A stretch of 40,218 bases of DNA, taken from IMG/VR virus record IMGVR_UViG_3300034102_003213, positions 1 to 40,218 of that record; one strand, written 5' to 3'. This DNA comes from a virus. The notes beneath the pieces were generated by a model that saw nothing but the letters and a program-made list of their open reading frames with translations, did not search any database and was not told the DNA's origin. Positions 1 to 40,218 of the stretch are shown in pieces. How positions within the stretch are numbered: position 1 is the first letter of the stretch; each line of letters begins with the position of its first letter. The translations under genes and the position numbers were made by a program.

Positions 1-351
1 GGACAACACTCAAACGATGTTAGAGTTGTTGTTCATGTGCATCCAACCTATTGTATTGCAGCCATGCATGCTGGTATTGATTTGAGTACTATTAGTAATG
101 CATTTCCAGAACTCAATCGCTATACCAAGGTAGCACCAAATGTAGGTGATGTAAAACCAATTAGCCAAGAACTTGCTGATCAGTGTCATTATCGGTTGGA
201 ATTAGATGACCGTGGTAATATTGCCTATGACATAGTGGGCATCAAAGGGCATGGTGTTGTGGCTATTGATACAACACCATGGCGTGCTTATGAGCACATT
301 GAAAGATTAGAACACATTTGCAAGATAGTTCTTGCATCAGGAAAATATTAA
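1..351 (+). CDS. Class II aldolase/adducin-family protein, 3' end
   Basis: This is the C-terminal 116 residues of a gene that is open at the left edge of the window, so its start is not visible. The pattern HVHPTYCIAAM near the start matches the metal-binding HxH region of class II aldolase/adducin proteins (fuculose-phosphate aldolase, ribulose-5-phosphate 4-epimerase). The later GHGVVAIDTTPWRAYEHIER matches the C-terminal HG motif and the helix with a glutamate that closes the family fold. These enzymes act on phosphorylated sugars with a divalent metal. The true substrate cannot be told from this fragment. The stop ends one base before the nrdB start, so the two are probably co-transcribed. 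In a phage it could serve sugar or glycan metabolism (inference). Confidence 0.75.
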   Translation, partial: GQHSNDVRVVVHVHPTYCIAAMHAGIDLSTISNAFPELNRYTKVAPNVGDVKPISQELADQCHYRLELDDRGNIAYDIVGIKGHGVVAIDTTPWRAYEHIERLEHICKIVLASGKY

Positions 352-352
352 A

Positions 353-1453
353 ATGAGTCAAGCACAATACAACTTATCAACCAAAACAGACTATCTCAAT
401 CGCAAGATGTTCTTGGACCCAGCAGGTCCTGTGACCATTCAGCGATTTGAAGAAGTCAAATACAACAAACTGGCCAAGTACGAACAAGAGGCTCGCGGTT
501 TCTTTTGGGTTCCAGAAGAAATTTCATTAAGCAAAGATGCCAACGACTTTAAAGAAGCTAGTGACACAGTTAAACACATCTTCACTAGCAATCTCTTGCG
601 TCAAACTGCACTGGACAGCTTGCAAGGTCGTGGGCCAGCACAGGTGTTTACTCCTGTAGTAAGCATTCCTGAACTGGAAGCGTTAATGTACAACTGGAGT
701 TTCTTTGAAACCAACATTCACAGCCGCAGTTACAGCCACATCATTCGCAACATCTATAATGTTCCTAAGGATGTGTTCAACACCATCCACGACACCAAAG
801 AGATTGTGGACATGGCGTCAAGCGTGGGCCGATATTACGATCACTTGCACATGGTCAATTGCGAAAAAGAACTAGAAGTTCCTGTGAAGGATCATGCACA
901 CGTCAAATCTATTTGGTTGGCACTCAATGCCAGTTATGCGTTAGAAGCATTCCGCTTCATGGTCTCATTTGCCACCAGCTTGGCCATGGTAGAAAACAAG
1001 ATCTTCATTGGCAATGGCAACATCATTCAGTTGATCTTGCAAGATGAAATCCTGCACAAGGAATGGACCGCTTGGATTATCAATCAAGTGGTCAAAGAAG
1101 ATCCGCGCTTTGCTCAGGCCAAGGCAGAGTGTGAAGCTGAAGTGTATCAACTGTACTTGGATGTGATCCGTGAAGAAAAAGAGTGGGCAGACTACCTGTT
1201 CAACCGAGGTCCGGTGATTGGACTCAATGCACAGATCCTAAAAGACTTTGTGGATTATACAGCGGCCAATGCTCTGAAAGAAATTGGCATCAAGTATCTA
1301 GAACCAGCACCACGCTCCACACCCATTCCATGGTTCAACAAGCATGTGGACACCAGCAAGAAACAAACTGCCTTGCAGGAAAACGAATCAACCAACTATG
1401 TTATTGGCGTCATGAGTGATGCCATTGACTACGACGAATTACCCAACCTATGA
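353..1453 (+). CDS. nrdB: Ribonucleotide reductase class Ia, small (R2) subunit
   Basis: NrdB carries the di-iron/tyrosyl-radical cofactor and works with NrdA to make deoxyribonucleotides for phage DNA synthesis. The protein is 366 aa, usual for R2. The metal-site helix NIHSRSY has H123 and the candidate radical tyrosine Y127, and the later EILHKEW helix supplies a second Glu/His set. The spacing in the first helix is odd: it reads ETNIHSRSY, one residue longer between E119 and H123 than the E-x-x-H of the E. coli enzyme. The start at MSQAQ was chosen because it follows the aldolase stop directly; an upstream in-frame start would overlap that gene. The gene overlaps the next ORF by ATGA. nrdA is not in the window and is probably upstream. 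Confidence 0.95.
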   Translation: MSQAQYNLSTKTDYLNRKMFLDPAGPVTIQRFEEVKYNKLAKYEQEARGFFWVPEEISLSKDANDFKEASDTVKHIFTSNLLRQTALDSLQGRGPAQVFTPVVSIPELEALMYNWSFFETNIHSRSYSHIIRNIYNVPKDVFNTIHDTKEIVDMASSVGRYYDHLHMVNCEKELEVPVKDHAHVKSIWLALNASYALEAFRFMVSFATSLAMVENKIFIGNGNIIQLILQDEILHKEWTAWIINQVVKEDPRFAQAKAECEAEVYQLYLDVIREEKEWADYLFNRGPVIGLNAQILKDFVDYTAANALKEIGIKYLEPAPRSTPIPWFNKHVDTSKKQTALQENESTNYVIGVMSDAIDYDELPNL

Positions 1454-1659
1454 TAGACGAATGGCATTACAAACGAGTCCAATGGCGAGAAACATTTGCA
1501 TTGATCCCACGTCGTTGTGATCTCAGTGGTAGATGGATATGGGGCCGTCATGTTTGTGGCACTAGATTTATCACAGGACCCGGAGACCCAGTAGAGATTA
1601 TAATCTGGAATCACCGTCACGAACACACCATTTATAGACTAAAAGGAAAACAAAAATGA
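1450..1659 (+). CDS. Hypothetical small protein between nrdB and glutaredoxin
   Basis: A 69-aa protein joined to nrdB and to the glutaredoxin gene by ATGA overlaps at both ends, so it is almost certainly translated as part of this operon. The sequence is rich in Trp, Arg and His (RRCDLSGRWIWGRHVCGTRF, then WNHRHEHTIYRL) and has no membrane segment. I do not recognise a characterised family. Its place suggests a role linked to nucleotide reduction, but that is inference from position only. Confidence 0.8.
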   Translation: MIDEWHYKRVQWRETFALIPRRCDLSGRWIWGRHVCGTRFITGPGDPVEIIIWNHRHEHTIYRLKGKQK

Positions 1660-1886
1660 AAGCAATTGTATGGTCAAAAGACCAATGCCCTTACTGCGAC
1701 CAAGCCAAGGCGTTGTTGAAATCACGCAACATTGAATTTGAAGAACGCAACATCCAGCATGGTTGGACACGAGAACAACTATTAGAAGCAGTACCAAATG
1801 CTCGCACAGTACCACAGATCTTTTTAGATGATCAACTGGTAGGCGGGTTCACTGAACTCAGAACAAAACTAACAGAAAGCAAATAA
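1656..1886 (+). CDS. nrdC: Glutaredoxin
   Basis: A 76-aa thioredoxin-fold protein with the redox motif CPYC (C11 and C14) and the conserved cis-proline segment TVPQIF, followed by the glutathione-binding GG of VGGFTEL. Glutaredoxins of this size reduce ribonucleotide reductase, which fits its place three genes downstream of the NrdB start in an overlapping operon. T4-like phages carry an equivalent protein called NrdC, the basis for the symbol; orthology was not tested. It overlaps its neighbours by ATGA upstream and by one base (TAATG) downstream. Confidence 0.92.
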   Translation: MKAIVWSKDQCPYCDQAKALLKSRNIEFEERNIQHGWTREQLLEAVPNARTVPQIFLDDQLVGGFTELRTKLTESK

Positions 1887-2179
1887 TGGAAATTGGAAAA
1901 GTTTACACATTCAAACTGAACTCTGGCGAGGAAATGATTGCCAAAGTTGTGGACGCTGGCGAAGGGTTTGCCATGCTACAAGACCCTGTAAGTGTGGCTC
2001 CTGGCCCTCAAGGCATGGGACTTGTACCATCGATGTTTACCGCAGATCCTGACAAAAATCCCCGGCTAAATATGAATTGTGTTGCTATTCATTCATTGAC
2101 GGATGAAAATGTGCGTATGAAATACATCGAAGCAACCACAGGCATCAAGGTGCCAGAAAAGCGAATTTTAGTGGGATAA
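1886..2179 (+). CDS. Small Sm-like beta protein, function unknown
   Basis: A 97-aa protein beginning MEIGKVYTFKLNSGEEMIAK. The pattern of short beta strands around a GEE turn, then a proline/glycine-rich stretch (PGPQGMGLVPSMF), resembles small Sm/Lsm-like or SH3-like barrel proteins found in T4-like marine phages. That comparison is from memory and tentative. The start codon overlaps the glutaredoxin stop by one base. It sits between redox genes and the PAAR gene, so either early or structural roles are possible. Confidence 0.8.
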   Translation: MEIGKVYTFKLNSGEEMIAKVVDAGEGFAMLQDPVSVAPGPQGMGLVPSMFTADPDKNPRLNMNCVAIHSLTDENVRMKYIEATTGIKVPEKRILVG

Positions 2180-2180
2180 A

Positions 2181-2471
2181 ATGCCAGCAGTACAACGAGT
2201 AGGTGATGCAGACGGTGCAGGAGGCGTGGCCAGTGGTGGTGTTGGGTCAGTACGAGTCAACGGTCGACCAGTAATTGTTGATGGCAACTCTGTAAGTGCC
2301 CATCCACCCTGCGGTCAGCGTCGAGCCCCGCCCATTCATTGTTCAGCTGTCACAGCTGGTGGGTCAGGCTCAGTTAGAGCTGGCGGCATTCCTATAGTTT
2401 ACACCGGTGCCAGCGACACATGCGGACATGCTAGATCTGGTGGATCAGACAACGTTAGGGTGGCAGCATAA
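2181..2471 (+). CDS. PAAR-motif protein, membrane-puncturing spike tip
   Basis: A 96-aa, glycine-rich protein with three PAAR-like repeats. Cys/His ligands appear in SAHPPCG, IHCSAV and DTCGHAR, as expected for the single metal site that sharpens the tip of a contractile-tail spike. T4 gp5.4, which caps the gp5 needle, is almost the same length. The role would be to seal and sharpen the central baseplate spike that pierces the host outer membrane. The start follows the previous stop directly, and the stop overlaps the start of the next, long gene by one base. That long gene may therefore also be a baseplate or spike component. Confidence 0.88.
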   Translation: MPAVQRVGDADGAGGVASGGVGSVRVNGRPVIVDGNSVSAHPPCGQRRAPPIHCSAVTAGGSGSVRAGGIPIVYTGASDTCGHARSGGSDNVRVAA

Positions 2472-4495
2472 TGGCACAAGGTATTCTAACCCCACTGCAA
2501 ATAACAGCAGCCTCGGCCTTGTTGAATAACACTGGCATTGATCCACTACCCACTGCATTGACCACTGCGATTGCATCATTCAATGCTGGTTCACCAATTC
2601 CAAATTTTCTCACAGCAGTGGCTAACTATACTGCCGCATCATTTGCTAACGCAACAACCCTGACATCATTGCTGACCATTGGCAACACAACCATTCCTGC
2701 ATTAGGCGATAGCATTCCTGCTGCCTTTACCAATCTTACTCCTGTGTCCACTGTACCTGCAGGGTTTTCAGGCTTAATCCAACAAACTGGAAACAACTAT
2801 TTAGGTAATGGAGATGTTGGCCGATTTGCGCAAGGCTTCATGGCTGTGCAAGGTTACATCAACTCAACCAATCAGTTTATTAATTCTTCTGTGAATGCAC
2901 AAACCTATCTTGGTCCTACATTTACTAATATGGATGCTTTGACCACAAATAGCATTAGTGATGTGAATCCAGATTTTGATAACTTTGCCATAGACATGAC
3001 CAATCAAGGTAATTTAACCAACTTGAATGATCTTCGCTTGTATGGCACGCCTGCAGGTCTTTTACGGCAACTGGCTGCAGAAGGCAACATGGTAGGTGGT
3101 GTGTTTAGTCCTGTACAAACACCATTGCTGGCTGCAGGGTTAACAGCCAAAGAAATACAAACATTATTAGCCGGACCGGATGCAGTTTCAGAAAACGAAT
3201 ATCTTCGATTGCAACGCCTGGCCTATCAAGGTATGGCCAATGTTACAGGCACAGAATTGCAACAGGTGTTAAGTATACTAGCAGTTACTACACCTGACAT
3301 TAACAGCATGACTGACTTGTTGGATCAAACCAGGATATTCCCCTATAGTTATACCACATTACAAACTCCCACACCTGAAGGATCAGTTTTGGTATACGGA
3401 GCCGACGGCAGTGTGAACATGAATCTAGCTGATAACGTATCAGCATATCTAGCATCACCCAATGGGTGTGAAGATTTAGGCAAAGTGATTCCTCCAGCAC
3501 AGGCAGTGTCCAATAAAGCTGTGCAAGTGGCACTTGAACAAGTTACCAACATTACCAATGCTACATTGCCTGCATTGGCTGCCACAATTAATACTGCACC
3601 GCGAACACCGTGGAATATCAATGCATTTTATCTGGCCGACAATTTAGTAGCCGATGCTCCGGCAGTAAATGGATTGGCGCAGTTAAATCCAGCCACTGTG
3701 TTTTATCGTGCTCAACAAGACGTGCCTGCAGGTATAAACATCAATAACACTGATTATTGGTTGCCCACGACAATTGCTGGACTCAGTACCATGGCTGGAT
3801 TGCCATTGATCCAGGCTCAGACCGCAGCCATTGATTCTTCTGTAGCATCATATTTTTCCAGTAACATGGCCACTGGCTCGGGACCTGATGGTACTATAAC
3901 CACTTGTGATGTAATTGGTACTGCAATTGATCACAGTAACATTGCCGCACAACTGGCCATTGCCACTTCAGCCATGGCCAATATTGTGACCCTAGATGCC
4001 AGTAACATTGCCAACATTAATTCAGCCTACCTAGCCATAGCTGGTGCAGCCAATGCCACAGTGGTAGTTGCCAACATAACCAGAGCTAACGGCAACATCA
4101 CTAACATTTACAACAACGCCAACACTCAAGTCGTGTCCAATGTCGCAACATTAAACACAGCATGGTCCGCCATTGCCAATGTGCTCAGCACAGAAAAAAC
4201 ATACCAAACATCCGCTGGCATTGATTACACCAATCTCCAGTCAGGTGAAAAGGTCAGCACAATGAGCTTTGTGCAACAATTGCCCATTTATGGTACTCAA
4301 ACCAGTTCATGTGGTCCTGCTTACTTTCTTGAACAAGTGGCCAATACCAGCATCATTGGTGGCCAAGCCATAGTGGGTGCCTTGCGCGAAGGACAAAACA
4401 ATCAAGTTTTGAATGCGGCAGGATTAGGGGTCAACACCACTCCTGCGGCACGGTTAGCAGTGACTCCTGTGCCTGCTGTGACTCCTGTGTACTAA
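2471..4495 (+). CDS. Large Ala/Thr/Asn-rich putative virion protein
   Basis: A 674-aa protein, very rich in Ala, Thr, Asn, Leu and Ile and poor in charged residues. It has no clear signal peptide, no membrane segment and no enzyme motif that I can see. The region around residues 500-570 is repetitive, with many ANITNI/NIAN-type units, and looks like a helical or fibrous stretch. The start overlaps the PAAR stop by one base, so the two are translationally coupled, and the low-charge composition is typical of tail or baseplate proteins. I infer a virion structural role. Mass spectrometry of particles or structure prediction would be needed to place it. Confidence 0.85.
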   Translation: MAQGILTPLQITAASALLNNTGIDPLPTALTTAIASFNAGSPIPNFLTAVANYTAASFANATTLTSLLTIGNTTIPALGDSIPAAFTNLTPVSTVPAGFSGLIQQTGNNYLGNGDVGRFAQGFMAVQGYINSTNQFINSSVNAQTYLGPTFTNMDALTTNSISDVNPDFDNFAIDMTNQGNLTNLNDLRLYGTPAGLLRQLAAEGNMVGGVFSPVQTPLLAAGLTAKEIQTLLAGPDAVSENEYLRLQRLAYQGMANVTGTELQQVLSILAVTTPDINSMTDLLDQTRIFPYSYTTLQTPTPEGSVLVYGADGSVNMNLADNVSAYLASPNGCEDLGKVIPPAQAVSNKAVQVALEQVTNITNATLPALAATINTAPRTPWNINAFYLADNLVADAPAVNGLAQLNPATVFYRAQQDVPAGININNTDYWLPTTIAGLSTMAGLPLIQAQTAAIDSSVASYFSSNMATGSGPDGTITTCDVIGTAIDHSNIAAQLAIATSAMANIVTLDASNIANINSAYLAIAGAANATVVVANITRANGNITNIYNNANTQVVSNVATLNTAWSAIANVLSTEKTYQTSAGIDYTNLQSGEKVSTMSFVQQLPIYGTQTSSCGPAYFLEQVANTSIIGGQAIVGALREGQNNQVLNAAGLGVNTTPAARLAVTPVPAVTPVY

Positions 4496-4513
4496 AGTAT
4501 ACATTTTCTCTGG

Positions 4514-4542
4514 TTGACCAATAAAGGCACTGTCCGCTATAA
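4514..4542 (+). promoter_or_regulatory. Sigma70-type promoter, leaderless
   Basis: TTGACC and TATAAT are separated by exactly 17 bases. The ATG of the 44-aa ORF begins eight bases after the -10 box, so the transcript probably starts at or next to the start codon. Confidence 0.85.
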
Positions 4543-4549
4543 TTAGGGC

Positions 4550-4684
4550 ATGTGGACCAAAATACAACGCAAAATACTAGATTACTACTATCGTACTAAT
4601 TTTACAGTAGTAGAACTCCTAGTGATTGTAGGGTTATTATTTTGGTTGACCAGAAAAGCCTATTTTGCTATAATTATGGCATAG
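4550..4684 (+). CDS. Small membrane protein, 44 aa
   Basis: A short ORF starting ATG TGG ACC. The N-terminus is basic and aromatic (KIQRKILDYYYR) and is followed by one hydrophobic segment, VVELLVIVGLLFWL, then a short basic loop and a hydrophobic end. Evidence for expression is the consensus promoter whose expected start point falls at the ATG; there is no ribosome-binding site. The 3' end of the ORF contains the promoter of the next gene, which overlaps its last third. Function unknown; a single-pass inner-membrane protein is the likely form. Confidence 0.55.
   Translation: MWTKIQRKILDYYYRTNFTVVELLVIVGLLFWLTRKAYFAIIMA
4646..4674 (+). promoter_or_regulatory. Sigma70-type early promoter with extended -10
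   Basis: TTGACC, 17-base spacer, TGCTATAAT. The leader carries CATAGTAAGCAACAAAGG and an AAGGAGCC ribosome-binding site before the gene at 4705. The same leader recurs at 5042. Confidence 0.9.
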
Positions 4685-4704
4685 TAAGCAACAAAGGAGC
4701 CACA

Positions 4705-5022
4705 ATGAAACTGCTGATCACTACCCAAGTTTATGAAAACTACGGTGCCCATGATTGGGACGGTGTAGGTGAGTGCCCTGAGTACTGGAAAGCCAAGGGC
4801 GGTTCTGACTATGTGATCCGTGATTTTGATCCTCTGCGTTATGCACCTGGCGTGATTGTGGACTTGATTCGTCCCAAAGTTGAGTCAGACTCAGAGTACT
4901 TCCGTGAGCACATCATTGACTGGTCAGTGGAGGCTGATGACTACCTTACTGAGTTTGAACAAAGCCAACTGGACTACGAAGGCCAGATCCGTTTTCCTGC
5001 CAAAGAATTAGAATTGGCTTGA
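4705..5022 (+). CDS. Conserved phage hypothetical protein
   Basis: A 105-aa acidic, soluble protein starting MKLLITTQVYENYGAHDWDG. The start was placed at the ATG after AAGGAGCCACA; an in-frame start further upstream lies before the promoter's -10 box and cannot be used from it. It has no membrane segment and no motif I can name. The strong dedicated promoter and the run of similar small genes point to an early host-takeover function (inference). The last codons contain the -35 box of the next promoter. Confidence 0.85.
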   Translation: MKLLITTQVYENYGAHDWDGVGECPEYWKAKGGSDYVIRDFDPLRYAPGVIVDLIRPKVESDSEYFREHIIDWSVEADDYLTEFEQSQLDYEGQIRFPAKELELA

Positions 5023-5047
5023 CCAATAATTCCCAATCTGTTATAAT
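5019..5047 (+). promoter_or_regulatory. Sigma70-type early promoter overlapping upstream stop codon
   Basis: TTGACC at 5019-5024 includes the TGA stop of the upstream gene; TATAAT lies at 5042-5047 after 17 bases, with TG in the extended -10 position. The leader is almost identical to that of the promoter at 4646. Confidence 0.9.
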
Positions 5048-5078
5048 TTAGGCATAGTAAGCAACAAAGGAGCCCCGA

Positions 5079-5363
5079 ATGACCCAAATGTCCAAGATCC
5101 AGCAAGTCAACTCTGCAATCATGTTTGGTGAGTTCTCAAACACTGAGCTTGACAGCATCATCAGTGCAGTGCAATTTGCCAAGGCCAGCCTGCGTAAACA
5201 CAATATCCGCCAATTTGCCAAAGGTGACACAGTGAAGTTTCACAGCACCAAACGTGGCATGACCATGTCAGGCACTGTGAGCAAGATTGCCATCAAGTAT
5301 GTGACAGTGAGCACTCCGCAAGGCTTGTGGCGTGTGCCTGCTAACATGTTGGAGGCAGCATGA
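5079..5363 (+). CDS. Small KOW/Tudor-like hypothetical protein
   Basis: A 94-aa protein. The first half is helical. The second half, from about residue 48 (KGDTVKFHSTKRGMTMSGTV then YVTVSTPQGLWRVPANMLE), has the look of a small beta barrel of the KOW/Tudor type often found in RNA- or transcription-linked proteins. The start is the ATG after AAGGAGCCCCGA. It overlaps the next small ORF by ATGA. Function unknown; the barrel assignment is tentative. Confidence 0.85.
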   Translation: MTQMSKIQQVNSAIMFGEFSNTELDSIISAVQFAKASLRKHNIRQFAKGDTVKFHSTKRGMTMSGTVSKIAIKYVTVSTPQGLWRVPANMLEAA

Positions 5364-5527
5364 CATTTCGACGCTGGTTAAATCAGCGTTGGTATGCTCA
5401 CTGCCTTGAAATAGAAGAATGGACTGGCCGCATGCCGCCCTATCCAATGTCTGAATATTTTGCCAAATACAAATATTGGCTCAAACGAGAATACCGTCAT
5501 CAACAAGGAGAAAACTATGGGTCTTGA
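5360..5527 (+). CDS. Small basic/aromatic protein, 55 aa
   Basis: An ORF starting inside the stop of the preceding gene (ATGA) and ending 11 bases inside the next one. It encodes a Trp-, Tyr- and Arg-rich peptide (MTFRRWLNQRWYAHCLEIEE at the start). The two overlaps and the absence of an intergenic gap argue that it is real. No known family is recognised. Confidence 0.6.
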   Translation: MTFRRWLNQRWYAHCLEIEEWTGRMPPYPMSEYFAKYKYWLKREYRHQQGENYGS

Positions 5528-5930
5528 TATGTACGCTTATGTGGCCACCCGTGAAGGCCAGCAACGCGACTATTATGAAGGTGCCGAATGGAACGACGAC
5601 GCCAAGGATTATGTAAACACAAAGGTGAACAAGCCACGTGAGATTGCCTACTGGCGCAAGCATCCTAATCTGCATGGCTGGATGGAAACATTAGCCGAAC
5701 AAAAGAAGTTGAAATATGATTCGTTCAACGGCGTAGAAATGGAACTCACTGCCGAGGACTTGGATGCCCTTGAACGCGATGTTAAAAAGCGTCAATTGCC
5801 TGTTACATCAGGATTCTTCTTTGGTGACAATTCAGATCAACACTACTACGACCATGACCTGGCGTTTATCAAAGCCGCTAGAACAGAAATGTTCATGGGC
5901 TTGAAAGTGTTTTATAACTCATCCTGGTAA
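5517..5930 (+). CDS. Conserved phage protein of the MGLDMY family
   Basis: A 137-aa protein starting MGLDMYAYV, after the ribosome-binding site AAGGAGAAAACT. Proteins with this start are widespread in phages and are sometimes labelled phosphoglycerate kinase in databases, but nothing here resembles that enzyme. It carries clusters of Tyr, Trp and Asp (EIAYWRKHPNLHGWMETL, FFFGDNSDQHYYDHDLAF). No catalytic motif can be named. It follows the small genes on the same strand and precedes the DNA ligase. Confidence 0.85.
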   Translation: MGLDMYAYVATREGQQRDYYEGAEWNDDAKDYVNTKVNKPREIAYWRKHPNLHGWMETLAEQKKLKYDSFNGVEMELTAEDLDALERDVKKRQLPVTSGFFFGDNSDQHYYDHDLAFIKAARTEMFMGLKVFYNSSW

Positions 5931-5942
5931 GGCGTTAAGTAT

Positions 5943-7316
5943 ATGAATGAAACCGATTACAGCCACTCAAGGTTTGACGCCATAATGGCCGCAGGATGGA
6001 TCCGAGACCTAGAAAGCTCTGACAGTCGCATTCACAAAGAGAAAGTGATTGAAAAAGCCCTAATGGCTGCAAAATTGGGCAGTGCCGATGCGCAGTGTTT
6101 TTTGTTCAATTGCTACCAAGCCTACAATCCGTTCTATGTGTTTGGTATCCGCCAGGTGCCTGAAACTGAGGGGCTGACTGGTTGTGCCAATCCTTGGACA
6201 CAGTTCTGGGCCATGCTAGAAGCCCTGCGCACTAGATACATCACAGGCAATCGTGCTAGAGAAGCAGTTGAAAAAATGAGCCAGCAGTTTGACTCAGAAG
6301 AATGGAACAATCTAGCCCGTCGTGTGTTGATCAAAGACCTGCGATGCGGTATCTCAGAAAAGACCATCAACAAAGTTGTGGGCAAGACTGAATATAAAAT
6401 TCCCATATTCTCATGCCAGTTGGCACAAGACTCAACAGACCATCCCAAGAAAATGAAAGGTATCAAACGCCTAGAGTGCAAGTTGGATGGGGTGCGTGTG
6501 TTGGCAGTGGTCAGTGGTGACAATGTCACACTGTACAGTCGCAATGGCAAAGAGTTTGAGAACTTTCCGCAGATCGCTGATGCCATTGAAGATGTTCGCA
6601 AGCACTTTCAATACGGGCGTGGCACAGGTGGGCATTATGTGTTGGATGGTGAGATTGTGGGTGAAAATTTTCAGCAACTCATGCGCCAAGCACATCGCAA
6701 ATCAAACGCCGAAACCACAGGCATGGTATATCACATTTTTGATATCATCCCACTTGAAGCCTTTCAAGAAGGCCACTGGAATGCACAGCAACACAAACGG
6801 TTAGAATGGCTAGAGTCAGCCCGACCTGGCCTGGAAGAAACTGCATGCCTGCGCATCATGCCTGGCTTGGATGTGGACCTAGACACAGCCGAAGGGCATG
6901 ACATCATGCAACGCTATGCCGAGGCCGCTGTGGAAGGTGGCTTTGAAGGCATCATGATCAAGAGTTTGGACGCACCTTATGAGTGCAAACGTTCGGACTC
7001 GTGGATGAAATGGAAACCCACAATCTCAGTAGATTTGACTATTGTGGGATTTGAGCAAGGAACTGGTAGGAACGAAAACCGGTTGGGTGCTATAATCTGT
7101 GAAGGAGATGATAATGACCGTAGAATTCGTGTTAATGTTGGCAGTGGGTTTAGTGATGCTCTTCGCGATGAGTATTGGGCCAGTAGGGATCAGTTACTTG
7201 GTCACTTGGTTGAAGTCCAAGCGGACGCAGTCACCCAAAACCAAGACGGAACCTACAGTCTCCGATTCCCCAGGTTCTTGAGATTCCGTGACTTTGAAGC
7301 AGGAGAAAAAGTATGA
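5943..7316 (+). CDS. ATP-dependent DNA ligase (T4 gp30 type)
   Basis: The ligase seals nicks during phage replication, repair and recombination. The nucleotidyltransferase motif I is LECKLDGVR, with K180 as the lysine that becomes adenylated. Later motifs are visible: LDGEIVGENF (motif III area), GGFEGIMIKSLDAPY (motif IV) and WMKWKP (motif V). An OB-fold domain follows from about residue 370. The length of 457 aa is close to T4 gp30. The start at 5943 was taken as the first ATG after the upstream gene. The last four bases overlap the next gene. The 3' third contains a separate membrane ORF in another frame (7114-7281). Confidence 0.95.
   Translation: MNETDYSHSRFDAIMAAGWIRDLESSDSRIHKEKVIEKALMAAKLGSADAQCFLFNCYQAYNPFYVFGIRQVPETEGLTGCANPWTQFWAMLEALRTRYITGNRAREAVEKMSQQFDSEEWNNLARRVLIKDLRCGISEKTINKVVGKTEYKIPIFSCQLAQDSTDHPKKMKGIKRLECKLDGVRVLAVVSGDNVTLYSRNGKEFENFPQIADAIEDVRKHFQYGRGTGGHYVLDGEIVGENFQQLMRQAHRKSNAETTGMVYHIFDIIPLEAFQEGHWNAQQHKRLEWLESARPGLEETACLRIMPGLDVDLDTAEGHDIMQRYAEAAVEGGFEGIMIKSLDAPYECKRSDSWMKWKPTISVDLTIVGFEQGTGRNENRLGAIICEGDDNDRRIRVNVGSGFSDALRDEYWASRDQLLGHLVEVQADAVTQNQDGTYSLRFPRFLRFRDFEAGEKV
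7088..7096 (+). promoter_or_regulatory. Possible extended -10 promoter inside the ligase gene
   Basis: TGCTATAAT is the same extended -10 box used by the phage's early promoters, but no -35 match is present 17 bases upstream. It is followed by GAAGGAGATGATAATG, a good ribosome-binding site and start codon in another frame. It could be chance, because the bases also encode ligase residues. Confidence 0.35.
7114..7281 (+). CDS. Overprinted small membrane protein inside DNA ligase
   Basis: A 55-aa ORF in a different frame from the ligase. It has a strongly hydrophobic N-terminal half (VEFVLMLAVGLVMLFAM, then GPVGISYLVTWL) followed by a basic, Ser/Thr/Pro-rich tail (KSKRTQSPKTKTEPTVSD). A GAAGGAG site lies just upstream and an extended -10 box precedes that. 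The pattern matches a single-pass or hairpin membrane protein with a cytoplasmic tail. No homology support is available here, and an open frame of this size can arise by chance. Confidence 0.35.
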   Translation: MTVEFVLMLAVGLVMLFAMSIGPVGISYLVTWLKSKRTQSPKTKTEPTVSDSPGS

Positions 7317-7543
7317 GTAAACGAATTGGTCCTATTACGCTTGACGGCGAAGCAGCCGATCGAATCACTGTGCTCGCTCTTAAAGAACAAAGAGACTATC
7401 TTAAAAAAGAACTGAGTGACTGGAAGAAAAATCCTAAAACGGATACCAATCCAGGCGGATACTGGTTGCACCCTGAAGATGTAGCAATCAACACTCGCAT
7501 GGTCGAAGCATTGACTACAGTTATTAAGTATTACGGGGGATAA
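7313..7543 (+). CDS. Small hypothetical phage protein
   Basis: A 76-aa soluble protein overlapping the ligase stop by ATGA. The N-terminal half is a charged helix (DRITVLALKEQRDYLKKELS) that may form a coiled coil. The middle has a NPGGYWLHPEDVAINTRM segment. It is followed two bases later by the next gene, so these genes form an operon with the ligase. Function unknown. Confidence 0.85.
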   Translation: MSKRIGPITLDGEAADRITVLALKEQRDYLKKELSDWKKNPKTDTNPGGYWLHPEDVAINTRMVEALTTVIKYYGG

Positions 7544-7545
7544 AC

Positions 7546-7971
7546 ATGAAAATTGGTCTAAGCTACAGCCGTTGCGTTCGCGACATTGTGGAAGGTCGTG
7601 TGGACATGAACGATGTATTGGTGCTGATCACTCGCACAGACTTTGATCCCAGAGATGACGAGCAGTGGGCAGGCATCTGGGATGGATACTGCTTCGGTGG
7701 CGGTAGCCGAGCAGAATGGAGTGCCTATGATTTCAACAGTAAAGAAGATGAAGATAAATTCCGCAGTGTCAGCATTGAACTTTGGGAAACTGGTCGACTA
7801 CACCAGCCACGCAAGTTTGGCGCACACCCAAGTCGCCGGCAAGAATACTGGTTGGAAACAGTATTGCCGGACAGTGAACTTGAATCTCGCCCGGCAGTGA
7901 AAGATGCCTGGGACAAATTCCAAATGGTTGCTGGATTGACCAATGTCAAAATGGATCGAACTTATTCGTAA
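7546..7971 (+). CDS. Conserved phage hypothetical protein
   Basis: A 141-aa soluble protein starting MKIGLSYSRCVRDIVEGRVD, a pattern I associate with small T4-like phage proteins of unknown role. It contains several Trp residues and a DFDPRDDEQWAGIWDGY segment. A ribosome-binding site is present (GGGGGATAAAC before the ATG). It lies in the same operon as the ligase. No catalytic motif is evident. Confidence 0.85.
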   Translation: MKIGLSYSRCVRDIVEGRVDMNDVLVLITRTDFDPRDDEQWAGIWDGYCFGGGSRAEWSAYDFNSKEDEDKFRSVSIELWETGRLHQPRKFGAHPSRRQEYWLETVLPDSELESRPAVKDAWDKFQMVAGLTNVKMDRTYS

Positions 7972-7990
7972 TTTAACTTAGGAGATTCCC

Positions 7991-9310
7991 ATGTGGAAAC
8001 TTGTAATCCCTGCACTAGCAGTGGCTCTAACAGGATGTGGTGGTGGGGGAGCTGGAACTGGAACAACTTCTCAAGTGGTCGATGGCGTTGCTATTACTGC
8101 TGGATTTATTTCTACTCCTGCTACCTTTATTCCAAGCCTTGTTACTGGTAATTTTTCAACTGATGGTGCCAAGTACGTGATACTTAGCGGCTGGTATATT
8201 AGAAATACCACAGCACCACCAGTAAAAATATACCGCTTGTCCGATAGCACAGTCTCTGATGCCACAGTAGATATCCTCGGTGGCAATCATAGTATCTCAG
8301 TAAATTATCCTGTTGTGGCTGACTTTAATCGTGATGGTGTTGATGACATCTTCTTTGCTGGGTTTACTGATATACCTGGGACTTTAAATAATGCAAGTAC
8401 AGCGTTTATCAGCCGTCCAGGACAAAGCCATCAACAAGTAAATGTTCCAGGTTCTACATGGAGCCATGGCAGTGTTGCAGCCGATGTAAACAATGATGGG
8501 TTTATTGACGTTATAAACAGTCAAGGTCATATATGGACCAATGATGGCACTGGACAGTTTACATTTAACACTCGCAAAGACTGGCAACAAGGACATGCTG
8601 AGTATATTGCAGGCAGTGGAGTGTGTGCAGGAGATTTTGATCGTTCAGGAACCACACAAGTTGTTGCAACTGACTTGTCTATGAATGGCACATTACCACT
8701 CCGAGACACTTATATTTTTAAACTGGATAACACACTTGCACCTACTCGGATGGCTATATTGCCCACACCTTGGTTTGACATTGGCAATACAACAGCAACA
8801 GAACTCAGTCACGATGTTAGTTGCACAGTGGGCGATTTGAATAACGATGGGTGGCAAGACATCATTGTGATAAGTGCCAAAGAAGGTGTTACTACTACTC
8901 CAGAAAGTCGTGTGCAAATTTATTTGAATCGCGGCAATTGGCAGTTTGATGATGTAACTAGTTCAGCAATGAGTGGATGGAGCACAGCGGTATTGAGCAG
9001 TTACACGCCGCTCTTGGTTGATTACAACAATGACGGTCGGTTGGATCTTTGGTTAATGGGGTGGGACAATTGGGGTCGTAATAGTAACCAACTCTGGACA
9101 AACTCAACTACCACATCTTTCGTTCAAACAAAACAAACAGATTTTGACCAATTATTGACTAATTTTCAAACAGTAACAGGTGCGCCATCTAATAGACTGG
9201 GCATTATGATTCCTGTAAAAGTAAATGGCACCTGGAACTTTGCGTATACCAGCGCAGTTGCCAACAAAGTTTATGTTGGTTATGCTCGAACACAATGGAG
9301 TTTGCAATGA
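7991..9310 (+). CDS. Lipoprotein with FG-GAP/VCBS-type calcium-binding repeats
   Basis: The N-terminus MWKLVIPALAVALTGCGGGG is a lipoprotein signal with the acylated cysteine at residue 16, so the protein should be membrane-anchored in the host envelope. The mature part (439 aa total) carries a series of calcium-loop motifs: DFNRDGVDD (about residue 112), DVNNDGFID (165), DFDRSG (215), DLNNDGWQD (282) and DYNNDGRLD (343). Spacing of about 50-70 residues is typical of an integrin-like beta-propeller. These domains usually bind ligands or partner proteins. A phage-encoded lipoprotein of this kind could block receptors (superinfection exclusion) or bind surface glycans; both are inference. The stop overlaps the next gene by ATGA. 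Confidence 0.88.
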   Translation: MWKLVIPALAVALTGCGGGGAGTGTTSQVVDGVAITAGFISTPATFIPSLVTGNFSTDGAKYVILSGWYIRNTTAPPVKIYRLSDSTVSDATVDILGGNHSISVNYPVVADFNRDGVDDIFFAGFTDIPGTLNNASTAFISRPGQSHQQVNVPGSTWSHGSVAADVNNDGFIDVINSQGHIWTNDGTGQFTFNTRKDWQQGHAEYIAGSGVCAGDFDRSGTTQVVATDLSMNGTLPLRDTYIFKLDNTLAPTRMAILPTPWFDIGNTTATELSHDVSCTVGDLNNDGWQDIIVISAKEGVTTTPESRVQIYLNRGNWQFDDVTSSAMSGWSTAVLSSYTPLLVDYNNDGRLDLWLMGWDNWGRNSNQLWTNSTTTSFVQTKQTDFDQLLTNFQTVTGAPSNRLGIMIPVKVNGTWNFAYTSAVANKVYVGYARTQWSLQ

Positions 9311-9768
9311 AAAAGATTTACTACGAAAAAAAGGGACGCAGGTATGTGCCTGTGAGTGAATATGACAGTGAGTACTTGGACAGTTTCTCTCGGGGCACAC
9401 ACATTGTGATGTGCTACCCAGGGGGACAAAGCCGCCGGTACAACATTGATCCCAACTATGCTGCCATGATTGCGGCAGGACGTGTGGCCGAGGATGCTAT
9501 TTGTGATTCTCTTAGAAAAGCCAGCGAAATGAAACCACAGAGAACTCCCATTACTCCCGGACAAAAAAAAGCCTGGGAGAAGCTGGCCAAAGAGTTTGGT
9601 GATGACTTGGCTACGCTGAGCTTGGGCTGTGCTAGAGATCATGCCGATGCGGCAGTTAATGCCATGATTGCGGAAGCAGACAAACTCATGGCCCATCCTA
9701 GTGTGCGTGATGCATACGAGCAGTTTCAAACTGTGTGCAATTTAGTCAAACAAAAACAAAACACTTGA
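9307..9768 (+). CDS. Conserved phage hypothetical protein
   Basis: A 153-aa protein starting MKKIYYEKKGRRYVPVSEYD. The ATGA overlap with the lipoprotein stop supports this start over the in-frame ATG four codons earlier. The N-terminal half is basic and aromatic; the C-terminal half is helical. No enzyme motif is recognised. The last codons contain the -35 box of the promoter at 9765. Confidence 0.85.
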   Translation: MKKIYYEKKGRRYVPVSEYDSEYLDSFSRGTHIVMCYPGGQSRRYNIDPNYAAMIAAGRVAEDAICDSLRKASEMKPQRTPITPGQKKAWEKLAKEFGDDLATLSLGCARDHADAAVNAMIAEADKLMAHPSVRDAYEQFQTVCNLVKQKQNT

Positions 9769-9793
9769 CAGCCACCTCGAGTGTTGTTATAAT
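9765..9793 (+). promoter_or_regulatory. Near-perfect sigma70 promoter
   Basis: TTGACA, 17-base spacer, TATAAT. Transcription should start near 9800, leaving about 180 bases of leader before the next convincing start codon at 9983. Confidence 0.9.
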
Positions 9794-9982
9794 TACTGTG
9801 CATGATCAAAGAGATTGGGTAGTCTAATGGTGAGGCGGGGTGAATCGATAACCTGGGCCTGCTTGGACCGTGGCAAGTTAGACTTAAATCCTGTAGGTTG
9901 CGACAAGGACCTCGATCTTAGGATCAAAACTGGGCTGATACCCCGGGAGTATGCCGAGAGGATAAATCTGGAAAGGTTAGAA
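9794..9982 (+). ncRNA. Long, G-rich leader with possible structured RNA
   Basis: This stretch follows a consensus promoter and precedes the gene at 9983. It differs from its surroundings: it is rich in G, contains GGCGGGG and CCCCGGGAG runs, and uses codons such as AGG and CGG in its open frame that neighbouring genes avoid. A tRNA-like D-arm appears at about 9822-9836 (GTCTAATGGTGAGGC, four-pair stem) and GCAA/TTGC can pair at 9873-9876 and 9898-9901. No complete tRNA, T-loop or known riboswitch core could be found. A six-codon ORF starts at 9802. Role unknown. Confidence 0.35.
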
Positions 9983-10303
9983 ATGACTGTCAAAATTGAG
10001 GGCTCTGCGTTGAGTATCCCTGAGTCACTTGACTCGCTTAAAGAAACGCCTTTGGTCATGCACCGTATTTGGTTTCGATTGCACTCCGTTGAAGAATGGT
10101 ATGCAGTTATGAAGGAAGCTAGGGCAATGTTTGGAAAAAACTGGCGCACTCAAAGCAGGGTAAAACGCAGATTAGAACACACCTCATTGTGGGGAGTTTC
10201 ATTGCAACCTGTTCTAATTTGGTTTGAAGTGCCAGATCAGACCTTTGCCACATGGGTGGCAGTAAAGCATGCGGTGATTGCCATGCCACCGCCTGGTAAA
10301 TAA
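9983..10303 (+). CDS. Hypothetical protein
   Basis: A 106-aa protein starting MTVKIEGSALSIPESLDSLK with a GGAAAGG site upstream. The frame stays open back to an ATG at 9827 and a TTG at 9815, but codon use upstream of 9983 is unlike the phage, so the shorter form is preferred. It contains VMHRIWFRLHSVEEWYAVM and WGVSLQPVLIWFEVPD segments with no membrane helix. Function unknown. It is followed five bases later by the next gene. Confidence 0.65.
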   Translation: MTVKIEGSALSIPESLDSLKETPLVMHRIWFRLHSVEEWYAVMKEARAMFGKNWRTQSRVKRRLEHTSLWGVSLQPVLIWFEVPDQTFATWVAVKHAVIAMPPPGK

Positions 10304-10308
10304 TTTTT

Positions 10309-11886
10309 ATGATATTTGGATTTGGAATTCTCGCCACCGCATTACTCTTAAGTGCCGTAGCTGCCTGGTACTCAGTGGCCGGCCTTACTGCTATATTTTC
10401 AGCGGCTGTATTGCCGGTGATCATCATGGGCGGTTCACTAGAACTGGGCAAAATTGTTGCCACAGTGTGGTTGCACAACAACTGGAAACGTGCCGGCATT
10501 GTGTTCAAACTGTATTTGATACCAGCCATAGCATTCTTAATGATACTGACCAGTATGGGTATTTTTGGATACCTGTCAAAAGCACATTCAGATCAAAGCC
10601 TAGTGTCAGGCGATGTTGTCAGCAAGATAGCAATATATGATGAAAAGATCAAGACCGAAAAAGAGAATATTGAAGCAAACCGTCGGGCACTTAAACAGAT
10701 GGATGAGGGCGTGGACCAAGTATTGGGCCGCTCAACAACAGAAACGGGTGCCGAAAAAGCTGTGGCTATGCGAAGAGCCCAGCAGAAAGAACGTGCTAGA
10801 CTTCAAGCTGAAATATCACAGTCGCAAAAGTCTATTGCGGAACTTAACGATGCCCGTGCGCCTATTGCCGCTGAAGTACGCAAGGTCGATGCGGAAGTTG
10901 GACCGATAAAATACATTGCAGCCTTGCTGTACGGGGACAATCCTGATGACAATCTGTTAGAACGTGCAGTGCGTTGGATGATCATAATGATTGTGCTGGT
11001 GTTTGATCCACTAGCTCTTACACTTATCCTAGCTGCCAACAAACAGTTTGAATGGGCACGACAAGGCACAGGCGGATTTGTACACGACGAACCCCGGTAC
11101 GAACCTGATGATGGGCCACTCACTGACGAACAAATAGAACAAATTCAGGCCAGTGCCGAGCCCTCAAAAGATCCACATCCAGTAGGTTGGATGTTTGGCG
11201 GCAAAGAAGACGAACGACCATGGAACGAACGTTATCCTTATCTTGCCAAGCCTTTTGATCACTTCAAAGATCTCAAGCCTATGGTGTATAAAGCAGAGGA
11301 TGCCACTACTCCAGAGGACACAATACCTTGCCACAAGTGTGGTACTATTCTATTAAATGCACCGGGCATTGGACTATTTTGTCCTAATAAAGCGTGTGAC
11401 GTAATAGATGGGCCATTTAACGATACCGATAAACAAGTAGAAATTATTTTTAATCAGCCATTGCCCGTAGAAGAAATTGAAACATCAGAGGTAGACCCCG
11501 ATGCTGCCGTCAAGGCTTGGAAAGCAGCCAATCCAGACGACACTATCAAAGCACAGCGAACCAAGTTGGCTCGTGGGCAAATTGATCATTTGCCCTGGCA
11601 AGAACCCCCAGCAACCACACATGCATTTGGTACAGAATTTCCTGACCAGCCCAACAAAGGTGATACATATTTAAAAGTAGATGCCATACCCAGTCGGTTG
11701 TACAAATACAACGGAAAGAGTTGGATACATATTGACAAAGACCATTCAGACAATTACACTTATGACACGGCATACATTGATTATCTCATCGCCAAAATTG
11801 ACTCAGGTGAGTATGATCCAGATTTGCTGAGTGATTTAGAACAAGAACAAATAGCCGCACGGCTCAACCCTGAAACCAAAATATGA
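10309..11886 (+). CDS. Membrane protein with coiled coil and zinc-ribbon-like motif
   Basis: A 525-aa protein. Residues 1-90 contain about three hydrophobic segments (MIFGFGILATALLLSAVAAW; LTAIFSAAVLPVIIMGG; LYLIPAIAFLMILTSMGIFG). They are followed by a long charged coiled coil (about 100-205) and a fourth membrane segment (MIIMIVLVFDPLALTLIL, about 225-242). The cytoplasmic part has a CHKCG...CPNKACD zinc-ribbon-like set near residue 345. Membrane proteins with this layout occur in T4-like cyanophages and pelagiphages without known function. It overlaps clpX by ATGA, which hints at a link between the two, perhaps membrane recruitment of the unfoldase (inference). Confidence 0.85.
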   Translation: MIFGFGILATALLLSAVAAWYSVAGLTAIFSAAVLPVIIMGGSLELGKIVATVWLHNNWKRAGIVFKLYLIPAIAFLMILTSMGIFGYLSKAHSDQSLVSGDVVSKIAIYDEKIKTEKENIEANRRALKQMDEGVDQVLGRSTTETGAEKAVAMRRAQQKERARLQAEISQSQKSIAELNDARAPIAAEVRKVDAEVGPIKYIAALLYGDNPDDNLLERAVRWMIIMIVLVFDPLALTLILAANKQFEWARQGTGGFVHDEPRYEPDDGPLTDEQIEQIQASAEPSKDPHPVGWMFGGKEDERPWNERYPYLAKPFDHFKDLKPMVYKAEDATTPEDTIPCHKCGTILLNAPGIGLFCPNKACDVIDGPFNDTDKQVEIIFNQPLPVEEIETSEVDPDAAVKAWKAANPDDTIKAQRTKLARGQIDHLPWQEPPATTHAFGTEFPDQPNKGDTYLKVDAIPSRLYKYNGKSWIHIDKDHSDNYTYDTAYIDYLIAKIDSGEYDPDLLSDLEQEQIAARLNPETKI

Positions 11887-13115
11887 AATTAACTGAAAAT
11901 CCTGATAGCTGTAGTTTTTGCAACAAGCACAAAGACGCAGTGATCAAACTCATTGTGGGAGAAGACGTTGCAATATGCAATGAATGTGTGGAATTGTGTG
12001 AGACTTTGCTGGTAGATGAACCCACAGTCAAAACTACAGAACATGTCTCTCTTGATCCAAGGCTAATTCAAAAACATCTTGATCAGTATGTTATCGGGCA
12101 AGATCGAGCCAAGATGGTGTTGGCAGTGGCCATTGCCAATCACTACAAGCGCATACGCAATCAGGACAAAAATACCGAAATTGAAAAAGTCAACATTCTC
12201 ATGTTAGGCCCCACAGGGTCGGGCAAAACGTTGTTGGCCCGTTCAGTGGCTAGATACTTAGACGTGCCTTTTGTGATTGCTGATGCTACATCTTTAACCG
12301 AAGCAGGATATGTAGGCGATGATGTGGAAAGTTTGATTTCGCGCCTGTACACTGCGTCAGGCAACGACATTGATAAAACACAACAGGGTATTGTGTTTGT
12401 GGACGAAATAGACAAGGTCAGTCGACGTTCAGAAAGTCAGAGCATCACACGAGATGTATCAGGCGAAGGCGTACAGCAAGCCTTGCTCAAGTTGGTAGAA
12501 GGTACCAAGTGCAGAATCACACCCACTGGTGGACGCAAACACCCCAATGGTGAAACTGTAGAAATTGACACCACCAATATTTTGTTTATTGCTGGCGGTG
12601 CATTTGTAGGTCTAGATAACATTGTGAAGAACCGTATTCGCGGCACGTCAATTGGATTTCAAGCTGATGTGTCAGTAGACCGACCAGGCGACCTTGATCA
12701 AGTAACTCCTGACGACCTAGTTAAATTTGGTATGATCCCGGAGTTTGTGGGACGTTTTCCAAGTTGGGTTGCACTAAACGAACTTGCACTAAAAGATTTA
12801 ATATCTATCCTAACAGAAATCAAACACAGTTATGTAGATCAGTACAAGTGGTTGTTTGTGCAAGACCAAGTCACTTTAGATTTTGAAAAAACAGCACTAG
12901 AACAAGTGGCCAAGAACACTCTAAAAAACAAAACAGGAGCACGTGGCCTTCATAGTGAACTAGAACGTGTGCTACTGCCACACATGTTCAACTTGGCACA
13001 TTACAAAGAACAAGGAATTGACCAAGTAAAAATCACTGATGACTTGGTAAATACTCCTATAGAATTAAAGGCACCCAATGAGCAAATTGCACGGAAGGTC
13101 GGTAATAGTCGCTGA
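11883..13115 (+). CDS. clpX: ClpX-like ATP-dependent unfoldase
   Basis: ClpX unfolds proteins and feeds them into ClpP. The 410-aa protein keeps the whole set of working parts: zinc-binding C10, C13, C32 and C35; Walker A GPTGSGKT (109-116); pore loop GYVG (142-145); Walker B VFVDEID (171-177); RKH loop (218-220); and an IGF loop (257-259) that docks on ClpP. Length is close to the 424 aa of E. coli ClpX. It overlaps the upstream membrane-protein gene by ATGA and the bS21 gene by 38 bases. Two ClpP-type proteases are encoded further along, so a phage-encoded or hybrid protease is plausible. Confidence 0.96.
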
Positions 13116-13302
13116 CGGCAATGTAGAAAAAGCATTGCGTAAATTCAAGAAAAAAATTCAAACATCAGGCATTCTTAACGATCTGCGTGATCGTGAATTC
13201 TACACCAAGCCCACCACTGCTCGCAAACTCAAACGCAGTGCTGCCAAAAATCGCTTGCGCAGACAACTGGCCGAACAAGCACTACCTAAAAAAATGTACT
13301 GA
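13078..13302 (+). CDS. rpsU: Ribosomal protein bS21
   Basis: A 74-aa basic protein whose core, [20 protein letters not shown] followed by GILNDLRDREFYTKPTTARK, is the bS21 signature. bS21 sits near the 3' end of 16S rRNA and helps initiation. Phages, including SAR11-infecting ones, are known to carry bS21, and replacing the host copy could bias ribosomes toward phage messages (inference). The gene begins 38 bases inside clpX and overlaps the next start by one base (TGATG). Confidence 0.95.
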   Translation: MSKLHGRSVIVADGNVEKALRKFKKKIQTSGILNDLRDREFYTKPTTARKLKRSAAKNRLRRQLAEQALPKKMY

Positions 13303-13529
13303 TGTACATTGAATTTCGGTTGTCCTCAGACTTAGTTCGAACCAAACTGAATGCATGGGCAGTAAAATACAACATCAAATACCGTACTAAAGTATTCAAA
13401 TACACCTTGCGGGTTACGTTTGATTCAGACGAATCTTATACACTATTTGCAATGACGTGGGTGCCACACCCAGACCATCCAGAATGGACAACTTACCGCC
13501 TGGTAACTGACCTAAATAATAAAATATAG
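13302..13529 (+). CDS. Small hypothetical protein downstream of bS21
   Basis: A 75-aa protein of alternating polar and aromatic residues (MYIEFRLSSDLVRTKLNAW, then KYTLRVTFDSDESYTLFAM), consistent with a small alpha/beta fold. Coupled to bS21 by TGATG. The end of the gene contains CTAAATAA, similar to a late promoter. Function unknown. Confidence 0.8.
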   Translation: MYIEFRLSSDLVRTKLNAWAVKYNIKYRTKVFKYTLRVTFDSDESYTLFAMTWVPHPDHPEWTTYRLVTDLNNKI

Positions 13530-13546
13530 TTTTTCTTCGTGTATAA

Positions 13547-13552
13547 TAAATA
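13547..13552 (+). promoter_or_regulatory. T4-late-like promoter element for hsp20
   Basis: TAAATA in the context ATAATAAATAAC. A sigma70 -10 match (TATAAT at 13542) overlaps it but has no -35 partner, so the late type is favoured. An inverted repeat follows at once. Confidence 0.55.
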
Positions 13553-13554
13553 AC

Positions 13555-13582
13555 AATGTAGTGCCCATAGTGGGGCTACATT
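13555..13582. repeat. Inverted repeat between late promoter and hsp20
   Basis: AATGTAG and CTACATT pair perfectly, with a further CCC/GGG above an ATAGT loop. It does not cover the ribosome-binding site at about 13605, so it is not a simple RNA thermometer. Confidence 0.7.
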
Positions 13583-13616
13583 ACAAGTCATCTTGCTTAT
13601 ATAAAGGAGAAAACAA

Positions 13617-14069
13617 ATGACAAAAACTCTCGCCCTTCGCTCTTTCGACATTCCCGCAATTCACAAATTTGGTATCGGTTTCGATAACATGTTTGATGAA
13701 CTCATGCGTGTGAGTGCCCAACAATCTAGCACAAACTATCCACCTTACAATATTGTACAAATCAATGAAGATGAGTACATGATTAGTCTTGCTGTGGCTG
13801 GTTTTGGGCTTGATAATCTTTCAGTTACCAAGGACAAAAAGTTCTTGATCATTGAAGGCAAAGAGTATCAGTCTGACAGCGAAAAGATTGTGCCAAACTA
13901 CCTGCACAAAGGTATCAGCAACAGAGATTTCCGTCGTGAATTCCAGCTTGCGGATCATGTGGAAATCAGCAATGCTCACCTTGAACTTGGTATCCTAAGC
14001 GTTTACTTGAAACGTGAAGTGCCCGAAGATGCCAAGCCAAAGACCATTGCGATCACCTACACTTCCTAA
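13617..14069 (+). CDS. Small heat-shock protein, Hsp20/IbpA type
   Basis: A 150-aa alpha-crystallin-domain chaperone that holds unfolded proteins. The start is MTKTLALRSFDIPAIHKFGI, close to IbpA-type N-termini, and the domain from about residue 40 shows YNIVQINEDEYMISLAVAGF and later an SNAHLELGILSVYLKREVPE strand with the conserved G-x-L analogue. T4-like cyanophages commonly carry an Hsp20 gene. The strong site AAAGGAGAAAAC precedes the ATG, and a T4-late-like element lies 65 bases upstream. It is followed by clpS, so the chaperone and the Clp adaptor are adjacent. Confidence 0.95.
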   Translation: MTKTLALRSFDIPAIHKFGIGFDNMFDELMRVSAQQSSTNYPPYNIVQINEDEYMISLAVAGFGLDNLSVTKDKKFLIIEGKEYQSDSEKIVPNYLHKGISNRDFRREFQLADHVEISNAHLELGILSVYLKREVPEDAKPKTIAITYTS

Positions 14070-14079
14070 TATAATAGTG

Positions 14080-14085
14080 TAAATA
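14080..14085 (+). promoter_or_regulatory. T4-late-like promoter element for clpS
   Basis: TAAATA in the context TGTAAATACAG, directly followed by a perfect inverted repeat. Confidence 0.55.
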
Positions 14086-14111
14086 CAGTGGCAGCAATCC
14101 TGCTGCCACTG
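14086..14111. repeat. Perfect 11-bp inverted repeat upstream of clpS
   Basis: CAGTGGCAGCA and TGCTGCCACTG flank an ATCC loop. It could end hsp20 transcription, although no T-run follows, or shape the clpS leader. Confidence 0.85.
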
Positions 14112-14137
14112 ATTGTATAGCAAAGCAAGGAATAGAA

Positions 14138-14446
14138 ATGGCACAGAGCGATACCCGCACACGAATCAAACCATCAGAGGCTGTAAAAGAGCCACCTATG
14201 TTTCGCGTGGTTTACTTGAACGACAACGCAACTTCCATGGAGTTTGTGGTCGAAAGTCTGGTTGAATATTTTGAATACACTCCCGAAACCGCAGAACAAA
14301 TCACCATTGACATTCACGAAGAAGGTTCTGCTTGTGTGGCAGTGTTGCCTTACGAAATTGCCGAACAAAAAGGTGTTGAAGTTACTGTGAGTGCTAGAGC
14401 ACAAAACTATCCGCTCCAGATCAAACTGGAACCCGAAACAACTTAA
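14138..14446 (+). CDS. clpS: ClpS adaptor protein
   Basis: ClpS normally delivers N-degron substrates to ClpA. The 102-aa protein matches the family from FRVVYLNDNATSMEFVVESL through EGSACVAVLPYEIAEQKGVE; ND in LNDNATSMEFV is the acidic patch that binds the N-terminal residue. No ClpA is encoded in this window, so it would act on the host ClpA or modify phage ClpX (inference). The ATG follows a CAAGGAATAGAA site. Its stop overlaps the stop of the convergent phosphoesterase gene. Confidence 0.93.
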   Translation: MAQSDTRTRIKPSEAVKEPPMFRVVYLNDNATSMEFVVESLVEYFEYTPETAEQITIDIHEEGSACVAVLPYEIAEQKGVEVTVSARAQNYPLQIKLEPETT

Positions 14447-15234
14447 TAATCAACAACCACACGCAGTGGATGATACACATACTGCGACCACGGTGTTTGC
14501 CCGCGACCACGACAATTGTTAACATAACGAACACCATCTCGATACTGGTCAACTTTGCCGTGATAGTGTCCAAAACACCATGTATCAATTTTGTGTTCGG
14601 TATCCACGTCTAGTGCATTCAGCATGTGCCTGTTGCCCATGGTGTTGAATTTGAGTTTGTCTGCTAAATCAATGTCGTGTGCGATCAATGCAGGCATGGG
14701 CACAGTGTGAGTGGCTATGACAATTTTCTTTACGTCTCTATGAGTTTGTAGTTTTTTTACACTGGCTATCAAGTAGTTGGCATCAGTGGTGCTGGCCCGA
14801 CGTATGGCGTTATAGTTATCGTGCGTGAAGTTATATTTTTCGCACCACCAATCTCTTACTGCTTCAGGATCGATTGTGTTGTCAAAGTCAAATGCCCACC
14901 AACCATTTGTGCCCAAAATAGCCACACCATTGATCACTACCACGTTGTCTTGTAGATACACCACATTGGGAATTTGACCAATTCGTTGACTCATTTCTTC
15001 ATAACTGAATGCAAGATCATTAAAAAAATCCACATGTTCATCATTACCGTCAACATAAAACACAGCTTGATAACACTTTCCAAGATGCTCGAGTGTTTTG
15101 TACAAGGATGCTCGATCTTCACACACATCGCCCAGCACTATACAGTGTGGGCTAGTGGCTCGATTGGTCCAGTCAAATTCACCTTCCCAGGTGCTAATGT
15201 GTAAATCAGAAATTAAATCAAAGGCAAGTTGCAT
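14443..15234 (-). CDS. Calcineurin-like metallophosphoesterase
   Basis: A 263-aa protein with the metal-ligand set of the family: DLHIS (about residue 10), GDV (36-38), GNDEH (64-68; GND rather than the usual GNH), a middle HTVPMP and a C-terminal GHYHGK. Such enzymes hydrolyse phosphomonoesters, diesters or cyclic nucleotides. The substrate is unknown; a cyclic-nucleotide phosphodiesterase would be interesting because the window also encodes a nucleotidyl cyclase, but nothing in the sequence shows this. It converges on clpS with overlapping stop codons and is divergent from the gene at 15260. Confidence 0.92.
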   Translation of the reverse strand: MQLAFDLISDLHISTWEGEFDWTNRATSPHCIVLGDVCEDRASLYKTLEHLGKCYQAVFYVDGNDEHVDFFNDLAFSYEEMSQRIGQIPNVVYLQDNVVVINGVAILGTNGWWAFDFDNTIDPEAVRDWWCEKYNFTHDNYNAIRRASTTDANYLIASVKKLQTHRDVKKIVIATHTVPMPALIAHDIDLADKLKFNTMGNRHMLNALDVDTEHKIDTWCFGHYHGKVDQYRDGVRYVNNCRGRGQTPWSQYVYHPLRVVVDY

Positions 15235-15240
15235 GATACA

Positions 15241-15246
15241 TATTTA
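15241..15246 (-). promoter_or_regulatory. Possible late-type element before phosphoesterase
   Basis: TAAATA on the minus strand, six bases from the ATG. If used, the message would be leaderless. Weakly supported. Confidence 0.3.
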
Positions 15247-15259
15247 AAAGGAAATAACA

Positions 15260-15625
15260 ATGAACATAATATTTGGCGACGCTATTAACACTGTATCCAG
15301 TGCTCACACTGTTTTAGAACTAGACACATTCAAGATAATGCCATCGGAGCAATTGGTAAAGACCTATTGTGTGATTGACAACTTGCCGTTGGCAGAGTTT
15401 CCGCGATTAGAGTCTAATAAACATATACATCAACAATTAATAGAACAGTATCAACTACAAAACTGGGAATTCTGTCGTAGCGCATTGCATTCGCTAACAG
15501 GCTGTTGGAATGGTGAAATGGACACTTTCTATCAACATTTGTCCGAACGTGTTGATGAATATATTGCCAATCCGCCAGGCACAGATTGGTCTCCAATTCT
15601 AATTAAATCTTCTCTGGCAGCATAG
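15260..15625 (+). CDS. Hypothetical protein
   Basis: A 121-aa soluble protein starting MNIIFGDAINTVSSAHTVLE, with an AAAGGAAATAACA site upstream. No membrane segment or catalytic motif is seen. Its 3' end overlaps the convergent glycosyltransferase-like gene by 23 bases. Proteins of this sort sit near sugar-modifying genes in marine phages, but the function is unknown. Confidence 0.75.
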   Translation: MNIIFGDAINTVSSAHTVLELDTFKIMPSEQLVKTYCVIDNLPLAEFPRLESNKHIHQQLIEQYQLQNWEFCRSALHSLTGCWNGEMDTFYQHLSERVDEYIANPPGTDWSPILIKSSLAA

Positions 15626-16856
15626 GTTGACAATTTGCATTGTGTAATATTTGCCACATTTTTACAATCTCTTGTCTAGGTACAGGCAGTCGACTTGTTG
15701 TGTTTTTGAATGTTTGTAAAAACAACTTAAAATATGCTCCAGTTTGATATTTTTTCATTTGTTCGGCCGCTTGCTCAAAGTTTTGTTTGAACTCTTCGAT
15801 GACACAGGTTAAAAATTCATCGCTAAAAAATCTATCTTTGTTGTGGCTGCAAATTGCCTGCATCTGTTGATACAACACCAGTTTGTCAGCGGTGCTCATG
15901 GCAGCAATACGTTTCATAACATCAATGATAGCCTGCATCCTTTCTACCGGATCTTGCATGTCATCGTAGCTTTCGTCAATCAACGGTGAAAATGTTTTGA
16001 ATCCATATTTGCGTAGATATCTAAGAATGCCTGGCGTACCTAAGATCATAAAAGGATGCCCACAAGCAATTGGCCGCAGAGTTTTTTCAGTTAGATGCCA
16101 TCGTTGATCATCAACTATTGTTTCTAATACTATTTCAAGTCCAGTTTCTAAATAATCTTGAGAGCAGTAATCAGCACTGGCTGAACTGTTGGTATTGTTT
16201 GTTGGAAAGTGGTTTTCTAATTTGTGGTTGTTAATTTCAAATGCAGAATTACTAAATTGGTGCTGATGATAGTGTTGTTCGTCTATTGGGTTGAACCCCA
16301 TGCGACAGTGTTGAGTTAGATTGTGACTGACCACAAGCTCGGCAAACTTCAATCGATACTCTCGGGTTCCTTGCCAGGCTCGATTATAAATTAAAAAATC
16401 TTGCTGCAACTCACAAGACTGACTGTTGAACTTGGGATCTATGTTGGCATATCGAAACCAGTCTCGAGCAATCACAGCATGACTCCACCAATAAACTGTG
16501 ACTGCTCCGTTTTCTTCAAACCAAGTTACTTCAGGACTGTTGAGTTCTGAATGCACAACAATTATGCGATCATATTTGTTCATTGTGTTAGCCGAAAGTA
16601 ATCGATATGCATTCAATGGAATATCTGTAATGCCACTTGGCACTTTTGGAAAATCTTTTGAATTTAGCAATTCCTGATCATGGCAAAACACATACATTTT
16701 GTTGAACCGATCAATCTTGGTCATATTCAAGTCGATTGCAAGCAATTTGCAATCCTGCATTTTTTTTGATCCATGTGGAAAATAACGATAAATTAAAACA
16801 TCATGGTTGCAAATGTCTTGCAAAAAATTGTATAATCTATCTAAAGGAACGCTCAT
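15603..16856 (-). CDS. Exostosin-like glycosyltransferase family protein
   Basis: A 417-aa protein. The N-terminus has DVLIYRYFPHGSKK, and the C-terminal half contains HLTEKTLRPIACGHPFMILG followed by YLRKYGFKTFSPLIDESYDD, a combination known from exostosin-like (GT47-type) proteins of marine phages and bacteria. The EKT...HPF motif would contact the nucleotide sugar. Likely role is glycosylation of host surface glycans or phage structures (inference). The start was set at MSVPLDRL, which has no ribosome-binding site. Its start codon overlaps that of the divergent gene at 16855 within the palindrome CATG. Confidence 0.8.
   Translation of the reverse strand: MSVPLDRLYNFLQDICNHDVLIYRYFPHGSKKMQDCKLLAIDLNMTKIDRFNKMYVFCHDQELLNSKDFPKVPSGITDIPLNAYRLLSANTMNKYDRIIVVHSELNSPEVTWFEENGAVTVYWWSHAVIARDWFRYANIDPKFNSQSCELQQDFLIYNRAWQGTREYRLKFAELVVSHNLTQHCRMGFNPIDEQHYHQHQFSNSAFEINNHKLENHFPTNNTNSSASADYCSQDYLETGLEIVLETIVDDQRWHLTEKTLRPIACGHPFMILGTPGILRYLRKYGFKTFSPLIDESYDDMQDPVERMQAIIDVMKRIAAMSTADKLVLYQQMQAICSHNKDRFFSDEFLTCVIEEFKQNFEQAAEQMKKYQTGAYFKLFLQTFKNTTSRLPVPRQEIVKMWQILHNANCQPMLPEKI
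16807..16836 (+). promoter_or_regulatory. Sigma70-type promoter for the dehydrogenase operon
   Basis: TTGCAA, 18-base spacer, TATAAT, followed by AAAGGAAC and the ATG at 16855. It lies inside the 5' end of the opposite-strand gene. Confidence 0.65.
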
Positions 16857-18096
16857 GGCAAAAATTGGTTTTATTGGGATTGGAAAACTTGGGTTGGACT
16901 GTGCCGAAGTTATGGCTGAGAAACATCAAGTGTGGGGGTATGATATTTACCCACGAACCAGCGACTCGGTAAAAGTCTGTGGCATTGAAGAACTTGTGGA
17001 CAACAGTGAATGGATCTTCATTGCAGTGCCAACCCCGCATGCAGAAGGATATGACGGGTCAGTACCATCTAGTCACATGGAGCCTCGAGACTTTGGACAT
17101 GACGCTGTGATTGATGCCATTCACAATGTGAACAAATATGCCAAAAGCAGTAAAAAAATTGTGTTAATAAGCACAGTACTGCCAGGTACCACCCGCAAGA
17201 AATTTGTGCCATTGATTGACGCCAAGCATCAGTTTTGCTACAATCCTTATTTGATTGCCATGGGATCAGTCAAGTGGGATATGGCCAATCCTGAGATGGT
17301 AATCATTGGCACAGAAGATGGATCACTCACTGGGGTGGCCGGCGAGTTGATTGATTTGTACAAGACCATCATGAAAAACGACCCACGCTATGAAGTTGGT
17401 ACCTGGGATGAATGTGAAGCTATTAAGATTTTTTATAACACTTTTATATCAGCCAAAGTTGGATTGGTCAACATGATTCAGGACTTTGCATTACGCATTG
17501 GCAATATCAATGTGGATGTGGTTACAGATGCACTAGCACGTTCAACCATGCGCATCATGGGACCTAAATACATGACAGCAGGCATGGGCGACGCAGGTGC
17601 CTGTCATCCACGTGACAACATTGCATTGCGTTGGTTGGCAAAAGAATACAACATTGGTTACGACTTGTTTGACACAGTTATGCATGCCAGAGAAGTACAA
17701 GCCAAAAACTTAGCTATGTTTTTGTTAGACTTGAGTGTGATGAACAATAACTTGCCCATTGTGATTCACGGCAAAGCATACAAGCCTGATGTGGAGTATT
17801 GCATTGGCAGCTATTCAACGCTGGTAGGACACTACATTGAACAAGAAGGCCGCAAGGTAGTTTATGTTGATCCACTGGCCGATGACAAAACTCATGTGGT
17901 TGATAGTGTAGACGAACCAGCAGTATTTTTGTGGGCACACAATCGCAAGATCACGTATGAATACATAGGTGATCAAGCAGATACTCAAGCATATTGCACA
18001 ATCGTGCCGGGCAGTATTATTGTTGATCCTTGGCGCAAACTTAAATCAACTGACAACGTTGAAGTTGTTCATTATGGCAACACACGTGGTTTTTAA
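16855..18096 (+). CDS. UDP-glucose/GDP-mannose dehydrogenase family protein
   Basis: Enzymes of this family oxidise nucleotide sugars to uronic acids in two NAD-dependent steps. The N-terminal Rossmann motif is IGFIGIGKLGLDCAEVMAEK. The catalytic cysteine region reads GDAGACHPRDN, with C250 in the place of the family cysteine and the nearby Lys replaced by Arg. The C-terminal domain includes HGKAYKPDVEYCIGSYSTLV. Length is 413 aa, usual for the family. The start at MAKIGF follows AAAGGAAC; an in-frame start earlier would precede the promoter. It heads an operon with the next two genes by overlap, so its product may feed the oxygenase or amidinotransferase pathway (inference). Confidence 0.9.
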   Translation: MAKIGFIGIGKLGLDCAEVMAEKHQVWGYDIYPRTSDSVKVCGIEELVDNSEWIFIAVPTPHAEGYDGSVPSSHMEPRDFGHDAVIDAIHNVNKYAKSSKKIVLISTVLPGTTRKKFVPLIDAKHQFCYNPYLIAMGSVKWDMANPEMVIIGTEDGSLTGVAGELIDLYKTIMKNDPRYEVGTWDECEAIKIFYNTFISAKVGLVNMIQDFALRIGNINVDVVTDALARSTMRIMGPKYMTAGMGDAGACHPRDNIALRWLAKEYNIGYDLFDTVMHAREVQAKNLAMFLLDLSVMNNNLPIVIHGKAYKPDVEYCIGSYSTLVGHYIEQEGRKVVYVDPLADDKTHVVDSVDEPAVFLWAHNRKITYEYIGDQADTQAYCTIVPGSIIVDPWRKLKSTDNVEVVHYGNTRGF

Positions 18097-18592
18097 ATAT
18101 CACATTGACCGGTTTTGGGATGATGAATTCAAAACATTGGACTACATCCAAGAACCGTTTAATGATCCAACAAGTGTAGCTCTTTGGACTGCACAAGGAT
18201 ACACCAGCAAAATTTGTGGGGGCCTGTGTGACATGCGGCATCGACTTCCTACCTGGGCTGACAAGTTTATTAAAATATACGAGGCTCAGGGGTGGAAAGA
18301 TATTGGCCTGGCGTTTTATCGCATGAGTACTGACACAGTGATGCCAGTGCATCAAGATTTGTACAAACGCTATGTTGAACTTTTCAATCTTCAAGGACAA
18401 GAAACTTCAATTCGCCGTGCTTTGTTGTTGTTGGAAGATTGGAAACCAGGTCATTATCTTGAAGTAGACGGCCGGCCTTATGTTGACTGGAAAGCTGGAG
18501 ACACCGTTGAATGGGTGTACGATTTGCCACATATGGCAGCCAACATTGGTCTTGAGGACCGCTACACATTACAAATTACTGGACACATATGA
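18074..18592 (+). CDS. Cupin-like 2-oxoglutarate/Fe(II) oxygenase-type protein
   Basis: A 172-aa protein starting MATHVVFKYHIDRFWDDEF, 23 bases inside the dehydrogenase gene. The second half resembles Asp/Asn hydroxylase-like cupins: VMPVHQDLYKRY contains an HxD pair, and DLPHMAANIGLEDRYTLQIT has the distal His and an Arg eight residues on, as in double-stranded beta-helix oxygenases. The substrate is unknown. The ATGA overlap with the amidinotransferase supports one pathway with that enzyme. The assignment rests on motif spacing only. Confidence 0.7.
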   Translation: MATHVVFKYHIDRFWDDEFKTLDYIQEPFNDPTSVALWTAQGYTSKICGGLCDMRHRLPTWADKFIKIYEAQGWKDIGLAFYRMSTDTVMPVHQDLYKRYVELFNLQGQETSIRRALLLLEDWKPGHYLEVDGRPYVDWKAGDTVEWVYDLPHMAANIGLEDRYTLQITGHI

Positions 18593-19506
18593 TATCAACT
18601 GTTGACGAGTGGAGCCCACTTAAAAAAATTGTAGTAGGCAGTGCCACTCACGCCAACTGGCCTGTGAACGATCCTGTGTTTTCACGAGAGTCAGAAAAGA
18701 CCACTTGGAAAGAAACACCTGTGCCAAGTGGGCCTGTACCACAAAGAATAATCGACGAAGCCAATGAAGATCTGGATATCCTAGCAACCACACTGATCAG
18801 TCTAGGAGTAGAAGTTGTACGTCCAGATCCGCTTAACTTCCAAACTCATGATGGCATGTACAACTACTGCCCACGTGATAGATTTCTAGTGTATGGGTCT
18901 ACTATAGTGGATCCTGCCATGATGTATCCCTGTAGAGATATGGAATTGCAGTGCTATCACGACATTGTGGATTCAGCTGACCATTATCGATTCATGCCAC
19001 GCAACGAAGGCATGACTTTGGATGCTGCTAATGTGTGCAGATTGGGCGACAAGATGTTGTACTTGGAATCAGCGTCGGGTAATCGAAAAGCCTACAGTTG
19101 GCTGTGCGACCAGTTTCCAGATGTCACAATAGAACTGTGCAATTTTTACGCCGGGGTACACATTGATTCTACCATTGTGCCACTACGCGAAGGCCTAGTC
19201 ATGCTAAACGGTCAGAGAGTTGGGTTTGATACTGTGCCCCGAGTGTTTGATGGATGGCATAAAATTTGGATCAACGATGTGGTTGCTCAGGATTTTTACC
19301 GTTATCCGTATGCATCAAAATGGATTGCCATGAACATGTTGGTGGTAGATCCACACACTGTGATCTGTGACGCTGACCAAACCGAATTGATCAAAACCCT
19401 AAAAAGTTACCAATTTGAAGTGATTCCCATGCGGTTGCGACAAAGCCGCACTCTAGGAGGCGGCTTCCATTGTGTTACGTTAGACCTTGTGCGGCAAACC
19501 AACTGA
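18589..19506 (+). CDS. Amidinotransferase (glycine amidinotransferase-like)
   Basis: A 305-aa guanidino-group-modifying enzyme. The family's catalytic triad appears as D145 in EGMTLDAANV, H191 in YAGVHIDSTIVPL and C295 in LGGGFHCVTLDL. The start MISTVDEWSPLKKIVVGSA is typical. Relatives move an amidino group from arginine to an amine, as in creatine synthesis or toxin pathways. A phage version could modify a sugar amine or small molecule together with the dehydrogenase and oxygenase upstream (inference). It begins four bases inside the oxygenase gene. Confidence 0.92.
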   Translation: MISTVDEWSPLKKIVVGSATHANWPVNDPVFSRESEKTTWKETPVPSGPVPQRIIDEANEDLDILATTLISLGVEVVRPDPLNFQTHDGMYNYCPRDRFLVYGSTIVDPAMMYPCRDMELQCYHDIVDSADHYRFMPRNEGMTLDAANVCRLGDKMLYLESASGNRKAYSWLCDQFPDVTIELCNFYAGVHIDSTIVPLREGLVMLNGQRVGFDTVPRVFDGWHKIWINDVVAQDFYRYPYASKWIAMNMLVVDPHTVICDADQTELIKTLKSYQFEVIPMRLRQSRTLGGGFHCVTLDLVRQTN

Positions 19507-19512
19507 TTTGTG

Positions 19513-19854
19513 TCAAGGAGCAACGTATCCTGGATCACCGGGTTCGGCTTCTTCTTTAAGAACACAATGAATTTGTAGTGGGCTTAGATTTTGGTTTCGC
19601 CATGCTACCCATTCAAGAGCTTTTTCTTTGTCGGTTTGATAAAATCCCAAAAGTGTAGTACCATCGCTATTTTTTGTAAGATAATCAAGTGGATGCGGGT
19701 CAAGAGAAAATAACTTTTGTACATCTGCTGCCTCGTAAATTTTTGCTAACACTGCGTCATCTGTGCCATTTTGTTTGCCAATAGCATGAACGTCTTCAAT
19801 AGTGTCTGGAAAAACTGATCCCACTGCCCATTTAGATTCAATCCAATATTTCAT
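19513..19854 (-). CDS. Hypothetical soluble protein
   Basis: A 113-aa protein starting MKYWIESKWAVGSVFPDTIE. This ATG was preferred to one 33 bases upstream because an AAAAAGGT site precedes it. It contains a helix-rich middle and ends with KEEAEPGDPGYVAP. No known domain is recognised. It is divergent from the uvdE gene and convergent with the amidinotransferase. Confidence 0.75.
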   Translation of the reverse strand: MKYWIESKWAVGSVFPDTIEDVHAIGKQNGTDDAVLAKIYEAADVQKLFSLDPHPLDYLTKNSDGTTLLGFYQTDKEKALEWVAWRNQNLSPLQIHCVLKEEAEPGDPGYVAP

Positions 19855-19878
19855 AATGTTTACCTTTTTCAAAAAGAC

Positions 19879-19907
19879 TTGACACAACTGTCTAAATCTT
19901 GTATAAT
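19879..19907 (+). promoter_or_regulatory. Consensus sigma70 promoter, leaderless uvdE
   Basis: TTGACA, 17-base spacer, TATAAT: a perfect match. The expected transcription start at about 19914 is the A of the ATG start codon. Confidence 0.92.
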
Positions 19908-19913
19908 ATACTT

Positions 19914-20945
19914 ATGACACACACATCTAGATTTGGCTTTTGTTGCAAATGGCTTAATGATCCTGAGGAAACTGGGGGTATGAAAGTTAATGCTGTGGAC
20001 CGTGATATAAACGGAAGATCAACTACCATGCGCTGGCTTCGTGAGCATGCTACCGAAGCTGATCAGCGTCAGTGGGATATCATGAACCATAACGCTGCCG
20101 CTGCTTTGAAAATGGTTGAGCGTGTGGGCACAATGGAACCCGAACGCAGAATGGTGCGACTGGGATCAGAAATGTTACAGGGCTACACAGAACCCTCCTG
20201 GATCAATTGGTGGCAACGACGTGAAATACAAGATCACTGCGAACGCATATTCGCGCCGGTGGGTGACGCTGCTCGGCGTCTTGGCGTACGGCTATCCTTC
20301 CATCCAGGGCAATTTTGTGTGCTGGCAAGCGAATCGGATGAAATCGTTGAACGAAGCATTCTGGAATTCGAGTATCATGCAGATATGGCCCGGTGGATGG
20401 GGTATGGAAACACGTATCATGATCACGGATTTAAGATTAACGTACACTTATCAGGCAAAGGCGGTCCTGCAAAGTTTCTGCGAACCCTGGGCAGATTGTC
20501 TCCAGAGGCTCGCAACCTCATAACTATAGAAAATGACGAACTTACAAATGGACTTGACGTTACTCTTGCCGTGGCTGATCATGTGGCTCTTGTGTTGGAT
20601 ATCCATCACCATTGGATCAACACCGGAGAATACATCGCCCCTACGGACTCACGTGCGCAACGGGTTATTGAGTCTTGGCGTGGTGTGCGTCCTACACTAC
20701 ACTACTCAGTTAGTCGTGAAGACTGCCTTGTTGACCACTCTCGCACAGTAAAGCCTGACTTGAGTGCGCTGTTGGCACAGGGCTACAAAAAGCAAAAACT
20801 GCGAGCTCATAGTGACTTTTATTGGAACGAAGCTGTGAATGACTGGGCGCTGACATTTGCTGATCAATTCAACATTCAGTGCGAGGCCAAAGGCAAGAAC
20901 TTGGCCCGAGATCAATTGTACCAGCAATGGCTGGCCACACAATGA
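19914..20945 (+). CDS. uvdE: UV damage endonuclease (UvdE)
   Basis: UvdE nicks DNA 5' of UV photoproducts and starts excision repair. The 343-aa protein starts MTHTSRFGFCCKWLNDPEET and carries the family's metal-site segments: SFHPGQFCVLAS (about residue 125), FKINVHLSGKGG (about 175), TIENDE (about 205) and VLDIHHHWINTG (about 225). The start was fixed by the perfect promoter: the ATG at 19914 is six bases past the -10 box, so the message should be leaderless. An in-frame TTG upstream overlaps the promoter and is unlikely. It overlaps the next gene by ATGA. Repair would help phage genomes in sunlit water (inference). Confidence 0.95.
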   Translation: MTHTSRFGFCCKWLNDPEETGGMKVNAVDRDINGRSTTMRWLREHATEADQRQWDIMNHNAAAALKMVERVGTMEPERRMVRLGSEMLQGYTEPSWINWWQRREIQDHCERIFAPVGDAARRLGVRLSFHPGQFCVLASESDEIVERSILEFEYHADMARWMGYGNTYHDHGFKINVHLSGKGGPAKFLRTLGRLSPEARNLITIENDELTNGLDVTLAVADHVALVLDIHHHWINTGEYIAPTDSRAQRVIESWRGVRPTLHYSVSREDCLVDHSRTVKPDLSALLAQGYKKQKLRAHSDFYWNEAVNDWALTFADQFNIQCEAKGKNLARDQLYQQWLATQ

Positions 20946-21232
20946 ACAACATTTTAACCGGCATATTTGAATGGATCAAAAGTGATTACAAGACCCACCC
21001 TTTTAGGTTTGTCATGGAAGTACTGGCTTGGGCTATCAGTATTGGTTGTAGTATTACAATGGCAGCCACTGTACCAACTCCACCCTTACTGGCTCTTTAC
21101 CCTGTGTGGATCACTGGTTGTGCTATCTATGCCTGGGCTGCTTGGACTCGCAGAAGTTTTGGGATGTTGGCTAACTATGTGTTGCTCACGACTATTGACA
21201 CCATTGCGTTGATCCGAATGTTGACGTTGTAA
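20942..21232 (+). CDS. Small inner-membrane protein
   Basis: A 96-aa protein with about three hydrophobic segments: FVMEVLAWAISIGCSITMAA, PPLLALYPVWITGCAIYAWA and ANYVLLTTIDTIALIRML. The ATGA overlap with uvdE fixes the start. I recall similar small membrane proteins from marine T4-like phages, none with known function. It shares the leaderless uvdE message. Confidence 0.85.
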   Translation: MNNILTGIFEWIKSDYKTHPFRFVMEVLAWAISIGCSITMAATVPTPPLLALYPVWITGCAIYAWAAWTRRSFGMLANYVLLTTIDTIALIRMLTL

Positions 21233-21255
21233 CAAAATTGTAATATGATTGTCAG

Positions 21256-21261
21256 TAAATA
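21256..21261 (+). promoter_or_regulatory. T4-late-like promoter element for pstS
   Basis: TAAATA in GTAAATAACTG, 25 bases upstream of the pstS ATG, with AAAGGAG between them. Confidence 0.6.
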
Positions 21262-21285
21262 ACTGTGAACTACAAAGGAGAAATC

Positions 21286-22290
21286 ATGTTCAAACACTTA
21301 CTGACACTACTGGCCGCACTTACGGTGCTTACAGCACAAGCAGACATAACAGGCGCTGGCGCAACATTTCCATATCCAATCTACGCCAAATGGGCAGAGG
21401 GATACAAGAAAGCCACAGGAGTTAGTTTAAACTATCAAAGTATTGGTAGTTCAGGTGGCATTAGACAAATCAACGCCAAGACTGTAGACTTTGGCGCCAC
21501 AGATGCACCAGTCAGCGGAGAGAACTTAGACAAGATGGGTCAAGTTCAGTTTCCTGCTATCATTGGCGGAACAGTTCCTGTAATCAACTTAGATGGCATC
21601 AAGCCAGGCGAACTAAAAATCACTGGCTCAGTACTAGCAGATGTATTTTTAGGCACGATCACCAAGTGGAATGATCCTCGACTTGCAGCATTGAATCCAG
21701 GCAAGACATTGCCCAACGAAAACATTACAATTGTGCATCGCGCTGACGGATCAGGCACAACATTCAACTGGACAGATTATCTTGCTACTGTAAGTCCTGA
21801 GTGGCTGAGTAAGGTAGGTCGTGGTGCCGCAGTTAAATGGCCGGCTGCAAGTTCAGTAGGAGGCAAAGGCAACGAAGGTGTTGCTGCCAATGTGAATCGT
21901 ATCAAAGGTTCAATTGGTTATGTAGAGTATGCTTATGTTAAGAAAAATAACATGACGTTCCTACAACTGCAAAACAAAGCAGGCCGGTACGTCAGTCCAG
22001 ATGATTTAACATTTGCGGCAGCGGCAGATGGTGCTGATTGGTTCAGTATTCCTGGTATGGGACTCAGCATTGTGGATCAGAAGAATCCTAATGCCTGGCC
22101 AGTGAGTTCGGCCAGTTTCATCATCATGTACAAGAACCCTGCTAACAAAGCCAACAGCGATGAAGTACTAAAGTTCTTTGACTGGGCATTCAAGAACGGT
22201 CGCAAAATGAGTGAAGAACTAGACTATGTGCATTTGCCAGACAGTCTTACAAAGCAGATTCGTGAACGTGTTTGGACACAGATTAAGTAA
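21286..22290 (+). CDS. pstS: Phosphate-binding periplasmic protein PstS
   Basis: PstS captures phosphate for the host PstCAB transporter. The 334-aa protein has a signal peptide (MFKHLLTLLAALTVLTAQA) and then DITGAGATFPYPIYAKW, the classic mature N-terminus. Phosphate-site segments include IGSSGGIRQI, DFGATDAPVSG and HRADGSGTTFNWTDYL. Marine T4-like phages often carry pstS as an auxiliary gene that keeps phosphate coming in during infection. No pho box was recognised; the gene instead has a late-type TAAATA element. A strong terminator follows, so it is a single-gene transcript. Confidence 0.97.
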   Translation: MFKHLLTLLAALTVLTAQADITGAGATFPYPIYAKWAEGYKKATGVSLNYQSIGSSGGIRQINAKTVDFGATDAPVSGENLDKMGQVQFPAIIGGTVPVINLDGIKPGELKITGSVLADVFLGTITKWNDPRLAALNPGKTLPNENITIVHRADGSGTTFNWTDYLATVSPEWLSKVGRGAAVKWPAASSVGGKGNEGVAANVNRIKGSIGYVEYAYVKKNNMTFLQLQNKAGRYVSPDDLTFAAAADGADWFSIPGMGLSIVDQKNPNAWPVSSASFIIMYKNPANKANSDEVLKFFDWAFKNGRKMSEELDYVHLPDSLTKQIRERVWTQIK

Positions 22291-22333
22291 ACCGACCCCA
22301 ACGATTGAGTGGTGCTGGAACTCGTAACCAGCA

Positions 22334-22361
22334 TAATAGGACTACACAGTCCTATTATTTT
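22334..22361 (+). terminator. Rho-independent terminator after pstS
   Basis: TAATAGGACT and AGTCCTATTA form a 10-bp stem with an ACAC loop, followed by TTTT. Confidence 0.9.
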
Positions 22362-22366
22362 GGCTG

Positions 22367-22372
22367 TAAATA
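22367..22372 (+). promoter_or_regulatory. T4-late-like promoter element
   Basis: TAAATA in TGTAAATAACG, only four bases before the first ATG of the next gene. If it is the promoter, translation may begin at the internal ATG at 22389. Confidence 0.5.
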
Positions 22373-22376
22373 ACGC

Positions 22377-22607
22377 ATGTGGCCTACAATGTTTATGCTG
22401 GTGTTTGCGCCCATGCAATCATGGGCCGTGAATCTAAATGATTGCACTAAGATCAAAGATCCTGAGCAAAATGCCATGTGCATGGCCCAAGCCACAGTGA
22501 GCATTAACCATTGTGATAAAATCAAAAACCTGTCACTCAAGGAAGATTGTATTCATTGGGTGCGCAAAGAACAGCGTAGACTGGTCTGGAACTACAACAA
22601 AAAATAA
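22377..22607 (+). CDS. Small exported protein with paired cysteines
   Basis: A 76-aa protein with a signal-like N-terminus (MWPTMFMLVFAPMQSWAVNL). The mature part is short and has spaced cysteines (NDCTKIKDPEQNAMCMAQ, then NHCDKIKNLSLKEDC), likely two disulfides. It lies between the pstS terminator and another late element. The late promoter is very close to the first ATG, so the true start may be residue 5 (M at 22389). Function unknown; a periplasmic protein is likely. Confidence 0.7.
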   Translation: MWPTMFMLVFAPMQSWAVNLNDCTKIKDPEQNAMCMAQATVSINHCDKIKNLSLKEDCIHWVRKEQRRLVWNYNKK

Positions 22608-22636
22608 ACGCTAACTTTATCACTTTTGAACTGAAT

Positions 22637-22642
22637 TAAATA
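22637..22642 (+). promoter_or_regulatory. T4-late-like promoter element in a small palindrome
   Basis: TAAATA inside TGAATTAAATAATTCA, followed by AAAAGGACA and the ATG at 22662. Confidence 0.55.
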
Positions 22643-22661
22643 ATTCAAAAGGACACATCCT

Positions 22662-22796
22662 ATGAGTTGGTTTAAACACAAGCCCCCACGATATCCCTCA
22701 GCACCACGCCCCACTGCTCCGCACAGATCAAGCCCAGCCTCAGAAAAAGCCAAACAAAAATCCAAAGAATCTGCGCCATCTACGCCCAATAAATAA
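22662..22796 (+). CDS. Small Pro-rich basic protein, 44 aa
   Basis: A short ORF with a good site (AAAAGGACACATCCT) and a late element upstream. The product starts MSWFKHKPPRYPSAPRPTAP and is rich in Pro, Lys, Ser and Arg, so likely disordered. I recall similar short Pro-rich proteins beginning MSWFKHKP in marine T4-like phages. The stop lies three bases before the cyclase start. A virion-linked role is possible (inference). Confidence 0.65.
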   Translation: MSWFKHKPPRYPSAPRPTAPHRSSPASEKAKQKSKESAPSTPNK

Positions 22797-22799
22797 TTG

Positions 22800-24848
22800 A
22801 TGTTGAAAAAAATCCTAACAAGTCCATGGACAGCACTATTGACTTTGGCACTTATTTTAAGTATAAGAATTGCTGATCCTGCGTTTGTAGAAAGTGTAAG
22901 ACTACGTTACTTTGACACACTAATCACTGATCGTACTGTCACTGTGAGTGAACAAATTCACGTGGTCAACATTGATGATCGTGCCATTGCTCAACGTGGG
23001 CAATTTCCTTTTCCCAGAAATCAGTATGCTGACATTATTCGTCAGTTAGAGGATCGCAATGCCGGAGTGATTGTGTTTAACATATTCATGCCTGATGCGG
23101 ATCGTTTTGGGCAAGACTCCGCCCTGGCTCGGCAACTCAAAGAGAGTTTAGTAGTATTGCCACACATGGCCACCAACGAAGACACTGTGTCCAAACATGT
23201 GCCCTACAGACCCGGAGTTTCTGTAATAGGCACTGGTTTGCCGGGCATAGCATATCGAAGTATTCAACCCAACGTGAGGTCACTAAATGAAACAGCAAGC
23301 GGTATTGGTATTGTTAACACTTTGCCTGAAATCGACGGCGTTGTACGCCGAGTCCCCCAAGTCGTCACAGTTGGAGAACAAGTCTATCCCTCCATCAGTC
23401 TTGAAACGCTTAGAGTCCTTGCCGGAGATCCCAGCTTCCAGGTCCGAGTCAATGACGGAAGCGTTGAAGCAGTTAGAATTCCACAGTTTGGAAAAATTCC
23501 AACAGACAGTTACGGTAGAGTCTGGGTGGATTGGTCATCCCAACCGCAAGAACACTCCTTGGCTGATTTGCCAAAGGACTTCCAAGGTGGAATTGTCATT
23601 GTCGGACTCACAGCTCGCGGGCTCAACAACCCCGTCGCAACTGCAAGAGGAGAAGTCTATCCGCACTATTTGCAAGCCAGTGTACTAGAAACCGTGGCCG
23701 CAGGCACAAATATTGTGCGCCCAGACTACGCTGACGGAGTCGAAATACTTGTTATCTTAACAGCAGGTGTGTTATTATTAATTCTTACAAGGTGGGTGTA
23801 TGTTGGTCTTATCTCGTTGGTTGGAATATGCGCTGTACTTGCGTATGGCAGTTACTTTAGTTTTGTCAATTACCTTTGGTTATTTGACGTTACCCTCCCA
23901 ATCGCGGGCATTGTCCTCGTTGGACTACACGCCTACGGAGTCAAATTTGTCTCAGAGTTCCTCCAAAAACAAGCAATCAAAAAGCAATTTGCAGGCTACT
24001 GTTCCAAGGAAGTTGTAGAGCTGTTGCAAAAAGATCCAGACTTGATCAAGCGTGGTGTACGTAAAGATGTGTCAGTTATGTTCAGTGACCTACGTGGTTT
24101 TACTCCTATTGGCGAACACTACGGTGATGACGTTGCCGGGCTTGGCAAATACATGAATGGCTATATGGATGCTATCAGTCAACCAATGCTGGACAACAAG
24201 GGCATGATCATAAAGTATGTAGGTGATGCTTCCATGCACATACACGGTGCTCCTATTGAAGATCCTAATCATGCTAGAACTATTGTTCAAGTAGGTTTAG
24301 AGATGTTGGATGCTGTAGATGAATATACCAAGCTGATGGAAGCACAAGGCTTGCCACCAGCCGCAATGGGCTGGGGTTGTAACTCAGGGATTGGCTTTAT
24401 TGGTGAGATGGGTTCCACAGAACGACACAGCTATGACATTTTAGGTGACATGGTTAGCACAGCCGCACGTTTAGAAGCACGTTGTAAGGCTTATGGCGTA
24501 CTATGTATTATTGGTGCTGAAACATACAATCGCACTAAAGACGACTTCTTCTACTTGTTGTTGGACAACTTACAGCCTAAGGGCAAGACTGTGGCAGACT
24601 TGATCTACACAGTACTGCGAACACGTGGTGCGGATTATACTAAAGAACTTGGAACACACAATAAGATGCATGCCTTATACAAAGAAAAACAGTTTGATGC
24701 GGCTGTTATCTTGTGTGAAGAATTACACGGCAAGTTTGGCGGACAAATGGACAAGTACTACAAAATGTGGATTGAACGTTGCGACTTTATGAAACAACAA
24801 GACTTACCCAGTAACTGGAACGGTGAGTTTGTTGCCCACGAAAAGTAA
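22800..24848 (+). CDS. CHASE2-domain class III adenylate/guanylate cyclase
   Basis: A 682-aa membrane sensor-cyclase. One N-terminal membrane helix (about 10-25) leads to an extracytoplasmic CHASE2 domain (about 28-300). Three helices follow at about 310-330, 335-355 and 363-385, then a class III cyclase from about residue 420. Visible catalytic parts: metal Asp in FSDLRGFT (about 430), K-x-x-G-D in IKYVGDAS (about 472-476), and YDILGD (about 544-549), whose Asp favours ATP over GTP. The usual Asn of V-N-x-A-A-R is Ser (MVSTAARLEARC), so activity may be reduced. Start is the ATG at 22800; a TTG lies one codon upstream. It converges on the curli-type block; CHASE2 cyclases and FecR proteins are often neighbours in bacteria. 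Confidence 0.93.
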   Translation: MLKKILTSPWTALLTLALILSIRIADPAFVESVRLRYFDTLITDRTVTVSEQIHVVNIDDRAIAQRGQFPFPRNQYADIIRQLEDRNAGVIVFNIFMPDADRFGQDSALARQLKESLVVLPHMATNEDTVSKHVPYRPGVSVIGTGLPGIAYRSIQPNVRSLNETASGIGIVNTLPEIDGVVRRVPQVVTVGEQVYPSISLETLRVLAGDPSFQVRVNDGSVEAVRIPQFGKIPTDSYGRVWVDWSSQPQEHSLADLPKDFQGGIVIVGLTARGLNNPVATARGEVYPHYLQASVLETVAAGTNIVRPDYADGVEILVILTAGVLLLILTRWVYVGLISLVGICAVLAYGSYFSFVNYLWLFDVTLPIAGIVLVGLHAYGVKFVSEFLQKQAIKKQFAGYCSKEVVELLQKDPDLIKRGVRKDVSVMFSDLRGFTPIGEHYGDDVAGLGKYMNGYMDAISQPMLDNKGMIIKYVGDASMHIHGAPIEDPNHARTIVQVGLEMLDAVDEYTKLMEAQGLPPAAMGWGCNSGIGFIGEMGSTERHSYDILGDMVSTAARLEARCKAYGVLCIIGAETYNRTKDDFFYLLLDNLQPKGKTVADLIYTVLRTRGADYTKELGTHNKMHALYKEKQFDAAVILCEELHGKFGGQMDKYYKMWIERCDFMKQQDLPSNWNGEFVAHEK

Positions 24849-24856
24849 TTACTTTT
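24841..24856. terminator. Palindrome covering two convergent stop codons
   Basis: AAAAGTAATTACTTTT contains TAA on both strands and is flanked by CG and TATTTTCG, so it may act as a bidirectional terminator. Confidence 0.55.
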
Positions 24857-25178
24857 TATTTTCGTCTAACTTGGTAGCCTCATCAAACTTTTGATTGGCC
24901 TCTTGTTCAACTTTCATTTGTTCCATCACACGATCACCTTCAATCATCTTGCCACGCAAATGCAACACTGTGTTGACTTTTTGATTCAAACGAATAAGAT
25001 CATTGTCCAACATGCGTATGCGGTCAATGAGAGCAATCAACACAGTGTTGGCATCATTGATAACAGGTTTGACTTCTTTGGTGGCCCATTCCCAAACATA
25101 CTTGATGATGTAGCCCATGCCCACAGCCATCACAATAGGAAAGCCATATTTGTTTACTAAATCTACTACTTCACTCAT
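24849..25178 (-). CDS. Small membrane protein with coiled coil, holin/YvrJ-like
   Basis: A 109-aa protein starting MSEVVDLVNKYGFPIVMAVG, with one hydrophobic helix (GFPIVMAVGMGYIIKYVWEW) and a charged coiled-coil tail. The short LGFPI-type helix recalls YvrJ/BhlA-type small phage membrane proteins, some of which act as holins. It shares its layout, the GFPI motif and a LxxRI(x)n DLIRL segment with the protein at 25562-25843, so the two are probably paralogues. It overlaps the gene at 25175 by ATGA. The function is inferred; no lysis gene was recognised next to it. Confidence 0.75.
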   Translation of the reverse strand: MSEVVDLVNKYGFPIVMAVGMGYIIKYVWEWATKEVKPVINDANTVLIALIDRIRMLDNDLIRLNQKVNTVLHLRGKMIEGDRVMEQMKVEQEANQKFDEATKLDENKK

Positions 25179-25360
25179 TTTGTAGATCCTTCCAATACAA
25201 ATTGAACCATGGGGTCTACCTGGTGCAATCTTATTTTTCCATTGACTTCAACCATCTGCCAGAACTGCCCGGGCTTCCAGCCCAGTTTCTCAGTGTTTAA
25301 TTCTTGATCAGGCACAATGTATCCCGGCCCCAGGTCCCAATTATAATCTACATATAGCAT
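25175..25360 (-). CDS. Small hypothetical soluble protein
   Basis: A 61-aa protein starting MLYVDYNWDLGPGYIVPDQE. The start was chosen because AAGGAAAG precedes it; a longer open frame extends upstream but lacks such a site. It includes GWKPGQFWQMVEVNGKIRLH, a small beta-rich look. It sits between two membrane-protein genes, overlapping both. Function unknown. Confidence 0.75.
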   Translation of the reverse strand: MLYVDYNWDLGPGYIVPDQELNTEKLGWKPGQFWQMVEVNGKIRLHQVDPMVQFVLEGSTK

Positions 25361-25562
25361 TGTACTTTCCTTTTTGACGTTTGGCTTCGGATACCATGCG
25401 GATCCATTCTTTTTTTGCAGCAAGATCATCTTTCATTCTATCAAGTTTTGTAGCGCGGTAGCTGCCAGTCACACCCAATACCATGATATAACCAATGCCA
25501 AAGCCTAACAAAAGATATGCTATGTAATTTAAATTCAACACAAAATTAACTTCGTAAATCAT
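25341..25562 (-). CDS. Small single-pass membrane protein
   Basis: A 73-aa protein with one long hydrophobic helix (YIAYLLLGFGIGYIMVLGVT) and a basic, helical cytoplasmic tail (RMKDDLAAKKEWIRMVSEAK). It overlaps the upstream gene by one base (TGATG-like) and the downstream one by 20 bases. Together with its neighbours it forms a run of four small genes directly after fecR. Function unknown. Confidence 0.75.
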   Translation of the reverse strand: MIYEVNFVLNLNYIAYLLLGFGIGYIMVLGVTGSYRATKLDRMKDDLAAKKEWIRMVSEAKRQKGKYNAICRL

Positions 25563-25843
25563 CAGTCCCTCCGAGCATCGTTTTTACCGTCGGCTCGTGC
25601 AATACGATCCACATCGGGTTTGAGACCCAGCGCATTTGACACAATGGTATCAATGCGAACCACATCATGATTCATGGTCTTTACACGATTGTCGAGTGCT
25701 GTGATGATGCCGGCCATGCCTTTGATTGCACTTAGTACACCGGCTAACAACAGTTTGATTGTGAGATACACAAAGTATCCGCCTGCTAATGCCACTGCTA
25801 TTGGAAATCCCAGATCACCAATTAACTTGAAGATGTCCCCCAT
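25562..25843 (-). CDS. Small membrane protein, paralogue of the 24849 gene
   Basis: A 93-aa protein starting MGDIFKLIGDLGFPIAVALA, with a hydrophobic helix (GFPIAVALAGGYFVYL) that runs into a second hydrophobic stretch, then a charged helix with LDNRVKTMNHDVVRIDTIVS. The same features occur in the protein at 24849-25178. A good AAGGAGCCAAC site precedes the ATG and a late-type TAAATA lies inside the fecR stop region. Holin- or YvrJ-like function is an inference. Confidence 0.8.
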   Translation of the reverse strand: MGDIFKLIGDLGFPIAVALAGGYFVYLTIKLLLAGVLSAIKGMAGIITALDNRVKTMNHDVVRIDTIVSNALGLKPDVDRIARADGKNDARRD

Positions 25844-25867
25844 GTTGGCTCCTTATTTTTATAGTAG

Positions 25868-25873
25868 TATTTA
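25868..25873 (-). promoter_or_regulatory. T4-late-like promoter element overlapping fecR stop
   Basis: Minus-strand TAAATA in CAATAAATACTAC; the TAA is the fecR stop codon. It would drive the four small genes down to 24849. Confidence 0.55.
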
Positions 25874-26947
25874 TTGACTTTGGACAATGGTAATTGTGGT
25901 GGTACCACCTGTGTTGATTTTTTGATAAACAGGAACACCATCCTGTTGCAAATCTAGTACGGCCCCTTGCTCCTTGGGAACAGTTAGTTCAAAAATATGA
26001 GTGCTATATCTAGTTAAAATCAGCTGTTCTTGATCATCTACCCGCCATTTTAATCCTGAGCCAGCGTCATAGCCAGGCAGCATGCTCAGCGTGGTTGACA
26101 TGGCTTCTTGTGTGGCTGATAGAGCTGCACTCACAGCATCCAACACATTGGGCAACAGTTCATCTTCTAGCTCATTACGATCCAGTCGGTTGAATGCATC
26201 CAGCTGATTATCTAAATCTGCAGGTTTTAAAAAGTCTCGATCAAGAAAATTCACATCCAACGCTGTTCGAGCATCTCGTTTTGTGTCCCGGTTTTCTTCG
26301 TTGATTTCTCGGGGTCGGCTAATGATCAGCATGTTGTTGATATTGGCCTGATCAATAGTCAACACAACTGGTCTAGTAGGCGGTGTATCTAGTGTGGAAA
26401 CCAGTGTGGCTTGGTAGGCCTGTGTCATCAGTATGCTACCAGATTGATTGGATACTTCAATAGCGCCTGTCACACATGTTTTCTCGTCACAACTGGGCAA
26501 CAGCATTATTAAACTGCGACCCAGCTCGTCTACTGTCATTGAAAAGTCTGTGCCACGCACAGCAATTGACGCTGTGGGTGTGGTGACTGCCACCTGTTGT
26601 GGGGAGTTTTTGGCAATTTGGCCCGATGCATATCTAGCTGTGCCCAATGCCACTTTCATGGCCAACTTGCCTGTGCCTGACTTTGGATCATACACGAAGT
26701 CATCAATTATCAGCTTTGACTGTTCGGTAATTTTTACTTTGGTGGCATCTTCAAAGGTAAGCTCGGCCCGAGATCTGGCCGTGACAATGGTGTCATTCAT
26801 TTCCACTGCGGTATTCACAGCACTGGGTATGCTTTTTCTCGCCCGTACTATTTCAGTAGGGCCACTTTGTTCAGTGACCTTACCTACTCCGGACCAAGCA
26901 TTAGTCAGACTGAGTAATACTGATATTAATGTTATTGCCCGAAGCAT
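25871..26947 (-). CDS. FecR-domain exported protein
   Basis: A 358-aa protein with a signal peptide (MLRAITLISVLLSLTNAWS). An alternative GTG start lies four codons upstream; this ATG gives the better signal. The FecR domain spans about residues 25-170, with SRAELTFEDATKVKITEQSK and TTPTASIAVRGTDFSMTVDE, the strongly conserved part of this beta-rich domain. The rest has helices and no recognised fold. FecR domains sense or bind at the envelope and are often found next to CHASE2 cyclases in bacterial genomes. The gene starts inside the curlin gene by 47 bases, so it is translated with the curli-type operon. The role is likely periplasmic or cell-surface assembly (inference). Confidence 0.9.
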   Translation of the reverse strand: MLRAITLISVLLSLTNAWSGVGKVTEQSGPTEIVRARKSIPSAVNTAVEMNDTIVTARSRAELTFEDATKVKITEQSKLIIDDFVYDPKSGTGKLAMKVALGTARYASGQIAKNSPQQVAVTTPTASIAVRGTDFSMTVDELGRSLIMLLPSCDEKTCVTGAIEVSNQSGSILMTQAYQATLVSTLDTPPTRPVVLTIDQANINNMLIISRPREINEENRDTKRDARTALDVNFLDRDFLKPADLDNQLDAFNRLDRNELEDELLPNVLDAVSAALSATQEAMSTTLSMLPGYDAGSGLKWRVDDQEQLILTRYSTHIFELTVPKEQGAVLDLQQDGVPVYQKINTGGTTTITIVQSQ

Positions 26948-27527
26948 TGACAGTTGCACTTTGAGTATTCATACCACTTTGTGCTACAGTGATTGCATTT
27001 GGAGTAGCACCAGAACCTGACCCAGTAACATTGATTGTGGCTGAGTTGGCGCCTGATCCTGAACTGCTGTGTGTGACATGGTTATAGTCCCCTTGCACTG
27101 TGATATTACTGGTGTGTGCTCCACCATTGGTGCCCAGGATACTTTGCACATCATTATTGTCACCTGTTATGGTATGCGTGATTGCAGACCCGCTACAGCT
27201 GGCGCTGATGCTGGTTCCGCATGTGATGGTCTGTTGGTTGCTGTCTCCTGTGACAACTGATGTTACATTGGTACCAGCACCATTGACCAACATAGCCAGT
27301 TGATTGCTGCCGCCAGATTGTTCAACGTAAACTACATTCTGACCACCACCAATAAAGGCCGGCGCCAACGCACTACCAATGGTATTGTTGCTACCTGCTT
27401 GTTTTAACGTCACAGTGGCATTATCGCCAACTTGATCTATATAAATTTCATTTGCAGCTTGAACGTGCGATAAAGCCATCATGCTCAATGCAAATATTGT
27501 CCCTTTGAGAGATCTTGTTATTTTCAT
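26901..27527 (-). CDS. Curlin-repeat (CsgA/CsgB-like) amyloid-type fibre protein
   Basis: A 208-aa protein with a signal peptide ending at SHVQA. The mature part has imperfect repeats of Gln/Asn-rich beta turns: IYIDQVGDNATVTLKQAGSN, VYVEQSGGSNQLAMLVNGAG, ITGDNNDVQSILG, ITVQGDYNHVTHSS and ITVAQSGMNTQSATV. This x-Q-x-G-x-N-x pattern and the near absence of charge are typical of curlins, which form amyloid fibres on the cell surface. A CTCGTSISASC segment may form a disulfide, unusual for curlins. It overlaps csgG by ATGA and is followed by fecR. The fibre could coat infected cells or glue cells together (inference). Confidence 0.85.
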   Translation of the reverse strand: MKITRSLKGTIFALSMMALSHVQAANEIYIDQVGDNATVTLKQAGSNNTIGSALAPAFIGGGQNVVYVEQSGGSNQLAMLVNGAGTNVTSVVTGDSNQQTITCGTSISASCSGSAITHTITGDNNDVQSILGTNGGAHTSNITVQGDYNHVTHSSSGSGANSATINVTGSGSGATPNAITVAQSGMNTQSATVNASGNNINISITQSD

Positions 27528-28348
27528 TTTTGTTTTGTGGGAGAGTTACTATCCTCATCCGCACTCCTTGGGTTTGTGCCCTTTTTGTATGACCAAAGTT
27601 TCCGTTTTGCTCCTTCTTGGATCATTTCGTACACCGCTTGTTCAATGGCTATTCGAACAGCGTATGTGGTGGGCTCATTAATCGCAGCCCCGTTCTCAAG
27701 TTCAACACTGGTTGTGCCAAGGTCAACAAATCTGAGAACTCCTTGATTGTGAGCGGTACTGAAAACAGTTTTACTCACAGCCGTATTCAGCAACACTTCC
27801 CCGGTGTTGACTGAAACTACTCGCATGGAAATAACAATTTCATCCACGCGATATTGTGTACTGACCCCAACCCCCAGTATTCTAGCGCCACGGCCACCAG
27901 ATGTTATGTTGGTGTCATACCCAATGATGCCGCCTTCAATCATGAGTCCGGCCACCAAGAGTGGTTTGAGTGGCTTGGCGTCTTTGCCTTCGTACACTTC
28001 GCGTTGATTACGGATCAGTTGACGTTCTTTGATCAAGTTGTCCAAACTCACACGTTCAACCACTGTGAACCAATTGGGGGTGTCTTGCAAGGCCTTGATC
28101 AAAAACACTTCAGCACCTTGTGTGACTGCTGTAGAAAACAGCGCCAGCTTGTCGTTGTTTTTTTTCTGGCCGGTCTTGTCCACAAATCCATACACAGCAA
28201 CTGGTATTCTTGGTCCATCCAATTCAGGCAAGGTGGTCAACAGATTCTGTCGTGGCACTAATTTGGGTGGCTGTGCATCAAATTGGCTTTGATCCAAACT
28301 GGCACAACCAGACACAACCAACAACAATGATAAAAACAGTGCTTTCAT
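27524..28348 (-). CDS. csgG: CsgG-like curli secretion channel, outer-membrane lipoprotein
   Basis: CsgG forms the nonameric outer-membrane pore that exports curlin. The 274-aa protein starts with a lipoprotein signal (MKALFLSLLLVVSGCAS, Cys 15) and keeps family segments: RIPVAVYGFVDKTGQ, FTVVERVSLDNLIKERQLIR, MIEGGIIGYDTNITSGG and RGARILGVGVSTQYRVDEI. The start is the ATG at 28348; the frame opens one TTG codon earlier. TGATG couples it to csgF. Curli-type genes have, to my memory, been seen in SAR11-infecting myophages, so this is likely a related phage cassette. Confidence 0.93.
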   Translation of the reverse strand: MKALFLSLLLVVSGCASLDQSQFDAQPPKLVPRQNLLTTLPELDGPRIPVAVYGFVDKTGQKKNNDKLALFSTAVTQGAEVFLIKALQDTPNWFTVVERVSLDNLIKERQLIRNQREVYEGKDAKPLKPLLVAGLMIEGGIIGYDTNITSGGRGARILGVGVSTQYRVDEIVISMRVVSVNTGEVLLNTAVSKTVFSTAHNQGVLRFVDLGTTSVELENGAAINEPTTYAVRIAIEQAVYEMIQEGAKRKLWSYKKGTNPRSADEDSNSPTKQK

Positions 28349-28788
28349 CAAAATGCAAAACTCGCTAGTGGCACAGTTATTTCTGTGCGATTGCCATTGC
28401 TTTCCAGAATGGTCAATGTTACATCACTAGAGCTTTTGACCCAGCTGATGTTGGTGCCTTGAAAATCCAAACTGCCTGTGGTGCCGCCGCCGCTGAACAA
28501 CGAGTCTGCTAACTGCTTGCTCAACTGAGCATAGATGCGACTTTCTACGTTGACCAGGAATTTGGCTATGTTGGTTTGTTTGGCCGCAAGCTCAGCCTTG
28601 GCCAGCTTGCTTGCTTCTTCTTCTTTAAGTTTTTGACGGCGTGTGGCTTCTAATTGTTCAATTGTGAGAACGTGGCTGCTATACCCAATGCCATTGAACG
28701 CAGGCGAATTGAACTGATGTACTAGTTCAGTGGCTGAAACTCCAGCTGCAACCAGCATCAAGGCAAATGTTGTTATTGTTGTTTTCAT
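28348..28788 (-). CDS. csgF: CsgF-like curli assembly factor
   Basis: CsgF binds the extracellular mouth of CsgG and links it to the nucleating curlin. The 146-aa protein has a signal peptide (MKTTITTFALMLVAAGVSA) and then TELVHQFNSPAFNGIGYSSH, which matches the mature CsgF N-terminus (ELVHQFxNPxFGG) that plugs CsgG. The length is near E. coli CsgF (138 aa). It is the first gene of the minus-strand curli operon (csgF, csgG, curlin, fecR). A late-type TAAATA element lies upstream inside a terminator hairpin. No csgE was found in this window. Confidence 0.92.
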   Translation of the reverse strand: MKTTITTFALMLVAAGVSATELVHQFNSPAFNGIGYSSHVLTIEQLEATRRQKLKEEEASKLAKAELAAKQTNIAKFLVNVESRIYAQLSKQLADSLFSGGGTTGSLDFQGTNISWVKSSSDVTLTILESNGNRTEITVPLASFAF

Positions 28789-28823
28789 AGAAAAGCCCCA
28801 TGTAGTATTTACACGGGGCTTCT
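28789..28823 (-). terminator. Terminator hairpin with a late promoter in its loop
   Basis: Read on the minus strand, AGAAGCCCC pairs with GGGGCTTTTCT. It would end the transcript of the gene at 28843. The loop contains GTGTAAATACTAC, a late-type element (28806-28811) for csgF. Confidence 0.7.
28806..28811 (-). promoter_or_regulatory. T4-late-like promoter element for the curli operon
   Basis: Minus-strand TAAATA in TGTAAATACTAC, 18 bases upstream of the csgF ATG. Confidence 0.55.
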
Positions 28824-28842
28824 ATGATAATATAACGCGAGT

Positions 28843-29175
28843 TTATTGTTTAGGAGCTTTTTTTGCTCTGGGCTTGGCAGGTGCTTGTGGTGCCACAGTT
28901 TTTTTCACAGCGGGACCTCTTTTGGCTGGTGGCCGTTTAGCTGGTATCTGTTTGGCGGGTGTCACAACTGGTTTGTCTGTATCGTGTATGGCATACGACA
29001 TTTCTGCAACAAATTTTACTTCTGCAGATGGCTCAGGCACCTTGTATGGGGCTGATTCTGCCGGTTTGGTAAGAGTGTCCAAACTGTGTGACCCATCGGG
29101 TTTTTGTTTGTTGAAATTGGTGTAAGCCCAATAGCCAATCAATCCAATAACAATAACTGCAATTATAATTTCCAT
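28843..29175 (-). CDS. Membrane-anchored Lys/Pro/Ala-rich protein
   Basis: A 110-aa protein with one N-terminal membrane helix (MEIIIAVIVIGLIGYWAYTN). The middle is charged, and the tail is low-complexity (KQIPAKRPPAKRGPAVKKTV, then APAKPRAKKAPK), like histone H1 tails. It may bind nucleic acid or acidic cell-wall polymers. A clear AGGAGA site and a CTAAATA late element precede it. It lies upstream of the curli operon and is separated from it by a hairpin terminator. Confidence 0.8.
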   Translation of the reverse strand: MEIIIAVIVIGLIGYWAYTNFNKQKPDGSHSLDTLTKPAESAPYKVPEPSAEVKFVAEMSYAIHDTDKPVVTPAKQIPAKRPPAKRGPAVKKTVAPQAPAKPRAKKAPKQ

Positions 29176-29195
29176 GATAAAATTCTCCTGTGCTA

Positions 29196-29201
29196 TATTT
29201 A
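29196..29201 (-). promoter_or_regulatory. T4-late-like promoter element
   Basis: Minus-strand TAAATA in ACTAAATATAGC, the CTAAATA form used by T4-like cyanophages, followed by AGGAGA and the ATG at 29175. Confidence 0.65.
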
Positions 29202-29253
29202 GTATGCCGTTTTTGGATTTGCGTTTTTAGTGACAGCTCACTACAAAAAGATG

Positions 29254-29283
29254 TTGCACTGCAATATAATTATCATATATAAT
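29254..29283 (+). promoter_or_regulatory. Sigma70-type promoter for the phasin-like gene
   Basis: TTGCAC, 18-base spacer, TATAAT, with a leader of about 55 bases that contains a GGACGC...GGGTCC inverted repeat and TTAAGGAG. Confidence 0.7.
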
Positions 29284-29344
29284 ACTACATAGGACGCTGG
29301 ATAGGCCGGGTCCTATAGCAACTTGCTTAATTAAGGAGAACACT

Positions 29345-29617
29345 ATGTTTACAGCAGACGCATTCATCGACACCGTACAAACCGGTAAAAAAACTTGGGT
29401 CAACACTTTTGTCACAAACGAATTGGTAAAAGACGCAATGATCAAGTTCATTGACAACCAAGCCGAATACACCAAGAAAGCATTCAAAGCAACCACAGAC
29501 GCCGCAACCACTGTGGCCAGCGAAACTGTGAAAGCCGTGCAAGAAACCACCAAATTTGACTATGTGAAATTTGGCGAAGGCATCATGAAGGCTTACACAG
29601 CAACTTCTAAAAAGTAA
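29345..29617 (+). CDS. Phasin-like protein
   Basis: A 90-aa helical, lysine- and alanine-rich protein (MFTADAFIDTVQTGKKTWVN, then IKFIDNQAEYTKKAFKATTD). This resembles short phasins, which coat polyhydroxyalkanoate granules and can bind DNA or act as chaperones. Phasin-like proteins in phages are uncommon. The strong TTAAGGAG site, its own promoter and its own terminator suggest high expression. The host probably makes PHA if this is a true phasin (inference). Confidence 0.65.
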   Translation: MFTADAFIDTVQTGKKTWVNTFVTNELVKDAMIKFIDNQAEYTKKAFKATTDAATTVASETVKAVQETTKFDYVKFGEGIMKAYTATSKK

Positions 29618-29635
29618 TACTCAAGTATTACATCC

Positions 29636-29665
29636 AAAGCCCTGTCATTTTGGCGGGGCTTTTTC
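29636..29665 (+). terminator. Rho-independent terminator after the phasin-like gene
   Basis: AAAGCCC pairs with GGGCTTT across a 13-base loop, followed by TTC. A second inverted repeat (GTAATAC-TCAA-GTATTAC, 29614-29631) overlaps the stop codon. Confidence 0.85.
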
Positions 29666-29694
29666 TTGACTGGAAATTCCCGATCTGCTATACT
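29666..29694 (+). promoter_or_regulatory. Sigma70-type early promoter
   Basis: TTGACT, 17-base spacer, TATACT preceded by TGC. The leader TATGGACATATTAACGCAAA recurs at 29976. Confidence 0.88.
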
Positions 29695-29725
29695 ATGGAC
29701 ATATTAACGCAAAAGGAGCTCAGAT

Positions 29726-29947
29726 ATGGCCCAACAAGAATTCGAAAGCGATGTTAGTTATTTGGTGCGTCCGTTGTTGAACGACAACGAACACGCAGGA
29801 TTTTTTAGTGACACTGGCACATTGTTTGCCGCCTGTTCAGAAGAAACTGCTCGCAGTATTTTCCACACATTGAGCCGTAAATTTGGAGTGGGGAAAGTTC
29901 AAATCAACGGTCCTATCAATGGCGAATATGCTTACGATTTTGTTTAA
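29726..29947 (+). CDS. Small hypothetical early protein
   Basis: A 73-aa acidic soluble protein starting MAQQEFESDVSYLVRPLLND and ending GPINGEYAYDFV. It has a dedicated strong promoter and an AAAAGGAGC site. No family is recognised. Confidence 0.85.
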   Translation: MAQQEFESDVSYLVRPLLNDNEHAGFFSDTGTLFAACSEETARSIFHTLSRKFGVGKVQINGPINGEYAYDFV

Positions 29948-29952
29948 ATCGG

Positions 29953-29981
29953 TTGATCAATAATTCCCAATCTGCTATACT
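29953..29981 (+). promoter_or_regulatory. Sigma70-type early promoter
   Basis: TTGATC, 17-base spacer, TATACT preceded by TGC. The leader is nearly identical to the one at 29689. Confidence 0.85.
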
Positions 29982-30011
29982 ATGGACATATTAACGCAAA
30001 AGGAGCCCCAA

Positions 30012-30338
30012 ATGGTTGCACTAGACAATATTGAATCTGTTCACAACACTGCCATTGCCGCCGCACAACGAGCCGAAGCAGACTTTCGTGCTCAACATGG
30101 CGAGCCTGGCTACTGTGGTTTTGCCTGGGTACATGTGAGTGAAAAAGCTTCAACCAAATTGGGCCGTGCGCTGAAAGAAGTGGGTTTCCGCAAGAGCTAC
30201 CATGGCGGCCTAGATCTGTGGAACCCCGGCGGTTCAGGCACCCAAAGCATGGATATCAAAGAAGCAGGTGCTCAGGCCTATGCTGACGTTCTGCGCCAAT
30301 ATGGCATCCAAGCATACATGAGCTCACGTGCCGATTGA
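30012..30338 (+). CDS. Conserved phage hypothetical protein
   Basis: A 108-aa soluble protein. The start is the ATG after AAAAGGAGCCCCAA. It contains PGYCGFAWVHVSEKAST and GFRKSYHGGLDLWNPGGSGT, a Cys/Trp/Gly-rich core seen in hypothetical proteins of many phages, and a C-terminal helix EAGAQAYADVLRQYGIQAYM. No function is known. Its stop lies within the spacer of the promoter at 30335. Confidence 0.85.
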   Translation: MVALDNIESVHNTAIAAAQRAEADFRAQHGEPGYCGFAWVHVSEKASTKLGRALKEVGFRKSYHGGLDLWNPGGSGTQSMDIKEAGAQAYADVLRQYGIQAYMSSRAD

Positions 30339-30363
30339 CCAATAAATCTCAATCTGCTATAAT
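30335..30363 (+). promoter_or_regulatory. Sigma70-type promoter, leaderless
   Basis: TTGACC, 17-base spacer, TGCTATAAT. The ATG at 30370 is six bases past the -10 box, the same spacing as at uvdE. Confidence 0.9.
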
Positions 30364-30369
30364 TACATC

Positions 30370-30522
30370 ATGAAGACACTAAGTTTTACGATTGAACTAC
30401 CTCGCCAGCGCCGACGTGCGGTGGAGTTGTACTCACGAGACACTCCGTTCAAACCCAAAGCAGAGAAGTCACGTGTGGCGTACAATCGCAAGACCAAACA
30501 TCCCAAACGTGATGAACATTAA
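30370..30522 (+). CDS. Small basic protein, 50 aa, leaderless
   Basis: A 50-aa protein starting MKTLSFTIELPRQRRRAVEL, followed by a PFKPKAEKSRVAYNRKTKHP stretch. Very basic, with RNA-binding-like composition. It has a perfect-spacing promoter and no ribosome-binding site. The next lipoprotein gene starts inside its last codons. Function unknown. Confidence 0.75.
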   Translation: MKTLSFTIELPRQRRRAVELYSRDTPFKPKAEKSRVAYNRKTKHPKRDEH

Positions 30523-30766
30523 ACATCTAGCACTTGTTGTGGCCCTAGTTACTCTCACAGGTTGCATGACCCCAAAAACATCACCACCCATTGAAGTGGC
30601 CATGATGCCCGACGACTGTCGCAACCGAGACGCAATCATAAACTGGCTGTCACAACAGGCCGCTATCCCTCAACAACGATTGGAATCAGATGAAAACTTT
30701 CAAAGACATCGCAGACAAATTCGCGCTAAAATTTGGAATATGCGTTATGTTTGTCAGCCTGTGTAG
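30512..30766 (+). CDS. Small lipoprotein
   Basis: An 84-aa protein with a lipoprotein signal (MNIKHLALVVALVTLTGC, Cys 18). The mature part has DDCRNRDAIINWLSQQAA and ends NMRYVCQPV, so two cysteines could form one disulfide. It starts 11 bases inside the 30370 gene and overlaps the next lipoprotein gene by 77 bases in another frame. It shares a D-C...R-Y-x-C layout with that next protein. Function unknown; an envelope role is likely. Confidence 0.8.
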   Translation: MNIKHLALVVALVTLTGCMTPKTSPPIEVAMMPDDCRNRDAIINWLSQQAAIPQQRLESDENFQRHRRQIRAKIWNMRYVCQPV

Positions 30767-30989
30767 TGGCTGCGCCACAGGCACACCCAGTCGCACTGCC
30801 ATGAGCCTAGATGACTTGGAGTACTTTCAATATGATTGTAAAAGATCTGGACAACAAATAGCCATGCTAAACAGCATGCGGCGCACTGCTGATGACCAGT
30901 TGTTCAGTTTGAGCGGGTGGACTGGAGAAGACAAAAAAAGACATTGGTTAATTAACTGGCACATTCGTTATTTGAGAGATTACTGCTAA
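30690..30989 (+). CDS. Second small lipoprotein, overlapping the first
   Basis: A 99-aa protein whose N-terminus has a signal with lipobox (GICVMFVSLCSGC). The mature part carries YDCKRSGQQIAMLNSMRRTA and ends IRYLRDYC, again two cysteines in the same places as the previous lipoprotein. The gene starts 77 bases inside the first one, so the two C- and N-terminal coding regions overlap. The pair may be duplicated and diverged copies. The TAATG overlap with the next gene shows operon structure. Confidence 0.78.
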   Translation: MKTFKDIADKFALKFGICVMFVSLCSGCATGTPSRTAMSLDDLEYFQYDCKRSGQQIAMLNSMRRTADDQLFSLSGWTGEDKKRHWLINWHIRYLRDYC

Positions 30990-31552
30990 TGAAAACGTCC
31001 CTAATTGCCCTATGCTTGGTACCTGTGTTAGCAGTGGCTCAACAATGTGTACTGCAAGAAAAAACTGTCAGCCGAGGCACAGTGGTCATTGCAGAACGCA
31101 CTGATGTTCGTGCAGAAGTTGTGCCTGGTTTTTCAGGTGGGCGCAAGTGCATGGTAAACTTTAGAGCCAGGATTGGCGCCGAATGGCACACTGCCTTTGG
31201 TGAACATGAATGGCCAGGAGACCGTCCTAGAGATGAAGCCTGTGCTGTGGCTGTAAAACGAGCTGAAGATGCTGTACGTGAACGAGTGGGTCGCAGTCAG
31301 GTCATGAGCGAAAAGATGCTGGTGTGTAGAGACAATCCAGACTTGGAAACCATGCGACAAACCAATCCGGGCACTGTGGGCAACCTAGCACAGTTCCGAC
31401 CACACCCAGACCGTCCAAGAGAGTTTTGGCATAACGGTGCTCCGTGTAGATACTTTTTGGATAGTGCTTTGGTTCAAAATGACATTCGAACGTTTGAAGG
31501 CGTGATATGCAAAATTCATGATTCAAAATGGGTAGTGGTAGACAAATTTTGA
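30989..31552 (+). CDS. Exported cysteine-containing protein
   Basis: A 187-aa protein with a signal peptide (MKTSLIALCLVPVLAVAQ), overlapping the preceding stop by one base. The mature part has several cysteines (QQCVLQEKTV, GRKCMVNFRARIGAEWHTAF, DEACAVAVKRAEDAVRERVG, LVCRDNPD, APCRYFLD, VICKIHD), suggesting disulfides in the periplasm. No family is recognised. It completes a run of three exported proteins. Confidence 0.82.
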   Translation: MKTSLIALCLVPVLAVAQQCVLQEKTVSRGTVVIAERTDVRAEVVPGFSGGRKCMVNFRARIGAEWHTAFGEHEWPGDRPRDEACAVAVKRAEDAVRERVGRSQVMSEKMLVCRDNPDLETMRQTNPGTVGNLAQFRPHPDRPREFWHNGAPCRYFLDSALVQNDIRTFEGVICKIHDSKWVVVDKF

Positions 31553-31581
31553 TTGACCAATATTTGTTTTTGTGTTAAACT
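31553..31581 (+). promoter_or_regulatory. Weak sigma70-type promoter
   Basis: TTGACC, 17-base spacer, TAAACT. The -10 box is poorer than in the other early promoters. Leader of about 25 bases to the lipoprotein ATG. Confidence 0.6.
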
Positions 31582-31609
31582 TGTGTTATCTTAACTCTGT
31601 GAGATTTGT

Positions 31610-32185
31610 ATGAAAAAACTTTTTATTATATTGCCCATTGTGGCTGTGATGGCGGCTTGTAGTTCCAACAAGGATCCGTACGAAAAGCGAGCTGTGGAAG
31701 AACGCGAACGCCGCGAAGCGCAGGTCAGTAAGTCCATTGACCAAGCACCCAAATGGATGACTGAACTGCCAGTCTCGTCCAGTGCTGTGTACGCCAATGG
31801 CACCGCAGTCAGTGGTGATTTTAGCATGGCAGACAACAAGGCCAAGATGTTTGCATTTGGCAAAATTTGCGTGGCAGCCGGTGGCAAGATCAGCCAACAA
31901 GGCAGAATCTTCATGCAAGATCAAGGCGAGGCCAATTTTGAAACCAGCGAGTTGGCTATCAAGAGCATGTGTCCTAGCGTGGATGTTACTGGCGTAGAAG
32001 TTAAAGAAATCAAACGCATAGCCGAAGGCAGTCGCTATCGCACTTATGTGTTGGTTGCTTTGCCCACAGGCGATGCCAATGCCCTGCAAAAACGTAAAGA
32101 TCAGCTAAATCTGCAAAACAAAGCCGCTATACGCAGTGATCAGGCATTCCGCGAAATGGATGCCACAGATCGCAAGCCACAATAA
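31610..32185 (+). CDS. LPP20-like lipoprotein
   Basis: A 191-aa protein with a lipoprotein signal (MKKLFIILPIVAVMAACSSN, Cys 17). A charged helical segment (EKRAVEERERREAQVSKSID) is followed by KWMTELPVSSSAVYANGTAV and ADNKAKMFAFGKICVAAGGK, then YRTYVLVALPTGDANA. This order (W-M/P, G-x-A, A-x-x-x-A, T-Y-V-L-V) is that of LPP20-type outer-membrane lipoproteins. Together with the three exported proteins upstream it makes an envelope-directed cluster. A terminator follows. Confidence 0.82.
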   Translation: MKKLFIILPIVAVMAACSSNKDPYEKRAVEERERREAQVSKSIDQAPKWMTELPVSSSAVYANGTAVSGDFSMADNKAKMFAFGKICVAAGGKISQQGRIFMQDQGEANFETSELAIKSMCPSVDVTGVEVKEIKRIAEGSRYRTYVLVALPTGDANALQKRKDQLNLQNKAAIRSDQAFREMDATDRKPQ

Positions 32186-32191
32186 ACGGCG

Positions 32192-32199
32192 TATAAATA
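32192..32199 (+). promoter_or_regulatory. Exact T4 late promoter box TATAAATA
   Basis: TATAAATA matches the T4 late consensus in full. It lies just before the terminator hairpin and 37 bases before the ClpP-like ATG. Confidence 0.6.
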
Positions 32200-32222
32200 A
32201 AGGCAGCTTCGGCTGCCTTTTC
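32199..32222 (+). terminator. Hairpin with UUCG tetraloop
   Basis: AAAGGCAGC and GCTGCCTTT form a 9-bp stem closed by TTCG, followed by TCC. It ends the lipoprotein transcript, but also lies in the leader of the late promoter at 32192. Confidence 0.85.
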
Positions 32223-32235
32223 CTACATCCAAATT

Positions 32236-32811
32236 ATGACCACCGATAACTCCCTTCAAATTGAGCAGACACACAGCCAAGCCTTGGCTGACGCAGGAAT
32301 GTATGTTTTCATGGGTGAAGTCGATGATGACAATATCAAACCCATAATTGAGTGGATTTTGCACGAGAACTTTGTGGCAAAGAAAAAACGCAAAGAACTC
32401 TTGCTGATGATTTGCTCAGAAGGCGGGGACATGAGTTCGGCATTTGCCTTGATTGATGTCATGCGCAGTTCGCTTATTCCAATCAAGGCTGTGGGTCTGG
32501 GGCAAATTGCCAGTGCCGGATTGTTGATCTTTTTGGCAGGAACACCGGGACGTAGAACTCTTACTCCCAATACATCAATCATGAGTCACCAGTATGCCTG
32601 GGGAAGTGATGGTAAACATCATGAGTTGCTGGCTACAATTAAAGAGTTTGAACTCACACAAAAACGCATGGTACAACATTATATAGATTGTACAGGTCTA
32701 AACGAAGACCAAATCAAGCAACATCTGTTGCCACCGCATGATGTTTATTTGGGTGCGGATGATGCCTTGCGTTTGGGCATCTGTGACCACATCAGCCAAC
32801 TGACTCGTTAA
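32236..32811 (+). CDS. ClpP-like serine protease, divergent copy
   Basis: A 191-aa ClpP-fold protein. Catalytic residues are present: S93 in GLGQIASAGLLIF, H118 in SIMSHQYAWG and D169 in PPHDVYLGADDA. The sequence is far from the canonical copy at 34440 and lacks its GQAASMG signature, so it may be a regulatory or substrate-specialised subunit that forms mixed rings, as ClpR/ClpP pairs do in cyanobacteria (inference). No ribosome-binding site is seen in the 15 bases before the ATG. It converges on the gene ending at 32808, overlapping by four bases. Confidence 0.9.
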   Translation: MTTDNSLQIEQTHSQALADAGMYVFMGEVDDDNIKPIIEWILHENFVAKKKRKELLLMICSEGGDMSSAFALIDVMRSSLIPIKAVGLGQIASAGLLIFLAGTPGRRTLTPNTSIMSHQYAWGSDGKHHELLATIKEFELTQKRMVQHYIDCTGLNEDQIKQHLLPPHDVYLGADDALRLGICDHISQLTR

Positions 32812-34388
32812 TTACGTCTACGGTCTCTGCCCAACACTTCAGCAGTCACTTGAGGTTGTGCTGGGTTTCTGGCGGTTTTTACACCCGGACCAGTCAATCT
32901 ACTAGTTGGTTCTACAGCCGGTGCAACAGCAGGTGCCACTGGTGGCGCGGCCCCTCTTGGAACCAACTGTGGGAATTGACGTTCTAGAGCAGGAATAATT
33001 TGCTCTTTTGGTGTTTTGTTAGCTATCATGTTCAACGTAGACTTTGCAATTTGCGCTATTAACTTTTGATTGCTAATGCCACGTCTGCCTGCCAATGTCA
33101 TGACCCAATCAGACAACGCAGAATTGAATGTTGAAGCTGCTATAGGATTTTTTCCCTTGGACAACTGTGTCAATCCTTGTCGAGCCGCGTCACCACCAAA
33201 TGATGTTTGTTGAACTCCAATCTGAGGATATACTGATCTAACAGGATCTTTTGTGGCACTAATGTAAGGAGTACTGGCATGGAATCTCAATCCTTGTGCC
33301 AACAATTGTTCTGCATCATTGTAGTATATGAATATTTTGCTGTTCAAGTTAAGATAGAGCACTCCATCGTCTTCTTTTTTGCTCATGTAATAATTGAAAC
33401 TGGCCTGGCTCCATTGTTGTGCAGCCGATCCGCTGTCGCCAGTTTCTATGGCAGTCATAATGCCATTTATATTTTTTTTCAATCTTGTGGCATACTCTTT
33501 TCTACTGCCTTTGGTATTGCCAAATATGAGTGATATACACTGTTGAAGCAGTGCTAGAAATTTATCACTGTCTGCTGGAGAAAGAAGTTTGTTGAAGTCT
33601 ATGGCCTGGTTCAAGTTCATGCCACTGCCGGACAATTTGCGTTTGAGATTTTTGTATGCTTTGTGGGATTTCACAAAATTATTCAAGGTCACTGCGGCTG
33701 CTTCAAATCCTTCTGCTGGTCTAACTTCTTGATCTCCAAATCTAGCAGCACCGCCCATTTCGGTTTTTAATTCTACTTGGTAAACTTTACCACCTGACTT
33801 GATTTGTAAGTCACCCTTTTTAGATCCGCTGTCCTCGTCATTGTCTTGTTTTGAACTTTTACCTGCCACAGTAATACTTTTGCTCAGTACGTTCAATCCA
33901 AATTCGCCTCGTCCCATGCCCAGTTCCTGGATCATCATAACTTCGTCGACAAATTCTTTTGTGACTGGATTTTCAGTATAACCAGTGAATACTACGGGAA
34001 AGTCAACTTTTTCATTGCTCAGCAGGGCCTGGGTGTTGACCAAACGATCGCTTTTCCAAGTATTGAAAAAATCAGCACGTTGCAACGGTGTGGCACCAAC
34101 TTCTTCCATGATGTTCATTGCTAGTCTTGCCAGAACTTTTTTGGCATCTTGCACAGCTTGATCTTGTACGGCTTCAATTTCTTTACTGATTGATCCCATT
34201 CTTCCACCATGTGAAATATGAGACAGCAGATCTTCAATTTCTTTGAGAGCTTTTGCAGTAGCAGGGTCGTCTGGAAGATCCTTGATTCTTCTAGAAATCA
34301 CGTCTTTCATGCCTTCAAGTTCAGGGGCAAATTGAGCGTTGACTTCTTCAGTCAGTATGTTGTCGAGTAAATTGAGTAGATCACGCAT
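32808..34388 (-). CDS. Large protein with PD-(D/E)XK-nuclease-like pattern
   Basis: A 526-aa soluble protein. Around residues 160-210 it reads [13 protein letters not shown] (E162), KKGDLQI (D193) and [20 protein letters not shown] (E206, K208). This E...D...E-x-K order is the active-site pattern of PD-(D/E)XK nucleases. The N-terminal 100 residues are helical; the last 60 are Pro/Ala-rich and disordered. I know similar long proteins from marine T4-like phages but not their function. A DNA-processing or head-completion nuclease is a reasonable guess. It lies between the two ClpP genes, divergent from the second. Confidence 0.8.
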
Positions 34389-34416
34389 TGTTTTTTTCCA
34401 AGAATAATGCTATACT
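34388..34416 (+). promoter_or_regulatory. Sigma70-type promoter with extended -10 for clpP
   Basis: TTGTTT, 17-base spacer, TGCTATACT. The -35 box begins at the start codon of the opposite-strand gene. Confidence 0.65.
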
Positions 34417-34439
34417 TATGCAATCAACCAGGAGACCCC

Positions 34440-35030
34440 ATGTCAAATCTAGTGCCAATTGTTATCGAAAACACTTCCCGAGGCGAACGCAGTTACGACC
34501 TTTACAGCAGACTGTTAAAAGATCGTGTGATCATGCTGGACGGAGAAGTTACCCAACACACAGCCAGTTTAATCTGTGCGCAGTTATTGTTTTTAGAAAG
34601 TGACAATCCTGACAAAGCCATCAGTTTGTACATCAACTCACCGGGCGGATCAGTCACAGCCGGTATGGCCATTTACGATACCATGAATTTTATCCGGCCT
34701 GCAATCCATACCATTGTGATGGGGCAAGCTGCCAGCATGGGGTCATTGTTGGCCACAGCTGGAGACAAGGGCAATCGTTATATTCTGCCAAATGCACGCC
34801 ACATGATTCACCAACCCCTAGGCGGCGCATCAGGACAGGCAACAGATGTTGAAATCCAAGCACGAGAACTATTGCGTTGGAAAAAAGTTCTAACAGAAAT
34901 TTATGTCAAACACACTGGCAAGAGCTACGTCGAACTTGAATCAGACATGGAACGTGACTTCTTTATGACTGCTGAAGAAGCTGTTAAATACGGTCTCGCT
35001 GACAAAGTTCTAACCACTCGTGACACTTAA
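34440..35030 (+). CDS. clpP: ATP-dependent Clp protease proteolytic subunit
   Basis: ClpP is the ring-shaped peptidase partnered with ClpX or ClpA. The 196-aa protein is canonical: S99 in [12 protein letters not shown]124 in HMIHQPLGG and D173 in [11 protein letters not shown]. The N-terminus [20 protein letters not shown] is standard. The start at MSNLVP is preceded by CCAGGAGACCCC; the open frame upstream would begin within the promoter. It overlaps the radical SAM gene by 11 bases. With ClpX, ClpS and a second ClpP in the same window, it could form a phage-controlled protease. Confidence 0.97.
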
Positions 35031-36291
35031 ACAAAACTTCTGTTCCAGCCCTTGGTTCCACATGCGAATCAACAACGCTGGGCATTATGAATACTGCCGC
35101 TGGGCTGACAAGAGCCAACGCACTCACGCTCCGCATATTCAGGCAGTTTCGCCACAGGAGTTTTTTCAACAGCACATGACACCCATTCGCCAACAGCTAC
35201 TGGCTGGAGAACAACCTCAAGGCTGTGGTGAATGTGCTGTGATGGAACAGAATAATAAGGTTAGTGGTCGCCAAAAACAACTGCTCAAAGTTGGGGTGCG
35301 TGTGGAACAATTTGAAAAAACTCTAGTCAGCTCGCCCTGGGTAGAAACGTTTAAATCTGCAGAGTTTACACAGTTTCCGCAGGACTGGCAAATTGATCTT
35401 GGCAACTACTGTAATTCTGCTTGTGTGTTTTGCGAACCAGGCTCTAGTTCAAGATTAGCTACTGAATGGAAACAATTAGGCTTTATTGATCAGTTGCCGT
35501 TGCCTAACTGGACTGATGACCCTGAGTTAGTAAACAAGTTTATTCATACTCTGGAACAAAGTTCGCACATACAATATTTACATTTCATTGGCGGCGAAAC
35601 TTTAATCACGCCTGCGTTTAAAACCATACTTCGGGCTCTTATACGAGCTGGCTTGAATCGCACAGCCACCATTGGATTTACTACCAATCTAACTGTGTGG
35701 GATTCTCAAGTGATTGACTTGTTGACTCAATTCCACAGTGTGAATCTTGGCATGAGCGTGGAGTCATTTGAGATTGTGAATGACTATGTGCGGTGGCCCA
35801 GCAAGTTGCCTGTGGTGTTGGAAAATTTGGATCGCTGGCAAGAATTAGCTGCTCAACAGGCCTGGTTGCTACAGTTGAGAACCACCCCAACATTGTTAAC
35901 TATAGGCAGTTTATTGTCTGTTTATGACTATGCTTGGACGCGAAAGATCAGTGTGGAAAGTTGTAATTTTTTAACTGAACCAGCATTCATGCGTCCGTCT
36001 GTGTTACCGCCGAGCTATCGATCATCTGTCATTTATCACATGCAATTGTGGTTAGACCAACATCCAGTATCAGGCAACACTGTGCTCAACATCCGAGACC
36101 CTAATGTTTCACAGTTACAAAATCACCAAGACCTACAAAGTTATGTGAACTATTTAGAAAACATGCCAGATGAAAGCAATCGATTGCCTGACCTAGTAAT
36201 ATTTTTAAAACGGCTTGAAGCCAGTCGTGGCAACTCAATTTTAACTTATCTACCCGAATATGAAGAACTTTTTAAATCTGCTGGCTACTGA
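35020..36291 (+). CDS. Radical SAM protein with twitch-like N-terminus
   Basis: A 423-aa protein. The radical SAM cluster motif is CNSACVFC (C131, C135, C138), and [13 protein letters not shown] is the following GGE motif that holds SAM. The N-terminus has [20 protein letters not shown] and [11 protein letters not shown], cysteine pairs as in SPASM/twitch auxiliary-cluster regions, placed before the core instead of after it. Such proteins occur in marine phages and glycan-modifying clusters, with unknown substrate. It overlaps clpP by 11 bases and the next gene by 32. Confidence 0.9.
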
Positions 36292-36508
36292 ACAGCACTT
36301 AGCAGTTTCATTAAACAACACAACTTATTCAGTTGGTTGGGACATGCCAATGGAATTTGGTGCCAATGACTGTGTCACAGTAGATGGAATAGAAATACTT
36401 CCCAAGTATCAGCATCTAGCAGTTGACGGAAAACTAACTATCTCTAAACCTTTTTACCAATGGTATCACCAGGTATCAGGTCAGGGATGGTTGATAATGC
36501 CTCAATAG
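36260..36508 (+). CDS. Small hypothetical protein
   Basis: An 82-aa protein starting 32 bases inside the radical SAM gene. It contains TTYSVGWDMPMEFGANDCVT, KYQHLAVDGKLTIS and YQWYHQVSGQGW. It may be a partner of the radical SAM enzyme because of the overlap, but no family is recognised. Its 3' end overlaps the convergent 34-aa ORF by seven bases. Confidence 0.7.
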   Translation: MKNFLNLLATEQHLAVSLNNTTYSVGWDMPMEFGANDCVTVDGIEILPKYQHLAVDGKLTISKPFYQWYHQVSGQGWLIMPQ

Positions 36509-36606
36509 TACCAAGTGCGGCTGCCGCGGCTGAGACGATATTCATGAATTATATTGCCCCAAGCTACCAAGTATTCAAATACGTTTTTAAAAAAATTAGC
36601 AATCAT
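36502..36606 (-). CDS. Tiny protein, 34 aa, coupled to the DUF3563-like gene
   Basis: The ORF starts with ATGA overlapping the stop of the gene at 36603. It encodes MIANFFKNVFEYLVAWGNII followed by a basic, aromatic end (HEYRLSRGSRTWYY). Short proteins with a YxxR/Y-rich end are often found next to DUF3563 genes. Small but supported by the tight coupling. Confidence 0.6.
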   Translation of the reverse strand: MIANFFKNVFEYLVAWGNIIHEYRLSRGSRTWYY

Positions 36607-36770
36607 ATCCACCCCTTGAATTCTCGGTTGAAATCTCTTTCAAATCGTTCAACATCAAATACGTCACATGGACGTTTACCGGCAATGTATCTTTCTAGTC
36701 GAGATTGGTATCCCGAGTCTGGAAACATCTCGGCCAAGCGTTCTAACAATCGTGTCATCATTTCTGACAT
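36603..36770 (-). CDS. DUF3563-like small protein
   Basis: A 55-aa protein starting MSEMMTRLLERLAEMFPDSG and containing SRLERYIAGKRPCDVFDVER. The R-L-x-x-Y-[IL]-A...D...V-E-R pattern resembles DUF3563. The start was set at the ATG after GAAGGAGAAAACC; the frame is open nine codons upstream but a late promoter element occupies that part. It is coupled to the 34-aa gene downstream. Function unknown. Confidence 0.75.
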   Translation of the reverse strand: MSEMMTRLLERLAEMFPDSGYQSRLERYIAGKRPCDVFDVERFERDFNREFKGWI

Positions 36771-36787
36771 GGTTTTCTCCTTCTCAG

Positions 36788-36793
36788 TATTTA
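36788..36793 (-). promoter_or_regulatory. T4-late-like promoter element for DUF3563-like operon
   Basis: Minus-strand TAAATA in GGTAAATACTGAG, 18 bases before the ATG, followed by GAAGGAG. Confidence 0.6.
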
Positions 36794-36837
36794 CCATGAG
36801 AGATAAAATAGTCAGTAGAAACCATGAGATTTAGATC

Positions 36838-37911
36838 ATGAAAATTAGATTGATAGGCCAACGTAATAGTTTTGGAATTGGTGTTCACTACACCAATTTT
36901 GCTGACGCATTGCAAAAACTTTCACACTGGGGTGTGTTGGTAGAAGAAATCTCTTTTGAAGATCAAGACGTATTACTAGCGGCAGCAGCCAGTAGCAAGT
37001 CTGATGACATTAACATTTGCTTTGTGAGCATACCGTTACAAAATCATTTTCGTGGAACCAATATACAGTGGGTGGTGTTTGAAAGCACACGAGTTCCGCC
37101 CAATGTAATGAGTACCATGCTCACAGCTGATGTGGTTTGGGTGCCCAGCGCATGGGGTCGAGGGATATTGATACAAAACGGTCTTGACCCAGCACGTTGC
37201 GATGTGGTGCCCGAAGGTGTGGATACTGATCAATTCCATCCTTGGCATCCACTTGTAAATGATGGTGTTTTTCGTTACTTGCTGACTGGCAAATACGAGC
37301 ACAGAAAAAGCATAACTGAAACCATAGATGCATGGGCACAAGTGTTTGGCAATAACAGTTCTGTAGAGTTGTCAATCAAAACCAATCACATCATGAATCA
37401 TGAGCAAAACAAACAAAAAATTACTGAACATGTACGCAGACTCGGTCTGACCAATGTAAACATCTGGTACGGCGATCTATCACTGTCAGACCTATCGTTG
37501 TTGTATCAACGCCACAATGTGTTTGTGTTGCCCACCAAAGGCGAAGGTTGGGGACTGCCCCTAATAGAAGCCGCGGCAGCAGGCTTACCAATTGTGACCA
37601 CAATGTGGAGCGGCAACACAGAGTTCCTCCGCCCAATCAAGAGCAGTGTGGTGCCTGTGGAGTATGACATAGTGCCTGTTGACTGTCCAGAGTATCAGTC
37701 CTTCTACCCCACAGAAGACAAGGACTGGGGAACGTGGGCCCAGCCCAGGCCGCAGAGTATTGCCCAAGCATTACTATATGTCTGTGACTTTTTTCCGGAG
37801 TTAAAATCACATGCTGTGGCCAATAGTGATATCATCCGCAGAGATTTTTCGTGGACACAATCTGCAAACACCGCCATGAAAATGTTGCAAAAACGAGGTC
37901 TGCTAAAGTAA
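36838..37911 (+). CDS. GT4-family glycosyltransferase
   Basis: A 357-aa GT-B enzyme that transfers a sugar from a nucleotide donor. The N-terminal domain starts MKIRLIGQRNSFGIGVHYTN. The acceptor/hinge segment is CDVVPEGVDTDQFHP, and the donor-binding motif FVLPTKGEGWGLPLIEAAAA has the E-x(7)-E pattern of GT4 enzymes (E in GEGW and E in LIEA). The target is probably a surface glycan or a phage protein. No ribosome-binding site is strong. It ends with a terminator and is followed by early promoters. Confidence 0.92.
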   Translation: MKIRLIGQRNSFGIGVHYTNFADALQKLSHWGVLVEEISFEDQDVLLAAAASSKSDDINICFVSIPLQNHFRGTNIQWVVFESTRVPPNVMSTMLTADVVWVPSAWGRGILIQNGLDPARCDVVPEGVDTDQFHPWHPLVNDGVFRYLLTGKYEHRKSITETIDAWAQVFGNNSSVELSIKTNHIMNHEQNKQKITEHVRRLGLTNVNIWYGDLSLSDLSLLYQRHNVFVLPTKGEGWGLPLIEAAAAGLPIVTTMWSGNTEFLRPIKSSVVPVEYDIVPVDCPEYQSFYPTEDKDWGTWAQPRPQSIAQALLYVCDFFPELKSHAVANSDIIRRDFSWTQSANTAMKMLQKRGLLK

Positions 37912-37931
37912 TACTCAAGTACTAGTTTTTT
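37903..37931 (+). terminator. Terminator after the glycosyltransferase
   Basis: CTA-AGTA pairs with TACT-AG around the stop codon, followed by TTTTTT. It shares 16 bases (AAGTAATACTCAAGTA) with the phasin stop region. Confidence 0.65.
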
Positions 37932-37934
37932 CGG

Positions 37935-37963
37935 TTGACCAATAATTCCTATTTTGCTATAAT
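37935..37963 (+). promoter_or_regulatory. Sigma70-type promoter, leaderless
   Basis: TTGACC, 17-base spacer, TGCTATAAT. The ATG at 37970 is six bases past the -10 box. Confidence 0.9.
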
Positions 37964-37969
37964 CATAGT

Positions 37970-38203
37970 ATGAAATTAGATACAGACGAAATTTTGCAGT
38001 GGGGAGGCGCCGTGTTTATTGTGGCGGGCCACAGTTTCAACGCCATTGGGCCTGCGGCTTATCCTTACAATATCCTTACATTTTTTATAGGAACCATACT
38101 ATTTCTAATATGGTGCATTCGTGTTGCAAATAAACCACAGATGTTTGTGAATCTTGTAAGTGTAGCAATTGGACTTACAGGGCTTGTGAAAGCATTTGGT
38201 TGA
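37970..38203 (+). CDS. Small membrane protein, leaderless
   Basis: A 77-aa protein with about three hydrophobic segments: QWGGAVFIVAGHSFNAIG, YNILTFFIGTILFLIWCI and MFVNLVSVAIGLTGLVKAF. Similar small proteins occur in marine phages with unknown function. The start is fixed by the promoter: no leader and no ribosome-binding site. The last codons overlap the next promoter. Confidence 0.85.
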   Translation: MKLDTDEILQWGGAVFIVAGHSFNAIGPAAYPYNILTFFIGTILFLIWCIRVANKPQMFVNLVSVAIGLTGLVKAFG

Positions 38204-38228
38204 CCAATAATTCCCAATTTGCTATAAT
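38200..38228 (+). promoter_or_regulatory. Sigma70-type early promoter
   Basis: TTGACC, 17-base spacer, TGCTATAAT. The leader ATAGCATAGTTTAACAAAAA is shared with the promoter at 38655. Confidence 0.92.
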
Positions 38229-38258
38229 ATAGCATAGTTTAACAAAAAGGAGCCACAA

Positions 38259-38648
38259 ATGCGTAATTTTACCAAGCAAGAACGCCTTAACGACATTGAC
38301 ACTAACGACATTGGTGAGTACATTGAAGACTTTGGCGACGAAACCCTGAACAAGGCGTTTGGCAAGTTCTGCATTATGGATGACGAAATAGCCTTCCACA
38401 AAGTGTTAACAGACGAGGTTGGCTACGACGAAGACGAGGTTGCCGATGGCGATCTAGAGATTGTGCATAAGACAGTAGAAGAGACCCTGAAACAAGTTAA
38501 CCTTGTGTTCAAGAACTTGGGCATTGACCTGGAGTTCAAATCCGCAGACATGGTGGAATACGGTGCTTACATGTTAACAGGCAAAGGCGACACGCCCGAG
38601 GATATGGGCCACCGTATCCGTAAACTAGTAGCAGGTCAACCTGTATAA
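38259..38648 (+). CDS. Acidic hypothetical protein
   Basis: A 129-aa strongly acidic protein (VGYDEDEVADGDLEIVHKTV, FGDETLNKAFGKFCIMDDEI), possibly a nucleic-acid mimic or host-protein inhibitor (inference from composition only). The start follows AAAAAGGAGCCACAA. Its promoter is a near copy of the next gene's. Confidence 0.85.
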   Translation: MRNFTKQERLNDIDTNDIGEYIEDFGDETLNKAFGKFCIMDDEIAFHKVLTDEVGYDEDEVADGDLEIVHKTVEETLKQVNLVFKNLGIDLEFKSADMVEYGAYMLTGKGDTPEDMGHRIRKLVAGQPV

Positions 38649-38654
38649 AAACGG

Positions 38655-38683
38655 TTGACCAATAATTCCCAATTTGCTATAAT
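38655..38683 (+). promoter_or_regulatory. Sigma70-type early promoter
   Basis: TTGACC, 17-base spacer, TGCTATAAT. Almost identical to the promoter at 38200, including the leader. Confidence 0.92.
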
Positions 38684-38712
38684 ATAGCATAGTTTAACAA
38701 AAAGGAGCCAAA

Positions 38713-38991
38713 ATGAGTTACGTAATTGTCGCAAAAGGTACAGGTCTTATTGTTACAGATGGTCCCAACAAAACTCGTGCATACAAAACTTTTGGTGCCG
38801 CAAAGGCAACTCGTACCCGTCTTTGCAACAAAGCAGGTTGGAACGAAAGCCAATTGAACATTGTTGCTCGCGATACCTACACCGCACCCAAGATCACTGT
38901 TCGCAATTTGATGTCCGGTAAGGACGTGGAAATTGATGCAGACACACCTTGGGCTTGCCGTGTTGACAGCGAAGCATTTTGGAGCAACTGA
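38713..38991 (+). CDS. Small hypothetical early protein
   Basis: A 92-aa protein starting MSYVIVAKGTGLIVTDGPNK, with TYTAPKITVRNLMSGKDVEI later. Basic N-terminal half, AAAAAGGAGCC site. No known domain. Starts a chain of five closely spaced genes. Confidence 0.85.
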   Translation: MSYVIVAKGTGLIVTDGPNKTRAYKTFGAAKATRTRLCNKAGWNESQLNIVARDTYTAPKITVRNLMSGKDVEIDADTPWACRVDSEAFWSN

Positions 38992-38992
38992 T

Positions 38993-39136
38993 ATGAAAGT
39001 CGTATATAACGGTTTGCTTGGTGGTTGGTACATTGTGCGTGGCGCACATCAAACACCCATCAGTGGCAGATTTGAAACCAAAGAAGCGGCACTAATCCAT
39101 CTCCGCAAACGCAATCCTTTCCATACTGGAGTCTGA
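38993..39136 (+). CDS. Small hypothetical protein, 47 aa
   Basis: A 47-aa protein starting MKVVYNGLLGGWYIVRGAHQ and ending LRKRNPFHTGV. Placed from the ATG two bases after the previous stop. Short and of unknown function; it is supported by position in a dense operon. Confidence 0.65.
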   Translation: MKVVYNGLLGGWYIVRGAHQTPISGRFETKEAALIHLRKRNPFHTGV

Positions 39137-39137
39137 C

Positions 39138-39368
39138 ATGATTCATCAAAACGTACAAAAGCTCATTAACGATTATCAAAGAATTCTGGACCGAGATCCA
39201 TTGGATCAGATGGAAGACACTCATGCTATTCTCACTCGCTTCACTCAAGCCCTTGCAGTAGAGCTAGGTGAGATTGTGGTAGCAAGTCCTTATATGGAAG
39301 GTACTCGCATGTACTTTGACGAAAAGATTGCTCGTTATGAAATTAAAAATGCTGTGGGGGTAGAATGA
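39138..39368 (+). CDS. Small hypothetical helical protein
   Basis: A 76-aa acidic, helical protein (MIHQNVQKLINDYQRILDRD, then LTRFTQALAVELGEIVVASP). It is joined to the next ORF by ATGA. No family is recognised. Confidence 0.8.
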   Translation: MIHQNVQKLINDYQRILDRDPLDQMEDTHAILTRFTQALAVELGEIVVASPYMEGTRMYFDEKIARYEIKNAVGVE

Positions 39369-39481
39369 AACTGTACTCAATCTCTTGGACACAGCCCTAC
39401 ACTGCCTGGGAACCCTTAGAGTTCCCCATCACAGACTTGAGCGCGGCGCAGGCAGTATTAAAAAGGATCATGGCAAAATGA
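39365..39481 (+). CDS. Small protein, 38 aa
   Basis: An ORF coupled at both ends by ATGA overlaps. It encodes MKLYSISWTQPYTAWEPLEF and a short helical end. Its coupling to neighbours on both sides is the main support. Confidence 0.6.
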   Translation: MKLYSISWTQPYTAWEPLEFPITDLSAAQAVLKRIMAK

Positions 39482-39825
39482 AATGGTTTGCCGAAACAAC
39501 TGACTACAAAGATCCTGTTCCCAACGGTATCTACTTGCTGGACGATTCAAAGACCAAGATGTATGCGTTCAAACCAGCCACAGGTGATATCAAAACGTTT
39601 AAAAACTTTATCCGCATTAATGTGCGCGGTCGTAAGTTCATGGTGAATCCTGTGCAGTTTAAAACCCAAGTAGCCGAACCCGAGCCCGAAGGCCGCGTAT
39701 GGACTGTGACAGGCAGTCGCGGCGACACCTACCAAGTGAATGAGGTGCGTGGCAACTGGTCTTGCACTTGTTCAGGATTTCGATTCCGCGGTGAATGTAA
39801 ACATGTAAAAGAACTGCGCAGTTAA
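39478..39825 (+). CDS. SWIM zinc-finger protein
   Basis: A 115-aa protein. The C-terminus WSCTCSGFRFRGECKHV has the SWIM zinc-finger pattern CxC...CxH (C96, C98, C107, H109), which binds DNA or proteins. The N-terminal part is beta-rich (NGIYLLDDSKTKMYAFKPAT, INVRGRKFMVNPVQF). The start ATG overlaps the previous stop. A terminator follows. A role in DNA binding or host takeover is likely (inference). Confidence 0.88.
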   Translation: MKWFAETTDYKDPVPNGIYLLDDSKTKMYAFKPATGDIKTFKNFIRINVRGRKFMVNPVQFKTQVAEPEPEGRVWTVTGSRGDTYQVNEVRGNWSCTCSGFRFRGECKHVKELRS

Positions 39826-39843
39826 TGACCAAACCCCACCATA

Positions 39844-39870
39844 ATCTGGCCTAAACGGGCCAGATCTCTT
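39844..39870 (+). terminator. Terminator after the SWIM gene
   Basis: ATCTGGCC and GGCCAGAT form an 8-bp stem with a TAAACG loop, followed by CTCTT. Confidence 0.8.
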
Positions 39871-39879
39871 TTGCTTCCT

Positions 39880-39885
39880 TAAATA
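39880..39885 (+). promoter_or_regulatory. T4-late-like promoter element
   Basis: TAAATA in CCTTAAATATTTG, about 45 bases before the ATG at 39932. Confidence 0.55.
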
Positions 39886-39893
39886 TTTGTCCG

Positions 39894-39917
39894 CAGGCCT
39901 TCAAGGCTTGTTTTTTT
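39894..39917 (+). terminator. Hairpin with T-run inside a leader (attenuator-like)
   Basis: CAGGCC pairs with GGCTTG around TTCAA, followed by seven T. It lies between the late promoter and the ribosome-binding site AAGGAG. Confidence 0.6.
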
Positions 39918-39931
39918 AAGGAGTCTATTTT

Positions 39932-40162
39932 ATGGACAATGTGTTATCTAAGGCCAATGGCCTATTGGTCGGTATCATCGATATCGGCATCAAGTTGATT
40001 GCCGCTGGCGTGATTCTGCAAATCCTTTTTGGTGCCGCAGTTCCGTTCTTGGCAATTGATGTGACCGCAAGTCTTATCAAATTCGTGGGTGCTTTAGGCT
40101 CACAAGGTTTGGTTGGTTTGGTGGCATTGGCAGTGATCTATTGGTCCTTCAACAAGAAGTAA
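39932..40162 (+). CDS. Small membrane protein, late
   Basis: A 76-aa protein with two hydrophobic segments: GIKLIAAGVILQILFGAAVP and SQGLVGLVALAVIYWSF. It follows a late-type element and a clear AAGGAG site. It is the last gene of the window and ends with a strong terminator. Function unknown; membrane-spanning and basic at the end (NKK). Confidence 0.85.
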   Translation: MDNVLSKANGLLVGIIDIGIKLIAAGVILQILFGAAVPFLAIDVTASLIKFVGALGSQGLVGLVALAVIYWSFNKK

Positions 40163-40180
40163 ACTCCGATAGCGCAAACT

Positions 40181-40207
40181 AAAAAGCCCCTTGCGGGGCT
40201 TTTTTTA
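40181..40207 (+). terminator. Strong rho-independent terminator
   Basis: AAAAAGCCCC pairs with GGGGCTTTTT around TTGC, followed by T residues. Confidence 0.95.
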
Positions 40208-40218
40208 TGCTTGGTCTA

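Follow-up and report, generated by a model that had tools for sequence, protein, structure and literature searches.

The window analysed here, a 40-kb virus record (IMG/VR IMGVR_UViG_3300034102_003213, 40,218 nucleotides), carries a conserved, late-type phage type VIII secretion system (T8SS) of a kind that has already been described, and what is new is the phage lineage in which it sits and the arrangement of its genes. Our preferred reading, held with moderate confidence from sequence evidence, is that a jumbo phage encodes a phage-adapted type VIII (curli) secretion module, expressed late, that would make a surface fibre. An earlier sequence-only reading of this DNA recognised the operon itself and missed both the small-protein pair of the module and the jumbo-phage context. 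The features on which the analysis rests are as follows.

28803..28811, minus strand: T4-type late-promoter-like TAAATACTA before csgF, in the loop of a hairpin (28820-28794)
28348..28788, minus strand: csgF, 146 aa, outer-membrane pore partner (Pfam CsgF 9e-14, above cut-off)
27524..28351, minus strand: csgG, 275 aa, lipoprotein outer-membrane secretion pore (Pfam CsgG 9e-52, above cut-off)
26901..27527, minus strand: curlin-repeat fibre subunit, 208 aa, with signal peptide (family profile, AlphaFold repeat model)
25871..26959, minus strand: exported FecR-domain protein, 362 aa (Pfam FecR 1e-10, above cut-off)
25865..25873, minus strand: T4-type late-promoter-like TAAATACTA before h1, overlapping the FecR stop codon
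25562..25843, minus strand: h1, 93 aa, N-terminal hydrophobic stretch, phrog_18771, C-terminus DARRD conserved
25341..25562, minus strand: small hydrophobic ORF between h1 and h2, three sequences only
25175..25429, minus strand: small ORF between h1 and h2, perhaps AbrB/MazE-like (weak)
24849..25178, minus strand: h2, 109-aa paralogue of h1, with conserved LIDRIRMLDNDLIRLNQK
22797..24848, plus strand: CHASE2 sensor with class III adenylate/guanylate cyclase, 683 aa (Pfam CHASE2 2e-37, Guanylate_cyc 8e-14)
15260..15625, plus strand: orphan paralogue of the cyclase C-terminal tail, 121 aa

The csgF, csgG, curlin and fecR genes form one overlapping minus-strand operon running from 28788 to 25871, with overlaps of 4 bases (csgF/csgG), 4 bases (csgG/curlin) and 59 bases (curlin/fecR). 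The curlin/FecR overlap is also found in relatives, mostly as -59 or -77. The earlier reading had placed these four genes correctly, including their strand and overlaps, and had rightly assigned the operon to a phage; Pfam backs CsgF, CsgG and FecR above cut-off. All 36 viral csgG loci with full flanks contain csgF, curlin and FecR, and the cyclase and the h family are present in 31 and 26 of them, respectively. Relative to the nearest relative (L005), dN/dS was 0.06-0.09 for csgF, csgG, curlin (0.07), fecR and the cyclase, as expected for genes under purifying selection. The constancy of the gene set together with these low ratios excludes chance.

CsgF and CsgG were reported in phages in 2020, with sibling capture proposed (PMC7029224), and csgGF has been noted in sediment viruses (PMC9636769). 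A CsgF-CsgG-curlin-FecR-cyclase module was then published for SAR11 podo- and myophages (PMC9599517, 2022), which bears out the earlier mention of curli genes in SAR11 myophages. FecR and the cyclase, previously taken for an expanded form, belong to this standard viral module and are also found in HTVC008M and Melnitz, where the gene order is CsgF-CsgG-curlin-FecR-curlin-cyclase. The pelagiphage T8SS (HTVC023P-type podophages and Myoviridae; PMC9599517) has CsgF, CsgG, curlin, FecR and adenylate cyclase in common with the window, and the CsgF-CsgG-curlin-FecR order is the same. Like the window, it has no CsgE, and it includes small genes beside csgF that are named HK there. The window differs by its jumbo lineage, by a cyclase on the opposite strand and by a small pair that lies downstream of FecR and gives no kinase match. 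A second curlin and a collinear cyclase are frequent, not universal, in the published module, whereas the window and its 364-kb relative (G001) have a single curlin and the cyclase of the window is convergent. HTVC008M and Melnitz (Kyanoviridae) have the same genes as the window, including a CsgG that is 45-48% identical and the same h1/h2 pair, annotated as hypothetical; they differ in having a second curlin after FecR, a collinear cyclase and the h pair upstream of csgF. Bacterial curli operons (E. coli csgBAC/csgDEFG and alphaproteobacterial loci) share the CsgG pore, CsgF and curlin repeats with the window but differ in CsgE, which was not found in the phage module. Among the chromosome-like bacterial loci examined, FecR and the cyclase occur in one only (L100, a Hyphomonas MAG) and h1/h2 in none. 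The open-access literature (subscription journals and preprints being outside its scope) yielded no link between curli and jumbo phages, and no experiment showing secretion or fibres was found in the literature.

Both pore components keep their characteristic features. CsgF retains the N-terminal FNSPAFNG motif and is present in 82 of the 84 sequences searched. CsgG has a VSGC lipobox, with Cys16 invariant in the alignment, and the family profile matches E. coli CsgG structures over the whole length, pore segments included (E 5e-69). The presence of the pore-forming segment had been singled out as a point to check, and by alignment the phage CsgG appears to match that of E. coli from end to end. 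On our reading of this alignment, phage CsgG would retain the Phe of the E. coli constriction but lack its Tyr and Asn. The suggestion to look for csgE nearby led to a negative result, since the CsgE family (PF10627) was absent from the window and from the other 11 records searched (nine long T8SS contigs and two isolates), with a positive E. coli control. CsgE, a periplasmic cap, is frequent in type VIII (curli) systems and non-essential.

Several variants of the pore genes were observed among the relatives. CsgG reaches at least 340 aa in 32 of 124 loci, with a C-terminal extension in L015 (8004-9146), L061 (7959-9206) and about 30 other viral loci; the extension in L015 is a bacterial SH3 domain, above the Pfam cut-off, and perhaps binds peptidoglycan. 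An exported protein of about 670 aa is encoded between csgF and csgG in L031 (5995-8004), L045 (5959-8004), L018 (3078-5093) and L058 (2095-4074), its C-terminal part resembling an outer-membrane barrel, and a csgF-csgG gap of corresponding size occurs in nine loci. Additionally, a 1,499-base ‘Salmonella phage’ record (OR851715.1) has an unannotated csgG and is possibly host DNA.

The earlier reading held that a single phage carries both the channel (CsgG/CsgF) and its own fibre subunit, and the curlin profile agrees with this. Pfam Curlin_rpt gives 0.008 for the single window curlin, which is under the cut-off; a profile of 65 phage curlins matches solved curlins (8c50, E 1e-12; E. coli CsgA 8enq, E 5e-4), and the curlin call therefore stands. 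The AlphaFold model (pLDDT 87, pTM 0.80) is a chain of strand-turn-strand units, and the predicted number of units, about eight, replaces the former estimate of about five repeats. Whether the repeats fit the beta-solenoid fold had been raised as a possible objection, and the chain is modelled as a regular strand-turn-strand repeat. A Foldseek search of the model against the PDB returned no significant match. The cysteine pair pointed out earlier corresponds to C103 and C111 in ITCGTSISASC and is near-invariant.

We then examined sequences upstream of each gene for TAAATA[C/T], which we take to be the core of T4-type late promoters. Within 100 bases upstream, this motif was found for csgF in 43/90 viral loci, for h1 in 64/103 and for the cyclase in 30/97. 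The internal genes of the units served as control and gave 0/92 (csgG), 4/128 (curlin), 5/98 (FecR) and 1/111 (h2), counts that are not independent because the sequences are related. The motif is kept where the remaining upstream sequence has diverged. Literal TATAAATA late promoters showed no enrichment. The late-type promoters proposed earlier thus have their likely counterpart in the T4-type TAAATACTA before csgF and h1, a motif that is kept across relatives and rare inside units. This pattern supports late expression in separate units.

The stretch separating FecR from the cyclase contains h1 and h2, and in most cases a third small ORF lies between the two. The ORF type at 25175..25429 was found in 53 of 79 h2 loci (80 closest of 581 relatives), with a Pfam MazE match of 0.19 in one relative only; nothing reliable was obtained from Pfam for h1, h2 or the intervening small ORF. 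The h family takes at least three placements in viral csgG loci: ahead of csgF, after FecR, or past the cyclase in convergent orientation. When IMG/VR was searched with h2 alone, the 79 loci obtained from the 80 closest of 581 relatives, more distant members of which may differ, contained within 8 kb the cyclase (71), curlin (53), FecR (49) and CsgG (44), most missing cases being short or cut-off stretches. Among 50,697 phage records, only six, all of them Melnitz/HTVC008M, contain h1 and h2; these six also have csgG, which otherwise occurs in a single 1.5-kb fragment. Three jumbo isolates with related terminases gave no h1/h2. In GTDB contigs, the pair is restricted to MAG contigs that look like binned phage because they carry the viral module. 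This distribution indicates that h1/h2 belong to the curli module and form an under-recognised, phage-only partner pair. Relative to L005, dN/dS was 0 for h1 and 0.40 for h2 (0.11-0.17 for h2 against other relatives). The pair occupies the position where PMC9599517 puts its HK, and h1/h2 are probably the ‘histidine kinase’ genes of that study. No kinase family matched h1 or h2 at E 0.1 or their relatives at E 0.5 (Pfam), and HisKA/HATPase domains were not found in h1 (93 aa) or h2 (109 aa).

Small tandem genes of this sort also enter the best-surviving alternative, in which the CsgG/CsgF pore has been repurposed for lysis timing as a gated, pinholin-like device, as proposed for Melnitz in 2022 (PMC9004378), and h1/h2 act as tandem holin/antiholin. 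We consider this unlikely. Late motifs at the unit starts and the tandem arrangement of two small paralogues are in line with it, as are the six of 11 h2 members that touch a PHROG holin family at their N-terminus and the occurrence of a T4-type lysozyme (PF00959, the family searched) in 1/12 records only. However, the holin match spans only the first 23 residues (phrog_4898, E 5e-5). A pore for lysis would have no use for a fibre subunit, but all 36 flanked loci contain curlin, a gene under strong purifying selection, and CsgG lies in the outer membrane, where its opening leaves the cytoplasm undepolarised.

The cyclase is convergent to the curli operon in the window. Its D431, K473, D477 and R558 (the metal Asp pair, substrate Lys and transition-state Arg) are invariant in 103 sequences. 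The position of the transition-state Asn is occupied by Ser554 in the window and by Ser in 50 of the 103 sequences, which makes cyclase activity uncertain. A stand-alone cyclase-tail gene lies just upstream of csgF in many relatives (e.g., L012, L028, L042, L063).

The FecR-domain protein has an exported-type N-terminus and, in the AlphaFold model, a FecR fold (26-190), a flexible helical linker and a C-terminal beta domain (303-360). Foldseek matches the model to the FecR/PupR-type periplasmic domains of anti-sigma factors and, more weakly, to 5ix9, a 76-residue cell-surface anchoring domain. The periplasmic FecR fold is thus common to the phage protein and the FecR/PupR cell-surface-signalling anti-sigma factors; the phage protein differs in having an extra C-terminal beta domain and in lacking the cytoplasmic anti-sigma domain (Pfam shows the FecR domain only) and a transmembrane segment (all hydrophobic peaks are below threshold). 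Since it is exported and without the anti-sigma part, a role as iron regulator is unlikely. This bears on a second alternative, proposed in PMC7029224 and PMC9599517, that the pore lets infected cells take up nutrients that are large or scarce (cobalamin, siderophores), with FecR pointing to iron. A PstS phosphate-binding gene nearby in the same phage would suit this proposal, which nevertheless appears improbable given a FecR without anti-sigma part or transmembrane segment, no TonB-dependent receptor among the annotated window ORFs, and a conserved curlin that it leaves unexplained. The end of the FecR protein has a conserved motif (QDG...Q..N.GG.T.ITI.Q) that is curlin-like in look, and this likeness is suggestive only; a true curlin repeat at the C-terminus was rejected (hhalign probability 9%).

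To place the phage, we aligned the window with larger contigs. About three quarters of it (73%) aligns, nearly all colinear, with 122-161 kb of the 364-kb IMG/VR contig G001 at 68-95% DNA identity. G001 encodes a permuted tmRNA as well as 30 tRNA genes, and its terminase shares 51% identity with those of PA5oct-type jumbo phages. By this alignment, we assign the window as a fragment of a jumbo phage. The terminase tree separates the module carriers widely: 12 contigs of 116-364 kb make up a jumbo clade near PA5oct, and HTVC008M, Melnitz and two contigs of 160-170 kb belong to a distant, T4-like group; terminases of HTVC008M and Melnitz are 33-35% identical to that of the jumbo relative. L046, in the T4-like group, has a CsgG about 65% identical to that of the window and a terminase 32% identical to the jumbo one, which indicates that the module moves between lineages. 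In the CsgG tree, which was built by a quick method and has some poorly supported branches, the phage sequences make up a single group separate from the bacterial ones, except that one bacterial sequence, L100, falls among them on a long branch. The idea that these are functionless passenger genes recently captured from a bacterium, where curli operons are common, is largely refuted by the separate grouping of phage CsgG, the low dN/dS and the retention of the module, in several gene orders, by two phage lineages that are far apart.

Two approaches to the host were set aside. By PstS, the best of 369 sampled class genomes was 77% identical, and this genome and six of seven other top genomes lack CsgG; by tmRNA, Rfam tmRNA_permuted was the best match, alpha_tmRNA was weak, and three candidate genomes lack alpha_tmRNA, which was not decisive. 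The PstS-like phosphate-binding protein lies at 21265-22290 (+), and the permuted tmRNA of the 364-kb relative at L263 2707-3103 (-), with tag ANDEKFLMAA. The window also encodes a ClpX-like ATPase (zinc finger and AAA; 11883-13115), two ClpP-like proteases (32236-32811 and 34407-35030) and an FG-GAP repeat protein (7991-9310, +), and dispersed repeats at 29609-29719, 38191-38265 and 38639-38718 match several G001 sites near 111-113 kb.

On the preferred reading of a late fibre-making secretion module, CsgG and CsgF would assemble in the outer membrane late in infection, and curlin would pass the pore unfolded and build a curli-like fibre on the outside of the infected cell. As an adaptor in the periplasm or at the pore, FecR may take the place of the absent CsgE and/or CsgB and serve as anchor, plug or nucleator, and the CHASE2-cyclase may sense the periplasmic state and convert it into cAMP. 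h1/h2 would probably be inner-membrane parts of cyclase signalling or gating, a membrane role being our inference; in h2, all hydrophobic peaks stay under the threshold used. The likeliest benefit would be a change to the surface of a cell that is already doomed, by which neighbours aggregate or rival phages are kept out, and a choice between the two would be a guess; the Melnitz authors observed no clumping of cells (PMC9004378). As a more tentative extension, phages might have evolved a curli system of their own, in which h1/h2 and the small gene between them form an undescribed inner-membrane device, found in phages only, that works with FecR and the CHASE2 cyclase to sense or gate the outer-membrane fibre exporter late in infection, the whole set spreading as a unit among giant and T4-like phages.

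Viral-type CsgG contigs, most with the rest of the module, are binned into MAGs (L084-L089, L117, L119, L124, L139, L141) labelled as Bacteroidota, Planctomycetota, Cyanobacteriota and others, and such contigs are a contamination trap for curli surveys. Our analysis questions two current labels, ‘iron regulator’ for FecR and ‘histidine kinase’ for the small genes. With late promoters and a defined gene set that is transferable to laboratory E. coli, the function is testable. In the papers we found, phage curli genes have so far come mainly from marine phages of small-genome hosts; a jumbo clade with the module, the same phage-only pair and differing gene orders shows this to be a mobile phage trait under selection, not a peculiarity of SAR11.
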